A stretch of DNA of 40,334 bases. Origin: Candidatus Dormiibacter inghamiae (lineage in GTDB: Bacteria > Chloroflexota > Dormibacteria > Dormibacterales > Dormibacteraceae). Location: contig JAEKNQ010000018.1 of assembly GCA_016464825.1 (NCBI GenBank), positions 1 to 40,334 on the forward strand, given 5' to 3'. The notes beneath the pieces were generated by a model. It made no database searches, was not told the DNA's origin, and worked only from the letters and a program-made list of their open reading frames with translations. Made by a program: the position numbers and the translations under genes. This document shows, one piece after another, positions 1-40,334 of the stretch; the first letter of the stretch is position 1, and every line of letters starts with the position of its first letter.

Positions 1-187
1 GGGGCCCGGCCCTTCGTCGTTACGGATTTTCAAATCCGCTCCTCCTCGTTCCACCCTTTCCTTCGCCTCGACGCCCTGACCGGCGCCCTGGGCGGGCGCC
101 TGCCCCGAGCTACGGCCCAATCGGCCGTTACAGGCAACTAGCACCTGCGGCCGGCCGCAGGCTCGGACCCACCAGCAGGCCCGGCGC
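1..187. other. Window-edge non-coding stretch with a strong palindrome
   Basis: No gene can be supported here. Positions 144-161 form a perfect 18-base palindrome (CCTGCGG, CCGG, CCGCAGG) that could fold into a 7-bp GC hairpin with a four-base loop. It lies about 25 bases past the stop of the leftward YggT-like gene, where a terminator would be expected, but there is no T-run after it on the minus strand, so intrinsic termination is only a possibility. Positions 24-39 hold a second short inverted repeat (CGGATTT and AAATCCG). Confidence 0.4.
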
Positions 188-523
188 TCAGGCCGGAGGT
201 CGGCGGTTGCTGAGGATGGCGACCAAGAGGCCGGCCAGCCAGCCGAGTATGCCGTAGGCCATCATCGCCACCAGCACTATCGGTTCAAAGTGGAAGGGTG
301 GGTCGCCCTGGTCCTGCAGCCACCAGATCAGAAGCTTGAGCGGGTCGAAGGGTAGCAGCAGCGGCCGGGTCACAGCCAGCAGGAGAGTGCTTCCCGGCAG
401 CCCCGTCAAGCCCAGCAGCTCGAGCCCGAAGCGGGCGGCCAGGAGGCTTTGGATGACTGTGCTCAGAGTCCAGGTGAGTCGCTCTGCCCGCTCGTCGTAG
501 GCGTGGTAGCGGCGGCGTGGCAT
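188..523 (-). CDS. Small YggT-like integral membrane protein
   Basis: The 111-residue product has a basic, charged N-terminus (about residues 1-15) and three likely membrane segments at roughly 17-38, 43-60 and 82-104. The segment around residues 51-62 (TRPLLLPFDPLK) followed by a polar stretch and a Leu-rich helix resembles YggT-family proteins, whose role is poorly known. The start lies 17 bases after the stop of the GH15 gene, and a GAGGGGG stretch precedes the ATG, so it is probably the last gene of a malQ-GH15-membrane protein operon. Why a YggT-like protein should travel with glucan enzymes is not apparent. The family call is moderate and the membrane topology fairly secure. Confidence 0.6.
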   Translation of the reverse strand: MPRRRYHAYDERAERLTWTLSTVIQSLLAARFGLELLGLTGLPGSTLLLAVTRPLLLPFDPLKLLIWWLQDQGDPPFHFEPIVLVAMMAYGILGWLAGLLVAILSNRRPPA

Positions 524-540
524 TTCCAGCGCCCCCTCGC

Positions 541-2415
541 TCAGGTGCGGCTGGCCTCCGACAGCCGCACAGCCGCGGCGATGTGCGCCAGGTGAGTGAA
601 AGCCTGGGGGAAGTTGCCGAGCAGCTGACCGCTCTCGGGATCGAACTCCTCGGCAAACAGCCCCAGGTCATTGCCGGCGGCGGTGGCCCGATCGAAGACC
701 TCCCGCGCTTCGGCGAAGCGGCGCTGCCCGGCCAGGCAGTCGACGAGCCAGAACGTGCAGGCGAGAAAGTAGCCCTCCCGGCCGCCCTTCACACCGTCGT
801 TGACCTTGTCGGTCCTGTAGCGCAGGATCAGCCCCTCCTGCTCCAGCTCCGCCCGGATTGCTTCGACGGTGGCCACCATGCGGGGATCGTCGTACGCGCA
901 GTAGCCGACGTTGGGCAGTGTGAGCAGCGCGGCGTCCAGCTGTCGGCTCTTGTACGACTGCACGAAGCAGCCGCGCTTTGAGTCCACGCTGTTGGCGTCG
1001 ATCGATTCCCGCATCTCCTTCAGCGTCTTGCGCCAGCGGTCGAGCGGCGCTTGGCGCATGCACTCGACAGCCAGCTGGAGGCCGCGGTCGACGGCGGCCC
1101 AGCACATGACCTTGGAATGCACGAAGTGCCGGCGGGGCCCCCGCATCTCCCAGATGCCTGAGTCCGGCTCCCGCCAGCGCTCCGCCGCCACGTCGACCAG
1201 CTCGGCCAGAAAGCGCCAGTAGTCATCGTCGGGGGAGTGGCCGCGGCGATGCCAGATCCAGGTCAGCAGCAGTAGCTCCCCGTAGGCGTCCAGCTGCAGC
1301 TGCTCGGAGGCGGCGTTGCCGATCCGAACAGGCCTGGAGCCCCGATAGCCGTCCAACGGCAGCACGATCTCAGTCAGGCGCCGCTCGCCGCCGACGCCGT
1401 ACATGATCTGCAGCTCATGCGCCGAGCCGGCCGAGCTGCGCTGCATGAATCGGCGGAAGCCGTCGGCCTCCTTGTCGCAGCCGATCAGGGCCAGTGAGTG
1501 CACGCTGAGATAGGAGTCGCGGATCCAGCTATAGCGGTAGTCCCAATTGCGCGGGCCGCCGATCTCCTCGGGCAGCGAGGTGGTCGCCGCAGCCGCAATG
1601 GCTCCTGTCGGCGCGTTGGTCAACCCCTTCAGCACGAGCGCGCTGCGCAGCACGGCCGGCCGGTCGGGGCCACCGAAAGTGGCCCGCTTCGTCCACCGCC
1701 GCCACCAGGCAACGGTGCTCTTCAGGTGCTCGTCGATGACATCGGCGGGCACAGGATCCCAGGCGCCACCGTCCAACTCGGTGGGCGGCTTGGCCTGGAT
1801 CACCAGCCTGATCCGTTCCTCGCCGTGGACCGAAACCTGGGCTCGGAGGTCATGGTGATCGCCGAGGGCCAGCTCCACGTCGCTGCTGACCAGCATTCCG
1901 TCGTCGCCGCCGATCACAGCCCAGGTGCGGATGCCGGCTCGGCGGAGCCAGGGCCTCATCTCTCCGTAGTCGAAGCGGGGAACGATTTCGAGGTCGAAGT
2001 CGACCCTGCCCCGGACTCCCTCGATGATGCGGATCAGCTCCATCAGCGGCTGCTCGCGGCCGCCGGTGCGCATTGCGAAGCAGTCGATCACCGTCGCCTC
2101 ACCGCCACCTGTCGTGAAGGTGGTCTTGAGCACCATGGTGTCCGAGACGTACTCGCGGTGGCTGGCGTAGGTCTCGCTGCAGGGAGTGATGGAGCAGTAG
2201 CCGCCGGTCTGCCAGTCGAGCAGGCGGCCGAAGCAGCTGCCGGCGTCGACCCGGCGCAGACAGCACCAGTCGATCGACGCATCGGTGCTGACGAGCGCCG
2301 TCGAGTGGCAGTCGCTGATGAAGGCGTAATCGCCGATGGGCGGATAGACATTGGGCGTCTGCCGGTTGCTCTTCCCGGTCGTTCCCTTGGCATCGACCGG
2401 TGCGTCTTGTTGCAT
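541..2415 (-). CDS. GH15 family glucoamylase/trehalase-like glycoside hydrolase
   Basis: This 624-residue protein has the layout of bacterial GH15 enzymes: an N-terminal beta-sandwich (about residues 20-240) opening with PPIGDYAFISDCHSTALV, then an (alpha/alpha)6 barrel. The barrel carries RNWDYRYSWIRD at 289-300. The two expected catalytic glutamates lie in GIWEMRG (E423, general acid) and LFAEEFD (E589 or E590, general base). Family members hydrolyse alpha-glucosidic bonds in maltodextrins, isomaltose-type glucans or trehalose; the sequence does not decide among them. There is no signal peptide, so it is probably cytoplasmic. It follows malQ by 29 bases on the same strand and faces the treXYZ set, which fits glycogen or trehalose turnover. 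A trehalase role would make this locus both make and degrade trehalose. Confidence 0.9.
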   Translation of the reverse strand: MQQDAPVDAKGTTGKSNRQTPNVYPPIGDYAFISDCHSTALVSTDASIDWCCLRRVDAGSCFGRLLDWQTGGYCSITPCSETYASHREYVSDTMVLKTTFTTGGGEATVIDCFAMRTGGREQPLMELIRIIEGVRGRVDFDLEIVPRFDYGEMRPWLRRAGIRTWAVIGGDDGMLVSSDVELALGDHHDLRAQVSVHGEERIRLVIQAKPPTELDGGAWDPVPADVIDEHLKSTVAWWRRWTKRATFGGPDRPAVLRSALVLKGLTNAPTGAIAAAATTSLPEEIGGPRNWDYRYSWIRDSYLSVHSLALIGCDKEADGFRRFMQRSSAGSAHELQIMYGVGGERRLTEIVLPLDGYRGSRPVRIGNAASEQLQLDAYGELLLLTWIWHRRGHSPDDDYWRFLAELVDVAAERWREPDSGIWEMRGPRRHFVHSKVMCWAAVDRGLQLAVECMRQAPLDRWRKTLKEMRESIDANSVDSKRGCFVQSYKSRQLDAALLTLPNVGYCAYDDPRMVATVEAIRAELEQEGLILRYRTDKVNDGVKGGREGYFLACTFWLVDCLAGQRRFAEAREVFDRATAAGNDLGLFAEEFDPESGQLLGNFPQAFTHLAHIAAAVRLSEASRT

Positions 2416-2444
2416 GTTCCTCTATCTCAACACGTGGCGACCGC

Positions 2445-4289
2445 TCAGCGTGAGTGGTCCAAGTCGCCGAGGCTAAGCGCCCGGGCGACTTGGGCCACGC
2501 CTGTCTGCTCTTGAATCTGCTCCAGGGACAGCGGCAGGGCCAGGCGCCAGTTGGGCCAGTCCGCGTCCCCGCCTGGATGGTTCGGCCGCTCGGCCACGCC
2601 CAGTGCATCCTCCAGCGTGGCGCTCAAGATCTGGGCAGGACTGCGCGCCAGAGCCCTGTGCGCCGGACCTATCACCTCCGCCACTGTCTCCTCGCCGGTC
2701 AAGCCGGCGTGCTCGCGAAGCCGGTCTTTGATCTCCGGATCCGTGTCCACGCCGCCCCAGACGCCGGCCAGCGTGGGGAGGTCGTGAGTGGTGAGCGCCG
2801 CCAGGGCCCGCGCCGGGTAGCTCTCCGGCGGCTGCTCCTCGAACCAGAGCAGGCGGTAGGAAAGGATTTCCCGGCGGCTCAGCTCCTCCCGCGTCCCCGG
2901 CTCCACGGTGCCCAAATCCTCGCCCACCACGAAGGCTCCCGCGCGCTGCGACTCGAGCGCCAGGACGTCGAGCAGGTCACCGAAGGGATAGTGAACGTAG
3001 GCGCCCTGGCTGCCGTCTGAGCCGGCTGGGATCCAGAACAGCCTGAACAGTCCCATCACGTGGTCGAAGCGCAGTCCGGCGCCGTGACGGAAGGCTGCGC
3101 GCACCGTCTGGATGAAGGGCTCATAGCCGGCCTGCCCGAGCCGCCAAGGATGAAAAGGGAGGACACCCCAGTTCTGGCCGGCCGGGTTGAAGGAGTCAGG
3201 TGGGGCGCCGACGGAGACGCCTTCTGCGAAAGCTTCGGGCCAGAGCCAGGTGTCAGCTCCGTCGCCCTGCACGCCGACAGCCATGTCATTGATCAGCCCG
3301 ATCTCGCCGGCGGCTGCCGCCAGCTGCCTGTCCAGCAGCCACTGAAGCCACTCGTGGAACCGCACCCGCCGTCGGTTGGCCTGGGCAAACCGCGCAACCG
3401 CACGCGAGTCAGGCCGGCGCAGCTCCTGGGGCCAGCTCTGCCAGGGCGAGCCGTGCTCCTCGCTCAACACACAGAAGTGGGCGAAGTCGCGCAATCCGGC
3501 GCCCTCCCGCTCGACGTAGCCATCCAACTCGGCGTCGCCAGACCACGTCTCGAAGATGGCGGCCAGCGCTTCCAGCTTGAGCTGGAAGACGCAGTCGCGG
3601 TCGATCAGCCGCGTCTGATTCAGCGCCCGGCCCGCTCTGGCCAAAGGCTCCAGGCGGCCGGCGAGCCGCTCGGCGCCCGGCACCTCCTCGACGCGCAGGT
3701 AGAGAGGGCTGCGGAAGCGCCGGCTGGCTGGGTAGTAGGGGCTCGGCTGCTGAGGCAGAGTCGGCAGCGCGGCGTGCAGCGGGTTGAGCTGGACGCCGCC
3801 GGCGCCGAGGGCGGCCTTCGACCACCGCCCGAGCTGGCGCAGGTCGGCCAGGTCACCCAGGCCCCAGCTGGCGCGCGAACGCAGGGCGTAGAGCTGGACC
3901 GCCCAGGCCCAGGCCCTGGCGCTGGCCGGAGGCCGGCAGGCGCCCGGACTGACGATAAGCCGCTGCCGAGCTCCGTCGGCAAGGCGGCGCAGCTCGTGGT
4001 AGCCGGCGGGCAGGTCAGCCGGCGTCCTGTCTGCGAGGGCCAGCACCGCCCCATCCTCGGTGAGAAGCTCGTGAGCTTCGTTCAGCGCGAGTGATTGGCC
4101 CGGCCGGAGGAACCGAACCGGCTGCGGCGGGGGCTCAGCCGCATCGCCTCCCAAAGCCACCAGGATGCGCTCCAGCGCCGCGGGCTCAGGCTCCTGCCAG
4201 CGGCCTTCCTGGTCGTGATAACCCATGGCCACCCGCCAGGCGCGCGCTCGATCCCGCTGCTCGGCGACAGGTCTGTGGCCGGAGTTCAT
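2445..4289 (-). CDS. malQ: 4-alpha-glucanotransferase (amylomaltase, GH77)
   Basis: MalQ disproportionates maltodextrins by moving alpha-1,4-glucan segments between chains. The 614-residue product has the GH77 landmarks in order: SWGLGDLADL (141-150), SPYYPASRR (183-191), the INDMAVGVQGDGADTWLW stretch (333-350) and DSFNPAGQNWG (365-375). The nucleophile is D409 in GLRFDHVMGL, the acid/base E457 in VVGEDLGTV, and the transition-state stabiliser D503 in TTHDLPTLAG. Length and spacing are normal, so it should be active. It is the first gene of the leftward glucan operon. Divergent from it, 293 bases away, is treX. MalQ would rebuild longer chains from the short maltodextrins left by TreX/TreY/TreZ action. 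The start sits close behind GGGAG, a weak, short-spaced ribosome binding site, so the exact start is less certain. Confidence 0.93.
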   Translation of the reverse strand: MNSGHRPVAEQRDRARAWRVAMGYHDQEGRWQEPEPAALERILVALGGDAAEPPPQPVRFLRPGQSLALNEAHELLTEDGAVLALADRTPADLPAGYHELRRLADGARQRLIVSPGACRPPASARAWAWAVQLYALRSRASWGLGDLADLRQLGRWSKAALGAGGVQLNPLHAALPTLPQQPSPYYPASRRFRSPLYLRVEEVPGAERLAGRLEPLARAGRALNQTRLIDRDCVFQLKLEALAAIFETWSGDAELDGYVEREGAGLRDFAHFCVLSEEHGSPWQSWPQELRRPDSRAVARFAQANRRRVRFHEWLQWLLDRQLAAAAGEIGLINDMAVGVQGDGADTWLWPEAFAEGVSVGAPPDSFNPAGQNWGVLPFHPWRLGQAGYEPFIQTVRAAFRHGAGLRFDHVMGLFRLFWIPAGSDGSQGAYVHYPFGDLLDVLALESQRAGAFVVGEDLGTVEPGTREELSRREILSYRLLWFEEQPPESYPARALAALTTHDLPTLAGVWGGVDTDPEIKDRLREHAGLTGEETVAEVIGPAHRALARSPAQILSATLEDALGVAERPNHPGGDADWPNWRLALPLSLEQIQEQTGVAQVARALSLGDLDHSR

Positions 4290-4582
4290 GACTCCCGCCG
4301 CGCTAGTAGATGGACGTTAGGCCGAAAGGCTGGGTTCATCCCAGCCGGACCTCGGCGCCGGCCAGTGCGAAGTACAAACGGCCGTCCTCCTCAAGAGTTC
4401 GGCACCGAGGGGGGCATCGGTTCAACGCCCACCTGGTGGGGTTTGGAAGGGGAGGCCTGCCTCCCCTTGCCGTTGATCTTGCTGCTCGCTCACTCCCCTG
4501 GACTGTAGCTGCCGCCGAGAGACGAACTTGATCGGCGTGCGACGGTGGATTGAGCGCTGACCGTACCGTTGCGGACGGACAT
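4290..4582. promoter_or_regulatory. Divergent malQ/treX intergenic region
   Basis: This 293-base gap separates the leftward malQ operon from the rightward treX operon and must hold both promoters. I could not identify convincing -35/-10 pairs for either side. The clearest structure is the inverted repeat at 4447-4468, described separately. A TTG codon at 4550 is in frame with treX and is an alternative start that would shorten the gap to 260 bases. Confidence 0.5.
4447..4468. repeat. REP-like inverted repeat, copy 1
   Basis: AAGGGGAGGC at 4447-4456 and GCCTCCCCTT at 4459-4468 are perfect 10-base inverted arms separated by CT. The element lies between two divergent genes, so it is unlikely to be a terminator. 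A closely similar palindrome occurs at 18778-18806, and a degenerate one at about 18697-18720. In all three, a GGTTTG- or TTGGTC-like stretch precedes the AAGGG arm. This suggests a dispersed repeat family. Confidence 0.65.
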
Positions 4583-6688
4583 ATGGAGATCTGGCCCGGA
4601 CAGCCGTACCCGTTGGGGGCGCATTTCGACGGTGTGGGCACCAACTTCTCGATTTTCTCGGAGGTGGCCGAGAAGGTGGAGCTGTGCTTGTTCGACGGAG
4701 CCAGCGGTGAGGAGACTCGCCTGGCTCTGCCCGAGGTCACAGCGCATTGTTGGCACGCCTACGTGCCCAACGTCAGGCCCGGCCATCGCTACGGTTTCCG
4801 CGTGCATGGCCCCTACTCACCTGATCACGGAGTGCGCTGCAATCCCGCCAAGCTCCTCCTCGACCCTTACGCCAAGGCAATCGAGGGTGTCGTGCACTGG
4901 AACGGCACCATCTTCGCCTATGACCAGGGCAACCCCGCTCAGGACCTGGCCTTGGACCCTACCGACAGCGGGCCCTACGTGCCCAAGTCGGTGGTCAGCG
5001 ATCCCTGGTTCAGCTGGGAGGAGGACCGACACCTGCGCATCCCCTGGCACGAGACAGTCATCTACGAGGTGCACGTCAAGGGCTTCACCAAGTTGCATCC
5101 ACAACTTCCGCCCGAACTGCGCGGCACCTACGCCGGACTCGGGACGCCGGAGGCGATCCAGTACCTCCAGAACCTGGGTATCACGGCCGTCGAGCTGCTG
5201 CCCGTGCACCAATTCGTGCACGACAACCGCCTGAACCAGCTCGGGCTGCGCAACTACTGGGGCTACAACTCGATCGGCTACTTCGCGCCCCACAACGAGT
5301 ACAGCTCCAGCGGCCAGAGCGGCCAACAGGTGCAGGAGTTCAAGCAGATGGTGAAGAACCTGCACAGGGCAGGCATCGAGGTGATCCTCGACGTTGTCTA
5401 CAACCACACCGCCGAGGGCAACCACCTGGGTCCGACGCTCTGCTTCCGGGGCATCGACAACGCCGCCTATTACCGGCTCATCGCCGACAACCCGCGCTAC
5501 TGCATGGACTACACGGGCACTGGCAACAGCCTCAACATGCGCCATCCGCACGTGCTGCAGATGATCATGGACAGCCTCCGTTACTGGGTCACCGAGATGC
5601 ACGTCGACGGCTTCCGCTTCGACCTGGCGGCCACCCTGGCGCGCGAGCTGCACGACGTCGACAGGCTGTCGGCCTTCTTCGACCTGGTCCAGCAGGATCC
5701 GATCCTCTCTCAGGTGAAGTTGATAGCGGAGCCCTGGGACGTAGGTGAGGGCGGCTACCAGGTGGGCAACTTCCCTGTGCTCTGGTCGGAATGGAACGGG
5801 AAGTACCGTGACTGCGTGCGCGACTACTGGCGGGGCCAGGCGGCCACGCTGGGCGAGTTCGCCATGCGCTTCACAGGCTCCTCGGACCTCTACCAACTGG
5901 ACGGGCGCCGGCCGTATGCAAGTGTCAACTTCGTCACCTGTCACGACGGCTTCACGCTTGACGACCTCGTGTCCTACAGCTACAAGCACAACGAGGCAAA
6001 CGGCGAGGGCAACCGCGACGGCGAGAGCTACAACCGCTCCTGGAACTGCGGCGAGGAGGGTCCGAGCACCGATCCCGCTGTCAACGCTGTGCGCCAGCGT
6101 CAGAAGCGCAACTTTCTGGCGACCCTCATCTTCTCGCAGGGCGTGCCCATGTTCCTGGGCGGCGACGAGTTCGGCCGCACTCAGGGGGGCAACAACAACG
6201 CCTACTGTCAGGACAACGAGATCAGCTGGTTCGACTGGAGCAAGGTGGATCACGACCTGCTCGCTTTCTGCTCCAAGCTGATCGAGTTTCGCCGGGCGCA
6301 CCCCGTCTTCAGGCGCCGGCGCTGGTTCGCCGGCCGTGAGATCCAAGCCGAGGAGACGAGTGACATCGCCTGGTTCCGACCCGACGGCGGCCGCATGACG
6401 TCCGACGACTGGAATGTGGGCTTTGCCCGCTCGCTGGCCGTCTACCTGAACGGCGACGAGATCGCCAGTCCCGACCTACGCGGCCGCAAGGTGATCGACG
6501 ATTCGTTCTTCCTGCTGTTCAACGCCCACTTCGAGCCCATCCGCTTCTCGCTGCCCCGCGGCTTCGGCCAGCGTTGGAAGCGGGTTCTCGACACGGCTGA
6601 CCCGCTGGTGCGCTACTACCGTGCAGGCGGCCAGGTGCCTGTGCAGGAGCGCTCAGTGGCGGTGTTGATGAGGGTTGACAAGTCCTGA
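4583..6688 (+). CDS. treX: Glycogen debranching enzyme (GH13, isoamylase type)
   Basis: TreX/GlgX removes alpha-1,6 branches from glycogen to give linear maltodextrins for TreY. From the ATG at 4583 the product has 701 residues. It opens with EIWPGQPYPLGA, the normal family start, followed by a CBM48-like domain (about 1-140). The GH13 barrel has the nucleophile D347 in VDGFRFDLA, the acid/base E383 in LIAEPWDVGEGGYQVG and D455 in VTCHDGFTLDDL. An upstream TTG at 4550 would add 11 residues; neither start has a strong ribosome binding site, and I prefer the ATG because homology begins there. The stop overlaps the treY start by four bases. Together with treY and treZ this is the glycogen-to-trehalose pathway; the same protein could be called glgX. 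Confidence 0.92.
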   Translation: MEIWPGQPYPLGAHFDGVGTNFSIFSEVAEKVELCLFDGASGEETRLALPEVTAHCWHAYVPNVRPGHRYGFRVHGPYSPDHGVRCNPAKLLLDPYAKAIEGVVHWNGTIFAYDQGNPAQDLALDPTDSGPYVPKSVVSDPWFSWEEDRHLRIPWHETVIYEVHVKGFTKLHPQLPPELRGTYAGLGTPEAIQYLQNLGITAVELLPVHQFVHDNRLNQLGLRNYWGYNSIGYFAPHNEYSSSGQSGQQVQEFKQMVKNLHRAGIEVILDVVYNHTAEGNHLGPTLCFRGIDNAAYYRLIADNPRYCMDYTGTGNSLNMRHPHVLQMIMDSLRYWVTEMHVDGFRFDLAATLARELHDVDRLSAFFDLVQQDPILSQVKLIAEPWDVGEGGYQVGNFPVLWSEWNGKYRDCVRDYWRGQAATLGEFAMRFTGSSDLYQLDGRRPYASVNFVTCHDGFTLDDLVSYSYKHNEANGEGNRDGESYNRSWNCGEEGPSTDPAVNAVRQRQKRNFLATLIFSQGVPMFLGGDEFGRTQGGNNNAYCQDNEISWFDWSKVDHDLLAFCSKLIEFRRAHPVFRRRRWFAGREIQAEETSDIAWFRPDGGRMTSDDWNVGFARSLAVYLNGDEIASPDLRGRKVIDDSFFLLFNAHFEPIRFSLPRGFGQRWKRVLDTADPLVRYYRAGGQVPVQERSVAVLMRVDKS

Positions 6689-9303
6689 CGCCCCGCTCGA
6701 CCTATCGCATCCAGCTCACACCCGACTTCGGCTTCGACGCTGCGGCCGAGATCGTGCCCTACCTGGCCCGCCTGGCCGTTAGCCACCTCTACTGCTCGCC
6801 CTACCTGCAGGCGCGGGCCGGCAGCCGTGACGGCTACGACGTCGTCGACCACCAGAGCCTGAATCAGGACCTGGGCGGCGAGGCGGCTCACGCCCGCCTC
6901 TGCTCGGCGCTGCGGGAGCACGGCCTGGGCCAGGTGCTGGACCACGTGCCCAACCACATGGCTGTCAACGATCGGCGCAACCGCTGGTGGTGGGACGTGC
7001 TGGAGAACGGACGCTCGAGCCGCTACGCCGCCTACTTCGACCTGTTCTGGGATGCGCCCGAGCGCATGCTGCGGGGTCGGATCCTGCTGCCGGTGCTAGG
7101 TGACCACTATGCCCGGGCGCTGGAATCGGGCCAGCTGCGGCTGGTGCGCCGCGGTTCGCGCGTCAATGTCGCCTACTTTGAGCAGGAGTTCCCGCTCGAT
7201 CCGCGGACCTATGCGCTGGTGCTGCCCGAGGTGCTGACCGGCTTGGGCGCTGAGCTGGCCGCCCTGCCGGACGTGAGGCCAGGCGACCAAGACGGCGCCA
7301 GCTGCCGCCATCGTCTCGCTTCCGCACTGCTGGGACAGCTTGAGCAGCCGGATCTGGCTCTGCTGGTCGACCAGCGCCTCGCCCAGCTGAACGCCGAGGC
7401 GGAGGCTGTCGACGCGCTGCTGGGTCGGCAGCACTACCGGCTGGCCCGCTGGCAGGTGGCCGCCCAAGAGTTGACGTACCGCCGCTTCTTCGATGTGTCA
7501 GAGCTGGCGGCCATCCGCGTCGAAGATCCTGAGGTGTTCGAGCAGACCCACAGGCTGGTCATCGATTGGGTCAACGCAGGTGTCCTCGACGGTTTGCGCA
7601 TCGACCACCCTGACGGCCTGCGCGACCCTAAGGGCTACTTTCAGAAGCTCGCCGCTGAGGCACCTTCGGCCTGGCTCGTGGCCGAGAAGATCCTGGGCCG
7701 ATCAGAGCAGCTGCCAGAGGACTGGCCGGTGGCCGGCACGACAGGCTATGACTTCCTGAACCTCGCCCTAGGCCTCGTCATCGACCCCCAGGGCGAGCCT
7801 GGCCTGAGCGAGGCGTTTCAGCAGTTCACTGGCCTCCGTGAGCCGTACGCCGAGGTGGTCTACAGCCGGAAGCGGCAGGTCATGGAGCAGCTGCTCGGCT
7901 CGGATCTGAACAATCTGCTGCTTCACTTCGAGCGGGTACGCGAGACCGATCGCAGATACCGCGACTACACCAGCCGCGAGCTGAGGGACTGCCTCACCGA
8001 GCTGATCGCCTGCCTGCCGGTGTACCGCACCTATGTGCGGCCGCAAACCGAGGAGCCACCTTCCCTGGCTGACGGAGCAGTCATCGAAGCGGCAGTGGCG
8101 GCAGTGCGACAGCGAAGGCCTGAGCTGGCGCCTGAGCTCCTGGGATTCTTGGGCCGGCTCATCCTCAAAGAAGAGACGCTCAGCGAGGAAGCGGTCGAGC
8201 TGATCGCGCGCTTTCAGCAGACCTCCAGCCCGGTCACCGCGAAGGGCGTGGAGGACACGAGCTTCTATGTCTACAACCGGCTTGTGGCCCTCAACGAGGT
8301 GGGCGGCGATCCCGGCTGGTTCGGCGTTTCTCCGGCCGCCTTTCACGCCGCCTGCGTCCATCGCGCTGAGCGTTGGCCGGCGGCCATGCTTTCGACCAGC
8401 ACTCACGACACCAAGCGGTCGGAGGACGTGCGAGCCCGGCTGGCGCTGCTTTCGGAGCTGCCACTGATCTGGTCCGCTGCCACGGCTCGCTGGTCGGAGC
8501 TCAACGAGCGGCAGCTCAGCCCGGACGGCCCTGACAGGTCGGCCGAGTACCTGCTCTACCAGACGCTGGTCGGCGCCTGGCCGCTGGGCCCTGACCGAGC
8601 CGTGGAGTACATGGTCAAGGCGGCCCGCGAGGCCAAGACCGAGACCTCCTGGATCGCTAACAACCATGGCTACGAGGCCGCGCTGGAGCGCTTCGTCAGG
8701 GGCGTCCTGGCTGATCCGGAGTTCCTGGCCGAGCTGGAGGATTTTGTACAGCCTCTGATCGTGCCCGGCCGGATCAACTCACTGGCCCAAAAGCTGCTCT
8801 GTCTGACAGCGCCGGGAGTGCCTGACTGCTATCAAGGCTGCGAGCTCTGGGATCTGAGCCTGGTGGACCCTGACAACCGTCGTCCAGTGGACTTCGCCAA
8901 GCGGGCTCGGCTACTGGACGAACTGGATGCGATGGGCGACGGCGCGGCAAGCGTGTGGCACGAAAGGGAGGATTCGGGCTTGGCCAAGCTGCTGGTCGTG
9001 ACGCGAGCGCTCCGCCTACGCGAGCGGCAACCAGACATCTTCGCAGCCGGCTACGAGCCGGTGGCGGTCGAGGGTCCCAAAGCGGATCACGCTATCGCTT
9101 TCAAGCGCGGCGACGGTGCAGTCACCGTGATCCCCAGGCTGGTCTGGGGGCTGGCTGGAGATTGGGGGACGGCCACAGCCGCCGCGCTACCCAAGGGCTG
9201 CTGGCGCGATCTGTTCAGCGGTGCCAAACACGCTGGCGGGCTGGTGGCGCTGAAGGAGCTGCTCGGCGCGTTTCCGGTGGCCCTGCTGGAGCGCATCGGC
9301 TGA
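6685..9303 (+). CDS. treY: Maltooligosyl trehalose synthase, probable CTG start
   Basis: TreY isomerises the reducing-end glucose of maltodextrins to give maltooligosyl-trehalose. GH13 landmarks include PYLARLAVSHLYCSPYLQ and DGYDVVDHQ near the N-terminus. The catalytic residues are D307 in GLRIDHPDGLRDPKGY, E334 in WLVAEKILG and D575 in STHDTKRSEDVRAR. The family N-terminus (TPRSTYRIQLTPDFGFD) is encoded from 6688, but this frame has a TGA at 6676-6678 and no ATG, GTG or TTG before it. The only candidate is CTG at 6685, overlapping the treX stop as CTGA, with GAGGG ten bases upstream. Starting at the next GTG (6754) would remove 23 conserved residues including the first barrel strand. The product from CTG is 872 residues. 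The function is secure and the CTG start likely. Confidence 0.88.
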   Translation: MTPRSTYRIQLTPDFGFDAAAEIVPYLARLAVSHLYCSPYLQARAGSRDGYDVVDHQSLNQDLGGEAAHARLCSALREHGLGQVLDHVPNHMAVNDRRNRWWWDVLENGRSSRYAAYFDLFWDAPERMLRGRILLPVLGDHYARALESGQLRLVRRGSRVNVAYFEQEFPLDPRTYALVLPEVLTGLGAELAALPDVRPGDQDGASCRHRLASALLGQLEQPDLALLVDQRLAQLNAEAEAVDALLGRQHYRLARWQVAAQELTYRRFFDVSELAAIRVEDPEVFEQTHRLVIDWVNAGVLDGLRIDHPDGLRDPKGYFQKLAAEAPSAWLVAEKILGRSEQLPEDWPVAGTTGYDFLNLALGLVIDPQGEPGLSEAFQQFTGLREPYAEVVYSRKRQVMEQLLGSDLNNLLLHFERVRETDRRYRDYTSRELRDCLTELIACLPVYRTYVRPQTEEPPSLADGAVIEAAVAAVRQRRPELAPELLGFLGRLILKEETLSEEAVELIARFQQTSSPVTAKGVEDTSFYVYNRLVALNEVGGDPGWFGVSPAAFHAACVHRAERWPAAMLSTSTHDTKRSEDVRARLALLSELPLIWSAATARWSELNERQLSPDGPDRSAEYLLYQTLVGAWPLGPDRAVEYMVKAAREAKTETSWIANNHGYEAALERFVRGVLADPEFLAELEDFVQPLIVPGRINSLAQKLLCLTAPGVPDCYQGCELWDLSLVDPDNRRPVDFAKRARLLDELDAMGDGAASVWHEREDSGLAKLLVVTRALRLRERQPDIFAAGYEPVAVEGPKADHAIAFKRGDGAVTVIPRLVWGLAGDWGTATAAALPKGCWRDLFSGAKHAGGLVALKELLGAFPVALLERIG

Positions 9304-10782
9304 GCGCAACCTTTCAAGTCTGGGCACCCAGGCCGGAGCGCGTCGAGCTGTGGTTGGAGGGCCGGCGCCTGCCCCTGGAGCGGAAGCCGGAAGGCTGGTG
9401 GAGCTCAACTGTCATCGCTCGGCCGGGGCAGGTCCATGGATTCGTACTGGACGGTGCCGAGCCACTGCCTGATCCGCGCTCGCGCTGGCAGCCACATGGC
9501 GTCCACGGTCTGTCCTGGGTGGACGCTCCGGCGGCCTATGGCTGGTCGGACGCTGATTGGCGAGGCCTGGGTCTCAGCGAAGCAGTGATCTACGAGCTGC
9601 ATACCGGCACCTTCACCGAAGCCGGCACTCTCGAGGGGATCATCGAGAAGCTGCCCCACCTGCTCGGCCTGGGCGTGAACTGCCTGGAGCTGATGCCGGT
9701 GGTGGAGTTTGCGGGTGAGCGAGGCTGGGGTTACGACGGCGTAGACCTGTACGCCCCGCACCACGCGTACGGCGGACCGGAGGCCCTGCGGCGGCTGGTC
9801 GACGCCTGCCATCAGCACGGGTTGGCTGTGGTGCTGGACGTTGTCTACAACCACCTCGGCCCCGAGGGCAACTATCTCGGCAGGTACGGGACTTACTTCA
9901 CGTCGCGTCACCAAACGGGGGGTGCGCGATTTCGTCATCGACAACGCGCTGATATGGCTCCGCGACTACCACGTTGACGGGCTGCGCCTGGACGCGGTGG
10001 GCGCCATCCTCGACTCGTCGGAGCGTCACATTCTGACCGAGCTGGCGGACCGCGTGCATGAGCTGGGCCGGGAGCTCGGCAGGTCGCTCTCCCTCATCGG
10101 CGAGCAGCCCTTCATCGACCCGCCGCTGCTGGCGCTCGGGCTGGATGCCCAGTGGGAAGACGACGTCCATCACTCCCTCCACGTCCATTTCACGGCCGAG
10201 CGCCAGGGTTACTACGCGCCTTACACCGGCAGCCCAGAAGAGCTGGCGGGCCTTTTGCTTGCCCCGCGAGAGCTGGGCGTGCTCTACGAGCGGGTCCTGA
10301 CCTATTCGCAGACCCACGACCAGGTCGGGAATCGAGCCCAGGGTGAGCGCCTCTGTCATCTGGCTTCGCCGCAGCAGTGCCGTTCAGCGGCCGCCCTGAC
10401 TCTGCTCTCGCCCTACGTGCCCATGCTCTTCATGAGTGAGGAATGGGCGGCGTCCACTCCGTTCCAATTCTTCAGCGACCACCGCGATCCGACGATTGCT
10501 CGGCTCGCAACGGAAGGACGGGTGAGGGAGTTCGCCGGCTTCGGCTGGCGGCGGGAGGAGGTGTCCGACCCCCAGGATCCGGCGACTTATCGGCGCTCCA
10601 AGCTCAACTGGTCTGAGCTGGACGCTCCGCCACACCGGGCCATGCTGGCCCACTACAGATCCCTGCTGGCCCAACGCCGCTCACTGCAAGGTCAGCCCTA
10701 CCAGGTGGGCTGGACCGACCAGCCGGCGGCGATCACTTTCAGCCGCGGCAGGCGGCACTGGAGCTGTCCCCTCGACAGTTAG
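9300..10782 (+). pseudogene. treZ: Maltooligosyl trehalose trehalohydrolase, internally deleted and frameshifted
   Basis: TreZ releases free trehalose from maltooligosyl-trehalose. The first frame starts at CTG 9300, overlapping the treY stop as CTGA, with GGAG eight bases upstream. It encodes the E-set domain (TFQVWAPRPERVELWLEG) and early barrel strands (AVIYELHTGTFTEAGT, DVVYNHLGPEGNYLG). After YFT at 9894-9902 the reading must jump to the next frame, where VRDFVIDNALIWLRDYHVDG resumes near 9922. The conserved loop normally found here (TPWG, then N-x-DG and S-x-x-VR) is missing, so about 14 residues seem lost, roughly 41 bases, which also explains the frame change. Catalytic motifs survive downstream: VDGLRLDAV, LIGEQP and SQTHDQVGNRAQGER. 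The C-terminus is also short. It may be a true lesion or an assembly collapse. I place it as a broken treZ with high confidence in family. Confidence 0.85.
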
Positions 10783-11059
10783 TTGGTCGCCCGAGGAAGG
10801 GTTGACGGGCCACCTCGGACGCCGAATAGCGGTAGAGGAGCAGGTGATAGACGTCATGTTCGTCAACACGAAGGCATCACCACGTGCCCTGCGTAGAGGC
10901 CTAGGGGATGCAGGGCAAGTGCCAGTTGATTGGGCTGGCAGTGTGGCACCTTTCGGTGCTGGCGAGGTGACTGGCGGGCCGCCCGCGTCAGCAATCAGCC
11001 TGGGCGCGGCTGAGCTGGTCGAGGTGCGCTACCTGAAATGGCTCTGAGCCAAGACAACC

Positions 11060-11284
11060 TCAGTCGGGTTGCTTGCTGAGCTCCACTCCGTGTTTCTTGG
11101 CGGCCTTCTCGATCCGCTGCTTGGCCTGCCTGCGCTCACCTTCGCTGACGCCTTTCACCTGGTTGAACCGCGCCGACGCATTGCGCACATGGCTCGCGTC
11201 GGTGAGCGGCTCCTTGCGCTCGTTGGGAAAGGCGAAATCGCTGTTCGGCAGCTCGTCCTTCTTCCTGTCGCTCAGTTCACCCAT
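11060..11284 (-). CDS. Small conserved hypothetical protein, DUF6582-like
   Basis: The 74-residue product starts MGELSDRKKDELPNSDFAFP and contains KEPLTDASHVRNASARFNQV, a pattern I recognise from short conserved bacterial proteins of the DUF6582 type: an N-terminal 'pure and corrected for stress'-like PLTD/HVRNA motif, then a basic helix ending in KKHGVEL. No catalytic residues are evident. It is very charged and soluble. The frame continues open upstream of the chosen ATG, but that part has no conservation and the motif starts at this methionine. The ribosome binding site is weak. Function is unknown; homologues are often annotated only as hypothetical. Confidence 0.7.
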   Translation of the reverse strand: MGELSDRKKDELPNSDFAFPNERKEPLTDASHVRNASARFNQVKGVSEGERRQAKQRIEKAAKKHGVELSKQPD

Positions 11285-11484
11285 GGCGAGAGAATAGAAC
11301 AGGCCTGCCTTAAAGAGAGGGCCGTCCCTGGCAACCGCCCCTCTTCGATTGACAAAACGTCGGCTGGATGCGCTGGCCCCGGCCGTGAATTGAGAAGCCC
11401 GAACCCACCCGACGGCAGCCCGGGTGCCCTCTCGGCCAGCGGCGGCGCAGCCCGCACCTGGACCGCTTACCATCAGAGCCCTGT

Positions 11485-12660
11485 ATGCAGGTCTCGACAG
11501 CCCAGGCCATCGAGCGGCGCTTCGATGACATCTCACTGGCCGAGCTACGGCAGCGTCACAGCTACAAGTGGCGGGCGTATCCGGAGGATGTGCTGCCCGC
11601 GTTCGTGGCCGAGATGGACTTCCGGCCGGCCCCTGCCATCGTTCGCTCCCTCACGGCAGCCGCCGAGCTCGGCGACACCGGTTACGCCTGTCCACAGCCC
11701 GAGCTGGGAGAGGCCTACAGCCGCTTCGCGCTGAGCCGCTTGGGCTGGCGGGTCGAGCCAACCGACGTGACACTCTCACCAGATGTGATGTCAGGCATCA
11801 CGGAGCTGCTCAAGCTCGCGCTGACGCCTGGCGACGGGGTGGTGATCAATCCCCCTGTCTACCCGCCCTTCTTCCGCCAGGTGGCGGAGGCAGGCTGCAC
11901 GGTGGTCGAGTCGCCTCTACTCTTGGACGAGGCAGGCTATCACCTGGACCTGAACGGCCTGGAAGCGGCTTTTCGAGGCGGAGCCCGCGCCTTCCTCCTC
12001 TGCAGTCCCCACAACCCGACAGGCATCGTGTACTCGGCGCGGGAGCTGGAGCAGGTGGCCGAGCTGGCTGAGCGGTACGGCGCGCTCGTCTTCTCCGACG
12101 AGATCCACGCGCCGCTCGTGCTGCCCGGCCAGAAGTTCACGCCTTACTTGGCCGCCAGTCCCAAGGCGGCCGCCCAAGGGATTGCCTTCGTCGCCGCCTC
12201 GAAGGGCTGGAACCTCCCTGGCCTGAAGTGCGCGCAGATCGTCAGCCAGTCGACTGAGATGCGAGCGCTGATCGGCCGGCTGCCGCCGAGCTTCGGCGTC
12301 CACGCCGGGCTTTTCGGCATTCTGGCCGCCATCGCCGCCTACGACGAGGGCGGGGACTGGCTGGACCAGGTGCTCAGTGCCGTCCAGAAGAATGGGGACT
12401 TCCTGGCCGAGGCGGTGCGTGAACGCTTCCCGCAAATCCGCTACACACCGCCCACCGCCACCTACCTAGCCTGGCTGGACTGCCGCGACTTGAACCTGCC
12501 CGAAGAGGCTGTCGACCACTTCCTGAAGCAAGGCCGCGTCGCGCTGGGCGGCGGCCCGCCCTATGGCAGCACCGGCTGCGGCCACCTGCGGGTCAATATC
12601 GGCACCACTGCCGCGATCTTGGAGCAGGTGCTCGAGCGGATGGAGACGGCTCTCCGCTAG
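11485..12660 (+). CDS. PLP-dependent C-S lyase/aminotransferase, MalY/PatB type
   Basis: This is a fold-type I PLP enzyme of 391 residues. It shows AEMDFRPAPAI (42-52), GYACPQPELGEAYSRF (66-81), LLCSPHNPTGIVYS (171-184), FSDEIHAPLVLPG (203-215) and the PLP-binding lysine K240 in AASKGWNLPGLKCA. The MDF near the N-terminus and DEIHAPL are typical of the MalY/PatB group, which cleaves cystathionine and other cysteine S-conjugates to pyruvate, ammonia and a thiol. Some relatives are true aminotransferases, so substrate is uncertain. The stop codon is shared, within the palindrome CTAG at 12657-12660, with the convergent pyrophosphatase gene. It seems to be a single-gene unit. Confidence 0.88.
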   Translation: MQVSTAQAIERRFDDISLAELRQRHSYKWRAYPEDVLPAFVAEMDFRPAPAIVRSLTAAAELGDTGYACPQPELGEAYSRFALSRLGWRVEPTDVTLSPDVMSGITELLKLALTPGDGVVINPPVYPPFFRQVAEAGCTVVESPLLLDEAGYHLDLNGLEAAFRGGARAFLLCSPHNPTGIVYSARELEQVAELAERYGALVFSDEIHAPLVLPGQKFTPYLAASPKAAAQGIAFVAASKGWNLPGLKCAQIVSQSTEMRALIGRLPPSFGVHAGLFGILAAIAAYDEGGDWLDQVLSAVQKNGDFLAEAVRERFPQIRYTPPTATYLAWLDCRDLNLPEEAVDHFLKQGRVALGGGPPYGSTGCGHLRVNIGTTAAILEQVLERMETALR

Positions 12661-13157
12661 CCCTCCGGCTCGTCCTGACGACGGGCACTGTAGCGCTCCT
12701 GAGCCCGCCGGATCTCCTCCTCGGCTCCCTCCCGGCTGGTCCAGTCGCCCACTGTGGTCGCCTCGCCCTCCTCCAGATCCTTGTAGATGTCGAAGAAGTG
12801 GGCGATCTCCTTCAAAAAGGGCCGGGGCACGTCGCTCAGATCGAACCACCCCTGCCTTTGATCCCAGACGGGAACCGCCAGGATCTTATGATCGGGACCC
12901 TTCTCGTCTTGCATGGCGAAGATGCCGATGGCGCGGCAGCGGATGCGGCAGCCGGGGAACGTGGGTTCGCGCAGCATCACCAGCACGTCGAGGGGATCGC
13001 CATCCTCCGCCCACGTGTGCTCGATATAGCCGTATTCGGCCGGATAGCGGGTGGCCGTGAACAGCTCCCGATCCAGGTGGATGATCCCCGTCTCGTGGTT
13101 GACCTCGTACTTGTTGCGGCTGCCCTTCGGCACCTCGACGATCACTTCAAACTCCAT
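12657..13157 (-). CDS. ppa: Inorganic pyrophosphatase (soluble, family I)
   Basis: Family I pyrophosphatase hydrolyses PPi to two phosphates and so pulls biosynthetic reactions forward. The 166-residue product has EVPKGSRNKYEVNHETG (8-24), the tyrosine-rich YPAEYGYIEHTWAEDG stretch (38-53) and the signature DGDPLDVLV (52-60) with metal-binding D52, D54 and D57. It continues with KDLEEGEATTVGDW near the C-terminus. Length is normal for a bacterial hexameric enzyme. The gene converges on the PatB-like gene with overlapping stops. Its start lies 84 bases from the divergent SDR gene. Confidence is very high. Confidence 0.97.
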   Translation of the reverse strand: MEFEVIVEVPKGSRNKYEVNHETGIIHLDRELFTATRYPAEYGYIEHTWAEDGDPLDVLVMLREPTFPGCRIRCRAIGIFAMQDEKGPDHKILAVPVWDQRQGWFDLSDVPRPFLKEIAHFFDIYKDLEEGEATTVGDWTSREGAEEEIRRAQERYSARRQDEPEG

Positions 13158-13241
13158 TGCCAGCTGATTGTGCCCCCCTCGACAGCTCGGTGCCGCGCTC
13201 CGTCAGTTCCTGAGCGGCCGCGGCGGTGATACAGTCCCCCG

Positions 13242-14000
13242 GTGGAGACGCTGAAGGGGCAAACTGCGCTCGTGACCGGCGGGGGCCGGGGGATCGGGCG
13301 GTCAGTCGCCCTCGCCTTCGCCCGGGCCGGAGCGCAGGTCGCCGTCGCCGCCCGTACCCAGACGGAGATCGCCGCCGTCGCCGGCGAATGCGGCGGCCTG
13401 GCCGTCCAGCTCGACGTGACAGACGAGAATGGCTGCGCCGAGGCGGTGGGGCGAGTGGAGCGCGAGTTCGGCCGCCTGGACATCTTGGTCAACAACGCAG
13501 GCGTGGCCACGTCGCACAAGTTCACCGAGCTGGACACGGCCAGCTGGCGGCGAACGCTGGCGGTGGACCTGGAAGGCCCCTTCTTCCTGACTCGCGCCGC
13601 GGTACCCGGAATGCTCCAGCGCGGCTCCGGCGCCGTCATCGCCATCGCCTCGGTGGCGAGCCGGACCGGCGCTCCCTACATCGCCGCCTACACAGCCGCC
13701 AAGCATGGACTGCTCGGCCTGATGCGCTCGCTCGCTGCCGAGTACGCCGCCCGGGGCCTCACTTTCAACTGTGTCTGCCCCGGCTACGTCGACACGCCCA
13801 TGACCCAGATGACCCTGGACACCATTGTGGCCAAGACGGGCCGGAGCCGCGAGGAGGCGCTGAAGCCGCTGCTCACACCCCAGCGCCGGCTGGTGAAGCC
13901 AGAGGAGGTGGCGGCGGTCTGCCTATTGCTGGCCTCAGAGGCGGGCCGGGGCATCAACGGCCAGGCGATCAACGTGGATGGTGGTCTGGTCCAGTCCTGA
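13242..14000 (+). CDS. Short-chain dehydrogenase/reductase (SDR)
   Basis: The 252-residue classical SDR starts at GTG. It has the NAD(P)-binding TGGGRGIG (12-19), NNAGVA (84-89), and catalytic S137, Y150 and K154 (YTAAK). AARTQ after the second strand gives an arginine that often marks NADPH preference. The region PGYVDTPMTQMT (180-191) followed by RSREEALKPLLTPQRRLVKPEEVA resembles 3-hydroxybutyrate or 3-hydroxyacyl-CoA dehydrogenases more than FabG, but that is only pattern likeness. The protein is soluble and full length. It stands alone, divergent from ppa and convergent with the MocR gene. The substrate is unknown. Confidence 0.88.
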   Translation: METLKGQTALVTGGGRGIGRSVALAFARAGAQVAVAARTQTEIAAVAGECGGLAVQLDVTDENGCAEAVGRVEREFGRLDILVNNAGVATSHKFTELDTASWRRTLAVDLEGPFFLTRAAVPGMLQRGSGAVIAIASVASRTGAPYIAAYTAAKHGLLGLMRSLAAEYAARGLTFNCVCPGYVDTPMTQMTLDTIVAKTGRSREEALKPLLTPQRRLVKPEEVAAVCLLLASEAGRGINGQAINVDGGLVQS

Positions 14001-14077
14001 CCAGCCAGTCACGGGTCGCGCCCAGCCAGGCAGCTTGTGGCGGGCCCGAGTCCCCGCGGCGGCAGCCGCGGAGGAAG

Positions 14078-15415
14078 TCAGCCTGAGCGCGTCCTCGGCG
14101 CCGGCACCGCCTGGCTCGCCAGCGCCGCCGCGATCTCCTGTGCTTCGCCGGCTTGCATGGCGCCCATGGAGATCCGGATGCCAGGCCCGCTGCGAAGGCG
14201 GAAGCGTTCCCCGGCCGAAGCCGCCCAGCCGGCTCGGAGCAGCCTGGCCAGGGCCTCATTCTCGTCGGGCACCTCCGCCCAAACATTGAGGCCTGAGCGA
14301 CCGTGGGCGGAGATCCTCTGCTCGGCGAGGGCGGAGATCAGCGCCTCCCGGCGCTGGCCGTACTCCTTGGCCGCCGCCTCGACCAATCGCTGAACGCCGG
14401 GGTCGCGCGACATCTCCGCCACCAGTCCCTGAAGCAGCCGGCTGACCCAGCCAGCGCCTAGACGCTGGCGGCCCACCAGCCGGGAGATGGTCACCGCGTC
14501 CCCAGCCACGACCGCGACTCGCAGGTCAGGCCCCAGCGCTTTGGATGTGGAGCGAACCACAGCCCAATGCTCCTGGCTGCCTGTCACAGTGTGGCTCTCG
14601 GCTCCGGAGGCCGCGCCAAAATGATCATCCTCGATCAGCAGAACTTGGGGCCTTTCTGCCAACACCTCTCGCAGTTCAGCCGCACGCCGGGCGTCCAGCG
14701 CCGCCCCTGTCGGATTCTGAGCCCGGGGCGTGACCACAATTGCCGAGAGCTGCCGCAAAGACGCCTCGAGCTCCTCTGGCCGGAGTCCGAAATCGTCGAC
14801 AGCTATCGGCTCGGGGACCAAACCGAGGGCGAGGATCAGGTCGAAGAGGGAGTGGAAGCCGGGATCCTCCACGCCCACGCGAGCGCCGGGGTGCAGGTGG
14901 GCAACGAGGGTTCTTTCGATCCCGTCCAGCCCTCCTCCGGCGACCGCCAGGAAATTGGGCTCGATGCTGTCAGCTCGGAAGCTTGCGGCGGCCAGATCGA
15001 GGAGGTCCGCCACGTAGGGGCTCTCGCCGTAGAGCCACTGCCGGCACCTGAGCCTTTGCAGAAAATCGGGCAACGCAGGCAGGAAGGCAGGATCAGGATT
15101 GCCGGTGCTGAGATCACGCACTCCAGCTGGGACGTCGGCCACAGAACGCGAGGCCAAAGGCGGCCGGGGGCTTACCTGAGTGCCGCGCCTCCCCGACGCA
15201 GTAACCAGTCCGCGCCGCTGGAGGTCCCGGTAGGCGGCTTGAACAGTCGTCGGGCTGAGGGACAGGTCTTGCGCCAGGCGCCGCACCGGCGGCAGTGCGT
15301 CGAGGGGTCGCAGCTTGCCGGTTCTGATGGCGTCCTCGACGCTCGAGCTGATCTCGCCCGCCCTGCTGCCTCTGATAGCCACCAGGGCGGAGGGATCAGA
15401 GCCAATGGTTCGCAT
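14078..15415 (-). CDS. MocR-family regulator (GntR helix-turn-helix fused to aminotransferase domain)
   Basis: MocR proteins sense PLP, amino acids or related ligands with an inactive aminotransferase domain and control neighbouring genes. Residues about 18-82 form a GntR winged helix (LPPVRRLAQDLSLSPTTVQA and YRDLQRRGLV). Residues about 100-440 form the fold-type I domain, with N234 in RAQNPTGA, D264 in IEDDHF and PLP lysine K292 in STSKALGPDLR. The 445-residue length is normal. The ATG has no ribosome binding site, and a TACATA box sits about nine bases upstream on the minus strand, so the mRNA may be leaderless. The gene is divergent from an FMN-binding split-barrel gene, a common MocR arrangement, so it probably controls that gene and itself. 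Confidence 0.9.
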   Translation of the reverse strand: MRTIGSDPSALVAIRGSRAGEISSSVEDAIRTGKLRPLDALPPVRRLAQDLSLSPTTVQAAYRDLQRRGLVTASGRRGTQVSPRPPLASRSVADVPAGVRDLSTGNPDPAFLPALPDFLQRLRCRQWLYGESPYVADLLDLAAASFRADSIEPNFLAVAGGGLDGIERTLVAHLHPGARVGVEDPGFHSLFDLILALGLVPEPIAVDDFGLRPEELEASLRQLSAIVVTPRAQNPTGAALDARRAAELREVLAERPQVLLIEDDHFGAASGAESHTVTGSQEHWAVVRSTSKALGPDLRVAVVAGDAVTISRLVGRQRLGAGWVSRLLQGLVAEMSRDPGVQRLVEAAAKEYGQRREALISALAEQRISAHGRSGLNVWAEVPDENEALARLLRAGWAASAGERFRLRSGPGIRISMGAMQAGEAQEIAAALASQAVPAPRTRSG

Positions 15416-15418
15416 AAG

Positions 15419-15430
15419 TGTTATGTAACA
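15419..15430. promoter_or_regulatory. Candidate MocR operator (inverted repeat)
   Basis: TGTTA and TAACA are perfect five-base inverted arms separated by TG. The site lies directly upstream of the MocR start, over its likely -10 region, which would suit autorepression by the GntR-type domain. Binding is inferred, not shown. Confidence 0.45.
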
Positions 15431-15468
15431 GCCGGCGCTTGTCCGAGGTCACTTCCCAATGAGAGTGG

Positions 15469-15510
15469 TACAATATAGGGACAAAGCAATTACGTACTAA
15501 CACAAGGAGA
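15469..15510 (+). promoter_or_regulatory. Promoter -10 and strong ribosome binding site for the sORF/FMN gene pair
   Basis: A TACAAT hexamer at 15469-15474 is a good -10 box, standing out in an AT-rich island of an otherwise GC-rich window. No good -35 lies 16-18 bases upstream, which suits an activator-dependent promoter, as often found at MocR targets. AAGGAGA at 15504-15510 is the strongest ribosome binding site of the region and is six bases before the ATG at 15517. Confidence 0.6.
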
Positions 15511-15516
15511 TTTCTA

Positions 15517-15606
15517 ATGTACATGACAGCAGGTTTCCTGGGCATGCTGGCCGACGTTCGCCGCCGCGAGGACCTCGCTCGGCTCGATCGGGATTGGGCC
15601 CGCTAA
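15517..15606 (+). CDS. Small 29-residue ORF, possible leader peptide or small protein
   Basis: The ATG at 15517 follows a near-ideal ribosome binding site, and the ORF ends with TAA at 15604-15606, only three bases before the GTG of the FMN-binding gene. The product begins MYMTAGFLGMLADV, then becomes highly charged and Arg/Asp-rich (RRREDLARLDRDW). It could form a short amphipathic helix. I do not recognise it. The position suggests translational coupling: the FMN gene has no ribosome binding site of its own. It may be a true small protein, a regulatory leader, or simply a translation-delivery ORF. Codon use agrees with its neighbours. Confidence 0.6.
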   Translation: MYMTAGFLGMLADVRRREDLARLDRDWAR

Positions 15607-15609
15607 GCG

Positions 15610-16290
15610 GTGCCTGAGGCGCCAGCACCTAGCTCCCGGAACCTGGTCCGCCGGCACCCGGAGCGCGCCCGCTATGAAGCGCAGTTGGTGGAGGCGATCC
15701 TCGATGAAGCGATGATTTGCCACCTAGGCTTCATCGCGGAGGGCGTTCCTTACGTGGTTCCCACCATGTACGCCCGTGCTGGGAACCGGGTCTACATCCA
15801 CGGCTCACCAGCCTCGCGAATGCTGCAGACTGCGGCCGGCTCGGCGGACGTCTGTCTGACAGTTACGCTCCTTGACGGCCTCGTCATGGCTCGCTCGGCC
15901 TTTCATCACTCGATGAACTACAGGTCGGTAATGATTCTGGGCCGTGCCCGCCAGGTGTTAGACCCCGCCGAGAAGATGGCAGCCTTCGAGCGGCTGGTCG
16001 AGCATGTCTGTCGGGGCCGCTGGGCGGAGGTGAGACAGCCCTCGGCCAAGGAGCTGAATAGCACAACCGTGCTGGCCCTGGCGCTGGAGGAAGCGTCAGC
16101 CAAGCTGCGCAGCGGTGGCCCCAGCTTGCCCGAGGCCGACGAGGGCGTCAGCGTGTGGGCGGGAGAGATTCCCCTCCGGACGGTGGCGCTGCCGCCAGCC
16201 GGCGAAGATCAGCCGGCCGGAGCCGCCGGCTCGCACATAGTGACCTACAGCCGGCCTGGCTGGACTGCGCCACCAGATCCCGCCGGCTGA
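15610..16290 (+). CDS. Pyridoxamine 5'-phosphate oxidase family FMN-binding protein
   Basis: The 226-residue product matches NimA-like, FMN-binding split-barrel proteins. Conserved pieces are RRHPERARYEAQLVEAILDE (14-33), CHLGFIAEGVPYVVPTMYAR, VYIHGSPASRML and VMARSAFHHSMNYRSVMILG. Such proteins bind FMN or a related flavin and have been tied to nitroimidazole reduction or to vitamin B6 chemistry, but most have unknown substrates. It starts at GTG right after the 29-codon ORF. The divergent MocR regulator suggests a link to PLP, amino acid or flavin metabolism. There is no signal peptide or membrane segment. Confidence 0.85.
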   Translation: MPEAPAPSSRNLVRRHPERARYEAQLVEAILDEAMICHLGFIAEGVPYVVPTMYARAGNRVYIHGSPASRMLQTAAGSADVCLTVTLLDGLVMARSAFHHSMNYRSVMILGRARQVLDPAEKMAAFERLVEHVCRGRWAEVRQPSAKELNSTTVLALALEEASAKLRSGGPSLPEADEGVSVWAGEIPLRTVALPPAGEDQPAGAAGSHIVTYSRPGWTAPPDPAG

Positions 16291-16300
16291 AGGTCCAGAG

Positions 16301-16723
16301 CTAGTACCCGACTTCGGCCTTCTTCTTGAGTCCCTCGAGCACCGAGTCGAAAGTCTTCAGGATGGTGCCGCCCATCAGGCGTCCGACCACCGGGCTGAGC
16401 AGGCCGCGCGCTTCAAACCCCTGAGAGATCCGGGTTCCGCTTCCGATCGGCGTGACAGTTGCTCGGATAGCCATCTTGGTGCCGGGCATGGCGGTGCTCT
16501 CCAGCTCGAACGACTTCGCGGCCTCGAAATGAGTCACCACTACGTCGTGCTTGCCGCCTGATCGGGTATCGATCATGCCTGTAGTCCCTACCGCCAGCGC
16601 GCCATTGAGCCTCGACTCCTTCATGTCGGGATTCCATTCCGGCCAGCTGTTCACATCGGACCAGATGCGCCAGACCTCGGTTGGCCCCGCACTCGTTTCC
16701 AACGATGCCTCGCGAAACGCCAT
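16301..16723 (-). CDS. SRPBCC (START-like) family protein
   Basis: The 140-residue product has the helix-grip layout of polyketide cyclase/dehydrase-like proteins: FREASLETSAGPTEVWRIWS, then DVNSWPEWNPDMKESRLNG, a run of beta strands, and a long C-terminal helix (LKTFDSVLEGLKKKAE). These small proteins bind hydrophobic ligands. I chose the ATG at 16723 because AAGGAG is then at nine bases' spacing, whereas it directly abuts the upstream ATG at 16732. The gene converges on the FMN gene with a ten-base gap. The ligand is unknown. Confidence 0.82.
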   Translation of the reverse strand: MAFREASLETSAGPTEVWRIWSDVNSWPEWNPDMKESRLNGALAVGTTGMIDTRSGGKHDVVVTHFEAAKSFELESTAMPGTKMAIRATVTPIGSGTRISQGFEARGLLSPVVGRLMGGTILKTFDSVLEGLKKKAEVGY

Positions 16724-16913
16724 CGCCCTCATCTCCTTGGCCGAGTCAGCTCGGCCCTCGGCACCTCCTGCTCGTCGTCCCTACTGGAGGCACAGGTTAC
16801 CGGAGGAGCTCAAAGCTGCCGATCAGTTTGCGCTGCCTCCGAAGCAGCGGACCTTTGGTAAGGTGAGGCTCTGCCGCCGCTCGAAATAGAGCGACGGTCG
16901 GGGGTAGCTCAAT

Positions 16914-17756
16914 TTGCGGGAACTCGTTATTTTCGTCTTTGCCTTCGCGAGCCTGGCACGACCAGTGTCGGCGGATGACGGCCTCATCGCTCAACAACAG
17001 CAGATCATGCAGCAGCTCGCCCAGGTGGCCACAGCCATCTCAGCGCTCGACGACAAGATCGCTGGCACGCAGGCGGCGATTGACACCACCCAGCAGAAGG
17101 TCGACAAGGAGCGTGGCGAGGTGAGGGTCCTGGCCCGCACCGTCTATGCCCAGCCCGCGTCTCCCCTGCTCGTCATCTTCAGCGCCAGCTCGCCGAGCGA
17201 CGCGCTCACGCGCTACTCCGACCTCAAGGTTGCTGCGGAGAGGGCGGCTGCCACCAAGGCTGCGCTCGACCGGGACACCGACCGGCTCAAAGCTGACAAG
17301 GCGAATCTGGAGAAGGACCGCGCTCGGCAGGTGGCCATGCAGCAGGACCTGAGCGACAAGTACCAGCAGCTGGGCGACGCCATCGCCGCCCAGGCGGTGC
17401 GAAGCCAGAAACCGGTTCCTGATCAGACCCAGACGCCGGCCGCGCCAGCCACCACCGCCAACACCCCGCCTGTGGCACAAGGCTCGATCCAGCAGATCAT
17501 TCTTGACGCCTTTGCCTCGCAGGGCGCCGGTGCCCAGGCCTGGGCGCTCCGGATCGCCAAGTGCGAGTCCGGCTACAATCCTCGGGCGGTCAACGCTTCC
17601 AGCGGCGCCGCCGGCCTCTTCCAGTTCCTGCCCTCCACCTGGCGCAACATGCCCCAGGGCAAGGCCGGAAAGGATGTCTTCGACCCCGTCGCCAATGCGC
17701 AGGCCGCCGCCTACTACTACAGCACCAGCGGCGCCGGCCCCTGGGTCTGTCGCTAA
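16914..17756 (+). CDS. Secreted coiled-coil lytic transglycosylase, paralogue 1
   Basis: The 280-residue product starts at TTG with GGGGGT about nine bases upstream. It has a signal peptide likely cut after PVSA at residue 20. Residues 22-160 are a Gln/Asp/Lys-rich coiled coil of the type that precedes wall hydrolases such as CwlO or RipA. A Pro/Thr/Gln linker (about 163-190) leads to an SLT/Rpf-like lysozyme-fold domain (about 191-280) with catalytic glutamate E218 in KCESGYNPRAVNASS and GLFQFLPSTWR. C217 and C279 may form a disulphide. It should cut peptidoglycan outside the membrane during growth or division. The next gene is a tandem paralogue and the following one an amidase, making a small wall-remodelling cluster. 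Confidence 0.87.
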   Translation: MRELVIFVFAFASLARPVSADDGLIAQQQQIMQQLAQVATAISALDDKIAGTQAAIDTTQQKVDKERGEVRVLARTVYAQPASPLLVIFSASSPSDALTRYSDLKVAAERAAATKAALDRDTDRLKADKANLEKDRARQVAMQQDLSDKYQQLGDAIAAQAVRSQKPVPDQTQTPAAPATTANTPPVAQGSIQQIILDAFASQGAGAQAWALRIAKCESGYNPRAVNASSGAAGLFQFLPSTWRNMPQGKAGKDVFDPVANAQAAAYYYSTSGAGPWVCR

Positions 17757-17835
17757 CTGAGGAGGTTAGGGGGAGAGGCGAGTTTTCCCCGGGTAAGCAG
17801 AGCGGGTCGCGTCGATCTCGCTGGGGAGTTTCTGG

Positions 17836-18595
17836 TTGGCCAAGCTTCTGATCTGCTTTGCATTCACGGTGGCCCTGTTGCGGCCGGTGTCCGCCGACAG
17901 CGCCAGAGCCGGCCAGCAGGACTTAAAAGCAGCAGCTGGCGGAGGCCACAGCCCAGGTCCAAGCCCTGGACATGAAGCTAGCGGATCTCCAAGATGAGAT
18001 CGACCAGACGCAGGTGCGAGTCACTCACGAGCAGGCTGAGCTGCGCCAGCTCGCCCGCTACCTCTACGGCCAGCCAGCGTCGCCGATCCTCGCGCTGTTC
18101 AGCGCCGGCTCGCCGTCCGAGGCGTTGAACCATTACGCGGACCTCCGCGCCGCCGCCGAGCGCGCCGCTGCAACACGGTCTGCCCGCGACCGCGATCTGA
18201 GCCGCTTGCAGAACGAGAGGACCACCTTGGAGGAGGACCGTCAGAGAGCCGACGCCGCGCGCAGCACATTAGCCAATCGCTACCAGCAGCTGCTGCTCAG
18301 CCTGGGCGTGAGCAGCGCGATCCAGGTGCTGATTCTCGACACCTTTGCGGCCTACGGGCCTGCCGGGCAGGCTTGGGCGCTCCGAGTCGCCGACTGCGAA
18401 TCGCACTACAACCCCAACGCTGTCAACTCCGCCAGCGGAGCGTCAGGGCTCTTCCAGTTCCTGCCCTCCAGCTGGGCCAGCACGCCTCAGGGCCGGCAGG
18501 GCCTGTCGGTCTTCGATCCGGCGGCCAACGCGCAGGGGGCCGCCTGGTACTACGGCGCGACAGGCCGCACGGGGGGTCCGTGGAGCTGCAAGTAG
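17836..18595 (+). pseudogene. Secreted coiled-coil lytic transglycosylase, paralogue 2, frameshifted
   Basis: The TTG at 17836 follows GGGGAG and encodes a signal peptide (MAKLLICFAFTVALLRPVSA). The frame breaks at the AAAA run at 17925-17928. Reading one A fewer continues as LKQQLAEATAQVQALDMKLA into the frame that runs to 18595, giving a 252-residue protein aligned end to end with paralogue 1. The coiled coil contains RYLYGQPASPILALFSAGSP. The lysozyme-fold domain has DCESHYNPNAVNSASG and GLFQFLPSSWAS, so the catalytic glutamate is kept. The Pro/Thr linker of paralogue 1 is absent. A single-base sequencing error would restore it; otherwise only an unsecreted fragment starting near 17972 could be made. 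Confidence 0.8.
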
Positions 18596-18638
18596 GCGCG
18601 CCGGGAACCCGCCGGTCACCACACGCAGCTGATCGACC

Positions 18639-18842
18639 ATTGAAGGCGCAAATTCCGACACGCGCCTGCCAGTGGTCACTGACGGGGAGGTGCTTGGTCA
18701 AGGGAAGGCCCGCCTCCCTGATTGAAGGCGCCGATTCTTGCCCGCGCCAACCAGTAATCACTGAGCGGGAATGGTTTGTCAAGGGGAGGCCGCGCCTCGC
18801 CTTGACTGCATCTATATTGAAGGCGCCGATCGCGTCCCGCTC
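18639..18842. repeat. Imperfect tandem repeat array (about 82 bases, two full units and one partial)
   Basis: Unit 1 (18639-18720) and unit 2 (18721-18806) both open with ATTGAAGGCGC, continue through CCAGTGGTCACTGA or CCAGTAATCACTGA, and end with a GTCAAGG-type GC-rich hairpin. A third, partial unit (18816-18842) repeats only the opening ATTGAAGGCGCCGAT. In unit 2 the end forms a good stem at 18778-18806: GTCAAGG pairs with CCTTGAC and GAGGC with GCCTC around CGC. The array lies between the second transglycosylase and the amidase, and the amidase's likely TTG start falls inside the partial unit. The hairpin resembles the inverted repeat at 4447-4468. Confidence 0.75.
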
Positions 18843-19812
18843 TTACGTCCCACCACCACGTCGGCGTGGGTCTCGCCGCAGCCGCGGCGGCTCAGCGCTT
18901 CGCCCCCTGGGTGCGGTGGCTCTCGCACTCCTCCTGGTTACCGCTGCGTTCCTGCTCGACCGCGGCCTGGCCGCACTGCTCCGGCCGCGGGTGACCGGTC
19001 CTGTGAGGCAGGCGGCTGCCCATCATCCGGTGCCGCTCCAGGGCGTCGTCGTCAAAGGACTCAGCGGACTCACCACTGGCACCTGCCTCAGCTTTGCTCC
19101 CGGCGGCAAGGATCGGCGCCAGACGGTCTTCATCGACGCCGGCCATGGTGGACTCGACCCAGGGGTTGTCGGCCGCACCAGCGCTGGTGCCACCATCAGC
19201 GAGAAGACAGCCACGCTCGAGGTGGCTCTGGCGCTGGCGGCCAGTCTGCGGACCACCGGCTATAGGGTGGTCCTCTCGCGCACGTCTGACACGACGCTCA
19301 TCGGCGCGGGCGCGGGCGGCACAGGAAACGGAGTGCTGACGCGGGAAGCGCTGCGGCAGGACCTCATCGCACGCGTCGACTGCGCCAACGCGGCAGGTGC
19401 CGACGTGCTGCTCGCCATCCACTTCAATGCCTACGACGGCCTGAGCGCCGGGGGCACTGAAACCTACTACGACTCCGCGCGCGCCTTCACCCAGCAGAAT
19501 GCTCGGCTGGCAAAGGCTGTGCAGTCGCAGCTGGTGGCCGGTCTGGGGCTGCCGGACCGAGGGGCGCTCTCCGAGGCCAGTCTGAACGTTCCGACCGTCG
19601 ATGCGGCTGCGGAGAGCTATGGCCATCTGGTCGAGCTTGGGCCCGCCCAGCAGGGCTGGCTGGAGCGGCCCAGCCGCATGCCCGGCGCGCTCACCGAACC
19701 GCTCTTTCTGACGAACCCCCAGCAGGCCGACCTGGCTGCTTCCGCCTGGGGTCAGCGACGCATCGCCGCTGCCCTCAACGCAGCGCTCGACGCCTACTTC
19801 GCCGGGGGCTAA
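18817..19812 (+). CDS. Membrane-anchored N-acetylmuramoyl-L-alanine amidase (Amidase_3)
   Basis: The enzyme cleaves the bond between muramic acid and the stem peptide. From TTG 18817 it has 331 residues: a short Arg-rich cytoplasmic N-terminus, a membrane segment at about 32-47, and an AmiC-like catalytic domain from about 102. Zinc and catalytic residues are H110 in VFIDAGHGGLDPG, E129 in TISEKTATLEVA, H202 in LLAIHFNAYDG and E294 in ALTEPLFLTNPQQA. The frame is open far upstream, so the start is uncertain. TTG 18817, within the third repeat unit, TTG 18802 and GTG 18916 are options, and none has a good ribosome binding site. It forms a wall-hydrolase cluster with the two transglycosylases. 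Confidence 0.87.
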   Translation: MKAPIASRSYVPPPRRRGSRRSRGGSALRPLGAVALALLLVTAAFLLDRGLAALLRPRVTGPVRQAAAHHPVPLQGVVVKGLSGLTTGTCLSFAPGGKDRRQTVFIDAGHGGLDPGVVGRTSAGATISEKTATLEVALALAASLRTTGYRVVLSRTSDTTLIGAGAGGTGNGVLTREALRQDLIARVDCANAAGADVLLAIHFNAYDGLSAGGTETYYDSARAFTQQNARLAKAVQSQLVAGLGLPDRGALSEASLNVPTVDAAAESYGHLVELGPAQQGWLERPSRMPGALTEPLFLTNPQQADLAASAWGQRRIAAALNAALDAYFAGG

Positions 19813-19850
19813 ATTGCAGCAGAGGTGGCTTCGGGCCTACCCTGATTGCC

Positions 19851-20810
19851 GTGGAGAAACTGGTTGCGGGCATCGACCTCGGCGGAACCAAAATCCAGGC
19901 TGTCGTGCTGGACAGAGAGCGGGTGCTTGGCAGCGCCCGCGCAGCCACTCCCCAAGAGGGCGCCGACTCCGTCATGGCGGCAGTGGTGGAGGCTGTGAAA
20001 ACCGCGCTGCACAACGCCGAAACGAGCGGATCGGCGCTGGCGGCAGTGGGCATCGGCACGCCAGGCACCATCGATCAGCGGGGCGGGGTGGCCAACGCCC
20101 CCAACTTGCCAGGGTTCGAGAAGCCGGAACCCGTGCCGCTGGCCGCCGGCCTGAGCAAGCGGTTCGGCGGCATCAAGGTGAAGGTTGACAACGACGTGCG
20201 AGTGGCCGTGCTGGGTGAGTGGAAGCGCGGCGCCGGCAGGCCATTCACTGACTTCCTCGGGGTCTTCGTGGGCACCGGCGTGGGCGGTGGTCTGGTCTTG
20301 GATGGGAAGATCCGCCATGGTCTGGGCGCAGCCGGAGAAATCGGCCACACCACTGTGAAGCCAGGCGGCCGCAAGTGTGGCTGCGGCCGCGATGGGCACC
20401 TGGAGGCTTACGCCGGACGGCGCATGATCGAGGCGACCGCCCGCCGTTGGCAGGGTGATGGGCGCAAGACGAAGCTATTCCAAATCATGAAGGACAAGGG
20501 TCGGGACCGGCTGACCAGCGGCGTGATCGCGAAGGCGCTGGACAAGCACGACGCAGTAGCGCAGGAGCTGGTGGACCAGGCAGTGTGGGCTCTTGGCGTT
20601 GCCCTGTCAAACGCGCAGAACCTGCTCGATGTGGAGGCCATCATAGTCGGCGGCGGGCTCGGCGACCGGCTTGGCAAGCCGTTCATCGACCGGGTTGCGG
20701 AAGCGGCCCAGCCGCTGCTGCTGGTGCCGGAGCGGCCGCCGCAGTTTCTGCCGACTCAATTGGGCGACCTCTCCGGCGCTGTCGGAGCAGCAGTTCTCGC
20801 CGCCCCCTAG
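19851..20810 (+). CDS. ROK family sugar kinase (glucokinase-like)
   Basis: The 319-residue protein starts at GTG, 38 bases after the amidase. It has the ATP-binding GIDLGGTKIQAVVLD (7-21), GIGTPGTIDQRGG, the sugar-binding VDNDVRVAVLGEW (112-124), FVGTGVGGGLVLDG (139-152) and EIGHTTVKPGGRKCGCGRDG (163-182). The ROK zinc site is normally one His and three Cys; here H166, C176 and C178 are present but the third Cys is replaced by H183, a variation seen in other ROK proteins. It probably phosphorylates glucose or a close relative, and could feed glucose freed by the upstream glucan/trehalose island into metabolism. No ROK repressor helix-turn-helix is present. Confidence 0.88.
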   Translation: MEKLVAGIDLGGTKIQAVVLDRERVLGSARAATPQEGADSVMAAVVEAVKTALHNAETSGSALAAVGIGTPGTIDQRGGVANAPNLPGFEKPEPVPLAAGLSKRFGGIKVKVDNDVRVAVLGEWKRGAGRPFTDFLGVFVGTGVGGGLVLDGKIRHGLGAAGEIGHTTVKPGGRKCGCGRDGHLEAYAGRRMIEATARRWQGDGRKTKLFQIMKDKGRDRLTSGVIAKALDKHDAVAQELVDQAVWALGVALSNAQNLLDVEAIIVGGGLGDRLGKPFIDRVAEAAQPLLLVPERPPQFLPTQLGDLSGAVGAAVLAAP

Positions 20811-20878
20811 CGTGAACGGCCTACAGGATCTCTAGCCAACCGGGGGCTTCCCAGACGTCGAAGTGCGACTCATCTTGG

Positions 20879-20964
20879 CTGGATTGAAATCCAGAGGAGG
20901 AAGCCGCCATGACCAATGATGACCTGATCTACCGCCATGCGAGACCTGGGAATCACCCAGGTCT
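20879..20964. repeat. Two hairpins around a short start-like ORF
   Basis: CTGGATT (20879-20885) and AATCCAG (20888-20894) form a perfect seven-base stem with a two-base GA gap. AGACCTGGG (20942-20950) and CCCAGGTCT (20956-20964) form a perfect nine-base stem with loop AATCA. They lie after the ROK gene in a patch of gene remnants. The first could help terminate ROK transcription, but has no T-run. They may instead mark a mobile-element end. Confidence 0.45.
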
Positions 20965-20989
20965 GTACTGGCACCGATCTTGGTCGTGA
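20909..20989 (+). pseudogene. Short ORF resembling the N-terminus of a transposase, truncated
   Basis: An ATG at 20909 follows GAGGAGGAA, a strong ribosome binding site, and encodes 26 residues starting MTNDDLIYRHA. That opening resembles the first residues of IS481-type or related helix-turn-helix transposases as I remember them, but the likeness ends after about ten residues, where the hairpin at 20942-20964 begins. It is either a transposase remnant cut by rearrangement or a chance ORF. The good ribosome binding site argues that a gene once started here. Low confidence. Confidence 0.3.
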
Positions 20990-21138
20990 CCGAAGCCCTC
21001 AGCGAGCGAATTGAGCACTATCTTGGCTTTCGCGCGCCCGCGCTTGCTGTACTCGTGAGCCGCTGCCACCTCTTCGACAGGCAGAACGCGGTCGATCATC
21101 GGTTTCAGCTTGCCCGCTTCCTTGATCGCAGCAAGTTG
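20953..21138 (-). pseudogene. C-terminal fragment of an MDR alcohol dehydrogenase/quinone oxidoreductase
   Basis: On the minus strand, the stretch LAAIKEAGKLKPMIDRVLPV then EEVAAAHEYSKRGRAKAKIV matches the last 45 residues of zinc-type or quinone-reductase MDR proteins, where a valine- or leucine-rich cofactor strand ends the domain. Nothing of the preceding 270 or so residues of the family is found upstream; that DNA instead encodes a TetR fragment on the other strand. It is therefore a remnant joined by rearrangement at about 21138-21149. No function is expected. Confidence 0.6.
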
Positions 21139-21148
21139 TGATCCATCG

Positions 21149-21606
21149 CTCCCCGAACTCGGTGCCGAGCCCGACACCGGCACCGTGCGCGACGATGTTC
21201 TGGAGCATCTCCGGTGCATGGTCGACACGATGAAAACTCCTGCGGGGCAGGCCATGTGGACCATCCTCCGCAACCCCAGCAGCGGCCGCGCTACCGTCGA
21301 GGCCATGACGGCAGGGTCATCGAGCCTCATCAGCAGACGATGCTCAAGATCCTGCGCCGCGGCGTTGCCCGCGGCGAAGTTCGCCCTGACGCTGTGAACC
21401 GGCTGGTGGCGCAAGTCGGCCCAATCTTGATCAGGCAATACCATGCAGTGGCCGGCCTTCCGAGTCTCGCCGACGTCGTGCAGATCGTTGACCAGGTAGT
21501 CATCCCGCTGCTCCGTCCATCACCACCCGCGAACTCGGCAAGGGCGCGGGCTGGTCAGGAGGTCGGCCGGCCAGGGTCGGAAGCAGCCGCCCGCAGTCGA
21601 CTCTGA
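21149..21606 (+). pseudogene. C-terminal ligand domain of a TetR regulator, truncated and frameshifted
   Basis: The plus strand reads LPELGAEPDTGTVRDDVLEH and MWTILRNPSSGRATVEAMTA in one frame. It then continues, after a one-base shift near 21310-21316, as VIEPHQQTMLKILRRGVARG, EVRPDAVNRLVAQVGPILIR and VVQIVDQVVIPLLRP. This is the order of a TetR C-terminal domain (DTG-x-x-R-x-D, R-G-V-A-R-G-E-x-R-P-D). The DNA-binding N-terminus is missing and its place is taken by the MDR fragment on the opposite strand. It cannot be a working regulator. Confidence 0.65.
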
Positions 21607-21647
21607 ACAGGCCGAGATCTCGAGCCAGTCGAGGATCCGAGATCCGG

Positions 21648-23435
21648 CTAGCGATAGGCGCGAGCCTGGATCCCGTAGAGCTCCGCGTAGAGGCCGCCTC
21701 GCGTCATCAGCTGATCATGGCTGCCGACGTCGCTCAGACGGCCGTCGTCGACGACCACTATCAGGTCGGCCATGCGCACAGTGCTGAACCGATGCGAGAC
21801 CAGCACGGTGACGCGGCCGTGAGCCGATCCCGCCTTCGACTGAGCGGCAAACCGTTCGAAGAGGGCGTGTTCGGTTTCCGCATCCAGCGCCGACGTCGGC
21901 TCGTCGAGGATCAGCAGCAGCGGGTCCTCGCGCATGAACCCGCGTGCCAAGGCCAGCTTCTGCCACTGGCCGTAAGAGAGGTCGGTCCCCCCTGGCCAGC
22001 TGCTCCCGAGCTGGGTCTCCAAGCCACCGGGCAGCTTCTCCACCACTGCCTCGGCGCCACCGCGCGCGACGGCGGCGCCAACGGCGACGAGGTCGTCCTC
22101 GCGCGGCTGGTCACCGAGCCCGACGTTGCGCTGGGCGCGGAATTCGAAGCGCATGAAGTCCTGGAAGGCGCCGCCGATGCGCGCGCGCCACTCGGCCGCG
22201 GGGATGCGGGTCAAGTCCAGGTCGTCAATGAACAGCCGCCCGGACGTAGGTTCATAGAAGCGGCACATCAGCTTGACGAGCGTTGACTTGCCGGCGCCGT
22301 TCTCTCCGACGAGCGCCACGACTGCGCCGGCAGGCACCATGAAGGAGACGCCCTCCAGAACAGCCTTGTCAGTTCCCGGGTAGGTAAAGCTCACGTTCTC
22401 GAAACGCATGCCTCGTTCGATTCGCTGCGGCGCCCGTTGGTCGGCCCGCTCAGTGTGGCGGCGCGCGTACTCCTCCAGCCAGGTCAACCTCCCCGCTGCA
22501 TCCAGCGTCCAACGGAGAAACTGGGCCTCGCTCAATCCCATGCCCAGGTAGCGGGCTAGGCTTCCCCCGGCGACAAGCGCCAGTACGACACTGCCGGCGG
22601 ACCTGTGCAGGACCAACGCCACCAGCGCCAGAGCGACGCCGTAGGCCACTCCAAAGAACGCCCAGGCCGCTGAATAGATGAACGCGCTGGTCCAGCGGGC
22701 CCTCGAGAGGGCCGCATAGCCGTTCGCCCAGGCGACCCGGCGCCGCCGGACCAGCTCGCCGCCGTTGCGCGTCACTCTCAGCTCCTTCCCTGAGGCGGCG
22801 CTGGTGGTGATGTCGAAAAGATGGCGGACCAAGCGGTTGGCGGGCGCGGCGAGGTCCTCCGCCCGCCGTTCCGCGCCGGCCCGCCAGGAGCCGGAGGTCG
22901 CCGCGGGCACAGCGAACAGGGCCAGGAGGACGAGCGCAGGATGGATCGAGGCGAGCAGGCCCACTGTGGTCAGCAGCATCAGCACCAGTCCCACGAACCC
23001 CATGAAGGTGCCGTACAAGTGGTCGAGCAGAAAGATGTGTTCCTTCAACAGCTGCAGCCGGTCCAGGAACTCGGCCCTCTCATGGTGTTCGATACCTACG
23101 ATCTGGGTCTGGAGCCTCGACACCTCGGCCTCGATCGCGACTGTCGAACGCAGCCGGAGCTGGCTGCCGACGCGGCTGTTGATGCGGTTGAGCAGCCAGC
23201 TGCCAGCTACCGAAACACCCAACGCGGCAGCCCCGAGCCCAACCAGCTCCTGCCGATGTTGGACAACGCCATCCACCACGAGCTTCAGCCACAGGCCGGT
23301 GAGCGCTGTGGGCAGCCAGACAGTCGCGCTGAGGAGCAGCGCCGCGCGGAACAGCCCTGGCTCCGCGTTGTAGCCCAAGTGCAGCGCCCGCCGCAGGGAG
23401 GGCACAACGCCCGGCAGGTCAGAGTGCCGAGCCAC
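21648..23435 (-). CDS. ABC transporter half-subunit (membrane plus ATPase), second of a pair
   Basis: The 595-residue protein has an N-terminal six-helix exporter domain (about 30-310) and an ATPase domain: Walker A GENGAGKST (377-385), a Q-loop in GGAFQDFMRF (421-430), signature LSYGQ (486-490), Walker B LLLILDEP (506-513) and switch H548 in VSHRFSTVRMAD. The signature is LSYGQ instead of LSGGQ, as often happens in one half of a heterodimeric exporter. The gene overlaps the upstream ABC gene by 17 bases, so the two almost certainly pair. The substrate cannot be read from sequence; peptides, lipids or drugs are typical. No peptide precursor or maturation gene lies nearby. Confidence 0.88.
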   Translation of the reverse strand: MARHSDLPGVVPSLRRALHLGYNAEPGLFRAALLLSATVWLPTALTGLWLKLVVDGVVQHRQELVGLGAAALGVSVAGSWLLNRINSRVGSQLRLRSTVAIEAEVSRLQTQIVGIEHHERAEFLDRLQLLKEHIFLLDHLYGTFMGFVGLVLMLLTTVGLLASIHPALVLLALFAVPAATSGSWRAGAERRAEDLAAPANRLVRHLFDITTSAASGKELRVTRNGGELVRRRRVAWANGYAALSRARWTSAFIYSAAWAFFGVAYGVALALVALVLHRSAGSVVLALVAGGSLARYLGMGLSEAQFLRWTLDAAGRLTWLEEYARRHTERADQRAPQRIERGMRFENVSFTYPGTDKAVLEGVSFMVPAGAVVALVGENGAGKSTLVKLMCRFYEPTSGRLFIDDLDLTRIPAAEWRARIGGAFQDFMRFEFRAQRNVGLGDQPREDDLVAVGAAVARGGAEAVVEKLPGGLETQLGSSWPGGTDLSYGQWQKLALARGFMREDPLLLILDEPTSALDAETEHALFERFAAQSKAGSAHGRVTVLVSHRFSTVRMADLIVVVDDGRLSDVGSHDQLMTRGGLYAELYGIQARAYR

Positions 23436-25353
23436 CGAACTCCGCCTCCGCCTCGTCAGCTCGAAACCGGGAGGCCTGCAGGTCGAACATTCGCTGGTAG
23501 CGACCGCGCTGGGCCATCAGCTCGTCGTGCGTGCCAAGCTCGGCCACCCTGCCGTTCTCCAGCACACAGATGCGATCCGCCCTGCGGACGGTGGAGAAGC
23601 GGTGCGAGATCAGGATCGTGGTGCATTCTCGCGTGGCCTCGAGAACGCGGTTGAAGATCTCTGACTCCCCGCGCACATCAAGCTGCGCAGTCGGCTCGTC
23701 CAGGAGGACGACCCCCGCGCCGATCTGCACGGCGCACAGCGCCCGAGCGAGTGCCACCCGCTGCCACTGACCGCCGGACAAATCGGTGCCGCCCTCGTGG
23801 AGGCGGGACAGGACTGTGTCAAGGGTGGCAAGATCGCCAGTGCCGGCCGCCTCGAGGGCGCGCTCGACCTCGTCGTCCGGTGCGCCGAGTGGGGCGACAT
23901 TGTCCCGCAGAGACATGTCGTAGCGGATGAAGTCCTGGAAGATAGCGGCGATCCGAGCCCGCCAGGACTGGATATCGAACTGACGGATGTCGATGCCATC
24001 CACGAGAATCGCGCCGCCTGTGGGGTCGTAAAGGCGGCAAAGGAGCTTGGCGATGGTGGTCTTGCCCGCTCCGTTGGCGCCAACGATGGCCAGTGAGGTG
24101 CCTGCCGGGATGACTAGGTCGACGCCGGCCAGCACAGGCTGCTCCGGCGCGTAACCAAAGCGAATGTCCTCGAACCTGATCTCACTCGCCGGCAACCCCG
24201 AGGCCGTTCGATCACCGTTCGGGAGACTCCCGGCCCTGGCCATGTCTTCGCCTAAGTCGAGCAGGGAGGGGATGGGCTCTGTCACCCCGCGGAACCACCA
24301 GTCGACCTCACTCGAGGCCAGGGCGCTGGCTCCGAACGCCGCCTGAGCAAATACCACCAGCGCGGCAAGGCCGATCCGGCCCGAGGCCGCATCGGCGGCC
24401 AGGCGCCAGAACAGCAGGGCGTGGGCGACCGCCACGACGAGGAGTCCCCAGCGGACCGGACCGCTTCGCAGGCGCTGCTCGTGCAGGGTGATGTCGACGA
24501 CCTTCCGGCGGCTCGCTGCCACCAACTCCACCGCCCAGCGCCCGAGCCCGAAGACCCGCAGCTCCTTGGCCGCGGGAGCGTCAACCGCAAGCCGGTACAC
24601 GTAGCCAGCGCGGCGGCTCTCCCTCACCACAGGCTCGGAGCCATGCACTTTCCAAGCCGCCGAGCTGCGCAGGAGAACGTGGCTGGCGATCCAGGCGCCG
24701 GCAATCAGCGGGGGCGCCCACCAGGCGTAGGCGCCGAGCAGGATCGCCTGGACCAGCCCACCGAGGTTGTAGGCGAACCCGGTTCCGATGGCCGGAATGG
24801 CGGTGACCAGCGGTGGGCCCTCGACGCCTAGGTCGAAGGTCCGGACACGCTCGAGGCGCTCGGCCAGGTCGGGGCGTTCCAGGTGCTGGAGCCCTGGAGG
24901 GTTCACGCAGGACTGGATCAGGCGGCCGTGCAGCCAGGAGCCGGCGCGGTAGCCAAGGTCGGCGGAGAGGGCGTCATGGATCGGCGCGATCGCGTTCATC
25001 GCTATAAAGATGGCCGCCATCCAGACCAGGGCGACCTCGATGTTCGCCTGCAGCTGTATCGCCCTCGTCAGGAGCCCGACGGACACCGCGAAAGCCGCGG
25101 GCAGCGCGCCGCGAATGAAGATCAGCCCCCACCAGACGAGCGCGGCGGCGGGCGAAACACTGGGCAGGATCGTCAGGAAACGCCAGCCGGCGCTGTCGCG
25201 CAGCGTCTTCAGCTGCCTCAACAAGATCCGCACGCTTAACCGACTTTCAAACTCGATCCAGCCGGCAACCTCCGCCAGCGCATCCTGAGCCTGATAGTGC
25301 GCAGGGGCATCAACCTCTGCTTTGATCTCGGTGAAACCTGCCGAGGAAGCCAC
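23419..25353 (-). CDS. ABC transporter half-subunit (membrane plus ATPase), first of a pair
   Basis: This 644-residue partner has an extra N-terminal stretch of about 45 soluble residues, then the exporter membrane domain (about 58-345). The ATPase domain has Walker A GANGAGKTT (425-433), a Q-loop in AAIFQDFIRYDM (469-480), canonical signature LSGGQ (525-529), Walker B GVVLLDEP (547-554) and H584 in ISHRFSTVRRAD. In a heterodimer each composite ATP site uses one subunit's Walker A and the other's signature, so one site would be canonical and one carries the LSYGQ change. It is the promoter-proximal gene of the pair. The cupin gene upstream stops 32 bases away, so the exporter may be read from the same leftward transcript. 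Confidence 0.88.
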   Translation of the reverse strand: MASSAGFTEIKAEVDAPAHYQAQDALAEVAGWIEFESRLSVRILLRQLKTLRDSAGWRFLTILPSVSPAAALVWWGLIFIRGALPAAFAVSVGLLTRAIQLQANIEVALVWMAAIFIAMNAIAPIHDALSADLGYRAGSWLHGRLIQSCVNPPGLQHLERPDLAERLERVRTFDLGVEGPPLVTAIPAIGTGFAYNLGGLVQAILLGAYAWWAPPLIAGAWIASHVLLRSSAAWKVHGSEPVVRESRRAGYVYRLAVDAPAAKELRVFGLGRWAVELVAASRRKVVDITLHEQRLRSGPVRWGLLVVAVAHALLFWRLAADAASGRIGLAALVVFAQAAFGASALASSEVDWWFRGVTEPIPSLLDLGEDMARAGSLPNGDRTASGLPASEIRFEDIRFGYAPEQPVLAGVDLVIPAGTSLAIVGANGAGKTTIAKLLCRLYDPTGGAILVDGIDIRQFDIQSWRARIAAIFQDFIRYDMSLRDNVAPLGAPDDEVERALEAAGTGDLATLDTVLSRLHEGGTDLSGGQWQRVALARALCAVQIGAGVVLLDEPTAQLDVRGESEIFNRVLEATRECTTILISHRFSTVRRADRICVLENGRVAELGTHDELMAQRGRYQRMFDLQASRFRADEAEAEFGGSAL

Positions 25354-25385
25354 CGGGGGGTCTTCTCGATGCGCGTATTGCGCAC

Positions 25386-25706
25386 TTAATCGAGGTCACG
25401 CCTCAGCGGATGGTCCACGATAATGGCCCGACCGTCCGTGACTGCCCTGACCGAATGCCTGACGTTACCCGGCACGATGGCGACCACGCCCGATCCGGCG
25501 ATTTGGGCTACGCCGTCGACGGTCATCTCGAGTTCCCCCTCGATCACCTCCCAGACCTCCTCCTGAGGATGAAAGTGCTCGTGGATGGCCGAGCCACGCA
25601 CGAAATCGTAGTGCGCAAAGGTCATGCTGGGCGACTGGAAATAGCGTCCGTACCAGCCCGGAAGGCGCTGAGTGACAGCGAGACGGCGGGTGTCAACAAA
25701 GGGCAT
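25386..25706 (-). CDS. Cupin-domain protein
   Basis: The 106-residue product is a single small cupin barrel. Motif 1 is HEHFHPQEEVWEVIEGELEM (42-61), with likely metal ligands H42, H44, H46 and E50. Motif 2 is VAIVPGNVRHSVRA, with H84. The start at 25706 follows GAGGAAA and lies 11 bases beyond the stop of the YjbR-like gene; an upstream in-frame extension overlaps that gene and looks non-coding. Such one-domain cupins may bind a metal and a small ligand, act as isomerases or dioxygenases, or be sensors. Function here is unknown. Confidence 0.82.
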   Translation of the reverse strand: MPFVDTRRLAVTQRLPGWYGRYFQSPSMTFAHYDFVRGSAIHEHFHPQEEVWEVIEGELEMTVDGVAQIAGSGVVAIVPGNVRHSVRAVTDGRAIIVDHPLRRDLD

Positions 25707-25717
25707 GGCGGATTTCC

Positions 25718-26038
25718 TCAGTCGCCGAGCTGGCTGGGCGCCCGGCGTCGCCAGGCTTCGGAAAGCAGCTCCCGGATAATCCCGCGGCCAGCCAGGCCGA
25801 GATCGACGCGCACACCGCTGAGCCGTTTGCCCCACCACAGCTCTTCGCACGTGTCAGGGTGGTGCTGTACCGACCACAACGTCTGATTCGCGTCGAGCAT
25901 CACATTGAGGTGACCCGGGTCGGGCAGCGTGGCGAAGATTCTGCCGTTGACTCTGAACGAGGGAAAGCCGTGATGATCTTGTTCAGCGGTTCCAGGAAAA
26001 CCCAGTGCAATTCGGCGCGCTTGTCCCGGCGAAAGCAT
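25718..26038 (-). CDS. MmcQ/YjbR family protein
   Basis: The 106-residue protein has the YjbR pattern: ARRIALGFPGTAEQDHHGFP (7-26), SFRVNGRIFATL (27-38), then LDANQTLWSVQHHPDTCEEL and a C-terminal WWGKRLSGVRVDL. This fold is called a DNA-binding CyaY-like fold in databases, but its biological role is poorly known. Its ATG overlaps the VOC gene stop by one base (TGATG), so the two are translated in tandem. It sits in a leftward group of VOC, YjbR, cupin and possibly the exporter genes. Confidence 0.82.
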   Translation of the reverse strand: MLSPGQARRIALGFPGTAEQDHHGFPSFRVNGRIFATLPDPGHLNVMLDANQTLWSVQHHPDTCEELWWGKRLSGVRVDLGLAGRGIIRELLSEAWRRRAPSQLGD

Positions 26039-26487
26039 CAGCCGGCGGTCGGGCGGTAGGTGCCAAAGCTCCAGAGGTAGCCCTCGGGGTCGCGGGCGCC
26101 GTAGTCGCGCCCGCCGTGGCTCTCGTCGACCAGTCCCCTGACGATCTCGGCGCCCGCCGCCTGGGCGCGGGCGAAGTGAGCATCCGGATCGGCCACTATC
26201 ACGTAAGTGCCGCCGGTGCTGCCACCGAGCTGGCCCGGCGCGTGCGTCGGCCAGTCGGGCCGGTCGTGGGCGGTGCCAAGCATGATCATGCCGCTGCCGA
26301 AGCGGAGCTCCGCGTGGTCAATCGTCCCGCCTTCGCCCTCATAGACCGCATGAACCTCAAAGCCGAAGGCGTTCGCCAGGAACTTGATCGCCGCCTTCGC
26401 ATCCTGGTAGCTGAAGCTCGGGATGATGTCGGGTGCGCTCCACGCTGCCTGGCTGACGGCCGCCTTCACGCCTGTTCCTGTCTCCAT
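26038..26487 (-). CDS. VOC superfamily (glyoxalase/bleomycin resistance-like) protein
   Basis: The 149-residue product has the paired beta-alpha-beta-beta-beta modules of VOC proteins of the PhnB/YdcI-like type: PDIIPSFSYQDAKAAIKFLA (19-38), GFEVHAVYEGEGGTIDHAEL, GGTYVIVADPDAHFARA, and GGRDYGARDPEGYLWSFGTY near the end. VOC proteins may isomerise, dioxygenate or sequester small molecules; substrate is unknown. The ATG follows AAGGAGGTG, the strongest ribosome binding site of this group. A TetR gene lies immediately upstream in the same direction, so it may control this set. Confidence 0.85.
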   Translation of the reverse strand: METGTGVKAAVSQAAWSAPDIIPSFSYQDAKAAIKFLANAFGFEVHAVYEGEGGTIDHAELRFGSGMIMLGTAHDRPDWPTHAPGQLGGSTGGTYVIVADPDAHFARAQAAGAEIVRGLVDESHGGRDYGARDPEGYLWSFGTYRPTAG

Positions 26488-26511
26488 GGGACACCTCCTT
26501 GATCAGGTTTG

Positions 26512-26523
26512 TGTACGTGTACG
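26512..26523. promoter_or_regulatory. Tandem GTGTAC hexamers, possible regulator site
   Basis: Two back-to-back GTGTAC hexamers lie between the TetR stop (26551) and the VOC ribosome binding site, 25 bases before the VOC start. The position suits an operator for the adjacent TetR protein, though TetR sites are more often inverted repeats. Inference only. Confidence 0.3.
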
Positions 26524-26550
26524 GAAATACTACCCTCAGCCGACCGCACA

Positions 26551-27222
26551 TCAAGACGGGTCGCGCCACGCGAGCAGGCCGTCGATGACGGCGGCCAGGC
26601 CAACTTGGTACTCGAGCCGTTCACGGGCGGTGGCCATCGCTTCGTGCAGTGCTGCCAGGTGGGGCAGTTCTGTCGGTTCGGCTCCCCGCTGCAACGTGGT
26701 GATGAGCGGCTCGCGGGCGATCGCGGCGCGGCGCTCCCTACTGGCCTGGCGGACGCTGATCTCGCCCACTGTGTAGCGCCAGGCGACGTGATAAGCAGCC
26801 GCCGCTCGCTCAGGCGGCAGACCCGCAGCCGTGAACGAGCCGAGGATCGCGTCGACAGTCCTAAAGATGGAAGGGGCCGAGAGATCTCCCTTCATCAGGA
26901 TTGGCACGATCCAGGGCTGCTCAGACAGCTTTTCGAAGAGCAGGCCATAGAGAGCCAGCAATCGCTCTCGCGGATCGTCTGGGAGGGCGAGCCGGGGCAG
27001 TCCGGCGGCGCGGTGATCGAGCACCGCAACCAGCAGTTCGTCCTTGTCGCGCACGTGGCCGTAGAGCGCCATCGGGGAGCTCTCCAGGTCGCGCGCCAAG
27101 CGACGCATGGTGAGCGCTTCGATCCCCTCCTCCTCCAGAATGGCTATCGCTCGCTCGATCAGGGCCTGCCGGGAAAGGCGAGGTGGCCGCCCCGCCGCGC
27201 GGCTCGTGGCTGGGAGCGTCAT
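26551..27222 (-). CDS. TetR/AcrR family transcriptional regulator
   Basis: The 223-residue protein has an N-terminal helix-turn-helix (about 16-66): LSRQALIERAIAILEEEGIE, ALTMRRLARDLESSPMALYG, HVRDKDELL. The C-terminal all-helical ligand domain has the ERAAAAYHVAWRYTVGEI stretch. It sits between the leftward VOC-YjbR-cupin group and the divergent MFS symporter gene, 120 bases from the latter. It could repress either or both; TetR genes next to divergent transporters commonly regulate the transporter. The ligand is unknown. Confidence 0.9.
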   Translation of the reverse strand: MTLPATSRAAGRPPRLSRQALIERAIAILEEEGIEALTMRRLARDLESSPMALYGHVRDKDELLVAVLDHRAAGLPRLALPDDPRERLLALYGLLFEKLSEQPWIVPILMKGDLSAPSIFRTVDAILGSFTAAGLPPERAAAAYHVAWRYTVGEISVRQASRERRAAIAREPLITTLQRGAEPTELPHLAALHEAMATARERLEYQVGLAAVIDGLLAWRDPS

Positions 27223-27293
27223 GAGGCTAGTGTGCCAGCGCTCCGCCGAATTCCGACTGAGAGGGCTTCGCCGGCTCCCTACGGCTGGTCCAT

Positions 27294-27336
27294 TGGTATA
27301 GATTTCCGCTGACGGCTGTCATTCCTACGGGAAAGG
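27294..27336 (+). promoter_or_regulatory. Extended -10 promoter and ribosome binding site for the MFS gene
   Basis: TGGTATAGA at 27294-27302 reads as an extended -10 (TG-n-TATAGA). No good -35 lies upstream, which is usual for extended -10 promoters. Transcription would begin near 27309 and the strong AAAGGAGGCG ribosome binding site follows just before the ATG at 27343. The promoter lies between the divergent TetR and MFS genes. Confidence 0.5.
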
Positions 27337-27342
27337 AGGCGC

Positions 27343-28692
27343 ATGGCGAGTCAGGGCGAAGAACTGGTCATCGGCGGTACCAACGAGAGCATGAAGCGGC
27401 GGGCCATCATCGCGGCCACGGTCGGCACCTCGATCGAGTGGTACGACTTCTTCCTCTACAGCACAGTGGCGGCCCTGGTCCTGCCCAAGATCTTCTTCAC
27501 GCACCTGGATCCAGCGCTGGGTTCGGCCCTCTCATTCCTGACCTTCTGGGCGGGCTTTGTGGCCAGGCCGATTGGAGCCGCCATCTTCGGCCACTACGGT
27601 GACCGCATAGGACGCAAGGCCACCCTCATCATCACCCTGTTGGTGATGGGGATCGGTACTTTCCTGATCGGATTACTGCCCGGATATGGGACGCTGGGTG
27701 TGCTCGCCCCCATCCTTCTCACGCTGCTCCGGGTGCTGCAGGGCATAGGCATCGGCGGTGAGTGGGGTGGTTCCGTGCTGCTGGCTCTCGAATGGAACGA
27801 CAAGGGCAGGCGCGGTTTCGTCGGCAGCTGGCCCCAGTTCGGCGTGCCGGTCGGACTGGTACTGGCCAACCTCGCCTTTCTATTGTTCAACGCTGTGACC
27901 GGAGACCAGTTTCTCAACTGGGGCTGGCGGGTGCCGTTCCTGCTCAGCATCCTGCTGGTGGCGGTCGGCCTCTACATAAGAATCGGCATCCTGGAGACGC
28001 CTGTCTTCGCCAACCTGGTCGAGACGCAGAAACTGGAGAAGGCGCCGGTGGTCGAGGTGCTGCGCAGGAACTGGCGGGAGGTGATCCTCTCTGCCCTCAC
28101 GCGCCTGGGTCAGAACACCCTCTTCTACATCTTCACGTCGTTCGTGCTGCTCTATGGCACTGCCACCTTGCATTTCAAGCGAGGCGAGATCCTCAACTAC
28201 ACGTTGGTGATGTCGGTGATCTCGCTCTTCACAGTGCCACTTTTCGGGCTGCTCTCCGATTACCTGGGCCGCAAGCGCGTCTACATCGCGGGCGGGTTGA
28301 TCATGATGCTCTATCCCTTTGTGTACTTCGGCCTCCTCGACACGAAGATCGCATTGTTTGTATTTCTGGGCATCGCGCTGTCGCTGCCGCTGCACGACTC
28401 GCAGTACGGTCCGCAGGCCGCTCTCATCGCCGAGGCTTTCACCGGACGCCTGCGCTACAGCGGCTCCTCCATCGGCTACCAGCTGGCGTCGGTGTTCGCC
28501 GGTGGCCCCGCCCCTCTGGTGGCGACCTTCCTCTTAGCCCGGTTCCACAGCTCCCTGCCCATCGCCGTTTATCTCGCGCTGGCGTCGCTGATCAGCATCG
28601 TGGCTACGCTCCTGCTCACCGACAACTCCAAGCGCGACATCACAGTCGAGTACGACCAGCCGAAGGCTCTGGCCGCAGCTGAACCGGCTTAG
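27343..28692 (+). CDS. MFS metabolite:H+ symporter (MHS family)
   Basis: The 449-residue protein has twelve likely membrane helices. It shows family hallmarks: SIEWYDFFLYSTVAALVLP (30-48), the motif A loop GHYGDRIGRKATL (83-95), LRVLQGIGIGGEWGGSVLLA with the RxxQGxxxGGE pattern, and the repeated loop LLSDYLGRKRVYIAGG in the second half. MHS members (such as ShiA, ProP and KgtP) import organic acids, osmolytes or shikimate with protons. The neighbouring acyl-CoA synthetase and acyl-CoA dehydrogenase genes make an organic acid a reasonable guess for the substrate. The start follows AAAGGAGG. The next gene starts 50 bases downstream. Confidence 0.9.
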   Translation: MASQGEELVIGGTNESMKRRAIIAATVGTSIEWYDFFLYSTVAALVLPKIFFTHLDPALGSALSFLTFWAGFVARPIGAAIFGHYGDRIGRKATLIITLLVMGIGTFLIGLLPGYGTLGVLAPILLTLLRVLQGIGIGGEWGGSVLLALEWNDKGRRGFVGSWPQFGVPVGLVLANLAFLLFNAVTGDQFLNWGWRVPFLLSILLVAVGLYIRIGILETPVFANLVETQKLEKAPVVEVLRRNWREVILSALTRLGQNTLFYIFTSFVLLYGTATLHFKRGEILNYTLVMSVISLFTVPLFGLLSDYLGRKRVYIAGGLIMMLYPFVYFGLLDTKIALFVFLGIALSLPLHDSQYGPQAALIAEAFTGRLRYSGSSIGYQLASVFAGGPAPLVATFLLARFHSSLPIAVYLALASLISIVATLLLTDNSKRDITVEYDQPKALAAAEPA

Positions 28693-28742
28693 CGCTGCGA
28701 GCCCATCAACGCTCAGGACTTGACGCCAGGCCGGGCCGGCTG

Positions 28743-29252
28743 ATGTCGGTGCTCAATCGGGTGCTCGGCAAGCTGCTGCGCGGCAACGTAGAGGAGCTGG
28801 TGGCGGAGGCCCTTGCGAAGAAGGATGCGAACGGCGCTCCGCCCTCCTATCACTACCGAGTCCACGGGAACCCTGCCTGCCTTGACATCCATCCCACGGC
28901 GATCCTGAACGATGCGCTTTTCAACGTGGGTGGTGAGAGCAGGATCACCATCAAGGAGTACGCGTTCTTCGGTCACCAGGTAGCGGTACTGGCGGGCGTG
29001 CACGACGTCAACAAGTTCGGCCGCGAGCGGCAGACGACGCTGGTCAGGGCGGGCCGCGACGTCGTCATCGAGGAGGGCGCCTGGTTGGCCAGCCACGTGC
29101 TCGTGCTCGGCCCCTGCGTGATCGGAGCGCACTCGGTTGTGGCCGGCGGATCACTGGTGATGAACGACGTGGAGCCCTTCACGATAGTCGCCGGAAGGCC
29201 TGCCAAAATGGTCAGGAGGATCGAGGGCCGCCCGGCATCTGATCAGCGGTAG
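28743..29252 (+). CDS. Left-handed beta-helix (hexapeptide repeat) acyltransferase
   Basis: The 169-residue protein has a helical N-terminus (about 1-33) and hexapeptide repeats: LDIHPTAILNDALFNVGG, RITIKEYAFFGHQVAVLAG, DVVIEEGAWLASHVLVLG, PCVIGAHSVVAGGSLVMN, ending DVEPFTIVAGRPAKMVRRI. The arrangement matches O-acetyltransferases of the Maa/NodL/LacA kind, with the catalytic histidine probably in AGVHDVNKFG. The acceptor could be a sugar of a surface polymer or another small molecule. It follows the MFS gene by 50 bases and its last 10 bases overlap the convergent acyl-CoA dehydrogenase. Confidence 0.85.
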   Translation: MSVLNRVLGKLLRGNVEELVAEALAKKDANGAPPSYHYRVHGNPACLDIHPTAILNDALFNVGGESRITIKEYAFFGHQVAVLAGVHDVNKFGRERQTTLVRAGRDVVIEEGAWLASHVLVLGPCVIGAHSVVAGGSLVMNDVEPFTIVAGRPAKMVRRIEGRPASDQR

Positions 29253-30430
29253 GCGGGGATTCCGGTGATTGCCTCGCCGATAGCGAGCGTGTGGATCTCG
29301 TTGGTGCCCTCATAGGTGAAGACTGACTCCAGGTTGTTCATGTGCCGCATCACCGGGTATTCCAGAGTGATCCCATTGGCACCCAGAATTCCGCGCGCCT
29401 CCCGGGCGATCTCCAGCGCGGCCCGCACGTTGTTCAGCTTGCCGACGCTGACGTGCTGGGCGGCGATCCTGCCTTCGTCCTTCATGCGGCCCAGGTGCAG
29501 CGCGAGCAGCGTGCCCTTGTTGATCTCCAGCAGCATTTCGACCAGCTTGCGCTGCGTGAGCTGGAAGGCTCCGATCGGCTTGCCGAACTGATGCCGGGTC
29601 TTGGAGTAATCGAGCGCGGCTTCGTAGCAAGCGCGAGCGGCGCCGAGGGCTCCCCAGATGATGCCGAAGCGAGCTTCGTTGAGGCAGGCGAGTGGTCCCT
29701 TGAGTCCAACCACGCCTGGCAGTGCGGCGGACTCCGGCAAGACCACGTCCTCCAGGATCAGCTCAGAGGTGACCGAGGCTCGGAGAGAGACCTTGCGATG
29801 GATGTTGCGGATCGAGTAGCCGCGGCTGCCGGTCGGCACTATGAACCCGCGAATGCCGTCCTCCGCCCGAGCCCAGACCACTGCCAGATCCGAGATGCCG
29901 CCATTCGTGATCCAGAGCTTGTTGCCGTTCAGCACCCAGTCCGACCCGCGCTTGTTGGCAGTCGCCCGCATGCCGGCGGGGTCCGAGCCGAAGTCAGGTT
30001 CGGTGAGCCCGAAGCAGCCGACCAGCTCGCCCCTCGCCATGCCCGGCAGCCACTGCTGCTTCTGCTCCTCAGAGCCGTAGCGGTGGATGGGAAACATGGC
30101 CAGCGAGCCCTGCACCGAAACGAAGCTGCGAAAGCCTGAATCGCCGGCCTCCAGTTCCAGGCAGGCCAATCCATAGCTGACGGCACTGGCCCCGGCGCAG
30201 CCGTAGCCCTGGAGATGCATGCCGAGCAACCCCAGCTCACCCAACTCGCGCGCCACCTCCTTCGGAAAGACGCCCTCCTCCCACCACCGCTCGATGCCCG
30301 GCAGGACGCGGTCCTTGACGAAGCCGCGGACTGTGTCGCGGATCAGCAGCTCCTCCTCCGAGAGCAGGGAGGCGATGTCCAGGAAGTCCGAGGGATCCAG
30401 CCGCGTGGACGGCTTGGTGGCGATGCTCAC
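29243..30430 (-). CDS. Acyl-CoA dehydrogenase, glutaryl-CoA dehydrogenase-like
   Basis: The 395-residue FAD enzyme matches the GcdH subgroup: LEAGDSGFRSFVSVQGSLAM (93-112), GCFGLTEPDFGSDPAGM (138-154), GNKLWITNGG (169-178), LNEARFGIIWGALGAARACY (250-269), RHQFGKPIGAFQL, and NNLESVFTYEGTNEIHTLAIG (365-385) with catalytic base E374. In GcdH this base and nearby residues oxidise and decarboxylate glutaryl-CoA to crotonyl-CoA. Here SVQGSL replaces the usual SVQSSL; related enzymes without decarboxylation exist, so glutaryl-CoA is likely but not proved. It is divergent from the acyl-CoA synthetase operon, 266 bases away, suggesting shared acid catabolism. Confidence 0.88.
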   Translation of the reverse strand: MSIATKPSTRLDPSDFLDIASLLSEEELLIRDTVRGFVKDRVLPGIERWWEEGVFPKEVARELGELGLLGMHLQGYGCAGASAVSYGLACLELEAGDSGFRSFVSVQGSLAMFPIHRYGSEEQKQQWLPGMARGELVGCFGLTEPDFGSDPAGMRATANKRGSDWVLNGNKLWITNGGISDLAVVWARAEDGIRGFIVPTGSRGYSIRNIHRKVSLRASVTSELILEDVVLPESAALPGVVGLKGPLACLNEARFGIIWGALGAARACYEAALDYSKTRHQFGKPIGAFQLTQRKLVEMLLEINKGTLLALHLGRMKDEGRIAAQHVSVGKLNNVRAALEIAREARGILGANGITLEYPVMRHMNNLESVFTYEGTNEIHTLAIGEAITGIPAYR

Positions 30431-30696
30431 CCGCCCATTGTGCCTCAGCGTCAGTTAGTGTCCCGGTTCCGAAGTCTGCCAGCACATTGCGGCTCCGGAC
30501 GACGATGCGCCGGCATGGGCCGCGGCCCGTCGTCGCACGCCCCCGCTGCGGGGCCCCCGGCTGGAAGTGCGCTCCTCCTAGCTCCAGCCATTCCTTCGCC
30601 TGCTCGCCCGGACCGGCAGCCTTCGGCTGCGTGCCAGAATCTGCTCCACCAACTTCGAAACCAGGACACTGTCGGCAGTGGAAGAATGGTCTGCTC

Positions 30697-32010
30697 ATGG
30701 ACGCCATCTTCCGACCGCGCTCCGTGGCCGTCTACGGCGCCTCCCGGAACCCGGCCAAGCTGGGCCACAGGCTGCTGCGCAACGTGCTGGGCGGTGGCTT
30801 CGAAGGAGAGGTGACAGCTGTCAACCCCGCCGGCGGTGAGGTGCTGGGCCTTGCCACTGTGCCCGGCTTGGAGCGGCCGGTGGATCTGGCGCTGATCTCG
30901 GTTCCGGCCGTCTTCGCCGAAGCTGCTGTCGTGGATGCCGCGCGGGCCGGCTGCGCGGCAGCGATCGTCCTGGCCTCGGGCTTCGGCGAGACCGGAGCTG
31001 CCGGTCGCGAGGTGGAGAGCCGGATGGCCGCCCGAGCGCGTGCTGCCTGCATGCGGCTGGTGGGGCCCAACTGTATGGGCGCGGTGAGCCGATCCGCTAC
31101 AGGTTTCTTCAACGGGAGTTACTTCTGGCGCCTGCCCCAGCGGCCGGGCAACATAAGCCTGGTCAGCCAGAGCGGAGCCTTCGGCGGCATGTTCCTAGCC
31201 GAGAGCCGCCGCCGAGGGCTCGGCCTCGCGCGCTTTCTCTCGGTCGGCAACAGCGCTGAAGTGGTCGAGACCGACGCCCTCGAATGGCTGGCCCAGGACG
31301 CCGCGACCGAAGTGATAGGACTGTTCGTCGAAGCCTTCAAGCAGGGTCGCCGCTTCGTCGAGGTGGCTCGGGCCTGCCCCAAGCCTGTGGTGGTGCTGAA
31401 GGCTGGCCGGCTGGGAGCCGGAGCTCGGGCAGCAGCGAGTCACACGGGCTCGCTCGTCGGCAGCCGGGGCGCGGTGGAGGCGGCTTTCCAGCGCGCCGGC
31501 ATTATCGAATCGGTCACCTCGGACGACTTCTTCGACAGCCTGCAGGTGCTGTCAGCGCGGCGGCGCACAGCGGGACGCCGCATAGCCATAGTGACGATCT
31601 CCGGCGGCCCCTCAGTGCTGGCCGCCGACGCTGCCGAGCGAGCCGGCCTGGAGCTTGCCCCACTCGCCGCGAAGACGGTGACTGAGCTGCGCCGGCTCGC
31701 CCCCAGCTTCGCCGCCACCGGCAACCCCATCGATCTGACGCCGCAGTGTCCGCCGGACGGCTTCCAGCCGGCGCTGCGGGCCGTGTTCAGCGACCCGGCA
31801 GTGGAGGGCGTGGTGGCAGTCAACTGCGGTCTGGATGTGCAGGAGTTCGGTCTCGGCCTCGCCCAGGCGCAGGGCGAGACGGGCAAGCCGGTCACCGCCT
31901 TCCTCCTCGATGTGCCCCGGATCGAGCAGCAGCTGCGCAGCGCCGGCCTTCCGGTCCTGCCCTCGCCGGAGCGGGCTGTCGCCGCCTACGCGGCGCTGGT
32001 TCCACCGTGA
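30697..32010 (+). CDS. NDP-forming acyl-CoA synthetase, alpha subunit
   Basis: The 437-residue product begins MDAIFRPRSVAVYGASRNP, the standard start of acyl-CoA synthetase (ADP-forming) alpha chains, so I chose this ATG and not the long upstream open frame. It has the CoA-binding Rossmann domain (about 1-125, ending LVGPNCMGAV), a succinyl-CoA ligase-like flavodoxin fold (NISLVSQSGAFGGMF at 152-166), and the phosphohistidine loop AAASHTGSLVG with H249, then SGGPSVLAADAAE (302-314) and GNPIDLTPQ. These enzymes interconvert acyl-CoA and acid with ADP phosphorylation, or activate acids with ATP. The stop overlaps the beta gene start as GTGA. Confidence 0.88.
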   Translation: MDAIFRPRSVAVYGASRNPAKLGHRLLRNVLGGGFEGEVTAVNPAGGEVLGLATVPGLERPVDLALISVPAVFAEAAVVDAARAGCAAAIVLASGFGETGAAGREVESRMAARARAACMRLVGPNCMGAVSRSATGFFNGSYFWRLPQRPGNISLVSQSGAFGGMFLAESRRRGLGLARFLSVGNSAEVVETDALEWLAQDAATEVIGLFVEAFKQGRRFVEVARACPKPVVVLKAGRLGAGARAAASHTGSLVGSRGAVEAAFQRAGIIESVTSDDFFDSLQVLSARRRTAGRRIAIVTISGGPSVLAADAAERAGLELAPLAAKTVTELRRLAPSFAATGNPIDLTPQCPPDGFQPALRAVFSDPAVEGVVAVNCGLDVQEFGLGLAQAQGETGKPVTAFLLDVPRIEQQLRSAGLPVLPSPERAVAAYAALVPP

Positions 32011-32612
32011 GAGCGCTCAACGAGTGGGAGAGCAAGCTCTTGCTCGGCGAACTACCCAAGCCTCGCGAGACTCTGACTCGGACCCTGAGTGAGGCGTTGG
32101 TCTTCTCCGCCTCGGTGGCTGGACCTGTCGTGGCCAAGGCGGTGGGTCTGGCGCACAAGTCGGACCGAGGCGCGGTGGTGCTGGACGCTGATCTCAGCGC
32201 CTGCTGGCAGCGCCTGGCCGGTCTGGGCGACGGCTCGGTGCTGGTCGCTGAGCAGGTCCGGGGCGAGCTCGAGCTCGTCGCCGGCGGCCTGCGCGACGCC
32301 CAGTTCGGTCCTGTGCTGACCATCGGCCTGGGCGGCGTCGCAGCTGAGGTGTTCCGGGACGTGGCGTTTCTGCTCAGTCCGACCGAGCCAGGGGAGCTGG
32401 AGAAGGCGACTGCCAGGCTGCTCTCGGCGCCCCTTTTCCGCGGCTGGCGCGGGCGGCCCCCGGTAAACCTGGGCGCGCTGGGCTCGATCCTCGCCGCCAT
32501 CGGTGTGCTGCTGGAAGCCGATCCCAAAGTGAGCGAGGTGGACGTCAACCCCATCCTGATCCGAGACGGTCAGCCGCTGGTGCTGGATGCCCTGGTCGTG
32601 AAGGACTCATGA
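32007..32612 (+). CDS. NDP-forming acyl-CoA synthetase, beta subunit (ATP-grasp)
   Basis: The GTG at 32007 overlaps the alpha stop (GTGA), giving a 201-residue ATP-grasp protein. Expected pieces are present: LNEWESKLLLGELPKPRE at the N-terminus, VVAKAVGLAHKSDRGAVVL (41-59), VLVAEQVRGELELVAGG, FGPVLTIGLGGVAAEVFRD (100-118) and VSEVDVNPILIRDG (175-188). The subunit binds nucleotide and phosphate transfers from the alpha-subunit histidine. Alpha and beta are separate genes here, as in archaeal Acd enzymes, whereas many bacteria have them fused. It overlaps the PaaK-like gene as ATGA. The substrate acid is unknown. Confidence 0.86.
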   Translation: MRALNEWESKLLLGELPKPRETLTRTLSEALVFSASVAGPVVAKAVGLAHKSDRGAVVLDADLSACWQRLAGLGDGSVLVAEQVRGELELVAGGLRDAQFGPVLTIGLGGVAAEVFRDVAFLLSPTEPGELEKATARLLSAPLFRGWRGRPPVNLGALGSILAAIGVLLEADPKVSEVDVNPILIRDGQPLVLDALVVKDS

Positions 32613-33829
32613 ACAAAGCCGCCGGCCCCGGGCTCGCCTGGACGGTTCAGCACGCTTATCGGGGCAGCGAGTTCTTTCGCCGCAAGATCGAGGCTGCCGG
32701 CGTCGATCCCCACTCGATCCGGAGCGAGGCCGACCTGCCTCGCCTGCCGCTGACGACGAAGCAGGAGCTGCGCGACGCCTATCCGTTCGGCTGGACCTGC
32801 GTGCCGCCGGAGCAGGTCGTCAGGATCCACGCGTCCACCGGCACCACCGGTAAGCGCACTCTCGCCACCTACACTGCCCACGATCTCCAGGATTGGGCGG
32901 TCATGTTCCAGCGCTGCTACGAGTTCGCCGGGGTGACCGCTGCTGACAGAGTCCAGATCACGCCTGGCTACGGCCTCTGGACGGCCGGCATCGGCTTCCA
33001 GGCGGGCGCTGAGCGGCTGGGCGCTACTGCAGTGCCGACCGGCCCGGGCAATCTGGACCTGCAGTTCGAGATGCTGCGGGACCTCCAGAGCACGGTTCTC
33101 TGCGCCACTTCGTCATTCGCCTTGTTGATAGCGGAAGAAGCCCAGCGGCGGGGACTCAGCGAACGTCTGGCACTGCGGGTGGGGGTGTTCGGCTCTGAGC
33201 GCTGGGGTGAGGCCATGCGGCGGCGGATCGAACAGCTGCTCAAAATCGAGACGTTCGACGTCTACGGCTTCACCGAGCTGTATGGGCCCGGCACGGGCCT
33301 GGACTGCCGAGAACATGAAGGCATCCATTACTGGGACGACTATTACCTGGTCGAGGTGATCGACCCCGCCAGCGAGAGGGTGCTGGCGGCCGGGGAGGAG
33401 GGGGAGCTGGTGGTGACCACACTGCGCAAGCAGGCTCAGCCGCTGCTCCGCTACCGTACCCACGATCTGTCGCGCATCATCCCAGAGCCGTGCCGCTGCG
33501 GACGCGCTTTTCCACGGATTGAGCGATTGAAGGGCCGGGTGGATGACATGTTCAAAGTGCGCGGGGTGGCTGTCTTCCCAGCGCAGATCGACACAGTGCT
33601 TTCGGTGCAGCCGGGGCTGGGCAGCGAATACCAGGTGCTGCTGAGCCGGAGCGAAGGCAGGGAACGCTTTCTGATCCGGGTGGAAGCAGCGGAGGCAACC
33701 GCCAGCGAGCCGCTGTCGGCGGTGCTGCGGCAGGAGCTGGGGGTTCGGCCGGAGATCGAGATAGTCGCTCCCGGCAGCCTGCCCCGCACCGACCGCAAGA
33801 CGAAGCGCGTCCTCGACGAACGCGGCTAA
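32609..33829 (+). CDS. Phenylacetate-CoA ligase-like (PaaK family) AMP-forming ligase
   Basis: The 406-residue adenylating enzyme has PaaK landmarks: LPLTTKQELRDAYPFG (46-61), the ATP loop HASTGTTGKRTL (74-85), the DVYGFTELYGPGTGLDC stretch (217-233), LLRYRTHDLSRI (279-290), GRVDDMFKVRGVAVFPAQID (309-328) and the C-terminal SLPRTDRKTKRV with likely catalytic K397 or K399. These enzymes make aryl-acetyl- or benzoyl-type CoA thioesters with ATP. Its ATG overlaps the beta stop, so it is translated with the NDP-forming synthetase. Its stop overlaps the convergent TetR gene by four bases. The true acid substrate is not readable. Confidence 0.88.
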   Translation: MNKAAGPGLAWTVQHAYRGSEFFRRKIEAAGVDPHSIRSEADLPRLPLTTKQELRDAYPFGWTCVPPEQVVRIHASTGTTGKRTLATYTAHDLQDWAVMFQRCYEFAGVTAADRVQITPGYGLWTAGIGFQAGAERLGATAVPTGPGNLDLQFEMLRDLQSTVLCATSSFALLIAEEAQRRGLSERLALRVGVFGSERWGEAMRRRIEQLLKIETFDVYGFTELYGPGTGLDCREHEGIHYWDDYYLVEVIDPASERVLAAGEEGELVVTTLRKQAQPLLRYRTHDLSRIIPEPCRCGRAFPRIERLKGRVDDMFKVRGVAVFPAQIDTVLSVQPGLGSEYQVLLSRSEGRERFLIRVEAAEATASEPLSAVLRQELGVRPEIEIVAPGSLPRTDRKTKRVLDERG

Positions 33830-34482
33830 GTTGCCTCGGCCGGAGGGATTCCGGCGCCAAACGAAGGTTCAGTGGACCATCTCCGATGCAGTATCTCGTT
33901 GATCATTTCGGTCAGCAGCCGCGTTACCGCAGACGCGCTCCTTCCCCCTGCCGAAAGCGACTCGTACGCCTCGAATGACGTGAGGATCAGCAGCAAGTCG
34001 GCCAGGTCATCCAGATCGGCGGGGCGCGGGGTCCCCCGCTGGCCGGCCAGACGCTGGAGGAGCACCAGCAGCGCCTGCCGCCGGCGCTGGTTGCGATCCT
34101 CGCGCGCCAGCTCTGGGTCCAAAGTGGCGAGCGCGCGAAGCCGCTGGATGAGGAGTCGCTCCGACTCCCAAAGCCCGACGAAGACGCTGACCAGGATCTC
34201 CAGGCCCGCCAGAGCGTCGCGAGTCCTGAACGCCTCAGGCAGTCGCTGGATGCCGCCGCGAAGTGCGAGATCGTCTGAGATCGCGTCGACCAGCCCGACC
34301 TTGGAGCCAAACCGGTTGTAAACCGTCATCCGGGCCACCCCTGCCTGATCGGCGATGGCATCAACTGTGAAGCTCACAGGGCCGTCCGTGCTGAGCAGAG
34401 TTCGCGCCGCCTCCAGGATGCGCCGGCGCGTCTCGCTGGCGGCCAGGACTCGAACGTCGGATCTGTAGGACCGCGGACTCAA
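33826..34482 (-). CDS. TetR family transcriptional regulator
   Basis: The 218-residue protein has the N-terminal helix-turn-helix at about 16-66 (ETRRRILEAARTLLSTDGPV, FTVDAIADQAGVARMTVYNR, FGSKVGLVDAI) and a C-terminal helical ligand domain that includes DLADLLLILTSFEAYESLSA. It is convergent with the PaaK-like gene and divergent from a small membrane protein gene, with the clear inverted repeat at 34501-34527 between them. So it most likely represses itself and the rightward membrane protein/LLM genes. The ligand is unknown. Confidence 0.9.
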   Translation of the reverse strand: MSPRSYRSDVRVLAASETRRRILEAARTLLSTDGPVSFTVDAIADQAGVARMTVYNRFGSKVGLVDAISDDLALRGGIQRLPEAFRTRDALAGLEILVSVFVGLWESERLLIQRLRALATLDPELAREDRNQRRRQALLVLLQRLAGQRGTPRPADLDDLADLLLILTSFEAYESLSAGGRSASAVTRLLTEMINEILHRRWSTEPSFGAGIPPAEAT

Positions 34483-34500
34483 CGCTCGCAGCCTACCTGA

Positions 34501-34541
34501 TATTTGGCTATACTATCCATACAAATAAAGGAGGTGCTGCA
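34501..34541. promoter_or_regulatory. Candidate TetR operator, promoter and ribosome binding site
   Basis: TATTTG (34501-34506) and CAAATA (34522-34527) are perfect six-base inverted arms 15 bases apart. The site begins 18 bases upstream of the TetR start and covers a TATACT hexamer at 34509-34514, a possible -10 for the rightward gene. AAAGGAGGTG follows, ending six bases before the ATG at 34542. This AT-rich island stands out in the GC-rich window. Autoregulation by the flanking TetR protein is inferred. Confidence 0.6.
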
Positions 34542-34913
34542 ATGTCCGGAAGTTTCCTAACCCGCCTGGCGGCGCGGGTCATAGCGGGTGTCCAGATCGC
34601 ACTTGGCATGCTGTTCTGGGCCGGCCAGGCCGACTGGCTGGTCCCCGTCCACATGGCAATCGGCTTGCTCCTGGTCATCGATCTCTGGGCCGCTGTGGCG
34701 CTGGCGCTCAGGGCGAGGCCGCCGATTGCCCTGGCGGCGGCCGCCCTGGTTTGGAGCCTGGTCATGCCGACCTTCGGGCTGGCCCAGGCCTCCTTGCTGC
34801 CAGGCGCGGGACACGTGCTGGTTCAGCTCGCTCACCTGCTGGTCGGACTGGCCGCCGTCGGCCTGATCGAGGCGCTCGGCGGCTGGTCGCAGCGTCGGGC
34901 AGTGCTGGCATGA
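34542..34913 (+). CDS. Small four-helix membrane protein of unknown function
   Basis: The 123-residue product has four hydrophobic segments, at roughly 10-28, 30-56, 60-80 and 88-112, joined by short loops, with few charges apart from the ends. I do not recognise a family. H37 (VPVHMAIG) and H96 (QLAHLLVG) lie in membrane segments in similar contexts, V-x-H-M and L-A-H-L, and might bind haem or a proton, but this is speculation. It has an excellent ribosome binding site and a TetR operator upstream. Its stop overlaps the following LLM gene start (ATGA), so the two are an operon. Confidence 0.75.
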   Translation: MSGSFLTRLAARVIAGVQIALGMLFWAGQADWLVPVHMAIGLLLVIDLWAAVALALRARPPIALAAAALVWSLVMPTFGLAQASLLPGAGHVLVQLAHLLVGLAAVGLIEALGGWSQRRAVLA

Positions 34914-35679
34914 GGCGCCGGCCCTTCCGCTTCGGCGCCGTGGACCTGCCGGGCGTCGATTGGTCAGAGCAGGCACGCCGTGGAGGATCTTGGCTTCGAC
35001 GTCCTGCTCATGCCCGACCGCCCGCAGCTGCCCTCCGCCCTGCCAGCGCTGGCAGCGCCGGCGGCAGTGACCACGCGCCTGCGCGTCGGCACCTTCGTGC
35101 TGGCAGCCGCCAGGCACGAGCTGCAGGTTGTGATCCGCGACTTCCGAACCGTCTCTGAGTTGTCAGGCGGCCGCTTCGAGCCCGGGCTGGGGGCCGGCAT
35201 CGAGGGAGACGCTGGCGCTGACCGGCTGCAGAGACTGACGGAACTGGCCCAGGCAACGAGGGAGGCGCTGCCGGAGGCGCGAATCCTCATTGCGGCGTCC
35301 GGCCGGCAGGGACTGAAGCTGGCGGCCACGATGGCCGACACAGTCACCATCAGCCTGCCACCCCGGGCCACTGAGGCGCAGGTGGCTGAGCGGATCGGCT
35401 GGCTGCTGGAGAGCGCCGGAGAGCGCGCGGATGAGATCGAGCTCAACCTGAACCTGGCGGCCGTCGGGGACGCGCCAACCCGCTGGCTATCGGCCATGGG
35501 GATCGAGCCGCGCGACCTCCAGGCGGGCCGGCTCTCCCATGGCGCTCTGGGGTAACGCGGACGACATGTGTGAGCAGCTCGAGCGCCGCCGGGAAAAGTT
35601 GGGCGTCTCCTACTGGTCAGCCCCAGCCGGTACCGCCGGTCTCCTGGCGCCGGTGATAGCCCGGTTGGGTGGCCGCTGA
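34910..35679 (+). pseudogene. LLM class F420-type oxidoreductase, two frameshifts
   Basis: The gene starts at ATG 34910 overlapping the membrane protein stop. The first frame reads PFRFGAVDLPGVDWSEQARR. After one extra base near 34981 it continues as EDLGFDVLLMPDRPQLPSAL in the next frame, through VTTRLRVGTFVLAAARHELQ and ELSGGRFEPGLGAGI. A second extra base near 35505-35530 leads to GSPMALWGNADDMCEQLERR and REKLGVSYWSAPAG, which ends at 35679 with a normal family C-terminus. Length and order match TIGR03621-type luciferase-like oxidoreductases that use F420 or FMN. Both lesions are single-base, so sequencing error is possible; as given, no full protein can be made. Confidence 0.8.
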
Positions 35680-35750
35680 CGTCGCGACCATCGCCCTTAT
35701 GTTTGGTTCAGGCAAAGGCCACCCGATCCGATGCGAGAGGAGACAACAGC

Positions 35751-36496
35751 GTGAGCCTGCCGGAGATCGTCAGTCGCGAGCAGTGGACGCGTGCCCGCGT
35801 CGCACTTCTCGAGGAGGAGAAAGCGCTTACCAAGGCGAGGGACGAGCTCGCCGCCGCCCGTCGCCGCCATGGTCGAGGTGACCGAGGATTACCGCTTCAC
35901 CGCTGCCGGCGGCAGCTCGCGGACGCTGCTTGACCTCTTCGGAAGGCCGACACCAGCTCATCGTCGACCACTACATGTTCGACCCCGACTGGGAAGACGG
36001 CTGCCTGAGCTGCGCCGGCCGCGTCGACCAGTACGGCAACACCGCCCACTTGCAGGAGCGCGACACGACGATCGCCGTCGTGTCACGTGCGCCGATCGAG
36101 AAGATCGAGCGCTGGAAGCACAAGATGGGCTGGACCTTCCCGTGGTACTCAAGCTTCGGCAGTCGCTTCAACTTCGATTACGGCGTCTCCTTCGACGAGA
36201 CCGTCGAAGACCCTGCCTACAACTATCGCTCCGCCGCAGAGTGGGAGGCGCGGGGGATGCCCGCACCGCAGGGCGAGCTGCACGGCACGAGCGTGTTCCT
36301 GCGCGACGGCGACCGCGTCTTTCACACCTATTCGACCTACGGCCGCGGCACCGAGCAGGTCGGCGGCACGCACTACTACCTCGATATGACAGCGCTCGGC
36401 CGCCAGGAGGACTGGGAGGAGCCGAAGGGCCGCGCGGAGTCCCTTGGTCCCCGTGCGGACCAGGCTGGTGCGGGCGCGGCATCCGGCAGAAGCTGA
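35751..36496 (+). pseudogene. DUF899 (thioredoxin-like) protein, two frameshifts
   Basis: The GTG at 35751 follows AGAGGAG and encodes SLPEIVSREQWTRARVAL, the usual DUF899 start. The frame changes near 35865 to MVEVTEDYRFTAAGGSSRTL and again near 35939-35945, where dropping one G gives LLDLFEGRHQLIVDHYMFDP. The last frame carries the core: DPDWEDGCLSCAGRVDQYGN, IAVVSRAPIEKIERWKHKMG, WTFPWYSSFGSRFNFDYGVS and HYYLDMTALGRQEDWEEPKG. The C-S-x-C-like GCLSC gives a thioredoxin-type dithiol. DUF899 proteins are of unknown function. As assembled it is broken; only a fragment from about 35926 would be readable. Confidence 0.78.
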
Positions 36497-36524
36497 GCCC
36501 ACGGCGCCTGTCACACCAGGCAGT

Positions 36525-37600
36525 TCAGGCTAGGTTGCCTCGATCAGTGAGTTCGGCCGGGAGACCGTGAAACTGGCTGAACCGCTCGACAGCTTCCCGC
36601 AGTTGGACGCTCTCTTCAGCTGAGAGCGGTCGGCCAACGCTCACGTCGACAATGGCTGCTCGTTTGGCCGGTGTTCGCTTCCAGGTCCCCAGCGTTCGGC
36701 CGGCGATGACCAGGGGTCGGGTCAAAAGGGTGCGACCGGAACCCGAGCCGTCAAAGACGTTCCGGAGACTCTGGTAGGCGACTACCGACTCGTCGTAGGT
36801 GGGAAGCAGGAACGCCTGCCGTTCATCGCTTGGCTGCCCTGGGTCGCCAGGACCGAACCACGCCCGACCCTCCCGATCAGTCCAGCTTTCCAGCGTTGTC
36901 CGGTTCAGCGCGAGGCCGGTCCTGATGTCAGCCGTCGTGAGGCTGGACCACCAGCTGAAGTCCCTGATCGCGGCCGGCCCGTGGCTGCGGTAGTAGCGCA
37001 CGGTGAGCTCGGCCAGCGCCGCCTCCCGATCAGCCTCCAAGCTGCTCGTGGATCCGGCCTCCAACAGGGCGTATGTGTGCTGGCGGTCCTGGCGGGGACC
37101 GCTGGCGATCACTCCCTCCAGTTCGGCGTGCATGAAGATGAAGCTCATCCGTACGCCGTCCCCATGGATACCGGCGGCCTGCAGCTTCGCGACCAACGCG
37201 GCCCGGGTGAGTGCCAGGTCGTCCCTCAAGCCGTGCGCCAGCAGGTCTACTGCTCGGGCCAGCGTCGCGCCGTCCAGCTCCGTGCGGCGGTAGTAGTGGG
37301 CGTTCACCGCCTGCACCCTGGGGAGGTGAGGCGCAGCAGCCAGCGGATGTCGGCGCGGCTCACCAAGTGCCACGTCGGGCGCAGGATGTGGGTACGCAGA
37401 ATCTGCCGCTCGGTCAGGGCCCGCTCCACCTCGGACTCGGTCCCGGACGCGAGCCGCTGGCCGACCGACCACTTGGCCTCCTCATACTCCTGTGCCTGCA
37501 CGGCCCCAAGCCAGGTCACCACCTCCACAGCCGTCTTCAACGGCCCACCCGTCAGCCGCTGATTTCGCTGGCGCCGCCTGATGATGTCAAGCTCATTCAT
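36525..37600 (-). pseudogene. Winged-helix DNA-binding domain protein (HTH_42/YcaQ-like), one frameshift
   Basis: The minus-strand gene starts MNELDIIRRRQRNQRLTGGP, then WLGAVQAQEYEEAKWSVGQR and RPTWHLVSRADIRWLLRLTS. At the CCCC run near 37318-37321 the frame ends after six more residues, while the next frame resumes with RVQAVNAHYYRRTELDGATL and continues with PAAIRDFSWWSSLTTADIRT and LPTYDESVVAYQSLRNVF to 36525. One missing C would explain this. The family has three winged-helix modules; some members (YcaQ/AlkX) are DNA glycosylases that unhook interstrand crosslinks. In others QAQEY replaces the catalytic QxQ, so activity is open. Whole length without the shift would be about 358 residues. 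Confidence 0.8.
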
Positions 37601-37766
37601 CTTCAGACAGTGTGTCGGACAGGGCGCTGGGATTCCGTCCGCAGCCTTAATTCTCGATGCCTGCGCAGAAGACCTGCCGCTTTGGACACCAGCCCGCTGT
37701 CAGGCGGGACCAGAGGGGATATGAGACGCCTGAGCCAACCTTCCGAGTGCCGGTTACGCTTCTGCC

Positions 37767-40085
37767 GTGAGCGCGCCTCCCGCCAGGTCGGCAGCGAGCG
37801 CAGAGCTGCGCATCATCGGGAGGTCGCACCGGAAGCTCGACGGGCGGGACAAGGTGCTCGGGCGCACGCGCTTCATCTCCGATCTTCAACAGCCTGGTCA
37901 GCTCGTCGGGCGCATCCTTCGCAGTCCCCACCCGCACGCGCGCATCCTCTCCGTCGACGTAGCCGAGGCTGAGCGGCTGCCCGGGGTGCATGCGGTCGTC
38001 CACGCCGGCAACGTCACCCAGCGGCCGTTCGGCTACGGCCTGGACAACCTGCCGTTGAAGCAGGACAAAGTCCGCTGCGCCGGCGACGAGGTGGCAGCCG
38101 TCGCCGCCGAGGACGGGGCGACTGCCGAGCGCGCACTGGAGTTGATCGAAGTCGAGTACGAGCCGCTGCCAGCGGTCTACGATCCCCACCAGGCGCTGGC
38201 AGCCGGGGCGCCGGCGATCCACCCTCGACTGGCGGACCTGGAACCAAACGTCTCCATGCGCTGGGACTTCGACCACGGCGACGTCGAGCAGGCGTCGCGG
38301 GCGGCTCACGTCATCGTCGAGGGCACCTTCCAGAGCCCGCTTTCGGCTCCAGCATCCATCGAGACCCACTGCTGCATCGCCGCCTTCGATCCGGAAGGTC
38401 GGCTGGATGTGTGGACTGGCGTGCACATGGCCTTCATGTATCGCAAGTCGATCGCCGACACGCTGCTGCTGGACTGGCGGGACATAGTCATCCACCAGCC
38501 GCCGATCGGCGGCAGCTTCGGCGGCAAGATCGACATCGACCCACTCGACTTCATCACGGTGCTGCTGGCCAAGGCGGCCCGCCGGCCGGTCAAAGTGCAT
38601 CTGAGCCGGGAGGAGGAGTTCGTCGGCTCCCGCGTCCGCCAGCCCATGCAGATCCGGCTACGCACAGGCGCCGACAAGGCCGGCAACCTCCTCTTTCGGG
38701 ATGCCGACGTCATCTCCGACAACGGCGCCTACAACGCCTGGGGCTCGCATGCCCTGCTGGTTGTGATGCAGAGCATCAGCTCCCTTTACCGGGTGCCGAA
38801 CTGCCGGGTGCGAGCGCGAGTCGTCTACACCAACAAGGCATACGGCGGCTCGGTTCGAGGCTTCGGCAACCCCGAGGCCACGTTCGCCATCGAGCAGCAG
38901 ACCGAGGAGATCGCCGATCGCCTTGGACTCGACCCGATCGACCTGCGCCTCATGAACGCCAACCGCTCAGGCGACGTCACGCCGCAGGGCATGCGGATCA
39001 CCTCCTGCGGCCTGGTGGAGTGTCTGGAAGAGGTACGCAAAGCGTCAGGCTGGGCAAAGCTGCGAGGTCGCCGACGGCATCTGCATCGCGGCCTCGGCGC
39101 AGCAGCCTTTATTCACGTCGGCGGGGGCGCCCGCATCTATCCGTCGGACGGCTGCGGCTCGATCCTGAAGATTGATGAGGCAGGCCGGGTGACGCTGATC
39201 AGCGGCGCCTCGGAGCTGGGCCAGGGCTCCGAAACGGTGCTGGCGATGGTCACGGCGGAGTCACTGGGCGTGCCGCTCAGCGCCGTCAGCGTCGTCAATG
39301 ATTCCACCGAGCTCAAGCCGTGGGATGTCGGCGCTCACGCTTCCCGCACCACTTTCGTGGCCGGCAACTCGGCCCGCCTGGCAGCTGTCGAGCTGCGCCA
39401 GAAGCTGCTGGAGACAGCATCCGAAATCCTCGAGGTTGACGCTGCCGATCTGACCCTCAGGGAGGGCATCGTCAGCGTGCGCGGTGCGCCCCAGAGCTCG
39501 CTCGGCTACGACAAGGTGGTGCGCCGACGGATGCTGCGTCAGGGCGGCTCGATGCTGATGGCGACGTCCTTCTACGACCCGCCCACCGAGCCTCAGGACG
39601 GACGTTTCGTGGGCAACATCTCGGCCGCCTACGGCTTCGGCGCTCACGTGGCGGAGGTGGAGGTGGAACCCGACACGGGACTCGTGCACGTACTCAACCT
39701 CTTCTGCGCTCACGATGTGGGTCGCGCGCTGAACCCTGCAGGCGTGGAGGGACAGGTCCTGGGCGGAGCTGTGATGGGGCTTGGGCTGGCCCTGACGGAG
39801 GAGCTCGGCGTGGCTGACGGACAGCTGCTCCGGCCCAGCCCGCGGGAGTACGGAATGCTGACCGCACTGGGCATCCCGCCCATCCACTTCATCCCTGTCG
39901 AGACTATCGATCCCGAGGGTCCCTTCGGCGCCAAAGGCGTTGGTGAGGCCGGCCTGATCCCGGTTGCCGCCGCGGTTGCCAACGCGGTGGCTGATGCGAC
40001 GGGTCTGCACCCCAAGGGTTATCCCATCGCTCCCTGGAAGCTGCTCGATTGGTTGCGGAGTCGGGAAGTGGAGGCAGGCGTTTAG
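37767..40085 (+). CDS. Xanthine dehydrogenase-family molybdopterin-binding subunit
   Basis: The 772-residue protein starts at GTG. The N-terminal a/b hammerhead domain (about 18-130) shows RKLDGRDKVLGRTRFISDL, and the cofactor domains follow: PPIGGSFGGKIDIDPLDF (249-266), AYGGSVRGFGNPEATFAIEQ (358-377), SELGQGSETVLAMVTAES and the catalytic E727 in KGVGEAGLIPVAAAVANAV. The loop at 358-366 is AYGGSVRGF: it lacks the AYxCSFR of form I CO dehydrogenase and the AYRGAGR of form II, so it is probably a hydroxylase of an N-heterocycle, aldehyde or hydroxybenzoyl-CoA type. The small FeS and FAD subunits usually next door are not present on either side within the window. The substrate is unknown. Confidence 0.88.
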   Translation: MSAPPARSAASAELRIIGRSHRKLDGRDKVLGRTRFISDLQQPGQLVGRILRSPHPHARILSVDVAEAERLPGVHAVVHAGNVTQRPFGYGLDNLPLKQDKVRCAGDEVAAVAAEDGATAERALELIEVEYEPLPAVYDPHQALAAGAPAIHPRLADLEPNVSMRWDFDHGDVEQASRAAHVIVEGTFQSPLSAPASIETHCCIAAFDPEGRLDVWTGVHMAFMYRKSIADTLLLDWRDIVIHQPPIGGSFGGKIDIDPLDFITVLLAKAARRPVKVHLSREEEFVGSRVRQPMQIRLRTGADKAGNLLFRDADVISDNGAYNAWGSHALLVVMQSISSLYRVPNCRVRARVVYTNKAYGGSVRGFGNPEATFAIEQQTEEIADRLGLDPIDLRLMNANRSGDVTPQGMRITSCGLVECLEEVRKASGWAKLRGRRRHLHRGLGAAAFIHVGGGARIYPSDGCGSILKIDEAGRVTLISGASELGQGSETVLAMVTAESLGVPLSAVSVVNDSTELKPWDVGAHASRTTFVAGNSARLAAVELRQKLLETASEILEVDAADLTLREGIVSVRGAPQSSLGYDKVVRRRMLRQGGSMLMATSFYDPPTEPQDGRFVGNISAAYGFGAHVAEVEVEPDTGLVHVLNLFCAHDVGRALNPAGVEGQVLGGAVMGLGLALTEELGVADGQLLRPSPREYGMLTALGIPPIHFIPVETIDPEGPFGAKGVGEAGLIPVAAAVANAVADATGLHPKGYPIAPWKLLDWLRSREVEAGV

Positions 40086-40210
40086 GCCGGCTGAGAGAGG
40101 AATCCTCGCTGCCAACGCAGCCAATGACGCGCGCAGCATCCCGCGCCGCCGAGTTCAGCCAGCAGGACGCTGCCAGCGTCCCGTGGGCTCCGACAACTTT
40201 TCACTCGCTG
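40086..40210. other. Intergenic stretch, nothing recognised
   Basis: The 125 bases between the molybdenum hydroxylase and the proline-rich tail show no convincing ORF, hairpin or promoter. The two flanking genes converge, so a terminator may lie here, but I could not find one with a T-run. Confidence 0.4.
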
Positions 40211-40334
40211 TTATGGCGGCCTGCAGGGCACGCCGGGAACCGGAATCGGCAGGCAGACCGGAAGCGTCGGCGTGGGAACTGGCACCGGCGGGGTAGGCCG
40301 CGGCACAGGGGGCAGGGTGGGCAGCGGCACGGGG
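40211..40334 (-). CDS. C-terminal part of a proline/valine-rich protein (runs off the window)
   Basis: The last 40 codons of a minus-strand frame, ending at TAA 40211-40213, read PVPLPTLPPVPRPTPPVPVP, then TPTLPVCLPIPVPGV, with a stop after CRPP. Half the residues are proline in a PVP/PTP pattern. Proline-rich tails of this type occur on secreted or wall-spanning proteins of high-GC Gram-positives. The upstream part lies beyond the window edge. GC-rich repeats can give false open frames, so this is tentative. Confidence 0.4.
   Translation of the reverse strand, partial: PVPLPTLPPVPRPTPPVPVPTPTLPVCLPIPVPGVPCRPP

Follow-up and report, generated by a model that had tools for sequence, protein, structure and literature searches.

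Sequence comparison indicates that CTG is very probably a regular minor start codon in Candidatus Dormiibacter, and that treY and treZ, found in the 40,334-nucleotide stretch of Ca. Dormiibacter inghamiae DNA analysed here (the window), are two of about ten genes that use it. Across the Dormibacteraceae, regular minor use of CTG as a start is the most likely reading, and this is therefore drawn from nine genes of the genome, from fmt, and from the family counts for folC and fmt. We sampled 34% of the Ca. Dormiibacter inghamiae genome (G000) and compared it with the congener Ca. Dormiibacter spiritus (G001) and with further relatives.

CTG codons at the treX–treY and treY–treZ junctions

At both junctions the start and the stop codon share TGA (window 6685–6688 and 9300–9303; Table 1). 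The listed treX frame runs from 4550 to 6688, opening at TTG 4550 and closing with TGA 6686–6688; its likely start is ATG 4583, a choice that was made, like the gene name, from the protein. A preliminary description had placed the treY start at a CTG overlapping the treX TGA, with another TGA nine bases upstream and no ATG, GTG or TTG in between. The sequence agrees, since inspection revealed only CAA and GTC between TGA 6676–6678 and the CTG; because of this in-frame TGA, a CTG start of treY is forced in the window. The TIGR02401 profile matched TreY residues 3–869 on profile positions 1–837 with 930 bits (cut-off 499).

Table 1. Coordinates of the trehalose genes and junction features in the window
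Feature	Position	Strand	Remark
treX-like glycogen debranching gene	4583..6688	+	upstream partner in first overlap
GAGGG, Shine-Dalgarno-like	6670..6674	+	10 bases 5' of treY CTG; weak evidence
In-frame TGA closing treY frame upstream	6676..6678	+	
treY CTG, predicted start codon	6685..6687	+	CTGA overlap with treX stop TGA 6686–6688
treY, malto-oligosyltrehalose synthase	6685..9303	+	872 residues from CTG; TIGR02401 profile match
GTG, first usual start in treY frame	6754..6756	+	rejected as start
GGAG, Shine-Dalgarno-like	9288..9291	+	8 bases 5' of treZ CTG; weak evidence
treZ CTG, predicted start codon	9300..9302	+	CTGA overlap with treY stop TGA 9301–9303
treZ, first part	9300..9914	+	CTG frame
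treZ, second part	9915..10782	+	different frame beyond 41-base gap relative to congener

The treZ gene of the window is frameshifted about 610 bases in, where 41 bases of the congener copy are absent (at about 9915). The closest usual codons in its frame are a GTG within treY, 46 codons ahead of the CTG, and TTG 9354, 18 codons beyond it, which bears out the earlier remark that no usual start lies near the start of homology. In the congener (L133), the open frame upstream of treZ was 16 codons long and contained no usual start, so that a CTG start is forced in the sister species; there, TreZ residues 4–477 matched TIGR02402 positions 2–499. The profile evidence for the treZ start comes from this congener copy.

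If the CTGs were internal leucine codons, translation would begin at GTG 6754 in treY and TTG 9354 in treZ and yield slightly shorter proteins. Both codons exist in frame, gene callers limited to ATG, GTG and TTG would pick them, and one CTGA candidate of the genome (L125) is of this internal-codon kind. However, such later starts would lose conserved homology, namely 21 residues of TreY (TIGR02401), about 100 of FolC (PRK10846) and 72 of the desulfurase-like protein (TIGR03402), and relatives carry GTG, TTG or ATG precisely at the CTG position. Internal codons are thus improbable, and the TreY start at GTG 6754, which had been named as a refuting option, is contradicted by the 21 residues of homology ahead of it.

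Conservation of the CTG codons in relatives

Both CTGA sites were base-identical in Ca. Dormiibacter spiritus (L032, G001:C26), whose DNA is about 90% identical. ATGA or GTGA in relatives had been put forward as the mark of a base error; the closest relative has CTGA at both places, and two other genera carry GTGA (G014, L137; a second GTG follows three codons on) or TTGA (G007, L146) at the treY/treZ junction. A mistaken base in a single metagenome assembly, with GTG or ATG as the true codon, has hardly any probability left: the window does come from a 64-contig draft whose treZ has the 41-base gap, but the assembly of a second species has both CTGs, which refutes an error at the treY and treZ sites, and the same CTG pattern is seen in numerous genomes and genes.

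The TreY N-terminus could be aligned in 107 of 112 sequences. Among these 107, four rows, or two species after deduplication, had no ATG, GTG or TTG in the upstream open frame; the two species were Ca. Dormiibacter inghamiae and its congener, both with CTG at position −1. Conservation in the congener, profiles beginning 2–3 residues later and GTGA or TTGA in relatives together support CTG as the predicted start of both treY and treZ.

CTG was present in both Dormiibacter species at all eight sites compared (treY, treZ, folC, fmt, HAD, desulfurase, glycosyltransferase and FadD-like); the OppDF, PfkB and inositol phosphatase genes were outside this comparison, and the OppDF-like gene had no clear ortholog in G001 (best match 55% over half the protein). 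Eight shared wobble C's are by themselves unsurprising between genomes so close.

Other genes with homology beginning at CTG

In the sampled 34% of the genome, nine genes showed family homology beginning at a CTG ahead of the usual starts: treY, treZ, folC, and those for a cysteine desulfurase-like protein, a HAD phosphatase, an OppDF-like ABC protein, a glycosyltransferase, a PfkB kinase and an inositol phosphatase. The same pattern was found for fmt, which lies outside the genome sample. The profiles began 2–7 residues past the CTG in the nine G000 genes (treZ via the congener copy) and in fmt of G001 (Table 2). The curated cut-off was passed by only four matches (TIGR02401, TIGR02402, TIGR00099 and TIGR00460); matches below it indicate the family, not the exact function.

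Table 2. Start of profile homology, counted in residues from the CTG, with the first usual start in brackets
Gene	Profile	Begins (first usual start)
treY	TIGR02401	3 (24)
treZ of congener	TIGR02402	4 (19)
HAD	TIGR00099	6 (38)
Desulfurase	TIGR03402	4 (76)
OppDF-like	PRK11022 OppD	6 (26)
Glycosyltransferase	TIGR04047	8 (23)
folC	PRK10846	7 (109)
fmt of G001	TIGR00460	3 (27)
PfkB kinase	PRK09434	3 (34)
Inositol phosphatase	PRK12676	4 (23)

No ATG, GTG or TTG occurred in the upstream open frame of treY in the window, of treZ in the congener, or of folC and HAD in both species; the same held for the glycosyltransferase in both species, the congener being read by eye. Putative CTG starts amount to 9 or more of the 868 called genes, about 1%, in the genome sample. 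The pattern recurs in seven further genes of the sample and in fmt, and is not peculiar to the trehalose operon.

folC and fmt across the family

At the folC start position, CTG was found in 9 of 24 family loci and ATG, GTG or TTG in 13; for codon −1 over all 30 loci, the counts were 9 and 17. The seven folC loci without a usual start upstream had CTG at −1 (6) or −2 (1), compared with a CTG background of 6.1% of codons. Related genera carry GTG, TTG or ATG at the CTG position of folC, and GTG or TTG at that of treZ. A neighbouring near-cognate codon such as ACG 6688 in treY has only a very slight chance of being the start. Other codons may initiate, given that infC in the same genomes has ATC in place; against this, the CTG is constant whereas the codon next to it differs (ACG in treY; AGC in treZ and in fmt of Dormiibacter; ACC, ACG or AGC in folC), and it is the CTG position, not the next codon, that alternates with GTG, TTG and ATG.

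Of the 21 family fmt loci, 17 had CTG at the start position, and in 9 of these 17 the upstream open frame contained no usual start at all; a usual start stood at this position in one of the 21, versus 8 of 9 other loci. Three loci of genus g8 had neither CTG nor a usual start there, so some other start must occur in their fmt. Many family members have no overlap at fmt: its CTG follows, by a few codons, a TAG or TAA that probably ends def; the short closed frame ahead of the CTG is 5 codons long in G015 and 3 in G017, counting the stop. The fmt CTG is kept across most of the family, and fmt formylates initiator tRNA.

These closed frames also bear on a −1 frameshift that would fuse TreX to TreY and TreY to TreZ and make a start codon unnecessary. 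Every NTGA overlap puts the downstream gene in the −1 frame, as a frameshift would need, but ATGA and GTGA overlaps have the identical frame relation, neither junction has a slippery heptamer by eye, and the fmt CTG of several relatives stands in a short closed frame past TAG or TAA (G015, G017). We consider such fusion highly improbable. Stop-to-start re-initiation, proposed in the preliminary description, fits the overlaps themselves; it falls short as a complete account, because the fmt CTG of many family members is non-overlapping.

Overlap counts, Shine-Dalgarno sequences and controls

ATGA and GTGA were the commonest isolated overlaps in these genomes, and the normal overlaps reported elsewhere in the window (GTGA 32007, ATGA 32609 and ATGA 34910) are all real. 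CTGA accounted for 16 of 84 isolated NTGA overlaps in G000, only about twice the chance expectation of about 8, which was obtained from 9 control cases among 329 genes ending in TAA or TAG, scaled to 539 genes ending in TGA at a 55% C share. One of the 16 (L125) was rejected, its MerR domain beginning beside the first usual start, and eight were neither supported nor rejected. With about half of the bare CTGA count already expected from the TAA/TAG control, that count is insufficient as proof; the case for CTG rests on homology. CTGA made up 5 of 27 isolated overlaps in G001, against 5 controls, and 3 of 36 in other Dormibacteria (four genomes), with 0 of 12 in G006.

Among 78 loci of other lineages, which span 829,083 bases with 472 called genes and leave out the two Dormibacteria rows L032 and L033, isolated overlaps numbered 11 with A, 5 with G, none with T and 1 with C (TAA/TAG control 7). 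Plasmid pieces of 150 kb each gave one C and one T for Azospirillum (control 5) and one A and one C for Chelatococcus (control 6). The three C cases of these outside controls looked like false calls by eye, and the numbers are too small for testing.

The Shine-Dalgarno-like sequences claimed for both CTGs (GAGGG 6670–6674, GGAG 9288–9291) are present but weak, as 42% of random pieces from the same upstream text match at least 4 bases of the anti-Shine-Dalgarno complement. At this threshold, strength did not separate CTGA (11/16) from ATGA and GTGA overlaps (17/31 and 17/28).

A scan for coding signal beginning well ahead of the first usual start returned 8 of 630 genes in G000, five of them family-supported (folC, desulfurase, HAD, PfkB and inositol phosphatase) and three antisense or spurious-looking. 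The same scan returned 3/183 in G001, 3/67 in G014, 0/102 in G011, 1/135 in G006 and 17/111 in G039; it is unfit for comparing genomes because many matches outside G000 are spurious by eye.

Initiation machinery

The initiator tRNA of G000 and G001 reads TCGGG-CTCATAA-CCCGA and retains three G–C pairs. An M1-like (C30–G40) initiator tRNA was rejected as the cause, G30–C40 not being lost in either genome, and a stricter initiator tRNA pattern had no match in 26 genomes. In a whole-chain comparison, G000 IF3 aligned with solved IF3 chains over residues 3–166 of 167 and by this overall alignment looks ordinary. Comparison of the initiator tRNA and IF3 thus revealed no changed part that would account for CTG tolerance. 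The infC genes of G000, G001 and G012 had neither a usual start nor a CTG ahead of the homology, with ATC there instead.

Discussion

For regular minor use of CTG, we propose that initiator fMet-tRNA would read CUG through a first-position mismatch, as with GUG and UUG, so that the predicted proteins would begin with methionine. At CTGA overlaps, a ribosome finishing the upstream protein would restart on CUG; where there is no overlap, as at fmt in most relatives, initiation would proceed as on any start codon. The codon itself likely arises by wobble drift, a last-base change in the upstream gene turning GTGA, TTGA or ATGA into CTGA, since C precedes TGA in 55% of TGA-ending G000 genes; the lineage evidently tolerates CTGA arising in this way.

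Annotations tend to omit CTG starts. The published share of CUG among bacterial starts, 0.024% (PMC11497404), is built on annotations, and its real contrast with the approximately 1% of the Dormiibacter sample is therefore smaller. The Dormiibacter codons resemble these rare bacterial CUG starts in being the fourth NUG codon, with a first-position mismatch to the initiator tRNA. Against regular CTG use, reported CUG output is 0.86% of that of AUG (PMC11497404), and CTG was not enriched in a mycobacterial selection (0.03%; PMC4633059). The overlaps share their geometry with the ATGA type described by Huber 2019 (PMC6728339), in which stop and start share TGA and translation is likely coupled, whereas the Dormiibacter start is CTG and also occurs without overlap. 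The overlap types named in that paper are ATGA/AUGA and TGATG, and searching its main text by word start returned no CTGA, GTGA or TTGA. Literature on this lineage combined with start codons or translation initiation contained no report of CTG starts among the matches listed.

A feedback loop at infC is known from E. coli. In these genomes infC and fmt both serve translation and both have a weak start (ATC in infC, CTG in fmt); for fmt, in contrast to infC, such a loop is speculative. It would be an unlikely extension of our reading that CTG is a fourth working start codon (about one gene in 100 or more, essential ones included) with changed discrimination by the ribosome or its factors, and that the fmt CTG acts as an initiation feedback sensor as in infC.

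Proteins that begin at CTG would be cut or given a wrong start by gene callers restricted to ATG, GTG and TTG, and annotations of lineages like this one may hide errors at the N-terminus. The reason for bacterial use of GUG and UUG but hardly ever CUG has been termed unclear (PMC11497404); CUG at sites where relatives have GUG, UUG or AUG would offer a natural experiment through which the avoidance of CUG could be tested.

Probable CTG starts of treY and treZ

The window is contig C5 of Candidatus Dormiibacter inghamiae (G000), a 64-contig draft of 3.09 Mb (92.5% complete) whose nearest named relative is Candidatus Dormiibacter spiritus (G001; contig QHBT01000029.1; TreY identity 87%). NCBI taxonomy places the genus in the family Candidatus Dormibacteraceae; in our counts, family denotes the genome-database group f1, which we take to be the same. 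CTG 6685 and CTG 9300, the treY and treZ starts proposed in the preliminary description, were located exactly, each sharing TGA with the preceding gene's stop (CTGA), and the in-frame TGA at 6676, with no usual start (ATG, GTG or TTG) before CTG 6685, was confirmed. Both CTGA sites were identical in the congener's aligned stretch (L032), in DNA about 90% identical to the window, which excludes a base error.

In L032, CGA replaces the TGA upstream of treY, and the resulting 109-codon open frame contains no usual start. The treZ frame is open back into treY in the window, with a GTG 46 codons upstream of the CTG, and closes 16 codons upstream in the congener, with no usual start inside. Thus, each gene has one species in which CTG is forced, treY in the window and treZ in the congener, the upstream frame there being closed or free of usual starts. 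NCBIfam profile TIGR02401 matched TreY from residue 3 (profile position 1), and TIGR02402 matched the congener's TreZ from residue 4 (profile position 2). Among the 107 TreY sequences aligned at the N-terminus, of 112 (111 loci plus the window, duplicates included), four rows, or two species after de-duplication, had no usual start in the upstream open frame. Among 117 treZ sequences, each distinct context shown once, L146 was alone besides the congener in lacking one; its TTG overlaps the treY stop (TTGA) one codon inside the match. The junction in L137 (G014) is GTGA, with another GTG three codons further. CTG is very likely the start of both genes.

Two further features were observed in the window. 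At 9900-9930, treZ lacks 41 bases found in L032 and the reading frame shifts, which means that the gene is damaged or the assembly is faulty here. A third CTGA overlap lies at 544 on the minus strand; with a usual start seven codons downstream, it is neither supported nor refuted as a CTG start.

Overlap counts and profile support

We counted isolated NTGA overlaps (those with the 30 codons upstream and the first 7 downstream free of usual starts) in a G000 sample of 1,050,168 bases, with 868 genes by a simple gene caller. The results were 31 ATGA, 28 GTGA, 9 TTGA and 16 CTGA; as a control, TAA or TAG in place of TGA occurred in this arrangement 9 times. Adjusted for how many genes end in TGA and for the 55% share of C before that stop, this control predicts about 8 CTGA by chance against the 16 observed; the bare count therefore proves little. 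CTGA made up 5 of 27 isolated overlaps in G001 (304,922 bases), and 1/5, 1/12, 0/12 and 1/7 in the other Dormibacteria G014, G011, G006 and G039.

The CTGA proteins were therefore compared with Pfam profiles (16/16) and, with the congener's copy standing in for treZ, with NCBIfam profiles (15/16). Homology began before the first usual start in seven of the 16 G000 genes (see table), one (L125) was refuted, and eight were neither supported nor refuted, among which we lean towards a CTG start for L127 (PrmC-like) and L219:481 (lipoate ligase-like). A second scan yielded two more genes, L209 (PfkB kinase) and L180 (inositol monophosphatase), both profile-supported and absent from the overlap list. 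Genes whose homology supports a CTG start thus number at least 9 of 868, or at least about 1%. In G001, treY (via the window's copy), treZ and fmt were supported, and two cases had no homology support either way. The G014 case, an inositol monophosphatase, was supported (PRK12676 match from residue 4), the G011 case was neither supported nor refuted, and the G039 case entered the overlap count only.

Locations of trehalose genes and candidate CTG-start genes (L-numbers are individual loci cut from genomes)
Feature	Location	Strand	CTGA, homology ahead of first usual start	CTG in both Dormiibacter species	Basis
treX, treY, treZ in succession	window, about 4583 to 10782	+			window sequence, ORFs
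treY	window		yes	yes	
treZ	window		yes	yes	judged by congener's copy
glycosyltransferase	L131		yes	yes	
HAD phosphatase	L162:8491		yes	yes	
OppDF-like ABC gene	L170		yes		
folC	L179		yes	yes	
cysteine desulfurase-like gene	L219:16316		yes	yes	
FadD-like gene	L214/L184			yes	
fmt				yes	

Conservation across the class

CTG was common to both Dormiibacter species at all eight sites compared. The upstream open frame held no usual start in folC, fmt, the HAD gene and the glycosyltransferase; the desulfurase-like gene of G001 had one 74 codons upstream. CTG accounts for just 6.1% of codons in G000, so its repetition at one position is not chance, although the folC and fmt recurrences come from related, hence non-independent, genomes.

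folC matched in 38 of 41 genomes. Codon -1 in the best 30 loci was CTG in 9, a usual start in 17 and another codon in 4 (family members, n = 24: 9, 13 and 2). Seven of these 30 had no usual start upstream; six of the seven carried CTG at -1 and the remaining one at -2.

fmt matched in all 41 genomes. Among the best 30 loci, the start position of the 21 family loci was CTG in 17 and ATG in 1; the three genus g8 loci (L350, L352 and L360, from G018, G008 and G023) had TTC, TAC and TTC. Two of these three lacked a usual start anywhere in the upstream open frame; an ATC two codons downstream of the position might be the start. The nine other-family loci had a usual start in 8 and CTG in 1. In 9 of the 17 family CTG loci, the upstream open frame was entirely without a usual start. 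Many fmt CTGs lay, with no overlap, a few codons after a TAG or TAA that is likely the def stop. The next usual start was 12 codons downstream in most of these 30 loci and at least 25 in both Dormiibacter species.

Translation machinery

PMC11497404 describes weaker in vitro discrimination against CUG by a C30-G40 initiator tRNA. The initiator tRNAs of G000 and G001 retained the three anticodon-stem G-C pairs and hence are not of this type, excluding it as the cause of CTG use. In both species (L296 119-191; L298 117-189), this tRNA apparently has no encoded CCA end, unlike several relatives, and its D-loop looks shorter than usual.

IF3 was found and aligned along its whole length with IF3 chains of solved structure. 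By eye, infC of G000, G001 and G012 (L372, L373 and L374) had ATC in place and no usual start ahead of the homology, so weak starts besides CTG may be in use in these genomes. The G046 infC (L375) also had no usual start before the homology; there, ACG stands in place, following AAGGAGG.

Ribosomes presumably accept CTG at these sites, and the overlap sites may operate by re-initiation. CTG as a start codon and the overlap geometry are already known; no earlier report of regular, conserved CTG start use in one lineage was found in the literature searched. The predicted CTG starts of treY and treZ belong to a habit of the lineage.
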